38,774 nt of DNA from a virus. The notes below the pieces were generated by a model. It was given only the letters and a program-made list of their open reading frames with translations, was not told where the DNA came from and did not search any database. Below are positions 1 to 38,774 of this stretch, piece by piece. Each line of letters begins with the position of its first letter. Within the stretch, counting starts at the first letter, position 1. Location: positions 1 to 38,774 of IMG/VR virus record IMGVR_UViG_3300021375_000072; one strand, 5' to 3'. Made by a program: the position numbers and the translations under genes.

Positions 1-20
1 CAATCGTTCAGTAATACTTC

Positions 21-46
21 GGGAGCCTTCGGGCTCCCTTTTTTTT
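21..46 (+). terminator. Rho-independent terminator 1 (tandem pair)
   Basis: Stem GGGAGCC (21-27) and GGCTCCC (32-38) closed by a stable C(TTCG)G tetraloop, followed by eight T (39-46). The T-run is on the + strand, so it ends rightward transcription coming from left of the window. A TAA at 12-14 just ahead could be the stop codon of that upstream gene. Confidence 0.92.
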
Positions 47-48
47 CG

Positions 49-73
49 CCCAGCTTTTGGCTGGGTTTTTTTT
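49..73 (+). terminator. Rho-independent terminator 2 (tandem pair)
   Basis: Stem CCCAGC (49-54) and GCTGGG (60-65) with a TTTTG loop and eight T (66-73). It lies directly after terminator 1, so upstream + strand transcription is stopped twice before the non-coding region and the early promoter. Confidence 0.9.
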
Positions 74-134
74 CGCCTTTATAAAATGACTTAGCCTTAT
101 TTGGTTTTGTTTTTGTTTTTGTTTTTATATTTTT

Positions 135-273
135 GATGATAGTTATGTCGAGCCTACTAGGGTTACTTTTTGTAACCCTCCTTTTACTTTGCACCTACTT
201 TGTTAGCGTGATGATAGTTATGTCGAGCCAAGATGATAGTTATGTCGAGCCAAGATGATAGTTATGTCGAGCC
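135..273. repeat. Four-copy 20-bp direct repeat
   Basis: Exact copies of GATGATAGTTATGTCGAGCC at 135-154, 210-229, 232-251 and 254-273. Copies 2-4 are separated only by AA (22-bp period). Copy 1 stands apart and, like copy 4, runs directly into TACTAGGGTTAC and an inverted repeat. Possible roles are protein-binding sites for replication or packaging, or a recombination-amplified element. No similar array exists elsewhere in the window. Confidence 0.9.
159..179. repeat. Inverted repeat AGGGTTAC-(T5)-GTAACCCT, copy 1
   Basis: Perfect 8-bp arms (159-166 and 172-179) around a TTTTT loop, in the non-coding region directly after copy 1 of the 20-bp direct repeat. It is a member of a five-copy family. 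Confidence 0.9.
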
Positions 274-277
274 TACT

Positions 278-298
278 AGGGTTACAAAAAGTAACCCT
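278..298. repeat. Inverted repeat AGGGTTAC-(A5)-GTAACCCT, copy 2 (inverted)
   Basis: Same perfect 8-bp arms (278-285 and 291-298), but the loop is AAAAA, making it the reverse complement of copy 1. It follows copy 4 of the 20-bp direct repeat, so the repeat block is bracketed by two oppositely oriented hairpins. Confidence 0.9.
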
Positions 299-619
299 AA
301 TGTTATTTAATTTGCGTAATGTTATGAAATTAGAACGTAATGTTATTAGTAAGTGTTTGATTTTATTGCAATGTTACAATGTTATATTGTTATGAAAGTA
401 TAAAGAGAGATTTTTATATTCTGAGTCTCTTACGTCCCCCTCGGCAAGTGCAAGTTAAAAGTGGCGACTTCTATTATATAATATTATATTTGATAACAAT
501 ATAACAATACACCCAAAACATCCCGCAAACCCCTTTGCTAGAGCCATTTATAATGTTATCTAATCTAATAACATTACCCCCCAAAACCGTAACAAAGTAA
601 CAATCAAAACCATAACAAT
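299..619. other. AT-rich iteron-like region, candidate replication origin
   Basis: No gene is visible here. AATGTTAT occurs at 299-306, 318-325, 339-346, 378-385 and 552-559, with the near copy AATGTTAC at 370-377. In the opposite sense ATAACAAT occurs at 493-500, 501-508 and 612-619, and ATAACATT at 568-575. A perfect 9-bp inverted repeat (TAATGTTAT 551-559, ATAACATTA 568-576) sits near the right side. Short repeats in both orientations in AT-rich DNA next to replication genes are typical of initiator-binding origins. The assignment is inference. Confidence 0.5.
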
Positions 620-648
620 ACCAAACATGAATCGAAACCCTTACCGAG

Positions 649-677
649 TTGACAAATGTACCACAATGTGAGATAAT
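649..677 (+). promoter_or_regulatory. Early promoter P1 with operator half-palindrome
   Basis: TTGACA (649-654), a 17-nt spacer, GATAAT (672-677): near-consensus sigma70 elements. The spacer holds ATGTACCACAATGTG (656-670), repeated exactly inside promoter P2 at 2800-2814. In P1 the palindrome is imperfect (TACCACA-A-TGTGAGA). It would drive 758 and the genes after it. Confidence 0.85.
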
Positions 678-683
678 AGTTGT

Positions 684-710
684 GTAGTTAGGTATATGTA
701 ACTACATATA
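684..710 (+). promoter_or_regulatory. Overlapping inverted repeats in the P1 leader
   Basis: GTAGTTA (684-690) pairs with TAACTAC (699-705), and TATATGTA (693-700) mirrors TACATATA (703-710). Both are perfect but share bases, so only one can form. They lie at or just after the expected P1 start site and just before the AGGGTTAC hairpin. They could be an operator or alternative RNA structures. Confidence 0.6.
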
Positions 711-712
711 GC

Positions 713-733
713 AGGGTTACTTTTTGTAACCCT
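713..733 (+). promoter_or_regulatory. Leader hairpin AGGGTTAC-(T5)-GTAACCCT, copy 3
   Basis: Perfect 8-bp hairpin (713-720, 726-733) in the P1 5' leader, followed by ATTTCAACACAAGGAG, which holds the ribosome site of 758. The same order (hairpin, ATTTCAACACAAG, ribosome site, start) occurs at 2855-2905. It has no downstream T-run, so it is not a standard terminator. A binding site for a translational regulator is the simplest idea. Confidence 0.75.
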
Positions 734-757
734 CATTTCAACACAAGGAGAGCGACA

Positions 758-1036
758 ATGTTAAAACCAGAGCAACGAGAGCAACTAGCACAGCTCAAGA
801 GTTTTATACGTGCTAAAGCAATAGCAGATGCACCAAAGACTAGGGTTACTAAATGTAACCCTCAAAGATCACCTCATGTGATCAATCACGATTCGATATT
901 GGCGCAGTATCCGCCCAAGAGTCTGACTAGTTACAACATCGACTACCGCGCCATTATTGCTTGCGGTATGGTGGTGGGTGGTAAACCCAAGAGACACGAC
1001 ACATTCTATTATGGCAAACGAGGGAGAAAAGTATGA
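758..1036 (+). CDS. Hypothetical protein, 92 aa
   Basis: First gene after promoter P1. The start has a strong ribosome site in the recurrent phage leader CAACACAAGGAG (739-750). The protein is basic, with Lys/Arg-rich ends and no motif I recognise. It is unusual in carrying a copy of the AGGGTTAC hairpin inside its coding sequence (842-862), read as the peptide RVTKCNPQ, so the gene may be a target of the same RNA-level control as its leader. Its TGA overlaps the next ATG (ATGA), implying translational coupling. Function unknown. Confidence 0.75.
   Translation: MLKPEQREQLAQLKSFIRAKAIADAPKTRVTKCNPQRSPHVINHDSILAQYPPKSLTSYNIDYRAIIACGMVVGGKPKRHDTFYYGKRGRKV
842..862 (+). repeat. AGGGTTAC inverted repeat inside a gene, copy 4
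   Basis: AGGGTTAC (842-849), loop TAAAT, GTAACCCT (855-862). The arms match the four other copies perfectly although the sequence here is coding (codons about 29-35 of gene 758). The loop differs, which points to selection on the stem. Confidence 0.85.
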
Positions 1037-1365
1037 GCAATCCATTTTATTTATGCAATGCCGATGTGCATTGGGTAGACAGTTTCAATCCTTTAACACT
1101 AGCTGATGAGGCGTATGCCTGTAACCAAGAGTTACGAGAGCAACCATTTAGCGCACTCAATGCGTACATTCTTTATTGTGCATATGAGACTGGTGTTTTT
1201 AAGTCTGATTTGTTAGTTAGTTTAGTTGACCAACCAGACCGTATAGGTGTACCTACTGGCAACGTCAGAACACAAGGCGATATGCACAAGCATCAGATAG
1301 CATTCCCCGAAGGTATGAGTTTTATACCTGATTACGAACTATGCCCTGTAGGAGCGAGACTATGA
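1033..1365 (+). CDS. Hypothetical protein, 110 aa
   Basis: ATGA overlaps at both ends (with 758 and with the gene starting at 1362) place it in a tightly coupled early operon. The ribosome site is GGGAGAAAAG just before the ATG. The product is a soluble mixed-composition protein rich in aromatic residues and cysteines in its first half (LCNADVHW, EAYACNQEL, ILYCAYET). No catalytic motif, signal peptide or membrane segment is visible. I do not recognise a family. Confidence 0.75.
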   Translation: MSNPFYLCNADVHWVDSFNPLTLADEAYACNQELREQPFSALNAYILYCAYETGVFKSDLLVSLVDQPDRIGVPTGNVRTQGDMHKHQIAFPEGMSFIPDYELCPVGARL

Positions 1366-1547
1366 GTAAGATTCAAACCAATGCGCGGAGTGCGATGGGA
1401 TACCATCGAAGTAAGTACGAGCGAGACGCATGGGGTGGAAGTAGGCACTCGCACGAGCTAACCCGACACCTGAAGCATCAAGTACACCGAGAAGAAAGAC
1501 GTAACGCTAAACAACTAATACAACAGGAGGTAGCAGAGTATGAGTAA
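1362..1547 (+). CDS. Hypothetical basic protein, 61 aa
   Basis: Start chosen at the ATG overlapping the upstream TGA (ATGA), preceded by TAGGAGCG. A longer in-frame start at 1341 lacks a ribosome site and would sit inside the upstream gene. The protein is small, Arg/His-rich and predicted helical (RHLKHQVHREERRNAKQLIQ), consistent with nucleic-acid binding, but no family is recognised. Its end overlaps the next gene by 8 nt. Confidence 0.7.
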   Translation: MSKIQTNARSAMGYHRSKYERDAWGGSRHSHELTRHLKHQVHREERRNAKQLIQQEVAEYE

Positions 1548-1719
1548 GCAAGAGAACAAGACGCGTACACCGATGACTAGAAAGACCAGTTGGTACGCAG
1601 ATAGCGACAAGTACCGAGCCACGCCAGTAGGCGAGATGGAAGATTATCAATGGGCATATGATCAACAACAAGAGGAGCGACAATGGAACGAGGACAACAA
1701 GAACTATTTGGAGAACTAA
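1540..1719 (+). CDS. Hypothetical charged protein, 59 aa
   Basis: ATG at 1540 preceded by CAGGAGG at 1524-1530; translation begins MSKQENKTRTPMTRKTSWYA. Basic N-terminus, then a Gln/Glu/Trp-rich acidic C-terminal half. It overlaps neighbours on both sides, as usual in this operon. No motif is recognised. The gene call rests on ribosome site, coupling and lack of an alternative in the interval. Confidence 0.6.
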   Translation: MSKQENKTRTPMTRKTSWYADSDKYRATPVGEMEDYQWAYDQQQEERQWNEDNKNYLEN

Positions 1720-1841
1720 AGCGACACGAGCGGGAACGGTTCCGAGAAGTGGTGGGCGAAGTAGTGCTATCCGTAGTGCTAATGCTATTTTTCGGAATCT
1801 TAATATATGCACCAGTTTTATTCGTAGGACTCACTAACTAA
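1683..1841 (+). CDS. Small single-pass membrane protein, 52 aa
   Basis: ATG at 1683 with ribosome site GAGGAGCG seven bases upstream, inside the end of the previous gene (37-nt overlap). Residues 1-26 are charged (KRHERERFRE); residues 27-50 are a continuous hydrophobic segment (VVLSVVLMLFFGILIYAPVL). Predicted inner-membrane protein with cytoplasmic N-terminus by the positive-inside rule. An early single-pass protein could be a superinfection-exclusion or host-takeover factor, but that is a guess. The lysis genes lie elsewhere. Confidence 0.6.
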   Translation: MERGQQELFGELKRHERERFREVVGEVVLSVVLMLFFGILIYAPVLFVGLTN

Positions 1842-1858
1842 ACACAAGGAGAAACACC

Positions 1859-2791
1859 ATGTATATAGACACACAAGAGCAACTAACCGAAGTGCAACCC
1901 ACACCTAGTATAGCTGACAGGGGAGTACAGGCATCCTTGAGCATCCAATCATGGGGTGGGCAGAAACTAGACAGGGGTATGACCAAAGAACTTAACGACA
2001 CCAAGCGTGCGTCGAGTAACGCATCCAAAGTGCAGAAGAATCTCATGGCGGGTGATGACTCACTACGCAACATCAAGAAATACGAATCTAAGATTCGAGC
2101 CGAGCACATACGCCTAACCCTACCGTGGGGAGATCGTGGGTCTAGACTACTACCTACAAGTGCGATGATGGACTACAAGGACAAGATAGGGGGTATGTTA
2201 GAGATACTCAAGGATATGTGGCGTGTGTTCCTAGACGTAAGCTACCCCAACTACAGGGACAATGTAGCACCATACAAGATGGGGGATATGTACAACTACC
2301 ATGACTATCCAACGGAGTTTGAGTTGAGATGCAAGACGTTTGACTACTCATTGACGTTCGAGCCAATAGCGGAGAGTGGGGATTGGCGTGTCGATGTACC
2401 CAAAGAGATGATGGAAGAATTGAGAGAGCAACTGGACGCTACTGTAGATAGCAGAGTACAGACAGCGATTTCTTCTTCCTGGGACAGGGTTAAGACTCAA
2501 ATCGAATCTATGAAGGATAAGTTAGCCATAGAGATGGATGACGATGGTAAGAACAAAGACGGTAAAACTGTGCGATACCACGAGACATTCGTGCAGAATG
2601 CGACAGACCTATGCGATCTACTCGTACACTTAAACGTAACTAACGACCCACAACTTGACCAAGTAAGACTTGATCTCAAGAACGCTATTCAAGGTGTGAG
2701 TGTGGAGACGCTAAAGATACCAACGAATCATGCAACACGTGATGCAGTAAAGACTAAGTTAGATGACATCCTATCTAAGTATGCGCTGTAA
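1859..2791 (+). CDS. Unknown 310-aa partner of the MoxR-VWA pair (DUF3150-like candidate)
   Basis: Ribosome site in the recurrent AACACAAGGAG leader (1841-1851). Mostly helical: a Ser/Lys/Asn-rich N-terminal third, a central Tyr/Trp/Pro-rich part (about 100-165, with LPWGDRGSRLLP) and a long helical C-terminal part (about 180-260) likely to form coiled coil. It sits directly before an AAA+ MoxR/CobS-like ATPase and an HExxH/VWA protein. Proteins of this size labelled DUF3150 are known beside such pairs in phages and proteobacteria, and the length and context fit, but I cannot confirm homology. It may be the substrate adaptor of the complex. Confidence 0.8.
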   Translation: MYIDTQEQLTEVQPTPSIADRGVQASLSIQSWGGQKLDRGMTKELNDTKRASSNASKVQKNLMAGDDSLRNIKKYESKIRAEHIRLTLPWGDRGSRLLPTSAMMDYKDKIGGMLEILKDMWRVFLDVSYPNYRDNVAPYKMGDMYNYHDYPTEFELRCKTFDYSLTFEPIAESGDWRVDVPKEMMEELREQLDATVDSRVQTAISSSWDRVKTQIESMKDKLAIEMDDDGKNKDGKTVRYHETFVQNATDLCDLLVHLNVTNDPQLDQVRLDLKNAIQGVSVETLKIPTNHATRDAVKTKLDDILSKYAL

Positions 2792-2792
2792 T

Positions 2793-2821
2793 TTGACTCA
2801 TGTACCACAATGTGGTATACT
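2793..2821 (+). promoter_or_regulatory. Promoter P2 with perfect palindromic operator
   Basis: TTGACT (2793-2798), 17-nt spacer, TATACT (2816-2821): strong sigma70 match. TACCACA-A-TGTGGTA (2803-2817) is a perfect 7+1+7 palindrome that overlaps the spacer and enters the -10, so a bound repressor would block polymerase. Fifteen bases (2800-2814) are identical to P1. P2 drives the MoxR-VWA genes. Confidence 0.88.
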
Positions 2822-2854
2822 ATAAGAACAGTCGAGGTATGGCTGTAACAACCG

Positions 2855-2875
2855 AGGGTTACTTTTTGTAACCCT
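2855..2875 (+). promoter_or_regulatory. Leader hairpin AGGGTTAC-(T5)-GTAACCCT, copy 5
   Basis: Perfect 8-bp arms (2855-2862, 2868-2875) in the P2 leader, followed by ATTTCAACACAAG and then AAAGGAGCG before the ATG at 2905. It is the same architecture as at P1, indicating a duplicated regulatory cassette. Confidence 0.8.
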
Positions 2876-2904
2876 TATTTCAACACAAGCAAAGGAGCGA
2901 AACG

Positions 2905-3939
2905 ATGCTTAAGAAAATAACCCAGTACGTTACATACAACGAAGCAGAACAAATCATCTTGGCTAACCCACACGCTGTGTACCTACTAAGTGGTGCAGCA
3001 GGTACAGGTAAGACATCCCTAGTAAAAAGCATAGCCAGAAAAGTGGAGCGCAAGCTATGTCTAATGCAAGGTGCGCAGACTGATGTAGGTGATCTAAAAA
3101 TGCCTATCATGAAAGACGGTTCGTTTGTATTCGGGGCGAACGAGAGTTGGGGGTTACACACAGGTGAGCCAGTAGTATTCTTTTGTGATGAGTTCAAAAA
3201 GATGGGACAAGCGGCACAAAATGCAGTACACGAGGTGATTGAGCCAGACGGTGCGTTTTGTGGTATTCCACTACACCCAGATTCAATACGTATTATCGCA
3301 GGTAATCTAGACGAAGAAGGTTTGGGGGACAGGATACGTAACCACACACATGACAGGGTAATCGAGCTAGTGATGAAGGGTGCAAACCAAGAGGAGATGC
3401 TTCATTACGCAATCGAGAGTGGATGGCATGAGACCGTGATTGCGTTCATGCACGAGTTCCCCGAATGTCTGCTTACTATACTAGATGGAGATGCGTGGAA
3501 GGACAGTCAATTCAATAGTGTTACGCGTCGTGGTCTAGAAGGTGTATCGGACATCATGCACAGTAGTTACGGTAAGTTAAATTCTGAACTACTAGCAACC
3601 GCAATCGCGGGTCGTGTGGGTTCATCATTCGCTAAGGAATTCCAAGCGTACGTGGATTTCAAAGATCAACTACCTAGCCATGATGAAATAATGAAAGACC
3701 CTATGAATGCTAAGCTACCTGCAACACAAGGCGCGGCTTGTGTGTTTATATTCGGTGCTCTTACTAGGATTGATAAGACCACAATAGGTCAGTACATGAA
3801 GTACATATCAAGATTCGAGCCAGAGTGGGACATGATGTTCTCTTTGGGTTTGGCTAAAGGTAAACAGTCAGTAGCATTTAGTTCCCCAGACTTTAGGGAT
3901 AAGTTGTTGGGAATGACTAACTCTGGCTTACTAGGATAA
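2905..3939 (+). CDS. MoxR/CobS-like AAA+ ATPase, 344 aa
   Basis: AAA+ ATPase expected to act as a hexameric remodelling engine. Walker A is GAAGTGKT (residues 30-37), Walker B VVFFCDE (90-96) and the sensor-1 Asn lies in AGNLDEEG (N134); Arg residues in GDRIRNHTHDR are candidate Arg fingers. VGDLKMP after the first strand is typical of MoxR/CobS-type proteins. The C-terminal about 130 residues form a helical lid. It has its own promoter P2 with operator and hairpin leader. The next gene encodes a VWA protein, the standard MoxR partner (as in RavA-ViaA, CobS-CobT). Substrate in the phage is unknown. Confidence 0.9.
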   Translation: MLKKITQYVTYNEAEQIILANPHAVYLLSGAAGTGKTSLVKSIARKVERKLCLMQGAQTDVGDLKMPIMKDGSFVFGANESWGLHTGEPVVFFCDEFKKMGQAAQNAVHEVIEPDGAFCGIPLHPDSIRIIAGNLDEEGLGDRIRNHTHDRVIELVMKGANQEEMLHYAIESGWHETVIAFMHEFPECLLTILDGDAWKDSQFNSVTRRGLEGVSDIMHSSYGKLNSELLATAIAGRVGSSFAKEFQAYVDFKDQLPSHDEIMKDPMNAKLPATQGAACVFIFGALTRIDKTTIGQYMKYISRFEPEWDMMFSLGLAKGKQSVAFSSPDFRDKLLGMTNSGLLG

Positions 3940-3949
3940 GGAGCGAAAC

Positions 3950-5155
3950 ATGAAAGATCAAAGACTTAGGATTACCAAAGCTAGTATGACACTCATGCGA
4001 TGGGAAGAGTTTGCGCTGTTCTCCGGTGTGTTGATTATGGGTAAGATTACTATGACTACTGATATACCCACAGCATGTACCGATGGATACAATGTGATGT
4101 ACAACCCTGACTTTCTAGCGACACAAAACGATAAACAAGTGGCATTCATTGTGGCGCATGAAACATTGCACAAGGCATGGAGACATTTGACTATGTACGA
4201 AACACTACGCAAGAAAGACCCAAGCATAGCCAACCAAGCTATGGACTATTGGATTAACCTTAAGCTAGTACAGACCGATGACAAAGGTACTAGGGTGTTA
4301 GAGATGCCGTCTATAAATGGTAAACCTATTGGACTACTGGACTACAAGTACGACAATATGAGTGTGCCTGAGATATTTCGAGCCTTGTATGAAGCTAAGC
4401 AAGAGCAAGGTGAAGGTGAACAAGGAGAGGGGGAAGGTAATGGCTTTGATGAACACGATTGGGAAGGTGCAACCGAAGTACCTGCTGAAGAACAGGAGAA
4501 GCGAGCACAAGAGATTGAACAGGGTCTACGGCAAGGAAAGATGGCGCAAGAAAAATACGCGGGTAAGTCCTCAAGTGGAAGTCCACTAGACAGAGCACTT
4601 GAAGAACTACTCAATCCACAGATACCGTGGCAAGTATTGATGCGAGAGTTTCTAACCAATCACGTTAAGGGTGCTGATGAAGCTACATGGAGTCCTGTTA
4701 GTCGTCGTAGTCTGGCGCAAGGATATTACACACCGTCTTACACTAACCCAAGTATGGGTAGAGCGGTTACTGCTCCTGACGTATCGGCATCTATTGGTAA
4801 GGAACTAACCATAGCCATGTCCGAGATGAAGGCTATCTTTGAGGATGTACGACCTGACATGGTGGACATGATGTACTGGGATACGGATGTAACATTGCAC
4901 GAGACATACGAGGAGCATGAAGTGCAAAGCATTCATACGGTAACTAAGCCTGTGGGTGGGGGTGGTACAAGTCCTGCCTGTGTATTCGAGAAGATTAAGG
5001 AGGAACAAATTGAGCCTGACTGCATACTGTTATTCACGGATGGTCATGTGTGGGACTGGGGTAAAGACATCGGTGTCCCTACTATGTGGTGTGTTATCGG
5101 AAATAAAGATGTTACTGCGCCATTCGGTAAAACAATTCATATGGACTTACATTAA
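3950..5155 (+). CDS. HExxH metallopeptidase-like + VWA-like protein (DUF2201 type), 401 aa
   Basis: The N-terminal domain has the zinc-peptidase signature VAHETLHKAWRH (H70, E71, H74, with H79 as possible further ligand), then a helix IANQAMDYWINLKL typical of the DUF2201 putative metallopeptidase domain. Residues about 150-205 are a Glu/Gln/Gly-rich linker. The C-terminal domain resembles a von Willebrand A fold with a MIDAS-like DVSAS (277-281) and a later Asp in LLFTDGHVWDW (D364). Start follows AAGGAGCGAAAC, 10 nt after the ATPase gene. VWA proteins of this type partner with MoxR ATPases, so the two probably form one complex that acts on a specific target, possibly by proteolysis. Confidence 0.88.
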   Translation: MKDQRLRITKASMTLMRWEEFALFSGVLIMGKITMTTDIPTACTDGYNVMYNPDFLATQNDKQVAFIVAHETLHKAWRHLTMYETLRKKDPSIANQAMDYWINLKLVQTDDKGTRVLEMPSINGKPIGLLDYKYDNMSVPEIFRALYEAKQEQGEGEQGEGEGNGFDEHDWEGATEVPAEEQEKRAQEIEQGLRQGKMAQEKYAGKSSSGSPLDRALEELLNPQIPWQVLMREFLTNHVKGADEATWSPVSRRSLAQGYYTPSYTNPSMGRAVTAPDVSASIGKELTIAMSEMKAIFEDVRPDMVDMMYWDTDVTLHETYEEHEVQSIHTVTKPVGGGGTSPACVFEKIKEEQIEPDCILLFTDGHVWDWGKDIGVPTMWCVIGNKDVTAPFGKTIHMDLH

Positions 5156-5165
5156 GGAGAAACAC

Positions 5166-5423
5166 ATGAGTAAAGTAGTACTAACAATATTTGGTAAGAA
5201 AATCATACTTGAGCACACATCAGCTATGAAGGTTATGGAGCTAGTGGCGGACTGCGAAGTGTTCGAGACCAAGTGGAATAGAGATGCGAAAAATATTGCA
5301 TATGACACATACCATGTGTACAAACCAGACGCACAGGAAATATTGCATAATAGTGTATCAGTAGCACCACTACCGTTAGAGTTGTATGAGATAGCAAAGT
5401 TAGCGGGGAGACCAGACCGATGA
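5166..5423 (+). CDS. Hypothetical protein, 85 aa
   Basis: Start chosen at ATG 5166, preceded by AAGGAGAAACAC. The open frame extends back to 4956 but that part overlaps the VWA gene and has no ribosome site. Opens with a beta-rich segment (VVLTIFGKKIILEH); no motif recognised. It sits 10 nt after the VWA gene and probably belongs to the P2 transcript. ATGA overlap with the next gene. Confidence 0.7.
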   Translation: MSKVVLTIFGKKIILEHTSAMKVMELVADCEVFETKWNRDAKNIAYDTYHVYKPDAQEILHNSVSVAPLPLELYEIAKLAGRPDR

Positions 5424-5629
5424 GGGTAGCAAACATGGACGATGAAGAAACATATTACGACGAAGAAAACGTTATGCCTAGTGAACTACTGGAGAAGGTG
5501 CGTCTAGCGTTTATTTTATTAGAAGAATCAAAAGTAATTGATGAGGATGAAGGGCATCTAGTACTGCGTGTAAATCGTGCGGACTATGAAGAATTCTGTA
5601 ATCCTACGTCACTATTTGTGATACACTAG
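5420..5629 (+). CDS. Hypothetical acidic protein, 69 aa
   Basis: Coupled to the previous gene by an ATGA overlap. Strongly acidic N-terminal half (MDDEETYYDEENVMPSELL) followed by a predicted helix-strand region. Such small acidic early proteins often mimic DNA or bind host factors, but nothing here identifies a target. No family recognised. Confidence 0.65.
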   Translation: MRVANMDDEETYYDEENVMPSELLEKVRLAFILLEESKVIDEDEGHLVLRVNRADYEEFCNPTSLFVIH

Positions 5630-5643
5630 GAGGGTATGGAGCG

Positions 5644-5835
5644 ATGCCTAAACTGAGAGATGAAGTAAGTGCTGTAGCTGATCGCGTACTGGCAGAGAAA
5701 TGGTGTAGGAGTTGTACCAAACATCAAGTGCAAGACGGTGGTAAGTATGTGCTTATGGCGAACGGACACAAGCGGTGGAAGTGTGCCGAGTGTAGAGAGC
5801 GAGGAAAGCAAGCAAGACTAGCAAGACTTAAATAA
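5644..5835 (+). CDS. Small zinc-ribbon protein, 63 aa
   Basis: Two CxxC knuckles, CRSC (C21, C24) and CAEC (C47, C50), 22 residues apart, form a likely zinc ribbon. The surrounding sequence is basic (RERGKQARLARLK at the end), which suggests nucleic-acid binding. Ribosome site AGGAGGG at 5628-5634. A phage transcription or replication accessory role is plausible but unproven. Confidence 0.72.
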   Translation: MPKLRDEVSAVADRVLAEKWCRSCTKHQVQDGGKYVLMANGHKRWKCAECRERGKQARLARLK

Positions 5836-5857
5836 TCCAACACAAGGAGAGCGAACT

Positions 5858-6694
5858 ATGTACTACGATATACCACGTATCAGAACTTTTGCGGACGCAG
5901 AAAAATACTTTAACGCAACCAAACCATTCAGCCGAGGTAGGAAGAAAGGCAAAGTACCTGTAGGCAATCGGGCTAGAGGGTACATTACTATGGAGAAGGT
6001 TGAGGACAAAAGCTACGTGCTACGTTACAGCGATTGGACGTCTAAGGATCATGGTAGGGCACTCACGTACAAAGCGGATACACCACATCTAGTAAATATA
6101 AACCTACGGGACTATTACCTATTTGAGTTACCAATTATCAATCGTTTACTAGGTACAAACTTGATTCAATATCAGTACGACATATGGGATTGGTGTGCTA
6201 GGAAACTCTTAGGTAAGGGTCAGCATGTGTACGATGCGCTACAGGATAAGTGGGTAACAGCGCAAGATAAAATACTAAAGACATACCTAAAACGTAAAGA
6301 GTGGAACAAGTTGTGGGCTGATTGCAAACCGTTCGCAGACTACTTAACTATCACTAACAAAATCCGCGACGCAGGTTTTAGCAAAGAAGAAACAAACAAA
6401 ATAAATACCGATGGTAAACCTTTGTCGCACGACGTAACTAGTGATGACCAAGAACTTTGGTACAGAGCCGCAAAAAGAATAGCCCAAGAGAAGCAATATA
6501 AATGTGTGCAAGGTATGCACTATTGGCACGAGGTTAAAAGTGGTGATGCACTTACAAAAGTTATGTTGAATTACTTAAAAGACTACATGAAGAAAGAATA
6601 CGCAGCTGATTTGTTCTACCAAAAAGAAGTACCTATAACTAATCTAACTAAAGATAGCAATGCTAAATACTTAGCATATACAAGAATTTTATAA
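5858..6694 (+). CDS. Hypothetical protein, 278 aa
   Basis: Preceded by an exact CAACACAAGGAG leader (5838-5849). Basic, aromatic-rich soluble protein (many Tyr, Trp and Lys) with a basic patch RGRKKGK at about 26-32. No Walker, nuclease or zinc motif and no membrane segment are visible. I do not recognise it. It is followed after 10 nt by another large unknown gene, and the two look like one functional unit between the MoxR-VWA genes and the polymerase region. Confidence 0.8.
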   Translation: MYYDIPRIRTFADAEKYFNATKPFSRGRKKGKVPVGNRARGYITMEKVEDKSYVLRYSDWTSKDHGRALTYKADTPHLVNINLRDYYLFELPIINRLLGTNLIQYQYDIWDWCARKLLGKGQHVYDALQDKWVTAQDKILKTYLKRKEWNKLWADCKPFADYLTITNKIRDAGFSKEETNKINTDGKPLSHDVTSDDQELWYRAAKRIAQEKQYKCVQGMHYWHEVKSGDALTKVMLNYLKDYMKKEYAADLFYQKEVPITNLTKDSNAKYLAYTRIL

Positions 6695-6704
6695 GGAGCG
6701 ATGT

Positions 6705-7670
6705 ATGAATGGCGAAGAATACAAGTACCACAAAATAAAACTAACGTGTGGTGGAGCGACTGGGCTTTACTACTACGAAGAGAGAACTGCTGCAGGTGGG
6801 CGCTGGTTAGGAAAAACTAAAGGGAATGAGCTTATCGAGTGTCTTGACACAATGGAGATAAGTAAAAAGGCAGTACACGTAATGAACACAGTACGTATGA
6901 AAGACCCTAAGTATACGTTTTCAGTAAGCACAGGTTGGAGAACAGTAAACAGGGTTAAAACTGATGAGTATTGGGAGTGTATAGATTTTGATGTTTGGTA
7001 CGACGGAGAAAAACTAGGGGAGTATGGCGGGAATGATTGGAGCCACGACGTAAAATCTCGTATTACAAGTAGAGAACTGAGGTCTACTGATTGGAAAAGA
7101 ACCAAGAACGTTAATACTGCGGTTAAGAACATCCTTAAATATATTAAACCAATAGCAATGCGAGAACGCTTTGATACGCTACAACGCCTAACTGCCAACG
7201 CTATAAATTCGGCACTTAATAACGTTAGGTATATGGCAGGTACTGCACAGACTTATGCTCCTGTTGCTAAAACATCACCTTGTAGTAGGCTGTTTGACGT
7301 AATTATGACTGAGCATAGAAACATAGCAAAAAATATATTTAAACGTATGCCTGAGTTTGAATCCAAAGTCGAGCAAATGATTGAGGATTACGATTCGTTC
7401 ATATCTATAACTGAAATGCAAAGGCAAGCGAGCGATGGTAAGGGTGTATTGGTAATTAAGTATGGCGATGACATATACATGGACAACTTATTTACACGCG
7501 ACTCAAACATGCGAACGTTACAACACAAAGACTTGTGCGATGAGACTAAGACTCACTTGGCAATGCTAAGTATATCCAACCCAGATACTTTGATAACTGA
7601 TGTGGGCGTTAAGATAGACGATACACAATTTTATTTACAACAAGCAAAGGAGATGCAAGATGCGAGGTAA
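6705..7670 (+). CDS. Hypothetical protein, 321 aa
   Basis: Ribosome site AAGGAGCG at 6692-6699. The first half looks beta-rich, with Gly/Tyr/Trp clusters (CGGATGLYYYEERTAAGGRW; YWECIDFDVWYDGEKLGEYG); the second is helical. No catalytic motif is recognised. It overlaps the following RHH-like gene by 11 nt. Function unknown; position suggests an early or replication-associated role. Confidence 0.8.
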   Translation: MNGEEYKYHKIKLTCGGATGLYYYEERTAAGGRWLGKTKGNELIECLDTMEISKKAVHVMNTVRMKDPKYTFSVSTGWRTVNRVKTDEYWECIDFDVWYDGEKLGEYGGNDWSHDVKSRITSRELRSTDWKRTKNVNTAVKNILKYIKPIAMRERFDTLQRLTANAINSALNNVRYMAGTAQTYAPVAKTSPCSRLFDVIMTEHRNIAKNIFKRMPEFESKVEQMIEDYDSFISITEMQRQASDGKGVLVIKYGDDIYMDNLFTRDSNMRTLQHKDLCDETKTHLAMLSISNPDTLITDVGVKIDDTQFYLQQAKEMQDAR

Positions 7671-7818
7671 GGGAAAGAAAGAAGCAATGGTACATGTGAA
7701 CTTACGATTACCAATAAAGGTACTAGAGCACTACCAACAATTTCCTAGTTACACAGTCAAGATGCGCGAAGTGTTAACAAAAGAAGTTGGACAAAGTAAA
7801 AAGGAGGTAGTAACATGA
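7660..7818 (+). CDS. Ribbon-helix-helix-like protein, 52 aa
   Basis: ATG at 7660 with AAGGAG ten bases upstream, inside the end of the preceding gene. After a Lys-rich N-terminus comes VHVNLRLPIKVLEHYQQF, a strand plus helix, and a second helix (TVKMREVLTKEV). This is the pattern of ribbon-helix-helix/BrnA-type antitoxins and phage Arc-like repressors, which bind DNA as dimers through the strand. Too short for certainty. No toxin gene is recognisable beside it; the next gene encodes a secreted peptide. Confidence 0.55.
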   Translation: MRGKGKKEAMVHVNLRLPIKVLEHYQQFPSYTVKMREVLTKEVGQSKKEVVT

Positions 7819-7931
7819 GAACAATTATGTTTATTTTATTAGTGCTCTCGGCTAACTTAGCATTCACAAGTGCAGACATTGGCGCGGAGAGAAAGCAACC
7901 GATGTACCCAATAAGCAACTACAATGGCTAG
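7815..7931 (+). CDS. Small secreted peptide, 38 aa
   Basis: ATGA overlap with the RHH-like gene and ribosome site AAGGAGG (7801-7807). Residues 1-20 (MRTIMFILLVLSANLAFTSA) form a textbook signal peptide with probable cleavage after TSA, leaving an 18-residue mature peptide DIGAERKQPMYPISNYNG. It overlaps the next gene start by 8 nt. A periplasmic phage peptide could interfere with host envelope functions or phage entry. Function unknown. Confidence 0.5.
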   Translation: MRTIMFILLVLSANLAFTSADIGAERKQPMYPISNYNG

Positions 7932-8217
7932 TACACCAGAGAAAAGAGTGAAGGATAAAGTAGTCAAAATACTCAAAGAGTTTGGGGCTTACTACTTTTT
8001 TCCTGCGACTTATGGCTTTGGGCGTAGTGGTGTGCCAGATATAGTGTGTTGCTTTAACGGTAACTTTTTTGCGGTTGAGTGCAAGGCGGGTAAGAACAAA
8101 CCTACCACGCTACAAGAACGCGAGATAGAAGCTATACGTAACACTGGGGGTACTGCGCTAGTGATAAACGAAGAGAACATAGAGCATGTACGGATTTTGA
8201 TTGAGGAAATGTTATAA
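7924..8217 (+). CDS. VRR-NUC domain nuclease, 97 aa
   Basis: Minimal VRR-NUC (PD-(D/E)XK superfamily) nuclease. The core GRSGVPDIVCC (D39) and FFAVECKAG (E52-C-K54) supplies the catalytic D...ExK, and Q64 in TTLQ lies where the family has its conserved Gln. Stand-alone phage proteins of this length act on branched DNA such as Holliday junctions or flaps. Here it lies just upstream of the DNA polymerase, consistent with resolving replication or packaging intermediates. Confidence 0.9.
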   Translation: MASTPEKRVKDKVVKILKEFGAYYFFPATYGFGRSGVPDIVCCFNGNFFAVECKAGKNKPTTLQEREIEAIRNTGGTALVINEENIEHVRILIEEML

Positions 8218-8229
8218 AAAGGAGCGAAC

Positions 8230-8463
8230 ATGCAATACAAGCACAATGTAATAGCTACGGTTACACGTACGATCACGTACGAATTTGAATTAGAAGCGTT
8301 CACCAATGACCCCGATGGCAATGATGAGATTAAAGATCAAGCTATAGAAGAACTTAAACGTATGGCGGCTAAAGAACCTGTATTAATTGAGGTTTTAAAT
8401 GATGAGTTAGAAGTTGAGGATATTCAGATAACACAAACGTGGCGACAAGGCGGTGTCGATTGA
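8230..8463 (+). CDS. Hypothetical protein, 77 aa
   Basis: Ribosome site AAAGGAGCG before ATG 8230. The first half is a run of predicted beta strands (NVIATVTRTITYEFELEAF), followed by an acidic helix (DEIKDQAIEELKRMAAKE). No family is recognised. It is translationally coupled to the polymerase: its TGA overlaps the likely TTG start of the next gene. Confidence 0.7.
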   Translation: MQYKHNVIATVTRTITYEFELEAFTNDPDGNDEIKDQAIEELKRMAAKEPVLIEVLNDELEVEDIQITQTWRQGGVD

Positions 8464-10283
8464 ACATCTTAACGATAGACTTTGAGACTTACTACGACAA
8501 ACAGTATTCTTTATCTAAACTAACTACTGAAGCATACATACGTGATGATCAGTTTGAGGTTATTGGCGTAGCAGTAAAGCAATCAGGGGGTGAGACTCAA
8601 TGGTTTAGCGGTACGAAACAAAAGACCAAAGAGTTTCTAGATTCGTTTGATTGGGGTAACTCACTAGCTGTAGCGCACAATGCTATGTTCGACATGGCGA
8701 TTCTTTCGTGGCACTTCGATATTAAACCTAAGATGATTGCGGATACGTTATCCATGTCGAGGGCAATACATTCTGTCGAAGTGGGTGGAAGCCTTAAGGC
8801 TCTATGCTCTTACTATCATCTTGGCGCAAAGGGCGACGAAGTAATCAACGCGCTAGGTAAACGTCGTATAGATTTTGATGACGAGAGTTTGTCTAGGTAC
8901 GCAAGCTACTGCATTCAAGACGTTGACCTAACCGAGAAGCTGTTCGGTGTTCTGTTACCCAACATAAACAAGACAGAAGCAAAGCTAATTGATCTCACCC
9001 TACGTATGTTTACTGAGCCAGTACTTGAACTAGACATAGATGTATTGGGTGCGCACTTGGAAGGAGTACAAAAAAAGAAAGCTGAGTTGATGGCTAAGAT
9101 CGACGTAGACCGTAAAGAGATCATGAGTAACCCTAAGTTTGCTGAGTTACTTAAAAACCACGGTGTTATCCCACCAACAAAGATAAGCCCAACAACAGGC
9201 AAGGAAACATTAGCATTCGCTAAGTCTGACGAAGAGTTTAAAAAACTTTTAGAGCATGAAAACGAAACAGTACAAGCCCTTGTGTCTGCTAGGTTAGGTG
9301 TAAAGTCCACCATTGAAGAAACTAGAACCGAACGGTTTATCAACATCGCTATGCGTGGAACTATGCCAATACCCTTACGTTACTACGCGGCTCACACTGG
9401 TCGATGGGGTGGGGACGACAAAGTAAATATGCAGAACCTACCACGTAACTCATCACTAAAAGATGCGATCTGTGCGCCTACTGGCTACACCATGATTGAT
9501 TGTGACTTATCTCAAATTGAGGCGCGGACTCTTGCATGGTTAGCTGAAGAACATGACTTGGTTGAGGCGTTTGATCGAGGCGATGATGTGTACAAGATTA
9601 TGGCTAGTAGCATATATGGTAAGCCAGTAGACAAGATCGACAAGGGAGAACGTTTTGTTGGTAAGACTACTATTCTTGGTGCAGGTTATGGCATGGGTGC
9701 AATGAAGTTTCAAGCACAGCTAAAAAACTTTGGTGTTGAGTTAGATGAGGACGAGTGCAAACGCATCATCCATGTTTATCGGGACACCTATCAGTGGATA
9801 CCTATGCTCTGGAGGAATGCCAATGATGCCCTAGAAGCATTAATGGAAGGTGGGGGTGCGCTGTTAGGTAAGTGGGGTGTACTAGATATAGACGAGATAG
9901 GTATACGACTACCTAACAACTTACATATTAAATACCCAAACTTACGCAGGCAAGAAATTGAAGGCGGAAAAACTGAGATTGTGTACGACACGAGACGCGG
10001 ACGATCAGTCATCGCGAACCGTATCTATGGTGGGAAAGTTATAGAGAATGTGTGTCAGGCATTGGCGCGTATTGTTATTGGTGAACAGTTACTCGGTATC
10101 GCTAAGAAGTACAAGGTAGTAATGACTGTGCATGATGCGATTGCATGTATTGTGCCTAACGAAGAAGTAGAAGAAGCAAAGAAGTTTGTAGAGAAAGTAA
10201 TGAAGACACGCCCTACTTGGGCACAAGAATTACCCCTCGATTGTGAGGCTTTTGATGGAAAAACCTATGGGAGTTGTAAATGA
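8460..10283 (+). CDS. Family A DNA polymerase with 3'-5' exonuclease, about 607 aa
   Basis: Replicative polymerase. Start taken as TTG 8460, overlapping the upstream TGA; the GTG at 8439 adds seven residues. Numbering is from TTG. Exonuclease motifs: DFE (D7, E9), AHNAMFD (D78) and YCIQD (Y150, D154). Polymerase motif A is DCDLSQIE (D349, E354); motif B is RFVGKTTILGAGYG, placing Leu406 at the position of E. coli Phe762; motif C is VHDA (H558, D559, A560), where HDE is usual. No 5'-3' exonuclease domain. Leu at the 762 position has been associated with slower or temperate lifestyles in marine viruses. The surrounding genes make it part of a self-encoded replisome. Confidence 0.95.
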   Translation: MNILTIDFETYYDKQYSLSKLTTEAYIRDDQFEVIGVAVKQSGGETQWFSGTKQKTKEFLDSFDWGNSLAVAHNAMFDMAILSWHFDIKPKMIADTLSMSRAIHSVEVGGSLKALCSYYHLGAKGDEVINALGKRRIDFDDESLSRYASYCIQDVDLTEKLFGVLLPNINKTEAKLIDLTLRMFTEPVLELDIDVLGAHLEGVQKKKAELMAKIDVDRKEIMSNPKFAELLKNHGVIPPTKISPTTGKETLAFAKSDEEFKKLLEHENETVQALVSARLGVKSTIEETRTERFINIAMRGTMPIPLRYYAAHTGRWGGDDKVNMQNLPRNSSLKDAICAPTGYTMIDCDLSQIEARTLAWLAEEHDLVEAFDRGDDVYKIMASSIYGKPVDKIDKGERFVGKTTILGAGYGMGAMKFQAQLKNFGVELDEDECKRIIHVYRDTYQWIPMLWRNANDALEALMEGGGALLGKWGVLDIDEIGIRLPNNLHIKYPNLRRQEIEGGKTEIVYDTRRGRSVIANRIYGGKVIENVCQALARIVIGEQLLGIAKKYKVVMTVHDAIACIVPNEEVEEAKKFVEKVMKTRPTWAQELPLDCEAFDGKTYGSCK

Positions 10284-10474
10284 GTGAATATATAGATTGG
10301 AGTGAGCATTGGTTAAATGTTAAGAAGCATTTAAAAGAAGTGCAAGACTTGATGAACTCTAAAAAGTACGCAGAAGCAAAAAAGAAAGCAATGGACTTAT
10401 CAGTGGATGGGCATTTGATGAGACAAGCTATTACTTTAGAGGAGGAGAAATGGACGATAAAAGACCAAAGATAA
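10280..10474 (+). CDS. Hypothetical protein, 64 aa
   Basis: Coupled to the polymerase gene by an ATGA overlap. Entirely helical and charged (HWLNVKKHLKEVQDLMNSKKYAEAKKKAMDL); similar short helical proteins occur beside replication genes in other phages. No motif. The 3' end overlaps the following gene by 25 nt. Confidence 0.65.
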   Translation: MSEYIDWSEHWLNVKKHLKEVQDLMNSKKYAEAKKKAMDLSVDGHLMRQAITLEEEKWTIKDQR

Positions 10475-11208
10475 TGATTGCAACTCCGATGTATGGGGGC
10501 ATGTGTACAGGAGGGTACTCACTTAGTTTACTAGGTGCATGGAAAACGCTAACTGAACTGCAATGTGAAACCTATATAGCTACGCTTACTAACGAGAGTC
10601 TAATAACTCGTGGGCGTAATGACTTGGCTAGGATGTTCCTCGAACGTGATGCAGATTACTTGATGTTCATTGATGCAGACATAACGTTCCCAGCTGGAGC
10701 TATACCTGCGCTACTACTAGCAGAGAAAGATGTAGTGTGTGGCGTGTACTCAAAGAAAGAGATTGCATGGGACTCAGTAGCTAGAGCCGCGAGAGAAGGT
10801 AAAGATAACTTGGCTGACTACAGTGGTTCGTTTGTATTTAACATGATGGGCGCACAAGGGGATCATGCAGAAGTAGATGAGTCGGGTGTTATTGAGGTGC
10901 GACATGGTGGTACAGGCTTCATGCTAATTAAACGCAGTGTACTTGAGAAGCTCAAAGATCATGTGCCTACGTACAGACGGACATCGTTTAGAGATTCAAA
11001 CGGTGAGTACATACACCCTGTCACACACCAGTTCTTTGATACAAGCATTGATGGTACAGGTGCATTGCTATCTGAGGACTACCACTTCTGCGAGTTGTGG
11101 CGAAAACATGGCGGGAAGATATACGCACATCCAAGCATTAAGTTAGACCATACAGGTACGCACGTATTTGGTGGAGACTTACTTAAATCAGGGGGGCAGT
11201 TATTATGA
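10450..11208 (+). CDS. GT-A-type glycosyltransferase-like protein, 252 aa
   Basis: The N-terminus IMIATPMYGGM and the metal-binding DxD in YLMFIDADITF (D75, D77) match a GT-A fold nucleotide-sugar glycosyltransferase; a C-terminal EDYHFCELWRKHGGKIYAHP resembles the region carrying the catalytic base (E/D) in GT2 enzymes. Ribosome site GGAGGAGAAA. It sits in the replication module, not beside tail genes, so its target could be phage DNA bases, a host protein or surface glycans. The donor sugar cannot be told from sequence. ATGA overlap with the HNH gene. Confidence 0.75.
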   Translation: MDDKRPKIMIATPMYGGMCTGGYSLSLLGAWKTLTELQCETYIATLTNESLITRGRNDLARMFLERDADYLMFIDADITFPAGAIPALLLAEKDVVCGVYSKKEIAWDSVARAAREGKDNLADYSGSFVFNMMGAQGDHAEVDESGVIEVRHGGTGFMLIKRSVLEKLKDHVPTYRRTSFRDSNGEYIHPVTHQFFDTSIDGTGALLSEDYHFCELWRKHGGKIYAHPSIKLDHTGTHVFGGDLLKSGGQLL

Positions 11209-11735
11209 CCGAGGAGGAACGCAAAGAGTATAGCAAAAAGTACTACGAAGCAAACAAAGAGAAAATAAACGCGACGTCTAAAAGATACCGAGCGCAAAAC
11301 AAAACGAAAATAAAAGCGATGGAAAGAAAGTACTACGAGGCAAACAAAGAGAAAAAAAAAGTTCGTGAACGCATGCGCTACACTCAAACCATAGAACTGC
11401 AAAAAGAGCGTAAGAAAAAGTACCGCCAAGAAAACAAAGAGAAAATAAAAACGAGGTCTAAAAGATACCAAGAGGCAAACAAAGAACTGTTTGCCGCCTA
11501 CAACGTTAAAAGAAAAGCGCAAAAAATAAAAGCTACTCCTACGTGGTTTGAACAAGAACGAGATAAGGTGGATTTGATATACGTAAAAGCGCGAGAGTTT
11601 GGGTTTCATGTAGACCATATCGTACCGCTTAGGTCTAAGAAAGTATGCGGATTGCACACATGGGTTAACTTACAATTACTTGCACCAGAGATAAACAGAG
11701 CCAAGGGAAATTATTATTGGCCTGATATGCCATAA
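11205..11735 (+). CDS. HNH endonuclease with N-terminal 15-residue repeats, 176 aa
   Basis: The C-terminal HNH fold is FGFHVDHIVPL (D137, H138), HTWVNLQLL (N155) and EINRAKG (N164, K167). The first 95 residues are six units in a 15-residue register, clearest at 11, 26, 41, 71 and 86, each like KKYYEANKEKIK, very Lys/Tyr-rich; these probably form a helical DNA-binding array. The architecture resembles free-standing phage homing endonucleases. There is no intron at this site, so any target lies elsewhere. It is coupled to the glycosyltransferase gene. Confidence 0.85.
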   Translation: MTEEERKEYSKKYYEANKEKINATSKRYRAQNKTKIKAMERKYYEANKEKKKVRERMRYTQTIELQKERKKKYRQENKEKIKTRSKRYQEANKELFAAYNVKRKAQKIKATPTWFEQERDKVDLIYVKAREFGFHVDHIVPLRSKKVCGLHTWVNLQLLAPEINRAKGNYYWPDMP

Positions 11736-11753
11736 ACAAAAGGAAAACAAACA

Positions 11754-12059
11754 ATGACGGAAGATGATTTTGATGGAAAGACAGTTTACGATTCTTTATT
11801 GCACTCAGTAGGTACGTCTTACGACCACACTTACACACAAAAAGCTGATAGGAAACAAATTGGTGGAGATCACTACATGAACATGGGGCTACAGCCTTGG
11901 AAAGCTATGAAATCTTGGATGTCCGAGGAGGAGTTTAAAGGTTTTCTTCGTGGCAATATCATCAAGTATGTTGCTCGATGTTGGGATAAGAACGGCGTTG
12001 AGGACTTAAAGAAAGCTATGCACTACCTAGAGAAATTAATTGAGGAGTCGGAAAAATAA
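11754..12059 (+). CDS. DUF3310 (nucleotide kinase-like) protein, 101 aa
   Basis: Residues 36-98 carry the DUF3310 signature: IGGDHYMNMGLQPW, then FLRGNIIKYVARCWDKNGVEDLKKAMHYLEKL. This domain is widespread in phages and is described as a possible nucleotide kinase, related to T7 gp1.7. The first 26 residues are an extra segment. A 20-bp direct repeat starts inside this segment (11811) and recurs in the same frame immediately after the stop codon (12060), so the DUF3310 core looks like an inserted or duplicated cassette. Start after AAAAGGAAAAC. Confidence 0.85.
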   Translation: MTEDDFDGKTVYDSLLHSVGTSYDHTYTQKADRKQIGGDHYMNMGLQPWKAMKSWMSEEEFKGFLRGNIIKYVARCWDKNGVEDLKKAMHYLEKLIEESEK

Positions 12060-12079
12060 GGTACGTCTTGCGACCACAC
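11811..12079. repeat. 20-bp direct repeats flanking the DUF3310 core
   Basis: GGTACGTCTTRCGACCACAC at 11811-11830 (A at the R) and 12060-12079 (G at the R), 19/20 identical. The offset is 249 bp, exactly 83 codons, so both lie in one reading frame with the second directly after the TAA. Confidence 0.85.
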
Positions 12080-12098
12080 AATGACATGAATATATGAT
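12068..12098 (+). promoter_or_regulatory. Weak candidate promoter before the Cas4-like gene
   Basis: TTGCGA (12068-12073) with either TATATG (12091-12096, 17-nt spacer) or TATGAT (12093-12098, 19-nt spacer). It lies in one of the few true intergenic gaps of the + strand arm (12060-12133), but the match is only moderate and part of it is the flanking repeat. Confidence 0.3.
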
Positions 12099-12133
12099 AT
12101 AACTAAATATGGTTAATAGTCATAAGGTTAAGT

Positions 12134-12799
12134 ATGTCAACTGCATGGTCGTATTCCTCTATCAAAACGTTTGAACAATGCCCAAAGAAGTATTACCACT
12201 TAAAAGTACTAAAGGATGTAAAAGATTCTGGTAACGAAGCAACGATATACGGGCAGGAAGTACATAAAGCCTGTGAAGACTATGTAAAAGACGGTGTTGA
12301 AATACCTGAGAAGTTTGCTTACGTGCGTAAGGTAGTAGAGCGGATAGCTAAGCAAGAGGGTGAGAAGCACACAGAAATGAAGATGGGACTTAAACGGGTT
12401 GGTGATGGGTATGAACCCTGTAAGTTCTTAGGTAAAGACGTTTGGTGGCGTGGTATTGCTGATGTAGTGATAATAAATGGTAGTACAGCTTACTCGATTG
12501 ATTATAAAACGAGCAAGAATGCAAGGTACGCGGATACTAAACAGTTAGACTTGGTTGCAGGTGGGTTGTTTGTACATTTCCCCCAGTTAGATACAATCAA
12601 GTCTGCTCTTATATTTGTAGTAAGCGGGGATGTAATTAAGAAAAATCATTACAGAGAACATATGGATAAGTACTTAAATACATTTGAAGATAGCCTAGAT
12701 AGGCTAGATAACGCTGAGCAAAGTGCCGTATGGAATGCAGTTACTGGCCCTCTATGTAGATTCTGTCCTGTGATATCATGTGAGCATAACACTAGATAA
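12134..12799 (+). CDS. Cas4/RecB-like PD-(D/E)XK nuclease with Fe-S cysteines, 221 aa
   Basis: RecB-family exonuclease fold. The catalytic residues are H44 (GQEVHKAC), D110 (RGIADVV), D123 and K125 (SIDYKTS), with Q137 in TKQLDL after them. Cys16 near the N-terminus (EQCPKKYY) and Cys208, 211 and 216 near the C-terminus (CRFCPVISC) make the four-cysteine [4Fe-4S] arrangement of Cas4 and AddB. It probably resects DNA ends for recombination-linked replication. No cas1 or CRISPR array is present, so there is no evidence for an adaptation role. Confidence 0.9.
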   Translation: MSTAWSYSSIKTFEQCPKKYYHLKVLKDVKDSGNEATIYGQEVHKACEDYVKDGVEIPEKFAYVRKVVERIAKQEGEKHTEMKMGLKRVGDGYEPCKFLGKDVWWRGIADVVIINGSTAYSIDYKTSKNARYADTKQLDLVAGGLFVHFPQLDTIKSALIFVVSGDVIKKNHYREHMDKYLNTFEDSLDRLDNAEQSAVWNAVTGPLCRFCPVISCEHNTR

Positions 12800-12809
12800 G
12801 GACATCGCC

Positions 12810-13112
12810 ATGAGGAAAAAACGTAACTACAAAAAGGAATACGAGACATATCAAGGCACTGAAGAGCAAAAGAAGAACCGAGCGATGCGTAACAAAGCAA
12901 GGCGTAAAGCCCTGAAGAACGGGTCAGTAAAGAAAGGCGATAAAAAAGATGTAGCACATAACAAGGCTATATCTAAAGGTGGTACGAACAAAGACGGTAC
13001 TAGGGTTACTAGCTCCAGTGCTAATCGTAGCTTTGATCGAAACTCTAAAAAGGGTTTGGTATCAGAGACTAGTCCAAAGGAGCGAAAACAACGTGGAAAT
13101 AATAAACGATAA
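12810..13112 (+). CDS. Small basic HNH-like phage protein, 100 aa
   Basis: Start at ATG 12810 with AAGGA seven bases ahead; a GTG at 12780 is possible but lies inside the previous gene. Lys/Arg/Asn-rich: KKRNYKKEYETYQGTEEQKK opens a family common in marine phages whose C-terminal half looks like a degenerate HNH (KDVAHNKAISKGGTNKDG). The usual D/H-H pair is reduced to a single His, so nuclease activity is doubtful and DNA binding more likely. It overlaps the helicase gene by 20 nt. Confidence 0.75.
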   Translation: MRKKRNYKKEYETYQGTEEQKKNRAMRNKARRKALKNGSVKKGDKKDVAHNKAISKGGTNKDGTRVTSSSANRSFDRNSKKGLVSETSPKERKQRGNNKR

Positions 13113-14649
13113 GGCTCTTTTAATACGCACAAGGCGTCCAGAGTTAGTAACAGAGCGAATTGAAAACAGCAAGGTAATTAGTCAGGAGGGGGATATTTTT
13201 AATATAGCGATTAAGTGGGGCTTTCAAGAGTCCCAAGAGTTGGCGAAGTTGCGTGTACAAAACGTGCCATCACCGATCAAACGAGATTACGAATGGACAG
13301 GTAAGTTTCAACCTTACAACCATCAACGTGATACATCTTCATTTTTAACACTCAACAAGAAAGCCTTTTGCTTTAACGAGCAAGGTACAGGTAAGACAGC
13401 ATCAGTTATATGGAGCGCTGATTACTTGATGAAACTTGGGGTTATTAAGCGAGTGCTAGTCATTTGCCCCCTATCAATTATGAAATCTGCGTGGCAAGAA
13501 GACTTGTTTAAGTTTGCTATGCACCGTAGTTGTAGTGTGGCTCATGGTGCAGCTGATACACGTAAGAAAATAATTAATGCTGGGTCTGAGTTCGTCATTA
13601 TTAACTTTGACGGCGTAGCTGTAGTCGAAGACGAGATAAAGAAAGGTGGTTTTGATCTAATCGTTGTCGATGAGGCCAATGCCTACAAGAACCCACAAAC
13701 CAATCGTTGGAAGATACTTAAACGTATAACCACTAAACCAGAATGGTTATGGATGCTTACTGGTACTCCAGCGGCTCAATCACCTGTAGATGCTTTTGGT
13801 TTAGCGAAGCTAGTCAACCCTGATAAAACACCAAAATACTTTGGGCAGTTTAGAGATCAGGTGATGTACAAGATATCTCAGTTCAAGTGGATACCTAAGT
13901 CTAATGCAAAGGATGTAGTGCATAAAGTATTGCAACCTGCTATACGTTTTGAGAAAGATCAATGTTTAGACTTACCAGACGTAACGTATGTAGAACGAGA
14001 TGCACCGCTTACTCCACAGCAGAAAAAATATTACGCTAAGTTAAAGAAACAAATGGTTATGGAAGCCGGAGGAGAGCAAGTATCTGCTGTAAACGCCGCG
14101 ACTAACCTAAACAAACTGCTACAGATATCTGGCGGTGCGGTTTACTCAGATGAGAAAGAAGTTATTGAGTTTGATGTATCTAACCGTATTAAAGTAATAC
14201 TAGAAGCAATTGAAGAGTCTTCCCACAAAGTTCTTATCTTTGTGCCGTTCACGCACACAATAGAATTACTTAAAGCTCAGTTAGAGAAGAACAACATTAC
14301 CTGCGCGGTTATCAATGGTGGGGTATCGCTAAACAAAAGATCAGAAAGAATTACTAAGTTCCAAACCGAAGAAGACCCAAGAGTTTTAATTATTCAACCA
14401 CAAGCCGCTTCACACGGCTTAACTTTAACAGCTGCGAATACAATCATTTGGTATGCACCAGTTACTAGCGTAGAAACTTACCTACAGGCTAACGCACGTA
14501 TTGACAGGCCGGGCCAAAATAACGCTATGACTATTGTGCATATACAAGGGAGCGAGGTTGAAAACCGATTGTATTCAATGTTGCGTAGCAAAATAGGGAA
14601 TCACTCCCAAATCATTGATTTATATAGACAAGAAATATCAGAAGAATAG
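13093..14649 (+). CDS. SNF2-family DEAD/DEAH-like helicase, 518 aa
   Basis: SF2 helicase/translocase of the SNF2 type. Motif I is GTGKT (98-102); motif II is DEAN (193-196) rather than DEAH/DEAQ; motif III LTGTPA follows; motif VI is QANARIDRPGQ (465-475). Start set at GTG 13093, preceded by AAGGAGCGAAAACAAC; the open frame runs back to 12979, but those 38 residues overlap the upstream gene and lack a ribosome site. Likely remodels or translocates on DNA during replication or recombination together with the neighbouring nuclease. Confidence 0.92.
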   Translation: MEIINDKALLIRTRRPELVTERIENSKVISQEGDIFNIAIKWGFQESQELAKLRVQNVPSPIKRDYEWTGKFQPYNHQRDTSSFLTLNKKAFCFNEQGTGKTASVIWSADYLMKLGVIKRVLVICPLSIMKSAWQEDLFKFAMHRSCSVAHGAADTRKKIINAGSEFVIINFDGVAVVEDEIKKGGFDLIVVDEANAYKNPQTNRWKILKRITTKPEWLWMLTGTPAAQSPVDAFGLAKLVNPDKTPKYFGQFRDQVMYKISQFKWIPKSNAKDVVHKVLQPAIRFEKDQCLDLPDVTYVERDAPLTPQQKKYYAKLKKQMVMEAGGEQVSAVNAATNLNKLLQISGGAVYSDEKEVIEFDVSNRIKVILEAIEESSHKVLIFVPFTHTIELLKAQLEKNNITCAVINGGVSLNKRSERITKFQTEEDPRVLIIQPQAASHGLTLTAANTIIWYAPVTSVETYLQANARIDRPGQNNAMTIVHIQGSEVENRLYSMLRSKIGNHSQIIDLYRQEISEE

Positions 14650-14650
14650 T

Positions 14651-14678
14651 TTGACATTGTTAAACTAACTGGTATACT
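14651..14678 (+). promoter_or_regulatory. Promoter P3
   Basis: TTGACA (14651-14656), 16-nt spacer, TATACT (14673-14678). Starts directly after the helicase stop, upstream of a CAACACAAGGAG ribosome leader (14691-14702). The spacer lacks the CCACAATGTGG operator of P1 and P2 but contains GTTA-AAC-TAAC. It would drive the SSB-like to PrimPol group. Confidence 0.82.
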
Positions 14679-14707
14679 AATCTATTCCTACAACACAAGG
14701 AGCTTGT

Positions 14708-14998
14708 ATGAAAGCAATAATGACTCTAGAAGAGAGACGTGAGGTAGACGCTAAAAAGGTCGTAACCGAAAAAGATACGTTAGAGAAAAAATATACCCGC
14801 TGTTTTAAGTTAGGTCGCCGATTGTATGTACCGACGTATACTGCACCCAGTCTAGGTGGTGTCGAATATGTTGGGCCGCAAAGTAATTCTGAAAATGGTT
14901 TTAGATATTCAGAAACAGACTTATACGCGATGGGTGCTGTGCCTACTAAAGAACATTTATGGGTAAGGTCTTATTTAGATAGGGAGCAATTTAAATGA
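14708..14998 (+). CDS. Hypothetical protein, 96 aa
   Basis: First gene after promoter P3. Charged helical N-terminus (LEERREVDAKKVVTEKDTLEKKY), then a Tyr/Gly-rich part (LYVPTYTAPSLGGVEYVGP). No motif recognised. ATGA overlap with the next gene. Confidence 0.7.
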   Translation: MKAIMTLEERREVDAKKVVTEKDTLEKKYTRCFKLGRRLYVPTYTAPSLGGVEYVGPQSNSENGFRYSETDLYAMGAVPTKEHLWVRSYLDREQFK

Positions 14999-15393
14999 GT
15001 ACAGACGTAGAAAAATACGTAGCCGCGTACAGAAAGATACGCGATGCTATAAAAGAGAAAGAGTTAAAGTACAAAGAAGAAATTGCCGGACTTAAAGAGC
15101 AACAAGATATGGTTGCAAGTAAGTTATTGGAGTTCTGTAATGAATCGAATCTAGATAGCTATAAGACATCTGAAGGGACAGTATCCCGAAGAGTCAGCAC
15201 TAGATACTGGACTAGTGATTGGGAACATATGCATCAGTTCATTAAAGATAATGACGCTATGTATTTGTTAGAACCACGTATCCAGCAAACAAACATGAGG
15301 CAGTTTATTGAGGAGAATCCTGACAAGTTGCCGATTGGGTTGCAGTCAAATAGCGAGTACAAAATATCAGTAAGAAAACCAACCAAACGATAG
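14995..15393 (+). CDS. Conserved phage coiled-coil protein, Gam-like candidate, 132 aa
   Basis: Residues 5-50 are a coiled coil (YRKIRDAIKEKELKYKEEIA and on), followed by a compact domain with RYWTSDWEHMHQFIKDNDA, EPRIQQTNMRQFIEENPD and LPIGLQSNSEYKISVRK. This layout is common next to SSB-like and primase genes in phages. It recalls host-nuclease inhibitors of the Gam type (long coiled coil that mimics DNA at RecBCD ends), but that is inference. It lies between P3 and the SSB-like gene, consistent with protecting phage DNA or acting in recombination. Confidence 0.75.
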   Translation: MSTDVEKYVAAYRKIRDAIKEKELKYKEEIAGLKEQQDMVASKLLEFCNESNLDSYKTSEGTVSRRVSTRYWTSDWEHMHQFIKDNDAMYLLEPRIQQTNMRQFIEENPDKLPIGLQSNSEYKISVRKPTKR

Positions 15394-15402
15394 GGAGTGA
15401 AT

Positions 15403-15561
15403 ATGCAGAAAAAAAGTCAATGGGAATCTATAGTGGTTACAAGTTCTAACCGTAAGCTTATTGAACGAGCATTAAAAGTAGCGCCACCAAGTGACGGTAA
15501 AAAACCGTTAACAGTTAAAGAAGTATTTGAGTCTATAAACAAAAGGGGAAATCATGGGTAA
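15403..15561 (+). CDS. Hypothetical basic protein, 52 aa
   Basis: ATG 15403 preceded by TAGGGAGTGAAT. Sequence begins MQKKSQWESIVVTSSNRKLI; a helix-loop-helix-like tail (PLTVKEVFESINKRG) resembles the end of small DNA-binding domains, but no family is recognised. Its stop overlaps the start of the SSB-like gene by 8 nt, so the two are coupled. Confidence 0.6.
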   Translation: MQKKSQWESIVVTSSNRKLIERALKVAPPSDGKKPLTVKEVFESINKRGNHG

Positions 15562-16441
15562 CGTTGCAATATTTAAAGATCAAAATGCGGCAGTAAGTAC
15601 AAAGCGGGAGCTTAGTGAGCTATCTAAGTCCCTCATGCAGAAGACTAGTGGCGGTACTAATAGACGTATACAGGCTAATACCAACGGGACTTTTAAACGT
15701 GTAGTGAATGGTGAAGTTATTGGTAGCGCAGTACGTGGTGAAATCAATGTAGTCATAGTTAACCTATTAGAAAAAGTATCACGTATTTACTACAAGGAAA
15801 AGTTTGATCCTAACAAGGAAGCGACACTACCTAACTGTTGGTCTAACTTAGGTGACAAACCAGAAGATGGGGCGTCTGACAAGCAAAGTGCTTCATGTCT
15901 AAGTTGCCCTCAAAACGTTAAAGGGTCTGGTCAGAACGGTGGTCGTGCTTGTAGGTATCAACGTAGGCTTGCTGTATTACTAGCAGGGGACACTAGTGGT
16001 GACGTATATCAACTCAACATACCTGCTAAATCTTTGTTTGGTAAGGGTGTAAACAACTCACATCCGTTTGAGTCTTACGTAAAGTACTTACTAGCTAATG
16101 GCGAGTCTATTGATAACGTCGTTACTAACGTAGCGTTCGATGCAAATGCAGACACAATGGAGCTTATATTTACACCAGTTCGCCATATTACTGACGAAGA
16201 ATTTGAAGTAATGCAGCGAGCGCAAGCTACTCCAGAGGCTAGTATGTACACCTCTATTACTGTGGCGCAAACCGATGGTGTTAAGAAGCTACCCAAGGAA
16301 GAGCCAAAGATTGAGCGTTCAGATGAACCAGAGGATGATCCGGTTGAAGAACCACAAGTTCGCCCAGCAAAGAAAAAAGAATCTGCTCCCAAAGCTAAGA
16401 AAGATGTAGCTGACGTAGTAGACGACTGGCTTAGCGAATAA
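15554..16441 (+). CDS. Single-stranded DNA-binding-like protein, 295 aa
   Basis: Central domain (about 45-215) mostly beta, with four Cys (C95, C115, C118, C133) that probably bind zinc. An acidic/Pro/Lys linker (about 235-282) follows, ending in DVADVVDDWLSE. An acidic tail with an aromatic residue is the hallmark of SSB proteins (T7 gp2.5, T4 gp32) used to contact replisome partners. Position before the PrimPol-helicase supports an SSB role. Residues 17-28 (KRELSELSKSLM) recur in the PrimPol-helicase. Assignment is inferred, since no OB-fold family motif can be read directly. Confidence 0.8.
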   Translation: MGNVAIFKDQNAAVSTKRELSELSKSLMQKTSGGTNRRIQANTNGTFKRVVNGEVIGSAVRGEINVVIVNLLEKVSRIYYKEKFDPNKEATLPNCWSNLGDKPEDGASDKQSASCLSCPQNVKGSGQNGGRACRYQRRLAVLLAGDTSGDVYQLNIPAKSLFGKGVNNSHPFESYVKYLLANGESIDNVVTNVAFDANADTMELIFTPVRHITDEEFEVMQRAQATPEASMYTSITVAQTDGVKKLPKEEPKIERSDEPEDDPVEEPQVRPAKKKESAPKAKKDVADVVDDWLSE

Positions 16442-16671
16442 TGAGTTACGGTTATAGCATACGTTTAGTAGAGTTAAATAAGGAAGCTGATCGTAAGCTA
16501 CTAGGAGTTCGCCTTGGAAGACAGTGCATCAAAATAGGTGTATCTGTTTCTGAGGTGGCTTCTCAACTGGGTGTTAGTAGGCAAACAATTTACAACTGGT
16601 TTGCGGGGATTACTACGCCTAGAGCTACGCAAGTAGAGCTTATAAAAAACTTTATTAATCAAAACAAATAA
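16441..16671 (+). CDS. XRE-type helix-turn-helix protein, 76 aa
   Basis: The C-terminal part holds a clear HTH: VSVSEVASQLGVSRQTIYNWFAG (about 38-60), with helix 2 EVASQLGV and recognition helix SRQTIYNWF. The start overlaps the SSB-like stop (TAATG). As the only clear HTH regulator in the window it is the best candidate to bind the CCACAATGTGG palindrome at P1/P2. Its place in the replication operon also fits a replication accessory factor. Confidence 0.85.
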   Translation: MSYGYSIRLVELNKEADRKLLGVRLGRQCIKIGVSVSEVASQLGVSRQTIYNWFAGITTPRATQVELIKNFINQNK

Positions 16672-16683
16672 GAGAGCGAACAT

Positions 16684-19491
16684 ATGGACTTACTTAATAC
16701 AGTACAGCCGTCCTCTGGGTGGTTTTGCGTATTAGGTATAAAAGGGAAGAGAGTAGATCAGCACCTCGTCGAAACTAGGGAGGAGGTAGACAAACTTGTA
16801 GAGGACTTTGTTGCTGATAACTGGGATGTATATTTTGGGGTCGCTAAGTTTGCAACGGATGCGAATAGAACCAAGGATAACGTCCACTTACTTAAATCTT
16901 TCTGGGTAGATATTGATTGCGGAGAAGCTAAAGCTGTAGTTAGTGAGGAAACTGGTAGACCTGATGGGTATATCGATCAAGCCACCGGACTAGAAGCACT
17001 CAAGGCTTTTTGCGAGAAGATAGGATTACCTGATCCGATTGTAGTTAACTCAGGGCGCGGTATACACGCATACTGGCCTGTAACCGAAGAGTTGACGCGA
17101 GAAGAATGGGAGCCTGTTGCACGCAGACTACGTGATCTTTGTTTGACTCATAACTTTTATATCGACCCAGTAGTGTTTGAACCCGCAAGGATTCTTAGAG
17201 TACCGGATACGTATAATTTTAAAGATGATCCACCTAATAAAGTAACTGTATTAGAAGAGGCTGAGCCGACATCTATAGCAGATATACGTAGCATATTAGG
17301 AGTAAAAGAAACTTTAGAAGTAGCGCCGAAGCGCGAGATGTCTGAACTTAGTAAGTCCCTTATGGGTAACTACACATCTAGCTTTACCAAGATTATGATG
17401 CGTAGTGCTAGTGAAAACGGATGTCAGCAGTTACTGGGTGCGTACAAAGACCGTGCAAACCTGACGGAGCCTAGATGGTTTAATGCTTTGTCGATAGCAA
17501 AGTTTTGTAGTGATAAGGACAAGGCTATACATAAGCTATCGAAAGATCATCCAGACTACGATCCTACTACAACTGAGGAAAAGATTGAGCACATCAAAGG
17601 CCCACATGGTTGTGCGGAGTTTGAAAAGTCAAACCCAGGGGGTTGTGAGGGATGTCAGTTTAAGGGAAAGATTAAGTCTCCCATATCACTAGGCAAGGAA
17701 GTAGAAGAAGCTAGTGAGGAAGACAACACTATAGTTATTGAAGGTGAGGATGGGGAAGAAGATGAGACGCATGTAATACCTAAATATCCCGATCCATACT
17801 TTAGAGGTAAAAATGGTGGTGTATATGTAACGCCACCCGAAGAAGATGCAGACCCCATACTTGTATATGAGCATGACTTGTATGTAGTTAAGCGTATGTA
17901 TGATCGTGAGATAGGGGACATGATTGTAGTTAAAGTTCATCTACCTACTGATGGCATACGAGAGTTCGTTATTGAAAGTGCTTACATGTCTAAGTTAGCA
18001 GATTTAGCTTCGATGCTAGCTAAAAACGGTGTCATAACTATAGGCAGAAAGAAAGCCGAGGCAGTAGCGATGTACATAGCACATGCTACTAGAAACTTAC
18101 AATATAAGAGAAGGGCGGAGATAATGAGGAAACAATTTGGCTGGGCTGACAAAGACAGCAAGTTTATTTTGGGGGATCGAGAGATAAGTGCGGATGGTGT
18201 GTACCATAGCCCACCGTCAGATGTCACAAAAGAGATAGCACCACGCATACACACCGCAGGGACTTTTGAGAAGTGGAAAGAGATATGGAGTTTATACGGT
18301 AGAGAGGGTCTGGAAGCAAAAGCGTTTGCAGCATTGAGTGCGTTTGGTTCGCCGTTACTTAGGTTTACTGGGCAAAGTGGAGCGCTAATAAACTTGGTGC
18401 ATTCTGATTCGGGTACTGGTAAGTCTACTGTTTTGTTTATGATTAACAGTATATTCGGGCATCCAAAAGACTTATGCGGTACTCCGAAAGATACAGCTAA
18501 CTCACTATATAAAAAGCTAGGGATCTACAACCACTTGTGTTTTACGCAAGATGAGATTACTAACTTACCCGCAAAATTATTTTCAGACTTTGCATATGGT
18601 GTGTCTCAAGGTAAGGGTAAAGATCGTCTAACCGCAGCTTCACAACTTATGGAGAACAGTACTAGGTGGCAACTGATTGGCGTAACGTCGTCTAATTCTT
18701 CTTTCTACGACAAGCTGTCTATGTTAAAAGATGGAGCTAATGGTGAGTTAATGCGTGTACTAGAGTATATGGTAGCGCCTGACACAGTTATCGGGGTTAA
18801 AGAAGGTCGGCAAGCGTTTGATAGAGATTTAATGAATAACTATGGGCATGCGGCTGAGCCTTACATAACATACCTTGTTAGCAACTTTGAAGAGGTAAAA
18901 AACACAGTCTTAGCTGTACAAGACAAGATGGATAAGGAACTAAAACTAAGCCAGAAAGAACGGTTTTGGTCAGCGGTTATTGCTGCAAATATAGCGGGAG
19001 GTATGATAGCCAGTAGAGCAGGTCTTATTGATTGGGATATGAAGCGTATTTATCAATGGGCTTGTAACATGATGCAAGACTTACGTATGGATGTAAAACC
19101 ACCAGCTGCTAGTGGTATGGCTATATTAGGGGACTACTTAAACACCTATATTAATTACACACTAGTGGTAGACGATGGAGTGGATAAGCGTAGTAACATG
19201 AAGGCACTACCTAAGATGGAACCTAAAAACGAGTTGCTTAACCGTATGGAACCAGATACAAACCGCGTATTTATAACCACTAAACACTTTAAAAAGCATT
19301 GTGTAGAAAATCAAATAAACTATAAAGAAACAATAAAACTTTTAAAGACGGAAGGTTATTATCTAGGCAGTATTAACAAACGCCTATCAAAAGGCATGAA
19401 AATAACTACTCCTGCAGTTAACTCTTTGTATTTTGATGTGGCGGATAACAAGCTAACACAGGATATTATGAACACGGAAGATGATAGTTGA
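16684..19491 (+). CDS. Bifunctional PrimPol primase-helicase, 935 aa
   Basis: N-terminal archaeo-eukaryotic-type primase: WVDIDC (D76, D78), SGRGIHAYW (H128) and YIDPVVFEPARI (D161). A Cys/His segment GPHGCAEF...GGCEGCQF (C310, C321, C324) probably binds zinc and links to an acidic spacer (about 340-360). C-terminal helicase: Walker A DSGTGKST (575-582) and Walker B LCFTQDE (D623, E624), like the DUF927/SF3-type helicases of phage primases. It synthesises primers and unwinds DNA ahead of the family A polymerase. Residues 216-227 (KREMSELSKSLM) match a peptide in the SSB-like protein. Start follows GAGAGCGAACAT. Confidence 0.92.
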   Translation: MDLLNTVQPSSGWFCVLGIKGKRVDQHLVETREEVDKLVEDFVADNWDVYFGVAKFATDANRTKDNVHLLKSFWVDIDCGEAKAVVSEETGRPDGYIDQATGLEALKAFCEKIGLPDPIVVNSGRGIHAYWPVTEELTREEWEPVARRLRDLCLTHNFYIDPVVFEPARILRVPDTYNFKDDPPNKVTVLEEAEPTSIADIRSILGVKETLEVAPKREMSELSKSLMGNYTSSFTKIMMRSASENGCQQLLGAYKDRANLTEPRWFNALSIAKFCSDKDKAIHKLSKDHPDYDPTTTEEKIEHIKGPHGCAEFEKSNPGGCEGCQFKGKIKSPISLGKEVEEASEEDNTIVIEGEDGEEDETHVIPKYPDPYFRGKNGGVYVTPPEEDADPILVYEHDLYVVKRMYDREIGDMIVVKVHLPTDGIREFVIESAYMSKLADLASMLAKNGVITIGRKKAEAVAMYIAHATRNLQYKRRAEIMRKQFGWADKDSKFILGDREISADGVYHSPPSDVTKEIAPRIHTAGTFEKWKEIWSLYGREGLEAKAFAALSAFGSPLLRFTGQSGALINLVHSDSGTGKSTVLFMINSIFGHPKDLCGTPKDTANSLYKKLGIYNHLCFTQDEITNLPAKLFSDFAYGVSQGKGKDRLTAASQLMENSTRWQLIGVTSSNSSFYDKLSMLKDGANGELMRVLEYMVAPDTVIGVKEGRQAFDRDLMNNYGHAAEPYITYLVSNFEEVKNTVLAVQDKMDKELKLSQKERFWSAVIAANIAGGMIASRAGLIDWDMKRIYQWACNMMQDLRMDVKPPAASGMAILGDYLNTYINYTLVVDDGVDKRSNMKALPKMEPKNELLNRMEPDTNRVFITTKHFKKHCVENQINYKETIKLLKTEGYYLGSINKRLSKGMKITTPAVNSLYFDVADNKLTQDIMNTEDDS

Positions 19492-19675
19492 GCAAGTACA
19501 CTATGAAATTAACTGGGCTAAATTTAAACGGGGGACATCATTTTTTATACCCTGTTTGAACCCAGTGCAAGCCAAACGCACCATACTTGAAGTCACTAAG
19601 CGCTTGAAATATAAGGTTTTATTTAAGGTTGTTATTGAGGACGGGGTGAGGGGTTTACGTGTTTGGAAATTATGA
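19481..19675 (+). CDS. Conserved small phage protein, 64 aa
   Basis: Overlaps the end of the PrimPol-helicase gene by 11 nt. Contains RGTSFFIPCLNPVQAKRTIL and IEDGVRGLRVWKL, features of a short protein often found after phage primase-helicase genes: an alpha/beta fold with basic residues, possibly nucleic-acid binding. No catalytic residues are identifiable. Last gene of the rightward arm. Confidence 0.75.
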   Translation: MIVEQVHYEINWAKFKRGTSFFIPCLNPVQAKRTILEVTKRLKYKVLFKVVIEDGVRGLRVWKL

Positions 19676-19683
19676 GTAGAATG

Positions 19684-19749
19684 GGTTTAGTTACACATCC
19701 CCCGTGTGACTCTGTGAGCAGGAATTCGCTCCTTCTGACTCGCTAAACC
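19684..19749. other. Structured 66-nt intergenic element
   Basis: Perfect 7-bp closing stem GGTTTAG (19684-19690)/CTAAACC (19743-19749). Inside are CACA-(TCCCCCG)-TGTG and GAGC-(AGGAATTC)-GCTC hairpins, giving a three-way-junction shape on either strand. It is shorter than a tRNA and has no T-loop. On the - strand it is preceded by CAACACAAGG (19757-19748), the same leader used by + strand early genes. Function unknown. Confidence 0.45.
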
Positions 19750-19759
19750 TTGTGTTGAG

Positions 19760-19791
19760 ACCCCCTAGTTAACGCTAGGGGGTTTTCTTTT
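19760..19791 (+). terminator. Terminator between the convergent arms
   Basis: ACCCCCTAG (19760-19768) pairs with CTAGGGGGT (19775-19783) around TTAACG, followed by TTTCTTTTT. It is a strong stop for rightward transcription and ends next to the stop codon of the last leftward gene. The left side has no long A-run, so leftward termination is less certain. Confidence 0.9.
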
Positions 19792-22700
19792 TACTGCGCG
19801 GATCTTTGTTTAATAAGGGCGGCTTCTTCTTTAGATATGCCAGAGTAACGTTTAGGGTCATTAACTTCGTTCACTAGTTCTTGATCTATCTTTTGGAAAG
19901 TATCGTACAGATCTATTTGCGCGGTTGGGTTGTCCCTGTTAAAAGCGTATATTTCTTGTAATATTTTTTCACGCTCTCTTAATATAGTGTCTATAGGAGT
20001 ATCAGGCCGTGCAACATCTCGACGCGCCATATCACGTATATTATCTTTTAAGAGGCGTCTTAGTTTAGTTCTCATTGCTCTAGCCTCACCGTACACCCTA
20101 GTTCTACGTAATTCAGCGTCTTTACGTTCTGATATTTCTAACGGTTCTCTACCAATAACTCTCATCAACACCTCATTAGTAGGAATGTCTTCTTCAAATC
20201 TTACTATAGCTTTTGTGTCTTTATCGATTTCACCTACGGAAGCTAACCTATACGCTTCTGATACGTCTTTAATGTTAGGTAGAGTGTTCCTTAAACTTTC
20301 TCCTAGTACAGATAACGCTTTATCAAAATTACCCCTTACTAACTGCGAGCCTACTTTCTCCGTAGTATCAGCAAAATCAAGCAGCCTATCGTAGCCAACA
20401 CCTAAGAAAGTATCCGCAGCACTACCAAACCGTGCTCTCATATCTAAAGAAGCTGATGGTGACCCATACAAACTAGGTGCTATCATGCTGTCCATATTTA
20501 ACATAGCACTAAAGTTATAGCCTGTTGCAGTATCAATTACCCCGTTAGTAAGCATTAAACGTAACTTATCGTTAGCTACATTTTCGGGCAACCACGATTC
20601 TTTCATCCATAAAGTAAAATCGTCTCTGTATTCTTTAATTAAAGTTTTGTTAGTGGGATCATCTTCGTCTAACTCATTTAATATACCGTTTATAATTGAA
20701 GTTACTAATGTGTAACCCATAACCCCTGTAGTGCCAGCAGTTAAAGCCGTCATCACTGAAAAAGTCATAAGTTTGCTAAAAGCCGCTTTTCTTTCTGACG
20801 CAGGTAAATGTTTGATTGCGCCTAGTGACATAGCAAAATTTCTAACGACAAACGCTATAGCTTGTAATCTAAAACTTTGAAGTCTAGAAGCATTTCTAGC
20901 TAAGAATCCGCCTACTCCAGATGCTGTTGTAAACTTGTTAAATGATCTATTAAACCTACTATAGTCAAAAGCTATTTCTTTTGTGAGACGTTTAGCTTCT
21001 TCAAATATTTCTATTACTTGTTCTTCGTTTAAACTTGTAGATTTACCAGCTTTCTTTAACGCTTTAGTTCTAAATTTAAACTCTTCTTCTACAGCAGAGA
21101 AATAAACAATTTCGCGTACATGTCTTTCTGAGTATCTAAACGGAAATGAAATTAACCTACCTAACCTACGCATACCGTTCTTGATAGGGCTAACTGGCTC
21201 TCCTATAGAACCTTCCGTTGGTGTGTATCCTGCCGACATAAACTGTTCTAAGTAGTTAGTGCCAAACAAACCCCTATTGTTAGCGTACTCGTAAGCAGCT
21301 TTTAAGAATGGATTCTTTTTTACCCTTGCTAAATTACCTAGAGACCCAACCTCAGTATCTAACGCAGTTTCATTTATATTAATTTTATTTATGCTACCAG
21401 AAGCAATTTGTTGAGCACCTTTACCAAACGCTAAATATGTACCAAGTGTTTTAACCGCACCAATACCGTATTTCTGACCTAGTACAGAAGGAGCAAAAGT
21501 AGCTATAACGTTATAGTTTTGTAACGCTGTATCAACACCAAGTAATGAAGTGTAGAAAATAGATTGCCCACTTATGTTTTCTATTTTTCGTAGGAGTTCG
21601 CTTTGTGGTTCTGGTGAAAACTCAGCACGGGTTCTTTGCGCAAGTTCGTCAATTATTTTATTAACTCTAACTTGATATGGTTGATTCTTCACTGAATCTC
21701 GCGCTTGACTTAAGGCTAACTCCGCATCTTTTTTTCTACGTAGTCTAGGTAACTGAGCAGAAGCAGCGCCCATGTAAAAACTAAAAGCCCTAGCTTGATC
21801 GTAGCTATACCCAGGAGTCGCTTTACGTTTGGCTAACCGTGTACGTAAATCTCTATCGGGCAATGTAGTTAAATATATGTTTAATATTTGATCTTTTATC
21901 TCTTCTACAATCCCTAGTGTGTCACCAGTACCCGCTTTCTTAAACGATAGCTTGTTTAGATTGTTGTAGACTGCCCCAAGTAAGTTATCAGTATTTTCAT
22001 AAGTGTTTCTGAGTTCTTTTCTATTATTACCAAACACTAAAGTCTCTTCCCCTACTTCTTGGCCCTGTAAATCTAAATTTTTTTCTACTTGCGCCATGAA
22101 CGCATCGCGTTCAGATTCTTTTTCAAATGTCCATAACCCAGTATCTGGGCCTTTTTTAACTTTAATCCAATAGTCTCCAAACCTCAACAACGGAAAATAT
22201 ACGCCTTGATCCCTAATCGCTGAGTACATCTCCGAAACTGTTTCTTTGACGCTTAAAGATTCTACTTCTGATAGGCCTAACTTATCTATGTTCGCAAGTT
22301 GAATTTCTTCGTTTCTTTTAAACATTTCGGCGTACACATCTCGCACGTCTTTGTATAACTTATGCCCCTCAGCTTCTACTTTAGTATCTGATACACCAGT
22401 AGCTTTTTTGTTACGTTTCATTTTTCCGAGTAGTTCCCAACGAGAATACACAGACCGCATATCTTTTGTTCTACCGTCAATAGTTTGTTGCACTTTTGTT
22501 TTATCTGCGTCAGATATATTTGGCTCTTTAAGTTTTTCTCTCAACGCTACTAATGTTTTATCTTTTTGTATCGCCTCAGTTATTGACGTAAACTCTGAAG
22601 GGTCAAACCTCATCACTGTAGAGTCGGTCATAATTTCTTGTAGTAACCTACCTCCAATAGGACTACCTAATATAAACTCTGATAACTGGTCGTAAGTTTT

Positions 22701-25700
22701 TTTGCCAATTTGTAATATCTCTTGGCGTTCCATATTTAAACCGTCTATTTCTTTATCAAGTTTATTCGCTAAATTATTAAGACTTTTAATATCAGATTTT
22801 CTAAGCACTTCTAAAATGCTGAATGTGTCAGACGCAAGGAGGCTAGCTGCAAGTGTAGGATCACTAAGTACTTTGGTTAAGTTCTTACCTGCAAACTTTA
22901 CACCATCTTTACCTATATTATTGTCAGCTGTTATAGCGGCTTGATAGCTTTCAGTAAGCGCTTTAGAAGTGTAGCTACCGTTAATTTTATTTCGTACACG
23001 GTCAAGGTCTATAGTTACATTATTAAAATTTAAAGACCCCATTTCACGTTGTGCTTTTTGATCTGACAAACCAAGGTTAGTTGTCTCTGCTAAATCTTTT
23101 TCTCCTATGATGTACTCTATACCTCGAACTAAACCATTATCTCTGTTATACCCAGGCCCAAGAAGACTAACTATAAAATCAACAAAAGTAGACAACCATT
23201 TTTTTACTTGCCCGATCCAAGCAGGTTGATTTTTTGATTCACTAGCCTTTAATAAAAGCTCAGAGCCGTTTACTGCCCACCATTCACTTGGGCTGGTTAA
23301 TGAGTACAGTTTGGAAAAAGAAAAAGACTCGTCGGCTGCAAGTTTTGTTTTTACTTTGTTTCGATGAGAATTTTTAATAAGTTTAACAGTATCTTTTATA
23401 GTGTCCGTAAATTGTTTTGTATCTTTAGTTTTCATAAAATCTGGGTTTTGTTTTATGCTCTTAAGAACTTGAGCTAACCCTTTTGGACTTACTTCAAGCC
23501 CCTTTGCGCTACGCTCAACAACATCTGCTACTGCCAGCCGTGCTCTTAGATCCCCTGCGTGCGCTATTGGCAACAACTCAAAAAAGTGTCTCCGCGCTTT
23601 TAATAACGTTAAAGTATCATCTGTGTCTGTGGCTTGATTAAGAGTTGTTTTTGTATATACACCAGCTTTGTAATCTTTTAAATACGAAGCCATTATTTCG
23701 GTTTCTGCTTTTACTATTGGAATTAAATTGGTTGCTATATCTTTTTTCCATTCGTTTTCTATAGCTTCTCGTATATCATTAGGTAGATAACGCTCAGTAT
23801 GATGTAATAATTCATGAACAGCAGCAGCACTGTCAGGAATTATATTAGCCGGGTTTTGCTGGTTATTAGCGCTAACAAATAGATCAATTAACCGTTTTCC
23901 AAAAGTGTACGATGCTAATACACCGTTTCTGCTCACGCCTTTGTTTATTTTAAGGTTTACATTAGTAGCTAAACTTGGATTTCTTTCGAGCATCCAGGCT
24001 AAAGCCTTTAAAGACCTATGTGAAGTAGTATTAGGCTTGGTATTAGCAATAGCTTCTGTTAATTGTTTTTTTACTTTTGCATAGTTCGCTCTATTTTCTC
24101 CACGAGGTATTGTGTTTTGAGGTACTCTTTTTCCTTTTGCGTCTACGTTATAGTCGCCATATATACTTTTAGCCGTGTTAATTACGCGCTCTCTAAATTG
24201 TTTTTCTCCTTCAAAAACCTCATAGTTAGTATCGTAACTTCTATCTATACGTTCATTTACTACTTTTAAAATTTTCTGTACGTTTTCTATAGCTTGTTTC
24301 TTTGTTGTACCAACAACATTTTGAGATCCTCCTGCACTTCCCCCTACAATTGCATACGTAGTTAGGTTAGGTTCGCCTACCGGAGTGCCTATGTTAGCGA
24401 CGTCTATTACAACCCCTGTTCTATCGTCCGTAATACGGAACATGTCTGGAGCACCTGCAATTTTTTCTTCTATTGTGTAAGTAGCTTTTTGTGGTTTAGC
24501 AGCTGCTTTTTCTGCTCGTTTTTCTTCCGCTGTTGGCTCTCTACCAAAATCACCTGCTTCTACCCTTGCTTCTAATCGTTTAGATATTTCATCAAAAGCG
24601 GCGTTTGTTTCTGGGGGTAACTTAGTTGCCTCTAAATTTTTTTGTATTTTTTCTGCAGGAGTTTCTGTAGGTACAACAGGGTCGTCAAACTCATTAATAA
24701 TTGTATCCGCATCGGACGCTAGCTCTTCTGCTACACGCCTATTAAACACCTTTTTAGTTTCTTCAGCGTCTAACTTACCTAAACCAACAGCAACATCTCC
24801 TAACCCAGGAACTCTTTTTTTATTTTTATATTTTTTAACTTGTTCTGGGGCAGGTATTTTTGTATTTTTTAATTTGTTTTCTGCTTCTTCTATTATTATT
24901 TCTTCGTCTACTGTAGTTAACTCAAGAACGCCTTTCTTTTTCTTACGACTTTTTGGTTTTACTTTAGGTTTAGGTTCTGCTACTGGAGAACCAACTGGGT
25001 CGTCAAACTCAGAGGCTTCTAAATCAAGTTCTTGCTGTTTTAATGCCGCATCTTCATCAACGTCAACATCAGCAGCTGATTCAGTTTCAGTGTCATCTAG
25101 CCAAACAATTCGTTTTTGCCTTTGCTGTGGGGTAAGGTCTGGTCTATTTAAATCTAACTCAAGCTGAGCATCTGGGCTTGGAACTCCACCAGCAATATCT
25201 AACTTTGTCTGTATGTCTTTAACGTTTTTATCTGCGGTGCTTGTTCCGTCTACTGACCTTCCACTCCGCATGTCGTCGTTTTGGCGTTGACGCAATTTAA
25301 TTTGTTCCTCGGCGCTAAGATCGTTTGGATTTATTAACCCTTCTGGGGCACCTTTTGTTCTGTTCCTAGGTCTTCTTCCTTCAGCAATGTCGAGCCTATC
25401 TTGCATATCTTTAACTGCTTGAGGGATTACTGTAGGGGTTACGTTTCCTTGCGCTTCTTGAAGTTTAGCGTCTTCTTTAGCTGCTTCAGTTGTTTGTTCT
25501 ACGTTTTCTTGTGCGTCACCGTCTACTTGCGCAGTAGCATCATTTTGTACTCCGTTTGCTGTAGCAATAATATATTCGTATATTAAAGTATCTATATCTG
25601 CACGAGATGCACCTTTGCCAACTGCATTTTGCACTGCATTTTGTAATTTGTCTGTGTCTACATTTTGTAAAAGACTTGGCTCCATGCCGCGTGTAACATC

Positions 25701-27287
25701 CGTTATAATCTCATCTGCTTTTTGTTTTCTAGCTATTGCAGCTCGTGAAGCTACTATGTCGATTGGTGCTGTAAAACCTTCGCCTAATGCTTCTAAAGCT
25801 AACTCACCCATTTCAGCTTTTTCGCCTACAGATTCTGCTGCAGCTTTAGCACCAAGAGCACCACCTGTTCCTTGAATTCCAAATTGAGTTGCTACGTTAC
25901 CAGTGGCAGCAAAAGTAGGGCTTTTAATAAATCTAGAAAAAGGAGCAAACCCTATGAAAGCACCTGCAATAGCGTTAGGTTTTACTTCTGCTATAGTTTT
26001 AGTTTTTGCGTATTCTCTAGCTTTTTCTACATCGCCATTAAACTTATTAAGACCTTCTTTATAGTTTGGCCCTAACGCACTAGCCACTACAGCGGTAGAA
26101 TTTAATGTAGAACCCCCTACTGCTGTCCCTGACATGTTAGCTGCGCGGCTACTTAAAAATTTAGCTGCGGCTCCTTTGGTAGCTAGTCCAGCAACACCAC
26201 CAAAAGGTAAGGAAGCAATAACTCCTGGAAGTTGCTCACCGAAAAAGTTAAGCGCGGCTCCAGGATTTCTTAAGAAAAAATCTAACATTTCCATAGCAGC
26301 GGCAGTAAAAGAACCGTCTTCAGCTGCAGAAGCATCATTTGCTCTTCGTATCGCCTCTGCAATTCTTGGGTCAGAAGCTATAGCGTCATATTCTTCTTGG
26401 GCTTCTTTTAGTTTAGCCGCACTTTCTTCAGAGTCTTGAAGCATATCTGCTAATGTATACCAAGTGGTCATTACGCGCTTCATGCCTTTTTGGAACGAGT
26501 CTACAAAACCTACGTCATCATCACCTGTTTCTTCTGTAGCAGTTTGTACAAGAGTTTTTGCTTCTTCATCGGAGCTTAGTAACTCAGCCTCTGGGTGTAA
26601 AAAAAGAAACTGCTGTGCTTTGTCTTTATTAAGAAAATCATAAGTCTTTCCGTTAGGGTGAAGAACGCTAACTACTTCTGAGGCTACTTCTGAGGCTACT
26701 TCTGAGGCTACTTCTGAGGCTGTTGTTTGTGTTTCCGGCCCTAAAATTTTTGTTACGTAGTCTTTTGTTTCTTTAGGTAGAGAGTTTCTGTCACCGTCCC
26801 ATTTATCAGCATTACCTGGCCCCCAATTATAAGCAACTAAAGCTCTTTCTTCATCCCCGTTATAGCGCTTAAGCATCCCATTAAAATAACTTTTCCCAAA
26901 CTCTAAATTTAAATTTTCGTCCCCTAAAAGAATCTCTGAGGATTGTTCATCCCGTGCAGCGTAAGGAATACCAACTTGATCCGCAAAATCAAAAATGCTT
27001 GGGATGTTATACCCTGGATCTCCAGCGGTTGGTGCTGTTGATTGAGTAATTCCTAAACCCCCCGCAGGAGACCTAAGAACTTTACCTTCACTATCAAATT
27101 GCCTACCACTACTTTCCGCAAAAATTAAACGGTCAAACACATCTTCGGTTTGGTTTTGTTGCGGTTGTTCTTCTTGTTCAGCGTTTAGTAACTCAGCATC
27201 TGGGTGTAAAAAAAGAAACTGCTGTGCTTTAGCTGCGTCAGGAAATTCGTATGTTTTTCCGTTAGTATGCAATACCGAGTACGCCAT
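19791..27287 (-). CDS. Giant internal virion / DNA-ejection protein with transglycosylase domain, 2498 aa
   Basis: Virion protein expected to be ejected with DNA and to open the cell wall, comparable to T7 gp16. Residues 50-180 are a lytic transglycosylase: AESSG (E58 catalytic), GLGITQ (77-82) and AYNWGPG (152-158). A 31-residue module (4-34) is repeated at 207-237; between them is an SEVA tandem repeat (190-205). Residues about 340-530 are Gly/Ala-rich hydrophobic helices. H1158-E-L-L-H1162 in AVHELLHHTERY is a zinc-peptidase motif. The C-terminal third is helical with a hydrophobic segment (about 2175-2205). It occupies 19% of the window and is the last gene of the late operon. Confidence 0.93.
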   Translation of the reverse strand: MAYSVLHTNGKTYEFPDAAKAQQFLFLHPDAELLNAEQEEQPQQNQTEDVFDRLIFAESSGRQFDSEGKVLRSPAGGLGITQSTAPTAGDPGYNIPSIFDFADQVGIPYAARDEQSSEILLGDENLNLEFGKSYFNGMLKRYNGDEERALVAYNWGPGNADKWDGDRNSLPKETKDYVTKILGPETQTTASEVASEVASEVASEVVSVLHPNGKTYDFLNKDKAQQFLFLHPEAELLSSDEEAKTLVQTATEETGDDDVGFVDSFQKGMKRVMTTWYTLADMLQDSEESAAKLKEAQEEYDAIASDPRIAEAIRRANDASAAEDGSFTAAAMEMLDFFLRNPGAALNFFGEQLPGVIASLPFGGVAGLATKGAAAKFLSSRAANMSGTAVGGSTLNSTAVVASALGPNYKEGLNKFNGDVEKAREYAKTKTIAEVKPNAIAGAFIGFAPFSRFIKSPTFAATGNVATQFGIQGTGGALGAKAAAESVGEKAEMGELALEALGEGFTAPIDIVASRAAIARKQKADEIITDVTRGMEPSLLQNVDTDKLQNAVQNAVGKGASRADIDTLIYEYIIATANGVQNDATAQVDGDAQENVEQTTEAAKEDAKLQEAQGNVTPTVIPQAVKDMQDRLDIAEGRRPRNRTKGAPEGLINPNDLSAEEQIKLRQRQNDDMRSGRSVDGTSTADKNVKDIQTKLDIAGGVPSPDAQLELDLNRPDLTPQQRQKRIVWLDDTETESAADVDVDEDAALKQQELDLEASEFDDPVGSPVAEPKPKVKPKSRKKKKGVLELTTVDEEIIIEEAENKLKNTKIPAPEQVKKYKNKKRVPGLGDVAVGLGKLDAEETKKVFNRRVAEELASDADTIINEFDDPVVPTETPAEKIQKNLEATKLPPETNAAFDEISKRLEARVEAGDFGREPTAEEKRAEKAAAKPQKATYTIEEKIAGAPDMFRITDDRTGVVIDVANIGTPVGEPNLTTYAIVGGSAGGSQNVVGTTKKQAIENVQKILKVVNERIDRSYDTNYEVFEGEKQFRERVINTAKSIYGDYNVDAKGKRVPQNTIPRGENRANYAKVKKQLTEAIANTKPNTTSHRSLKALAWMLERNPSLATNVNLKINKGVSRNGVLASYTFGKRLIDLFVSANNQQNPANIIPDSAAAVHELLHHTERYLPNDIREAIENEWKKDIATNLIPIVKAETEIMASYLKDYKAGVYTKTTLNQATDTDDTLTLLKARRHFFELLPIAHAGDLRARLAVADVVERSAKGLEVSPKGLAQVLKSIKQNPDFMKTKDTKQFTDTIKDTVKLIKNSHRNKVKTKLAADESFSFSKLYSLTSPSEWWAVNGSELLLKASESKNQPAWIGQVKKWLSTFVDFIVSLLGPGYNRDNGLVRGIEYIIGEKDLAETTNLGLSDQKAQREMGSLNFNNVTIDLDRVRNKINGSYTSKALTESYQAAITADNNIGKDGVKFAGKNLTKVLSDPTLAASLLASDTFSILEVLRKSDIKSLNNLANKLDKEIDGLNMERQEILQIGKKTYDQLSEFILGSPIGGRLLQEIMTDSTVMRFDPSEFTSITEAIQKDKTLVALREKLKEPNISDADKTKVQQTIDGRTKDMRSVYSRWELLGKMKRNKKATGVSDTKVEAEGHKLYKDVRDVYAEMFKRNEEIQLANIDKLGLSEVESLSVKETVSEMYSAIRDQGVYFPLLRFGDYWIKVKKGPDTGLWTFEKESERDAFMAQVEKNLDLQGQEVGEETLVFGNNRKELRNTYENTDNLLGAVYNNLNKLSFKKAGTGDTLGIVEEIKDQILNIYLTTLPDRDLRTRLAKRKATPGYSYDQARAFSFYMGAASAQLPRLRRKKDAELALSQARDSVKNQPYQVRVNKIIDELAQRTRAEFSPEPQSELLRKIENISGQSIFYTSLLGVDTALQNYNVIATFAPSVLGQKYGIGAVKTLGTYLAFGKGAQQIASGSINKININETALDTEVGSLGNLARVKKNPFLKAAYEYANNRGLFGTNYLEQFMSAGYTPTEGSIGEPVSPIKNGMRRLGRLISFPFRYSERHVREIVYFSAVEEEFKFRTKALKKAGKSTSLNEEQVIEIFEEAKRLTKEIAFDYSRFNRSFNKFTTASGVGGFLARNASRLQSFRLQAIAFVVRNFAMSLGAIKHLPASERKAAFSKLMTFSVMTALTAGTTGVMGYTLVTSIINGILNELDEDDPTNKTLIKEYRDDFTLWMKESWLPENVANDKLRLMLTNGVIDTATGYNFSAMLNMDSMIAPSLYGSPSASLDMRARFGSAADTFLGVGYDRLLDFADTTEKVGSQLVRGNFDKALSVLGESLRNTLPNIKDVSEAYRLASVGEIDKDTKAIVRFEEDIPTNEVLMRVIGREPLEISERKDAELRRTRVYGEARAMRTKLRRLLKDNIRDMARRDVARPDTPIDTILREREKILQEIYAFNRDNPTAQIDLYDTFQKIDQELVNEVNDPKRYSGISKEEAALIKQRSAQ
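26577..27278 (-). repeat. Duplicated 31-codon module at the N-terminus of the giant protein
   Basis: 27186-27278 (residues 4-34) and 26577-26669 (207-237) encode the same pattern SVLHxNGKTYxF...AQQFLFLHPxAELL with no gaps. Between the copies lies the transglycosylase domain, so the module brackets the enzyme. Confidence 0.9.
26672..26719 (-). repeat. Four tandem 12-bp units coding SEVA
   Basis: Four exact copies of CTACTTCTGAGG (26672-26683, 26684-26695, 26696-26707, 26708-26719), read on the - strand as repeated SEVA tetrapeptides between the transglycosylase and the second LHPNG module. Unit length is a multiple of three, so copy-number change would not shift the frame. Confidence 0.95.
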
Positions 27288-27302
27288 ACAAAAACCTTTC
27301 TA

Positions 27303-29288
27303 TTAACTCTGGTTTATTCTTGCGGCATCCGCATCAGGATCACGAGCTGTAGTAGTTTTTCTCATATTTTGCGCACGCTCAAGTTCTTTTTTAACTTGTT
27401 GTTCCGCGTATGCATATTGTTCGGGGAAAGTTTTTAATTCTAAAAACAGTGGATCTTGAGAAGCTCTAAGTTGCGGAATTCGTTCATATATAGCTTTTTG
27501 TATATCTAAGTCCATCTTAAGTTTAGCTGCGCTTTGTGTTAAAGCAGAATCAACTCTTGTCCTCGCCTCAGTACGTGCTATATCTTCAAGTTGGGCATCA
27601 GTCAGACCTGCATACTTAGATCCAGGCTCATCTCTTAAGACTTTTAGATTGGCTAGTCTATTTTGAATATTTTGTTCATCTTTTTTATCTGCCTTAAGAA
27701 TAGCTCTTTGAGTTTCAGCATTTGTATTTGCAACGTATACTCCAAGCTCTTTTTGTGCTTTAGCAATTTGAGCATCAAGTTGCATTTTTCTTGCACCAGT
27801 AGATCTGTCACTAGCGGCTTTAAGTAAGTCAAGTTTTTCTTGTCGTTTAGCAACTTCGTTAAGAGCCAGTTTTTCTTGAGCGTCTTTCTTTCTAGCCCTA
27901 GCATCTTTTAGTGCTTCCTTAACAGATGGTGCGGTAGCCGCCCCTGCTTGTCCTGCTGCTTGCAATGCATACGGAGAGTCACTAGCCGCCATACGGAAAC
28001 CAAACTCCGCCATAGCTGTATACAAGTCTTCTTTTTTAGCCTTATCAGCTAAGTACTCTTCGGTTTGTAAATAGTCTTCGTATTTTGTATCTCGCTTGCC
28101 AAGCTCGTCTTGTAACTTTTTAAACTCACTGGCGGTTGTATCTTCAGGCACAACAATACCGTCAAACATTGCTTCGATTTCTCTTTTAGTTTGATCGTCT
28201 TGTTTTTCTTCTGTTTCTGGCGCTACTTCTGGCGCTACTTCTGGCGCTACTTTTGGTGCTTCCGGCACTCCTGCGGTCTCTTCTTCTTCGCTTGCTTCTT
28301 TTGCAGGAAAATTTAAAAAAGCGTCATTGGTAAAGCCTTGAGAATAACCACCTTTGTCATAATATTCATCAAAGTCCGTTCTTTCATCTAATGGCTTTTC
28401 TCCAGGAATTAACCCTAAAGACCTTCCAATTTGACCTTGCCCAAAACTTTCTCTAGCCCTCATATTAGCTTCATCAAACTTTTCTTCTCTAAATTTTTGA
28501 TACTCAGGATTTGCTCGTAGTTCTTTTTGTTCTTGTTTTGTTCTGGCAAGTTGTGCTTCTAGGTTTTCCCTTTCCATAAACAAATCTGGATTTTCCATTT
28601 GTCGTTCCAAATCAAATATTTTTTGTCTAAGCTCCGCCCCTCTACCAAGTAATGATGAACCATCAATTAAAGCCGCGTCATCAGGATTAATTATTGGTAC
28701 TAGAGCATCAGAAAGATTTGATGGGTTTGCTTCTTCGTATAATCGAGCGTTATTTTCTAGCCTAATAATATCTTCTTCGGTCAAGTCACCGTATTGACTT
28801 GGTGCCCCACCAGGAGCGTACCCAGGGACATCTCCACCGCCAGCAAATGCAAGTAACCCGCCACTAGCGGCTCTAGGTATCATTCCTGGCCCCATAGGAA
28901 GTTGGTTCATACCAGCCACACTAGGACGAGGCGCCATTTTTTGTTGCATAGCTTGCATCTGAGCAGCTTGCGGTGTTGCGCCCATACCTCGTGGTATTTG
29001 AGCTGTCATTTGTGGTTGTTGTGGCATACCTTGTGGCATTGGTGGTTGTGCTGGCATACCTTGTGGCGCAGGTTGAGGGTTAAATACTTGCTCTGCTACG
29101 GTAGTCGTTTGTTGTTGTTCTTGTGCTTGCGCTTCCCTCATGCGATCTATAAACATACCAGCCATTACAGCTGTTGTAGGATCAAGTAACCCCATTTGAG
29201 CAGCTTTAGCTATGCTCTGTTTGTTGCCACCGTATTCTTTAGCGACATCTTCAGGGGCTTGCATACTAAAAGGTTTTCCCATCGCCAT
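27303..29288 (-). CDS. Internal virion protein, 661 aa
   Basis: Low-complexity Gln/Pro/Met-rich N-terminal third (about 50-135), a Gly-rich turn SGGLLAFAGGGDVPGYAPGG (about 143-162), then a long charged helical C-terminal half rich in Lys/Glu/Ala (about 365-655), likely coiled coil. This composition is typical of podovirus internal-core or ejection proteins. A PEVA tandem repeat (28219-28254) mirrors the SEVA repeat in the neighbouring giant protein. Gene order (between two other core proteins) supports the role. Its start overlaps the upstream stop (TAATG). Confidence 0.85.
   Translation of the reverse strand: MAMGKPFSMQAPEDVAKEYGGNKQSIAKAAQMGLLDPTTAVMAGMFIDRMREAQAQEQQQTTTVAEQVFNPQPAPQGMPAQPPMPQGMPQQPQMTAQIPRGMGATPQAAQMQAMQQKMAPRPSVAGMNQLPMGPGMIPRAASGGLLAFAGGGDVPGYAPGGAPSQYGDLTEEDIIRLENNARLYEEANPSNLSDALVPIINPDDAALIDGSSLLGRGAELRQKIFDLERQMENPDLFMERENLEAQLARTKQEQKELRANPEYQKFREEKFDEANMRARESFGQGQIGRSLGLIPGEKPLDERTDFDEYYDKGGYSQGFTNDAFLNFPAKEASEEEETAGVPEAPKVAPEVAPEVAPETEEKQDDQTKREIEAMFDGIVVPEDTTASEFKKLQDELGKRDTKYEDYLQTEEYLADKAKKEDLYTAMAEFGFRMAASDSPYALQAAGQAGAATAPSVKEALKDARARKKDAQEKLALNEVAKRQEKLDLLKAASDRSTGARKMQLDAQIAKAQKELGVYVANTNAETQRAILKADKKDEQNIQNRLANLKVLRDEPGSKYAGLTDAQLEDIARTEARTRVDSALTQSAAKLKMDLDIQKAIYERIPQLRASQDPLFLELKTFPEQYAYAEQQVKKELERAQNMRKTTTARDPDADAARINQS
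28219..28254 (-). repeat. Three tandem 12-bp units coding PEVA
   Basis: GGCGCTACTTCT at 28219-28230 and 28231-28242, and GGCGCTACTTTT at 28243-28254, read on the - strand as VAPEVAPEVAPE. Nine bases (GCTACTTCT) are shared with the 12-bp unit in the giant protein gene. Confidence 0.9.
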
Positions 29289-30292
29289 TATTTATTCCCT
29301 ATTAAGTTAGCCATACCAAGACCCGCTATACCTAAACCACCTATTTGAGACACCATTGATGGAGGTTGTGCGTATGTTGTAGCTGTCGAACCAAGTTGTA
29401 CTGGAATACCTCGCATCAAGTTACTGAAGTACCCTAACTGCTCCATTGGGTAGTCACGCTGCGCTAAAAAGTCAGCATAAGACTGATCGAGTAGTTGTTG
29501 ATTAAGTCCACGTTGTTCTTGTCCAGCAGCTGCTTGTGCTTGTATTCTCTGTAGCTGATTAGCTTGTGCTGAACTACCAATATCGCCAATAGTTGCACCT
29601 GCTTGAGCCGCTTGTTGTGCGCCTTGTAGGCCCACTTGTTGTCCTTGAAGCCCTGTCTGTAAGCCTTGTAGTCCAAGAGTAGCGCCAAACTGTTGAGCTT
29701 GTTGCGCTTGATCAAATGCCTGTTGCTGTCCTCTAGATTGTATAGCGCCAAGTTCTTGTTGTAAGTTACGCTCTCGTTCTGTTTGAGCCAACAACTGCCT
29801 TGCACCACCATATGTACCTTGCCTAGCAGCGCCTAAATTACCTGCTAAATTACCTATTTGTGCATCTCGTACCGCTTCTTGTTTGTTTACATCCACTACA
29901 TTCTGCATATACGGAGACATAAACGCTTGTTGCGCCGCAGGTGAAGTAGCTAAGTTCTGATAATTTTGTCCTGCCCCCGCAGCTATTGCACCTAGACCTG
30001 CTCCTGTTTGTCCAAACCCAAGTGCTTGCGTCCCACCTGTGTTTGCGAATTGAGCAGCTTGATCAAACTCCGGTCTCGTTTGCATACCAGCAATTTCTTG
30101 CTGTGCTCCAGTTTGTGCCCCAGTAAACCCAGCAACTCGTGGATCTTCATAAGCCTGATAAGGTCTATTAGACTCAGCCTGTGCCCGTTGCATAATATCC
30201 GTAAGGTACGGCTTAGCATATTCAGGTAAGTTACTCTGATTTATATTTTGACTTTCTGGTGCTGGTGGTGGTGCTGGACTACCTTTACCCAT
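29288..30292 (-). CDS. Internal virion protein, Ala/Gln/Gly-rich, 334 aa
   Basis: Starts GKGSPAPPPAP, then a long helical Ala/Gln/Gly-rich region with short repeats (GLQGLQTGLQGQQVGLQGAQ at about 209-228) and a hydrophobic Gly-rich C-terminus (SQIGGLGIAGLGMANLIGN). Such proteins are common between the hub and the large ejection protein in marine podovirus-like phages and probably form part of the internal core or the channel for DNA. No enzymatic motif. Overlaps the upstream gene by 8 nt. Confidence 0.82.
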   Translation of the reverse strand: MGKGSPAPPPAPESQNINQSNLPEYAKPYLTDIMQRAQAESNRPYQAYEDPRVAGFTGAQTGAQQEIAGMQTRPEFDQAAQFANTGGTQALGFGQTGAGLGAIAAGAGQNYQNLATSPAAQQAFMSPYMQNVVDVNKQEAVRDAQIGNLAGNLGAARQGTYGGARQLLAQTERERNLQQELGAIQSRGQQQAFDQAQQAQQFGATLGLQGLQTGLQGQQVGLQGAQQAAQAGATIGDIGSSAQANQLQRIQAQAAAGQEQRGLNQQLLDQSYADFLAQRDYPMEQLGYFSNLMRGIPVQLGSTATTYAQPPSMVSQIGGLGIAGLGMANLIGNK

Positions 30293-30728
30293 TTATATCT
30301 CCTAAACCCGTGCTAGCCACAGGTAATTCGTATGTATTCCACAACGGTTTGTGTCCGTCAGTTTTAAAAATTTTAGCCCAACCTGGCCTGCCAACGGACT
30401 CAATCCCGTCGCATTTAGTATCAAAAGCCCATTTTTGCAGCAGTTCTAGCATGGGCTTCTTCCATTTTTCTAACTCTACACCCCCCGTAAACACCATATC
30501 TAAGTACTTTTTACGTGGGTACTGCCTAATCATTGTAACCACTGCGCCTTTAATACTTTCTTCATCGAACGCAATCCAAAGCGTGTGCTCATAATCTGTA
30601 ATGCAATCTAATATATCTTCAACATCATACCGCCCATACGTATAGTCAGCGGCTTTCTTTAAGTGCGGCATTACCGCATCCCATATGTCCGTTACATGCT
30701 CTCTAGGAACCATTGAAACTTTCATCAT
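30285..30728 (-). CDS. GNAT-like phage protein, 147 aa
   Basis: Pattern of a conserved phage protein with a GNAT acetyltransferase-like fold: N-terminal helices (VTDIWDAVMPHLKKAADYTYGRY), a strand HTLWIAFDEESIKGAVVTMI, RKKYLDMVFTGG and a C-terminal CDGIESVGRPGWAKIF. The acetyl-CoA P-loop (R/QxxGxG/A) is not clearly present, so catalytic activity is uncertain. It lies between internal virion genes and is coupled to the previous gene by ATGA. It may be a virion assembly factor. Confidence 0.8.
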   Translation of the reverse strand: MMKVSMVPREHVTDIWDAVMPHLKKAADYTYGRYDVEDILDCITDYEHTLWIAFDEESIKGAVVTMIRQYPRKKYLDMVFTGGVELEKWKKPMLELLQKWAFDTKCDGIESVGRPGWAKIFKTDGHKPLWNTYELPVASTGLGDING

Positions 30729-32239
30729 GCTGTCTGAGGTACTAATCCTTTTAATAATTTATCGGCACCGTTTGGTTTGCCCTTTGCTACCCTACGTGTT
30801 TTAGCCATTATCGTATCTACTAACTTAGTAAATTTTTCAGCACCTGCATCCGAAGAGCCGTTACCTACAGCTGAAACAACCTCGGCAGGGATAATGTACT
30901 CACCCTCTGAAAGCAATACTGGCTGCTCTCCGTCTACTGTAGCAGGTATACTATCACTTACTCCATCGCCTGGCCCATCTAAATACCTTCCACCAACCGC
31001 CATTTTTTTAGCGCTCATCAAACCACCATCGGCAGCGGTACGTACGTTAGGCACTGGATTTACAGGGTCAAAGAATTTAAACTCTCTACCTTCTCCACCT
31101 AATATAGCGTCCATACCTCTAAACCTTACGTTTCTTTCTGCGGGTAGATATGGCCCTTCGTACCCATAGTCATCAGTTTCTGCTTCTGCTAACTCCATAG
31201 GTTTATAATCAAAAGCACCGTAACCATCAGCCACGCTACCTAGTACGCCAGCACCACCTAACAACGCTCGTTTAGGGCCGCCCATTTCATTTACATAGCT
31301 GTCTTTAAAAGCGGTTAAACCCCCTTCTTCACCTAATCTAGATATCCCAGTGTCGATGTTTTGTCTAAAGGAAGGTGCATACTCTGGAAGACCTAAACGC
31401 GTTCTATCTGCAGCAGTTTGTGCAATTGACTCTGCTGTGATTGGTTGTTCAATTATTGGCGCTCTTCGTATTCCTCGCCCTTCTAAATCAAAGAATGTTG
31501 TTGTTCCATCAGAGTGGTGTAATTGATTGGGAGTCATGTCTACAGTCCCATCGAATAAATTTCCTTGTGCGCGCAACTTGCTACTGTTCTCAATTATATC
31601 TACAGGAGCAGATTGTACTGCATTTGTGGCTGGCCCATAATTTGAACTAAAATAACTACCAGTAGTACCACCACCAGGAGCAGAAGCTGAACCAGTAATG
31701 CTTCCTCCCATTAAACTAGAGTCAACGCCACCTTGAGCTATGCCTAAAGCATTAGTGCCGCCAGCAGTACCAGCACCAGCAACATTTGGAGTCATACCAC
31801 CACCAAGTTCACTAAGCGCTGTGGGATCAACTCCTCCAGGTATCGTTTGACCTGCTTGTGCTGCACCCATTCCTGCTAGACCTTTAACCATTCCAGCGCC
31901 GCCATAAGCACCAAGCCCCGCCATTAAACCAGCGCCTATATCATCTTTTCTTACACCTTCGCCAACCCCAACAATACCAGCTGCCATGTATGGATTAATC
32001 GCGCCACCACTAAAATATGTAAGTCCTGCACCTATCAACGTAGGGGCTAACGCTTTAAACGTATCACTAAGGAACGAAGCCTCTGGCAACCCTGTTTCTG
32101 GGTTAATTGTAAGCGACCCACCTTGCGCCATAGCTAATGCTTGTAACCCCTGCACTTCATCGGGGGTCATGTGGACTAGTGTGGTATCACCGTTACGTCC
32201 TCTTGATGCTAAGTTTTGTGCTACTGCTGGAGTATTCAT
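30725..32239 (-). CDS. Gly/Ala-rich virion structural protein, 504 aa
   Basis: Start set at ATG 32239 (MNTPAVAQNLASRGRNGDTT); the open frame extends to 32287 through TTG codons inside the upstream gene. The region DEVQGLQALAMAQGGSLTIN and the C-terminal DGVSDSIPATVDGEQPVLLS...EGEYIIPAEVVSAVGNGS pattern recur in virion proteins of marine podovirus-like phages. The centre (about 75-150) is hydrophobic Gly/Ala-rich and could insert into membrane during ejection. It sits next to the hub and internal proteins. Exact virion position unknown. Confidence 0.8.
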   Translation of the reverse strand: MNTPAVAQNLASRGRNGDTTLVHMTPDEVQGLQALAMAQGGSLTINPETGLPEASFLSDTFKALAPTLIGAGLTYFSGGAINPYMAAGIVGVGEGVRKDDIGAGLMAGLGAYGGAGMVKGLAGMGAAQAGQTIPGGVDPTALSELGGGMTPNVAGAGTAGGTNALGIAQGGVDSSLMGGSITGSASAPGGGTTGSYFSSNYGPATNAVQSAPVDIIENSSKLRAQGNLFDGTVDMTPNQLHHSDGTTTFFDLEGRGIRRAPIIEQPITAESIAQTAADRTRLGLPEYAPSFRQNIDTGISRLGEEGGLTAFKDSYVNEMGGPKRALLGGAGVLGSVADGYGAFDYKPMELAEAETDDYGYEGPYLPAERNVRFRGMDAILGGEGREFKFFDPVNPVPNVRTAADGGLMSAKKMAVGGRYLDGPGDGVSDSIPATVDGEQPVLLSEGEYIIPAEVVSAVGNGSSDAGAEKFTKLVDTIMAKTRRVAKGKPNGADKLLKGLVPQTA

Positions 32240-32276
32240 AACCTTATTATCCCTAAAAATTAGCTGTTTGCCTAGC

Positions 32277-32909
32277 TTAGACAACAAATCCTTCTGTGTT
32301 CGATATAAAATTAATAGTTAAAGCCGCAGATGGTACTGCTGGATGAGGCGTAGCTGCCGCTTCTGGAGCTAATGTTAGTGTGGTAACGTCTACCGAAAAC
32401 ATAAGTTCTATATATTCATTAGCTGTTAACGCTATGTTGTAATTCCAATGCAAAGCGTTTCGTTGACTGTTATTGTGTGTTGAGTAAGCATGAGCAGAAT
32501 TAGCTACATTAGTGCCATTCTTAGCTACCCATACGTGCATCTCTTGAGCGCTAGCACTACTACTAAGTTTTTGCCCTGTAAATGATATATTGTAAATACC
32601 TGGCTTCTCTACAGTAAATGTCGTACCACCTGTACCACTTACCACTATACCGTTTTGATTAATTGTATTACCAAATTTAATTTTATACGCCGTGTTTATA
32701 CTAGCTGCTGTTTGAGTCGTAGTGTCATAATAAGACGCTGTGGGTAGGTTTAATTGCGACGCACCTAAACTAGTACTTAGAGAAGTTAAATCTCCATCAA
32801 GACGGTTAAAGTAAAGACGTAGAACATCAGCAAAAGTATTCTGAAACCTTGAGTCATACAAGGTCGTAGCTTGTGGTAATGCTGGTGCTCGTACATTATA
32901 AAATGGCAT
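32277..32909 (-). CDS. Tail-associated protein with C1q/TNF-like jelly roll, 210 aa
   Basis: The N-terminal LPQATTLYDSRFQNTFADVLR...LYFNRLD is a conserved attachment segment in such phages. Residues about 75-205 read as a C1q-like jelly roll: NGIVVSGTGGTTFTVEKPGI followed by YNISFTGQ, then strands around QEMHVWVAKNG, LTANEYIELMFS and SAALTINFIS. This fold commonly trimerises and binds host surface ligands, so it may be a short spike or decoration on the tail hub. Start overlaps the gp10-like stop. Confidence 0.78.
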   Translation of the reverse strand: MPFYNVRAPALPQATTLYDSRFQNTFADVLRLYFNRLDGDLTSLSTSLGASQLNLPTASYYDTTTQTAASINTAYKIKFGNTINQNGIVVSGTGGTTFTVEKPGIYNISFTGQKLSSSASAQEMHVWVAKNGTNVANSAHAYSTHNNSQRNALHWNYNIALTANEYIELMFSVDVTTLTLAPEAAATPHPAVPSAALTINFISNTEGFVV

Positions 32910-34783
32910 TAACGTCTACCGTCCGGTCTAACATCAATTCGTGGGCTACCTAACTGCCACTTCACACCTAACCCATCAGAACTAATTTTAAGCGCCATCT
33001 GCCTAGCACGGGCACGTAAGAATATTTGATCTGTGTATACACCAACCGAAGACTCAACTACGTTAGCGCTATCTGATACGTCTGATTGGAATGTAGACCC
33101 AGGAAAGTTTCTAGGTCTTACTTGGAAGTTAACTTCTGGTTCTGCTGCTTCTGACTCGGTAAAGTTTAAATCTGGAATAATACGCCTGCTAAGCATAAAT
33201 TGATCGCCATCAGTAAGATCAAAGTCAGAAGACTGAATATACGACTCCATTGCCACTCCATCTGCATCTACTCCATATTCTTGAAAGAAAATATTACCGT
33301 CAGCAACGTTCTGTCCTGTTGTCACTGCTTGTGGAAAGTCTCTCAGTGGGCTATCTAACCACGCTGTACGTTCCATCGTACCATAGTACCAAATCTCTTC
33401 TAGGTGGTTGTACACTACATAACGGTCATTCCAGTTAGATGTTTCACTTGGGTAGAACCACCAGATCTCGTTGTACCCTTCGTTAGTGCCGCACACGATC
33501 TGATCCGCCTGTGTGTAGTTTATATCTGTAAATACATACTCTCGAACACTACAAGGCAACGTACTAACCGTACCTGTATAAGCATAGAATTTGTCGTGCC
33601 CCATCCAGTACACTTGGTTATTAACTGATACGCAAGCACGAGGAGAAATAATAGATAAGTTATCCGCGAGTTCCTGCAAGCCAAACACATCAGTAGTGCC
33701 TAAGAACTGCAATGAATACAGCTGACCTTCAGTCCAGACCAGTATCTCCTGTCGAGTAGCCAGTGCCCGTACGATCCGCGACCCTCGTGAAACTCTTATA
33801 AACCCAGCACTATTAGTAACTGCCGGAGTAAAGTTCTTTGGCTCATCTTGGTTAGACCAACGTATAAGCAGTAAGTCAGGGTCTCCTCCACCAAATGGAG
33901 TACAACCAAAAGCCAGTAAGTGCTTATCGTTCTGAGAAACTAGCGTCTGCATAGCTAGTAAAGGCACATCAGTAGCGCCACCGAGAGAAGACAAAAGTAC
34001 CGCACGGGTAGCTAACGCTGAAGTTACATCTGCATTTGCGCCTCGTTCCCAATAGTAAATAGGGCCATTACGTATGGTAGCAACAATGTCATTATCAAAA
34101 TTATCTAACCACCAATCACGTTGCGGCAAATCAACGGGTACTGTAGAACCAAGACCCCAATAACTACGTCCATATGTCCCTGTGCCCCAACCATAGCCTT
34201 GAGTTAAAAGTTTATTTCCAGGCGTAATTTCAAAAACAGCAGCTATAGATGTGCCTCCACCTGCGCCTACACTTGAACTTGCAGAAGTTGCTACCGTTAT
34301 CAAAAAACTGTTTACATCTATAACGTCAATTACGTGAGAAATGTTTAAATCTCCAGCAGGTACGCCACCAACAGCAGCTGCACCTGTAAACGATACGGTA
34401 TCTCCTGTATTAGCCCCATGCGAGTTAATAGTTACCGTTACATTTTTTGATCCGTTAGTAGTAGCGAAACAATTATCAGTGGCTGTTGTGCCGTATGTAG
34501 CTCTTGCAGGGGTAATGTTGTATATAATGCCACCTACTTCAATATACAGTTTAGTGTTAGTCCCCATAACTAATAAGTTATCGAGAAAAGAAGTGACGTA
34601 GTTCATCATCTGACGGCATACACCGTTAAACTCTTGGGTTGTTTGTTTAACCCAACCGCCTATCTTTTGTGGTAATCCTGAAAAGAAACGGACTTTATCT
34701 GCATCGTACCAACCACCTTCATTAGAGTAGTTAGTTACGTTACGATTTAATCCTGGTCTAAACTGTAACTTTATAAACGCCAT
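32909..34783 (-). CDS. P22 gp10-like stabilisation / tail-hub protein, 624 aa
   Basis: The start MAFIKLQFRPGLNRNVTNYS followed by EGGWYDADKVRFFSG is the signature of the packaged-DNA stabilisation/tail-hub family related to P22 gp10, which plugs the portal after packaging. The rest is repetitive beta (RSYWGLGSTVPVDLPQRDWW, NQVYWMGHDKFYAYTGTV, NEGYNEIWWFYPSE), consistent with a beta-propeller. It is longer than P22 gp10 because of an inserted Ser/Gly/Thr-rich beta domain (about 90-190). Its presence supports a podovirus-type virion. Confidence 0.85.
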   Translation of the reverse strand: MAFIKLQFRPGLNRNVTNYSNEGGWYDADKVRFFSGLPQKIGGWVKQTTQEFNGVCRQMMNYVTSFLDNLLVMGTNTKLYIEVGGIIYNITPARATYGTTATDNCFATTNGSKNVTVTINSHGANTGDTVSFTGAAAVGGVPAGDLNISHVIDVIDVNSFLITVATSASSSVGAGGGTSIAAVFEITPGNKLLTQGYGWGTGTYGRSYWGLGSTVPVDLPQRDWWLDNFDNDIVATIRNGPIYYWERGANADVTSALATRAVLLSSLGGATDVPLLAMQTLVSQNDKHLLAFGCTPFGGGDPDLLLIRWSNQDEPKNFTPAVTNSAGFIRVSRGSRIVRALATRQEILVWTEGQLYSLQFLGTTDVFGLQELADNLSIISPRACVSVNNQVYWMGHDKFYAYTGTVSTLPCSVREYVFTDINYTQADQIVCGTNEGYNEIWWFYPSETSNWNDRYVVYNHLEEIWYYGTMERTAWLDSPLRDFPQAVTTGQNVADGNIFFQEYGVDADGVAMESYIQSSDFDLTDGDQFMLSRRIIPDLNFTESEAAEPEVNFQVRPRNFPGSTFQSDVSDSANVVESSVGVYTDQIFLRARARQMALKISSDGLGVKWQLGSPRIDVRPDGRR

Positions 34784-34785
34784 AT

Positions 34786-35238
34786 TTACACCAATTCAAA
34801 GTGAGGCCCATCGATAAACGGTCTTCTATTTTGCAATCTACGCATATCAATATAGTTAGTCATAGCTTGTTCCATAGTACCTTGCCATTCGCATATATTA
34901 CTTGTAGTCCAAGCACCACCCCATCGAACCGCAACACCTAGTTCAGTAGCCGCTTGTTTCATAGCGTCAGCTATATCATCATATAAATTTAACTCCCATG
35001 AAACTCTTGGGCCTATGTAAGCAACAAGATCAACAGCTTCACCGCCCAGATGCTTGCTTTTCATAGTCTGGCTAACACCTTTATCAACCAACTCTTGCTG
35101 TCTTTCTATAGTTCTAAACCCTTCAATAACTCCAAAATCAACCTTTGTAACTTCTATAGCACGTTTCACTACTGCTACTAAGTTGCTATCAACACCTGAT
35201 AAACGATCTAAACTTCTTTGGGATAACTTAAATGTCAT
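34786..35238 (-). CDS. M15 family endopeptidase (endolysin), 150 aa
   Basis: L-Ala-D-Glu/D-Ala-type peptidase of family M15C that cuts peptidoglycan cross-links at lysis. Zinc ligands H63 and D70 in SKHLGGEAVD and H146 in DGPHFEL; R42 in EGFRTIERQ is also conserved. Start chosen at ATG 35238 because it lies one base after the stop of the upstream membrane-peptide gene (TAATATG), implying coupling; an upstream alternative would add ten residues. No signal peptide, so export needs the holin. Confidence 0.92.
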   Translation of the reverse strand: MTFKLSQRSLDRLSGVDSNLVAVVKRAIEVTKVDFGVIEGFRTIERQQELVDKGVSQTMKSKHLGGEAVDLVAYIGPRVSWELNLYDDIADAMKQAATELGVAVRWGGAWTTSNICEWQGTMEQAMTNYIDMRRLQNRRPFIDGPHFELV

Positions 35239-35239
35239 A

Positions 35240-35395
35240 TTACTTGTCTTTTTTGTTAAGCATATCAAAAATAATTTTTACTTTGTCTTCTAATACTTTA
35301 ACTCTAATAGTTATCTCCGCACGAAAAGCTATCGCTATAGCGGCTACCGCAATAAAGCCTGATATAACAGGCCAAAAATCCATAAAGCTAGTCAT
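35240..35395 (-). CDS. Small membrane/coiled-coil protein of the lysis cassette, 51 aa
   Basis: ATG 35395 with ribosome site AAGGAAG. The sequence MTSFMDFWPVISGFIAVAAI continues into one transmembrane segment (about 8-24), then a charged heptad-like helix RAEITIRVKVLEDKVKIIFD. The layout resembles XhlA-type hemolysin/holin accessories or an i-spanin without its partner. Lying between holin and endolysin, it is a likely second lysis membrane component. It is coupled on both sides (ATGA upstream, TAATATG downstream). Confidence 0.7.
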   Translation of the reverse strand: MTSFMDFWPVISGFIAVAAIAIAFRAEITIRVKVLEDKVKIIFDMLNKKDK

Positions 35396-35529
35396 CTTCC
35401 TTGCCCTCGATACTTTTTAAAACTCCTTTTATCGCATTTACTGCGAGGTCTAGAATTGACAGAACTCCCTATGGATGTTTTCTTTTTTATCTTGGTTCTA
35501 ATAGGTGCGTCTAGCTTAAGTCGTGCCAT
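35392..35529 (-). CDS. Conserved small basic phage protein, 45 aa
   Basis: Starts MARLKLDAPIRTKIKKKTSI and ends KRSFKKYRGQGR. The KTSIG...KKYRGQGR pattern is a recurrent small protein in many tailed phages, with no known function. It is very basic and so perhaps nucleic-acid or membrane binding. ATG overlaps the holin stop (TAATG); its TGA overlaps the next ATG (ATGA), so it is locked into the lysis operon. Confidence 0.75.
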   Translation of the reverse strand: MARLKLDAPIRTKIKKKTSIGSSVNSRPRSKCDKRSFKKYRGQGR

Positions 35530-35930
35530 TATTTCGCCACATGTTTGTATTTTTCAAAACTGCGTAGTCCGCCCAGTCCTAACATACCCATCAACACGGT
35601 CATTAACTGACCCATTTCAAAATTTGGTAGCTCAGGTACTTCCATGCCATAGGCAGCGAGACCAAAAATAGCCAAAGGTTGGATAACAAAATGATAAGCA
35701 AAGGCAGTGCCGCAAACCCAACCCACAAAAGGTCTCCAGCCACCTTTCCAGACAGAGCCACTAGCTGCTTCCGCTTTATTGACTTCAACTTGTGCAAGGG
35801 CAAGTTCTTGTGCATGCCTGTCTGCCATCGTCGAAATTTCATGTGCTAGCGCCGCCTTCTGATCTTTATCTTCAACAAACTTATCTAAAAGCCCTGTGAC
35901 GGGGCCAATGAGTGCGCTGAGTATTGCCAT
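35529..35930 (-). CDS. Holin of the 3TM_holin type, 133 aa
   Basis: N-terminal amphipathic region (SALIGPVTGLLDKFVED), a charged helix, then GGWRPFVGWVCGTAFAYHFV and two hydrophobic segments (about 68-92 and 107-122), ending in a short basic tail (EKYKHVAK). The GGWRPFVGW signature marks the phage 3TM holin family. It permeabilises the inner membrane to release the M15 endolysin encoded downstream. Ribosome site AAGGAGG at 35942-35936. Confidence 0.88.
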   Translation of the reverse strand: MAILSALIGPVTGLLDKFVEDKDQKAALAHEISTMADRHAQELALAQVEVNKAEAASGSVWKGGWRPFVGWVCGTAFAYHFVIQPLAIFGLAAYGMEVPELPNFEMGQLMTVLMGMLGLGGLRSFEKYKHVAK

Positions 35931-35939
35931 ATTGCCTCC

Positions 35940-36044
35940 TTATTTTTGGCACTTGCATACATCAATAAACTTAGATACTACCCATGTTAGTGCTTGTTTT
36001 ATTTTAGTCCAAACCCAAATACAAGCATTTTTAATCTTACGCAT
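35940..36044 (-). CDS. Cationic amphipathic 34-aa peptide
   Basis: ATG 36044 with ribosome site TTAGGAGAATAAT; stop is 9 nt before the holin start. Seven Lys and one Arg against one Asp, three Trp and three Cys. Hydrophobic residues fall at positions 4, 8, 11, 15, 18/19, 22, 26 and 29/30, giving one face of a helix. It resembles membrane-active peptides. A role in lysis or holin timing is plausible from its position. Confidence 0.65.
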   Translation of the reverse strand: MRKIKNACIWVWTKIKQALTWVVSKFIDVCKCQK

Positions 36045-36045
36045 A

Positions 36046-36261
36046 TTATTCTCCTAATGTCTTAACCCCTGCTTGTGGTACTGATGTAGCCCACACTGAG
36101 GTTGATTGTCGAGGACTCCAAGGTTTTCCACAATTAGTGCAAGTACCTGTAGTTTCCTCATGTTTACTTACAGGGTCACCACAATGAACACACACTATTT
36201 CTATTTCGTGTTTACAAACAATTGTGCCATCTACAGTTTCTGCTTCGTATGTAGTTTTCAT
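36046..36261 (-). CDS. Zinc-ribbon protein, 71 aa
   Basis: Two CxxC pairs: CVHC (C24, C27) and CTNC (C41, C44) form a rubredoxin-like zinc ribbon, followed by a Trp/Ser-rich tail. It precedes the cationic peptide and lysis genes by one base. Function unknown; small zinc ribbons are common in phage late regions. Confidence 0.75.
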   Translation of the reverse strand: MKTTYEAETVDGTIVCKHEIEIVCVHCGDPVSKHEETTGTCTNCGKPWSPRQSTSVWATSVPQAGVKTLGE

Positions 36262-36265
36262 GTAG

Positions 36266-36538
36266 TTACCATTTATCTATCGGGCAAGTAGTCCCTTTGA
36301 GTGCTGTTTTTAACTTAACAAAACAATAACAACTTTTACACATGTCTAGTCCAAAGTATTGTGTTTTGTTATCACAATCGTTACATATATTAATACGCCT
36401 TTTTATTTCTTCGGGTGTATCTTTAGATATTCCTTGGTAGTGCCTATCTACTTCTCGTTGCCCTTCTTCAGCAGTAAACTTTTTAGGGGGTGCTAGTTTA
36501 TATTTTATCGCATGTATGATGTCAGTTAAATTTATCAC
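36266..36538 (-). CDS. Cys-rich zinc-binding protein (DUF6171-like candidate), 90 aa
   Basis: Six Cys: CNDC (52, 55), CKSCYC (67, 70, 72) and C85 in GTTCPIDKW at the C-terminus. The order CxxC...CxxCxCF...K...CPxxKW is that of a small zinc-binding protein often found next to phage tail and fibre genes. A helical N-terminus (about 1-45) precedes it. Overlaps nothing; starts one base after the Gly-rich fibre gene. Function unknown. Confidence 0.75.
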   Translation of the reverse strand: MINLTDIIHAIKYKLAPPKKFTAEEGQREVDRHYQGISKDTPEEIKRRINICNDCDNKTQYFGLDMCKSCYCFVKLKTALKGTTCPIDKW

Positions 36539-37225
36539 TTACGTACCCCATGTAACAAATATAGCACCGTCAGTTCCAGTTCTACCACCTTTATTAGGGT
36601 CGCTATCAGTAACGTTACCCCCTCGACCACCTGTACCATAACCTGTTCCGTTAGTTCCTCCAGCACCACCAGTAAGCCCAGAACCACTAGACCCACTTGT
36701 TCCTGCAGGACTACCTCCAGCACCCCCACCGCCTGGTTGACCACCAGTACCACCAGAACCTCCAGTAACGGTTATAGACCCAGCAGAAGTAGTTATTGAT
36801 GAACTACCTCCAGCAGACCCGTTTGCGGCACCACCACATAAAACAAAACTAGAAGGTGCGCCTCCTGCGCCTACCGTAACATTTACTGTTTCTCCAGGTA
36901 CAACAGCTAAAGTTTGGCTAGTTTGAAAACCCCCAGAACCGCCACCACCACCTGGAAAGCCGTCTCCGCAAAACCAAACTGCGCTACCACCACCGCCACC
37001 AGCAACAATAGACGTAATGTTTATTTCAGTTACCATAGCGGGAATAGCAAAACTACCTGATCCTGCACTAGTCTGTGAATAATTACCCGCATCAGGCGCT
37101 GCTCTTCTCCAAGTCCCACTTTCTTTTACATAGACTTCTTTTATTGTCGTCCACGAACCTGACTGCTTTACATACAAAGCATCTGTCTCTTCCCAAGCCC
37201 CACTTTGCTTTACGTATACACTCAT
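36539..37225 (-). CDS. Glycine-rich tail fibre / adhesin-like protein, 228 aa
   Basis: Residues 2-43 are three 14-residue units (SVYVKQSGAWEETD, ALYVKQSGSWTTIK, EVYVKESGTWRRAA). The rest has strands (TEINITSIVAGGGGG, VPGETVNVTVGAGG) and long Gly/Ser runs (GGTGGQPGGGGAGGSPAGTS) ending in DGAIFVTWG. This is the Gly-rich domain of many phage and bacterial surface proteins, possibly a polyglycine-II sandwich adhesin as at the tip of some T4-like fibres. It lies among tail genes, so a receptor-binding tip is likely. Confidence 0.82.
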   Translation of the reverse strand: MSVYVKQSGAWEETDALYVKQSGSWTTIKEVYVKESGTWRRAAPDAGNYSQTSAGSGSFAIPAMVTEINITSIVAGGGGGSAVWFCGDGFPGGGGGSGGFQTSQTLAVVPGETVNVTVGAGGAPSSFVLCGGAANGSAGGSSSITTSAGSITVTGGSGGTGGQPGGGGAGGSPAGTSGSSGSGLTGGAGGTNGTGYGTGGRGGNVTDSDPNKGGRTGTDGAIFVTWGT

Positions 37226-37233
37226 ATTAGACC

Positions 37234-38043
37234 TTAAATTTTATACCACAGATCTCCGTCAGCCCCATCACTAGAAACGGGATTACTACTACTTACATGT
37301 CGAGTACCTACAGCATTACTGCCTACTGTAAGACTGTTAATTGTTGTACCTGCTATAGTACCACCAGTAATTGCTACGCTGTTTGCTGCTTGGGTAGCTA
37401 TACTACCTAAACCTAGGGATGTTCTAACAGTAGCTCCTGTTTCTGCAACCCAATTAGACCCGTCACCTACAATAAAATTACCATTGGTAACTGCTAGACC
37501 CGCTATATCTGCTAGCCCTGCATCATAGGCTTGTACATTAGTACCTATAACTAAACCTAAATTTGTTCGGGCTGCAGAAGCAGTAGAAGCCCCTGTACCA
37601 CCGTCAGCCACAGCTAAATCAGTAGCAAGGGTTAAAGAAGATAAATGCGTGACCGCATCGAGGACATCTGTTCCATTATTAAATAACAACATAGTCTTAC
37701 CCGCCGGAACTGCTATACCCGTCTGCCCTGAGACCTTTACAGTACACGCATCAGCCAACCCGTTTTTAACCACGTACATTTTTTCAATGGCTGGAACAAT
37801 TAAATTCCTTGCACCGCCAGATGTACCTGTAAGGTTAAGCCTCATATTTCGAGCAGCTTGTGTAGCATTGCTGTCAGATAGCGTAAGAGTAACATCACCA
37901 CTTGAGAACGAAACATCAGCACTACCAGCAACAGCTTCTTCTAACGCAGTGCCTAGGTTAGTATTAGTTACTACTCCCCATGTACTCAGGTTTTCACCTG
38001 TAGTCATTAATTGAATTTTTAAACTACTGTAGGTACTTGCCAT
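37234..38043 (-). CDS. Tail fibre protein, 269 aa
   Basis: The N-terminal [20 protein letters not shown] is a common start of fibre proteins in marine phages, followed by a beta domain ([20 protein letters not shown]) and a stem with [19 protein letters not shown] and related GxGS(I/A) motifs, which occur in trimeric fibre shafts. The C-terminus ([10 protein letters not shown]) is a frequent fibre end. Encoded just before the Gly-rich protein, so the two may be shaft and tip of one fibre. Confidence 0.88.
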
Positions 38044-38053
38044 TTATCTATCC

Positions 38054-38587
38054 TTATTCAGGCCAACGTTGATCTTGTACTACTGCAATGAATGCGTTCA
38101 TGTCGGCGGCATTGGTAATAGCTGTTTCTAATCGAGTACACTCAGTCACAATAGCAGCACGTTTAGTGGTTATGTCCGATGGGATAGCTACATCGCGTTC
38201 GGCTTTACGAATCACCATCCAGTCAGTCTGAGCCAGCATCTTACCGGCTGTGTCTTTAACCTGTGCAATCCATGTGTACTTTAGACCTCTAGTCACTACT
38301 TGCTCAGAAGTATTTTCTAGTTGGTTGGTTTCTTCATTCCAGACTTGAACATAAACAGGGTTGCCGTCATCATCAGTTTCGTTAACATCTTCTAGTGCTT
38401 TAGGGATATCAGGATCACCATTCCAGTAGAACCTGTCATCTGCTCTGACTGGATCATTAACCCATCTAATCCCAATAGATGTTTTTTCAGCATCGGTGGC
38501 AATCGTTAACCAGTTAGATGGATAAAGTGTGCCACCAATTTCAAAGCTACTGTTTAATCTTAAAGGTGTACTTCCTAAGTAATACAT
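38054..38587 (-). CDS. Tail-associated / fibre-assembly-like protein, 177 aa
   Basis: Opens MYYLGSTPLRLNSSFEIGGT followed by YPSNWL, a beta-rich N-terminal domain binding to other tail parts, and ends with the helical segment DWMVIRKAERDVAIPSDITT and a further helix closing in QDQRWPE. This two-part layout is common for small phage tail proteins related to fibre-assembly or baseplate-attached proteins. Located between two fibre genes in the late operon. Confidence 0.8.
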   Translation of the reverse strand: MYYLGSTPLRLNSSFEIGGTLYPSNWLTIATDAEKTSIGIRWVNDPVRADDRFYWNGDPDIPKALEDVNETDDDGNPVYVQVWNEETNQLENTSEQVVTRGLKYTWIAQVKDTAGKMLAQTDWMVIRKAERDVAIPSDITTKRAAIVTECTRLETAITNAADMNAFIAVVQDQRWPE

Positions 38588-38593
38588 TATTGT

Positions 38594-38774
38594 TTACCTC
38601 GCATTAGCGTTCTTAAAAGGATTCTCGGCAAAAGCTGCATAAGCATAAACACAGTTATTTTGATTTACTCCGTAAACTCCAGAGGATCTAAGTTTAAATC
38701 CGTTAGATAAAATATCTGCTTTGTAATAGGTAGAAGCACTGTCTGATTCTACGTCTGGAGTGCTAACCAAAGTG
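38594..38774 (-). CDS. Large tail protein, C-terminal fragment (partial)
   Basis: Runs off the right edge; 59 residues visible ending in NNCVYAYAAFAENPFKNANAR. The AFAENPFKxANAR ending is typical of large tail or lectin-like domain proteins in marine phages. Reading frame is open to the edge. Its ribosome context and N-terminus are outside the window. Confirms that leftward late genes continue beyond the right end. Confidence 0.85.
   Translation of the reverse strand, partial: TLVSTPDVESDSASTYYKADILSNGFKLRSSGVYGVNQNNCVYAYAAFAENPFKNANAR

Follow-up and report, generated by a model that had tools for sequence, protein, structure and literature searches.

A lineage-matched peptide in an SSB-like protein and a PrimPol-helicase suggests a shared docking site in a phage replisome family

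Two non-homologous replication proteins encoded close together in a viral genome, an SSB-like protein and a PrimPol-helicase, carry nearly the same 12-residue peptide, and across their relatives the two copies change together while continuing to match within each genome. We interpret the peptide, with a probability of roughly 0.88, as a shared docking element for a common receptor. Its binding to any receptor, as well as a role in recruitment, is what we infer from sequence comparisons centered on a 38,774-nt stretch of viral DNA (the window), in which the following features are relevant.

8439-10283 (+): family A DNA polymerase; candidate partner, with 25 loci available for the test
12979-14649 (+): SNF2-type helicase; candidate partner, no co-divergence signal
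14995-15393 (+): Gam-like protein, directly upstream of the SSB-like gene; candidate partner, no co-divergence signal
15554-16441 (+): SSB-like protein, 295 aa, with a disordered N-tail, a predicted OB-fold core and an acidic C-tail (from ORF, PHROG, AlphaFold2 and alignment)
15602-15637 (+): SSB-like copy of the peptide, KRELSELSKSLM, residues 17-28 in the disordered N-tail (from translation; co-varies with the PrimPol copy)
15617-15646 (+): predicted short helix in the SSB tail, residues 22-31 (AlphaFold2, low confidence, pLDDT ~57)
16415-16438 (+): acidic C-terminal tail VVDDWLSE of the SSB-like protein, with DxW conserved in the family alignment
16441-16671 (+): small HTH protein between the SSB-like and PrimPol genes (ORF), for which we claim no role in the peptide mechanism
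16684-19491 (+): PrimPol-helicase, 935 aa, with an AEP primase-polymerase domain, a linker, a zinc-type middle domain and a DUF927 helicase
17329-17364 (+): PrimPol-helicase copy of the peptide, KREMSELSKSLM, residues 216-227 in the linker (from translation)
17344-17364 (+): predicted helix of the PrimPol copy, residues 221-227 (AlphaFold2, block mean ~80)

A near-identical peptide in two replication proteins

A sequence-only reading of the window had picked out the two peptides as differing by a single residue, and translation reproduced both their coordinates and the 11/12 identity. The pair scores 54-55 with BLOSUM62 versus 23 for the next best 12-mer among all window ORFs, and none of 200 shuffled linkers reached its score; chance is ruled out as the source of the match in the window. 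A scan of every ORF in the window and in the other long representative loci turned up no recurrent third carrier, and we found no published account of this shared peptide in the open-licence literature. Both copies lie, as had been proposed, in linker-like segments: the SSB tail is modeled by AlphaFold2 with low confidence (pLDDT ~57), and PrimPol residues 210-216, immediately ahead of helix 221-227, are disordered (pLDDT <50); the peptide sits in the stretch that joins the AEP primase domain to the domain after it. This location and co-varying retention across relatives are as expected of a short linear motif. In the single-chain AlphaFold2 model, the SSB tail is not docked anywhere with confidence.

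The SSB-like protein matches PHROG 27714 and 23155, the functions of which are both annotated as unknown. Its core contains zinc-type cysteines (C95, C115, C118 and C133) that are invariant in the family alignment, and structural matching with VIA-align returned the phiC31 recombination directionality factor (RDF) gp3 (Z 8.1), BRCA2-ssDNA OB folds (Z 5.8), RPA and other OB proteins. The lower Z scores are individually weak, and it is the consistent appearance of OB folds in this list that argues for a predicted OB-fold core. VVDDWLSE or equivalents close the protein in most relatives. The PrimPol-helicase has an AEP primase-polymerase N-domain, with a Foldseek match to the S-2L PrimPol (6zp9; E 1.3e-7, TM 0.73 on target) and with D76 and D78 invariant in the PrimPol alignment, and a DUF927/Cch-like helicase (Pfam DUF927, PF06048, 1.2e-24; Foldseek match to the SCCmec Cch helicase 5dgk, E 5e-21).

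Co-variation across relatives

More than 500 stretches matched each search pattern, and we compared 262 non-redundant loci with both genes among the matches listed, reaching down to ~25% PrimPol identity. A scan of genome contigs yielded only two Bradyrhizobium prophages. The peptide is very different between lineages and matches within each genome, as illustrated by the SSB-tail/PrimPol-linker pairs SEFAKA/SEFAKA, LGAG/LGAG, TTKDIAG/TSKDLAG, LNAITKSLL/LNALTKSLL, TDELSAGI/TSELSAGI and ALPAHLQ/AIPEHLR. For 155 representatives, own pairs scored 27.6 versus 18.3 after re-pairing (sd 0.42; maximum of 20,000 permutations, 20.0), and for 19 representatives sharing <40% PrimPol identity, 25.8 versus 17.9 (maximum 23.8); own pairs exceeded re-paired ones at every level of clade thinning. 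In marine relatives, each of positions 2-11 matched above re-pairing, most strongly positions 8 (z 7.8), 7 (z 7.0), 5 (z 6.4) and 10 (z 6.2). Among 128 control pairings of SSB segments with PrimPol segments, only tail with linker shows own-genome matching (z 7.8; best other, 3.0). Column coupling measured as APC-corrected mutual information in set B likewise placed the tail-motif pair above all other windows (0/290 and 0/82 as good). The alignment of orthologs that the sequence-only reading had called for thus revealed strong co-variation of the two peptides, and loss of the peptide from one of the proteins in most relatives, named there as evidence against the idea, did not occur. The pair in the window is a conspicuous example of a pattern that holds generally, and the matching reaches further, into hundreds of relatives, than the sequence-only reading had claimed.

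These data bear on two rival explanations. Chance resemblance between generic linkers that are amphipathic, coil-like and similar in composition is rejected by the permutation tests and is barely credible: short peptides rich in K, E, S and L are common and some single loci, such as L104 and L133, are non-significant in the shuffle test, but the excess over re-pairing held in all clade-thinned sets, single positions co-vary and matches also join peptides of quite different composition (LNASASQNL/LNAGASANL and NFSDGI/NFTEGV). Concerted evolution, in which 36-60 bp would be repeatedly copied between the SSB and PrimPol genes, could draw on a slight surplus of shared codons at the peptide. Among the relatives, 283 of 673 identical residues share their codon (42%) against 249 ± 12 expected (37%), an excess of ~2.9 sd that is absent from flanking controls (ratio 0.98). 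Yet a mere 42% of identical residues with the same codon, 23 of 75 shared serines split between AGY and TCN codons across the two genes, and unrelated peptide flanks speak against this process, and occasional exchange, though conceivable, does not explain the matching; we regard it as highly improbable. Codons thus argue against wholesale DNA copying of the peptide. In the window itself, AGT in one copy pairs with TCT in the other at two of the three serines, while the third is TCC in both, as the sequence-only reading had largely noted when it proposed that the match is kept at the protein level and is not a recent copy, a view that the codon statistics of the relatives favor.

Candidate receptors

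The peptide probably acts as a short docking helix, displayed on the N-tail of the SSB and on the post-primase linker of the PrimPol-helicase. Both copies would bind one pocket, and variation of that pocket between phage lineages would drag both along. The receptor that we favor, at even odds, is the SSB's own OB core. The SSB tail would then dock on the OB core of a neighboring SSB, leading to cooperative coating, and PrimPol, by carrying a copy of the SSB plug, would dock on a template strand that the SSB has coated, so that primase and helicase are delivered to the correct DNA.

We searched for the receptor by partial co-divergence and APC-corrected mutual information, covering the SSB core, SNF2, Gam-like, exonuclease, HTH and polymerase proteins, and only the tail-linker pair stood out. 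In partial correlations, divergence of the PrimPol peptide followed the SSB core at 0.20, versus -0.01 for SNF2, -0.07 for the Gam-like protein and 0.08 for the exonuclease; the polymerase test comprised 25 loci only. Coupling of the motif window to the SSB core, equaled by 57 of 289 other windows in the largest set, did not mark the core out as the receptor, and the SSB tail co-diverged less with that core than with the remainder of PrimPol; both observations count against the SSB core. A natural replacement is informative here. On three contigs (L116, L121 and L125), probably through one event, a gp2.5-like SSB was acquired next to the old SSB, which is truncated so that it begins at its core, without the tail. 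The newcomer is unrelated to the old SSB and has a family-type acidic DDW C-tail without the N-peptide; in L116 and L121, it belongs to PHROG 112 and ends in KLASVIDDWADD, an acidic tail of the same kind as VVDDWLSE. The PrimPol peptide of this lineage has drifted (RHQLTEINKSFF versus KRELTELAKSM in the nearest relatives) and is only moderately unusual, ranking 9, 14 and 22 of 75. Judged from these sequences, the replacement points to the SSB itself as the receptor, rather than the polymerase or a loader. Xp15 and Acinetobacter HHU4 have an unrelated primase and keep the SSB tail without a primase copy; because it persists in such phages, the tail seems to have a use of its own. No peptide common to the SSB and the respective primase was detected in KPP25 and Xp15.

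A third replisome protein, be it the family A polymerase, SNF2, the Gam-like protein or a host factor, might instead offer one pocket to both peptides, with SSB and PrimPol taking turns. Such a hub would account for two proteins with the same plug, and it has a precedent in the tail-hub binding of T7 (PMC12593628). Polymerase, exonuclease, SNF2 and Gam-like genes occur across these phages. Xp15 and the Acinetobacter phages, which retain the SSB tail but have no primase copy, also encode polymerase, exonuclease and helicase. We nevertheless consider a hub less likely than the SSB core, because SNF2, Gam-like and exonuclease proteins show no partial co-divergence with the peptide and the replacement SSB has the C-tail but not the N-peptide, although the polymerase was assessed on 25 loci only. 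The earlier idea that a short linear motif serves a common partner gains support from the co-variation of orthologs, whereas its suggestion of a partner such as the polymerase or a loader was not supported, with co-divergence of ~0 for SNF2, Gam-like and exonuclease proteins and the polymerase represented by 25 loci. Alternatively, PrimPol could itself be the receptor, its linker helix docking on the primase or middle domain of the same subunit or of a ring neighbor, and the SSB tail competing to switch the enzyme on coated DNA. The PrimPol helix is better predicted (~80) than that of the SSB (~57), and in partial correlations the divergence of the SSB tail follows that of the remainder of PrimPol most closely (0.36, versus 0.08 for its own core). 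As SSB tails persist alongside an unrelated primase and PrimPol-peptide divergence also tracks the SSB core (0.20), we find this arrangement unlikely.

Known systems and biological meaning

The preferred reading, docking on the SSB core, has partial counterparts elsewhere. Human PrimPol docks its RPA-binding motifs on the RPA70N OB domain and is recruited in this way, and RPA stimulates priming (PMC5457501). Both cases would involve peptides in flexible regions of a PrimPol-type primase that dock on an ssDNA-binding OB domain, but the human motif resides in the C-terminal region and the phage SSB has its own, co-evolving copy. We know of no matching copy of PrimPol's RPA-binding motif in RPA. 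The oligomerization motif FxxA of Rad51 is copied in the BRC repeats of BRCA2; there, too, the plug by which a DNA-coating protein self-associates recurs in a partner, which thereby docks, although Rad51 is a recombinase rather than an SSB, with another fold and sequence, and self-association of the phage SSB tail is presumed. In T7, the acidic tail of gp2.5 contacts gp5. The acidic tails of gp4 bind basic patches of gp5 (PMC12593628), so that SSB and primase-helicase both reach one replisome partner through short tails. Those tails are charge-driven, C-terminal and have a known receptor, whereas the peptides described here are internal or N-terminal, predicted to form helices, lineage-variable and genome-matched, and the SSB has a separate acidic C-tail in addition. 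Among the fold matches found for the SSB-like core, phiC31 gp3 (PDB 9teh chain I) ranks first (Z 8.1, 156 residues, 4.0 Å); it is likewise encoded within a replication cluster, but identity is 11% and we do not suggest an integrase-partner function for the SSB-like protein. The relation is a fold match only: a profile run against PDB chain sequences gave no hit, and gp3 and the phiC31 primase gp9a have no common peptide.

Residue-level matching of a peptide between two non-homologous replication proteins at hundreds of loci is a rare and clean sign in sequence that a docking site is shared. Peptides allow a direct test both of the receptor and of how recruitment works, and the lineages themselves supply natural, lineage-specific plug-socket pairs. 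The matching also provides a function-linked handle on PHROG 27714 and 25314, both annotated as unknown. Plug-socket pairing is also a possible reason why SSB-like and PrimPol genes travel together. More tentatively, at somewhat less than even odds, we propose that a large and unstudied family of phage replisomes follows a general code for recruitment, in which the SSB N-tail would be a self-association plug, the primase would carry a copied plug and lineage-specific plug-socket pairs would form a replisome compatibility barrier. If such a barrier exists, SSB and primase would not be singly exchangeable between lineages.

Matching peptides in the SSB-like protein and the PrimPol-helicase

The sequence-only reading had placed a shared peptide in two replication proteins, and both positions were recovered:
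15602-15637, + strand: KRELSELSKSLM in the N-tail of the SSB-like protein (295 aa), residues 17-28
17329-17364, + strand: KREMSELSKSLM in the linker of the PrimPol-helicase (935 aa), residues 216-227

The serine codons, as claimed there, belong to different codon families at two of three serines. In a 12-mer comparison within the window, this pair scored 54-55 and the runner-up 23. The SSB-like protein (15554-16441) matched only PHROGs 27714 and 23155, both families of unknown function. Its core, which holds four zinc-type cysteines, is modeled as an OB fold. Structure comparison returned the phiC31 recombination directionality factor gp3 as the closest match (9teh_I, Z 8.1), followed by ssDNA-bound BRCA2 OB domains and RPA; this top match suggests that the phiC31 protein may derive from a replication SSB or also act as one. 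The PrimPol-helicase comprises an AEP domain resembling S-2L PrimPol and a DUF927/Cch-like helicase. In predicted structures, the SSB peptide lies within a disordered N-tail that stops directly before the core's first strand and contains a helix at residues 22-31 (pLDDT about 57), while the PrimPol peptide forms a short helix (221-227) downstream of the AEP domain, preceded by disordered residues 210-216.

Co-variation across related phages

Related loci were collected from 63 SSB-related IMG/VR contigs, PrimPol alignment searches and named phages, including Pseudomonas phage Rollin and Rhizobium phage TM3_14A, whose PrimPol homologue (L066:10240-13323) is labeled 'putative integrase protein' in GenBank. 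The set encompassed 351 loci, 325 with both genes and 262 non-redundant. In nearly all of the latter, the peptide occurs at the same place in both proteins; its sequence varies from lineage to lineage, yet the two copies match within each genome, confirming the co-variation that had been proposed as a check. In certain groups, the match extends to about 20 residues with two elements. A second element, [LIV]P[DEA][YHF][LI], often opens SSB tails (L281-L351 group, L067 and L146) and also appears in some PrimPol linkers (L289, L347 and Rollin).

Matched peptides in related phage loci (L numbers), SSB tail / PrimPol linker
L100: ERELSEFAKATM / EREISEFAKASQ
L137: RESALGKKF / ELSALGKKF
L120: RELSPLAKSL / RELSPLMQSM
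L061: LGELLKDGIGSS / LAELLKDNLDSS
L203: NDELGAGV / NDELGAGL
L225: DSTTKDIAG / DETSKDLAG
L202: NFSDGI / NFTEGV
L213: LNASASQNL / LNAGASANL
L317: LDEATRSLMG / LDDTTRALIG
L329: PLNAITKSLL / PLNALTKSLL
L289: DDMTKALAGN / DDMTKALMGN
TM3_14A: TDELSAGI / TSELSAGI
Rollin: ALPAHLQ / AIPEHLR
L199, two elements: PNSAFAALNPEAESLADGI / PNAAFAALSPQADQLGTGV
L289, two elements: PDYLKEVGLDDMTKAL / PDYLPTFADDMTKAL

Matching was measured as the mean best ungapped 10-mer score of tail and linker from one genome versus re-paired genomes. Across 155 representatives, own pairs scored 27.6 versus 18.3 (s.d. 0.42; highest of 20,000 permutations, 20.0). A smaller earlier locus set pointed the same way, and there the own-minus-other gap widened with divergence. 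Values were 26.4 versus 17.9 for 75 representatives and 25.8 versus 17.9 (maximum 23.8) for 19 with PrimPol identity <40%. When 128 SSB × PrimPol segment combinations were tested alike as a control, the two overlapping tail × linker combinations stood out with z 7.8 and 7.7, whereas the best of the others reached 3.0. Peptide positions 2-11 each matched above re-pairing in the marine group, most strongly 7 (z 7.0) and 8 (z 7.8). When own pairs were ranked against matches to distant genomes, 85 of 155 representatives placed within the best 5% (expected, 8). Matches were individually weak in about 40; the 22 of these listed comprised cut or mis-started tails, gapped matches and a few true mismatches. 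Mutual-information coupling (set B) also bore out the tail-linker pair, unmatched by any other window. We consider it highly probable (roughly 0.9) that the SSB tail and PrimPol linker carry a co-evolving docking peptide.

Identical peptide residues shared the same codon in 283 of 673 cases (expected 249 ± 12), a small excess, and 23 of 75 shared serines differed in codon family. Since flanking control pairs show no such excess (ratio 0.98), DNA may occasionally have been exchanged; on codon evidence, the matching is nevertheless mostly at the protein level. The earlier claim of protein-level conservation holds for most of the matching, and recent DNA copying is disfavored.

Candidate sockets and SSB replacement

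No third carrier of the peptide was found among the proteins scanned, so the receptor must be sought by other means. We used partial correlations of peptide divergence with each protein's divergence, given the others. For the PrimPol peptide, these were 0.24 (rest of PrimPol), 0.20 (SSB core), 0.08 (exonuclease), -0.01 (SNF2) and -0.07 (Gam-like); for the SSB peptide, 0.36 (rest of PrimPol), 0.08 (SSB core) and ≤0.06 (others). Mutual-information coupling picked out no single receptor. The Gam-like ORF (14995-15393) adjoins the SSB gene upstream, and 332 of 351 loci have a homologue. The 'minor head protein' label of its family, PHROG 13900, is doubtful given the ORF's place within the replication operon.

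The SSB core is the likeliest seat of the socket, and we give it an even chance. A socket on PrimPol itself appears improbable. SSB tails persist in Xp15 (IPEHLKKF) and Acinetobacter phage HHU4 (LPSYLQQY) beside an unrelated primase that lacks the peptide, indicating from sequence that the tail is useful independently of a primase copy. A socket on a third hub protein, less likely than one on the SSB core, has a precedent in T7, where tails bind polymerase (PMC12593628).

Three loci (L121:3410-4835, L116:1926-3424 and L125) read as SSB replacement under way. Their SSB-like ORF lacks the tail and begins at the core; in L116 and L121, it is separated from PrimPol by a gp2.5-like SSB (PHROG 112) with relatives among the SSBs of Roseobacter phages, and L125 shares the truncated ORF and PrimPol type. 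The newcomer is unrelated to the zinc OB SSB and lacks the N-peptide; its C-terminus, KLASVIDDWADD or KLASVIDAWADD, is an acidic D-W tail of the kind found in the old family, presumably serving a third partner. The PrimPol peptides read RHQLTEINKSFF, RPHLTEVNKAFF or PHHPTEVNKAFF; KRELTELAKSM stands at this place in most of the closest PrimPols, which are about 65% identical. A newcomer retaining only the C-tail, together with PrimPol peptide drift, would fit an N-peptide that lost its purpose, if the socket was the old SSB core. This evidence is suggestive only, since a single replacement probably underlies all three loci and the PrimPol peptide has drifted moderately.

In Rad51-BRCA2, the FxxA motif is copied in BRC, a copied plug as proposed here for the PrimPol linker. 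We know of no matched, co-varying SSB and primase copies in human PrimPol-RPA, Rad51-BRCA2 or T7, and a search of open-licence papers found no report of a co-varying peptide shared by SSB and primase. The proposed docking would resemble that of human PrimPol, whose RPA-binding motifs dock on RPA70N (PMC5457501). In the favored account, a single socket would receive a plug displayed by the SSB tail and duplicated in the PrimPol linker; on the SSB core, it would mediate SSB-SSB contact, and the PrimPol plug would bring the primase-helicase to coated DNA.
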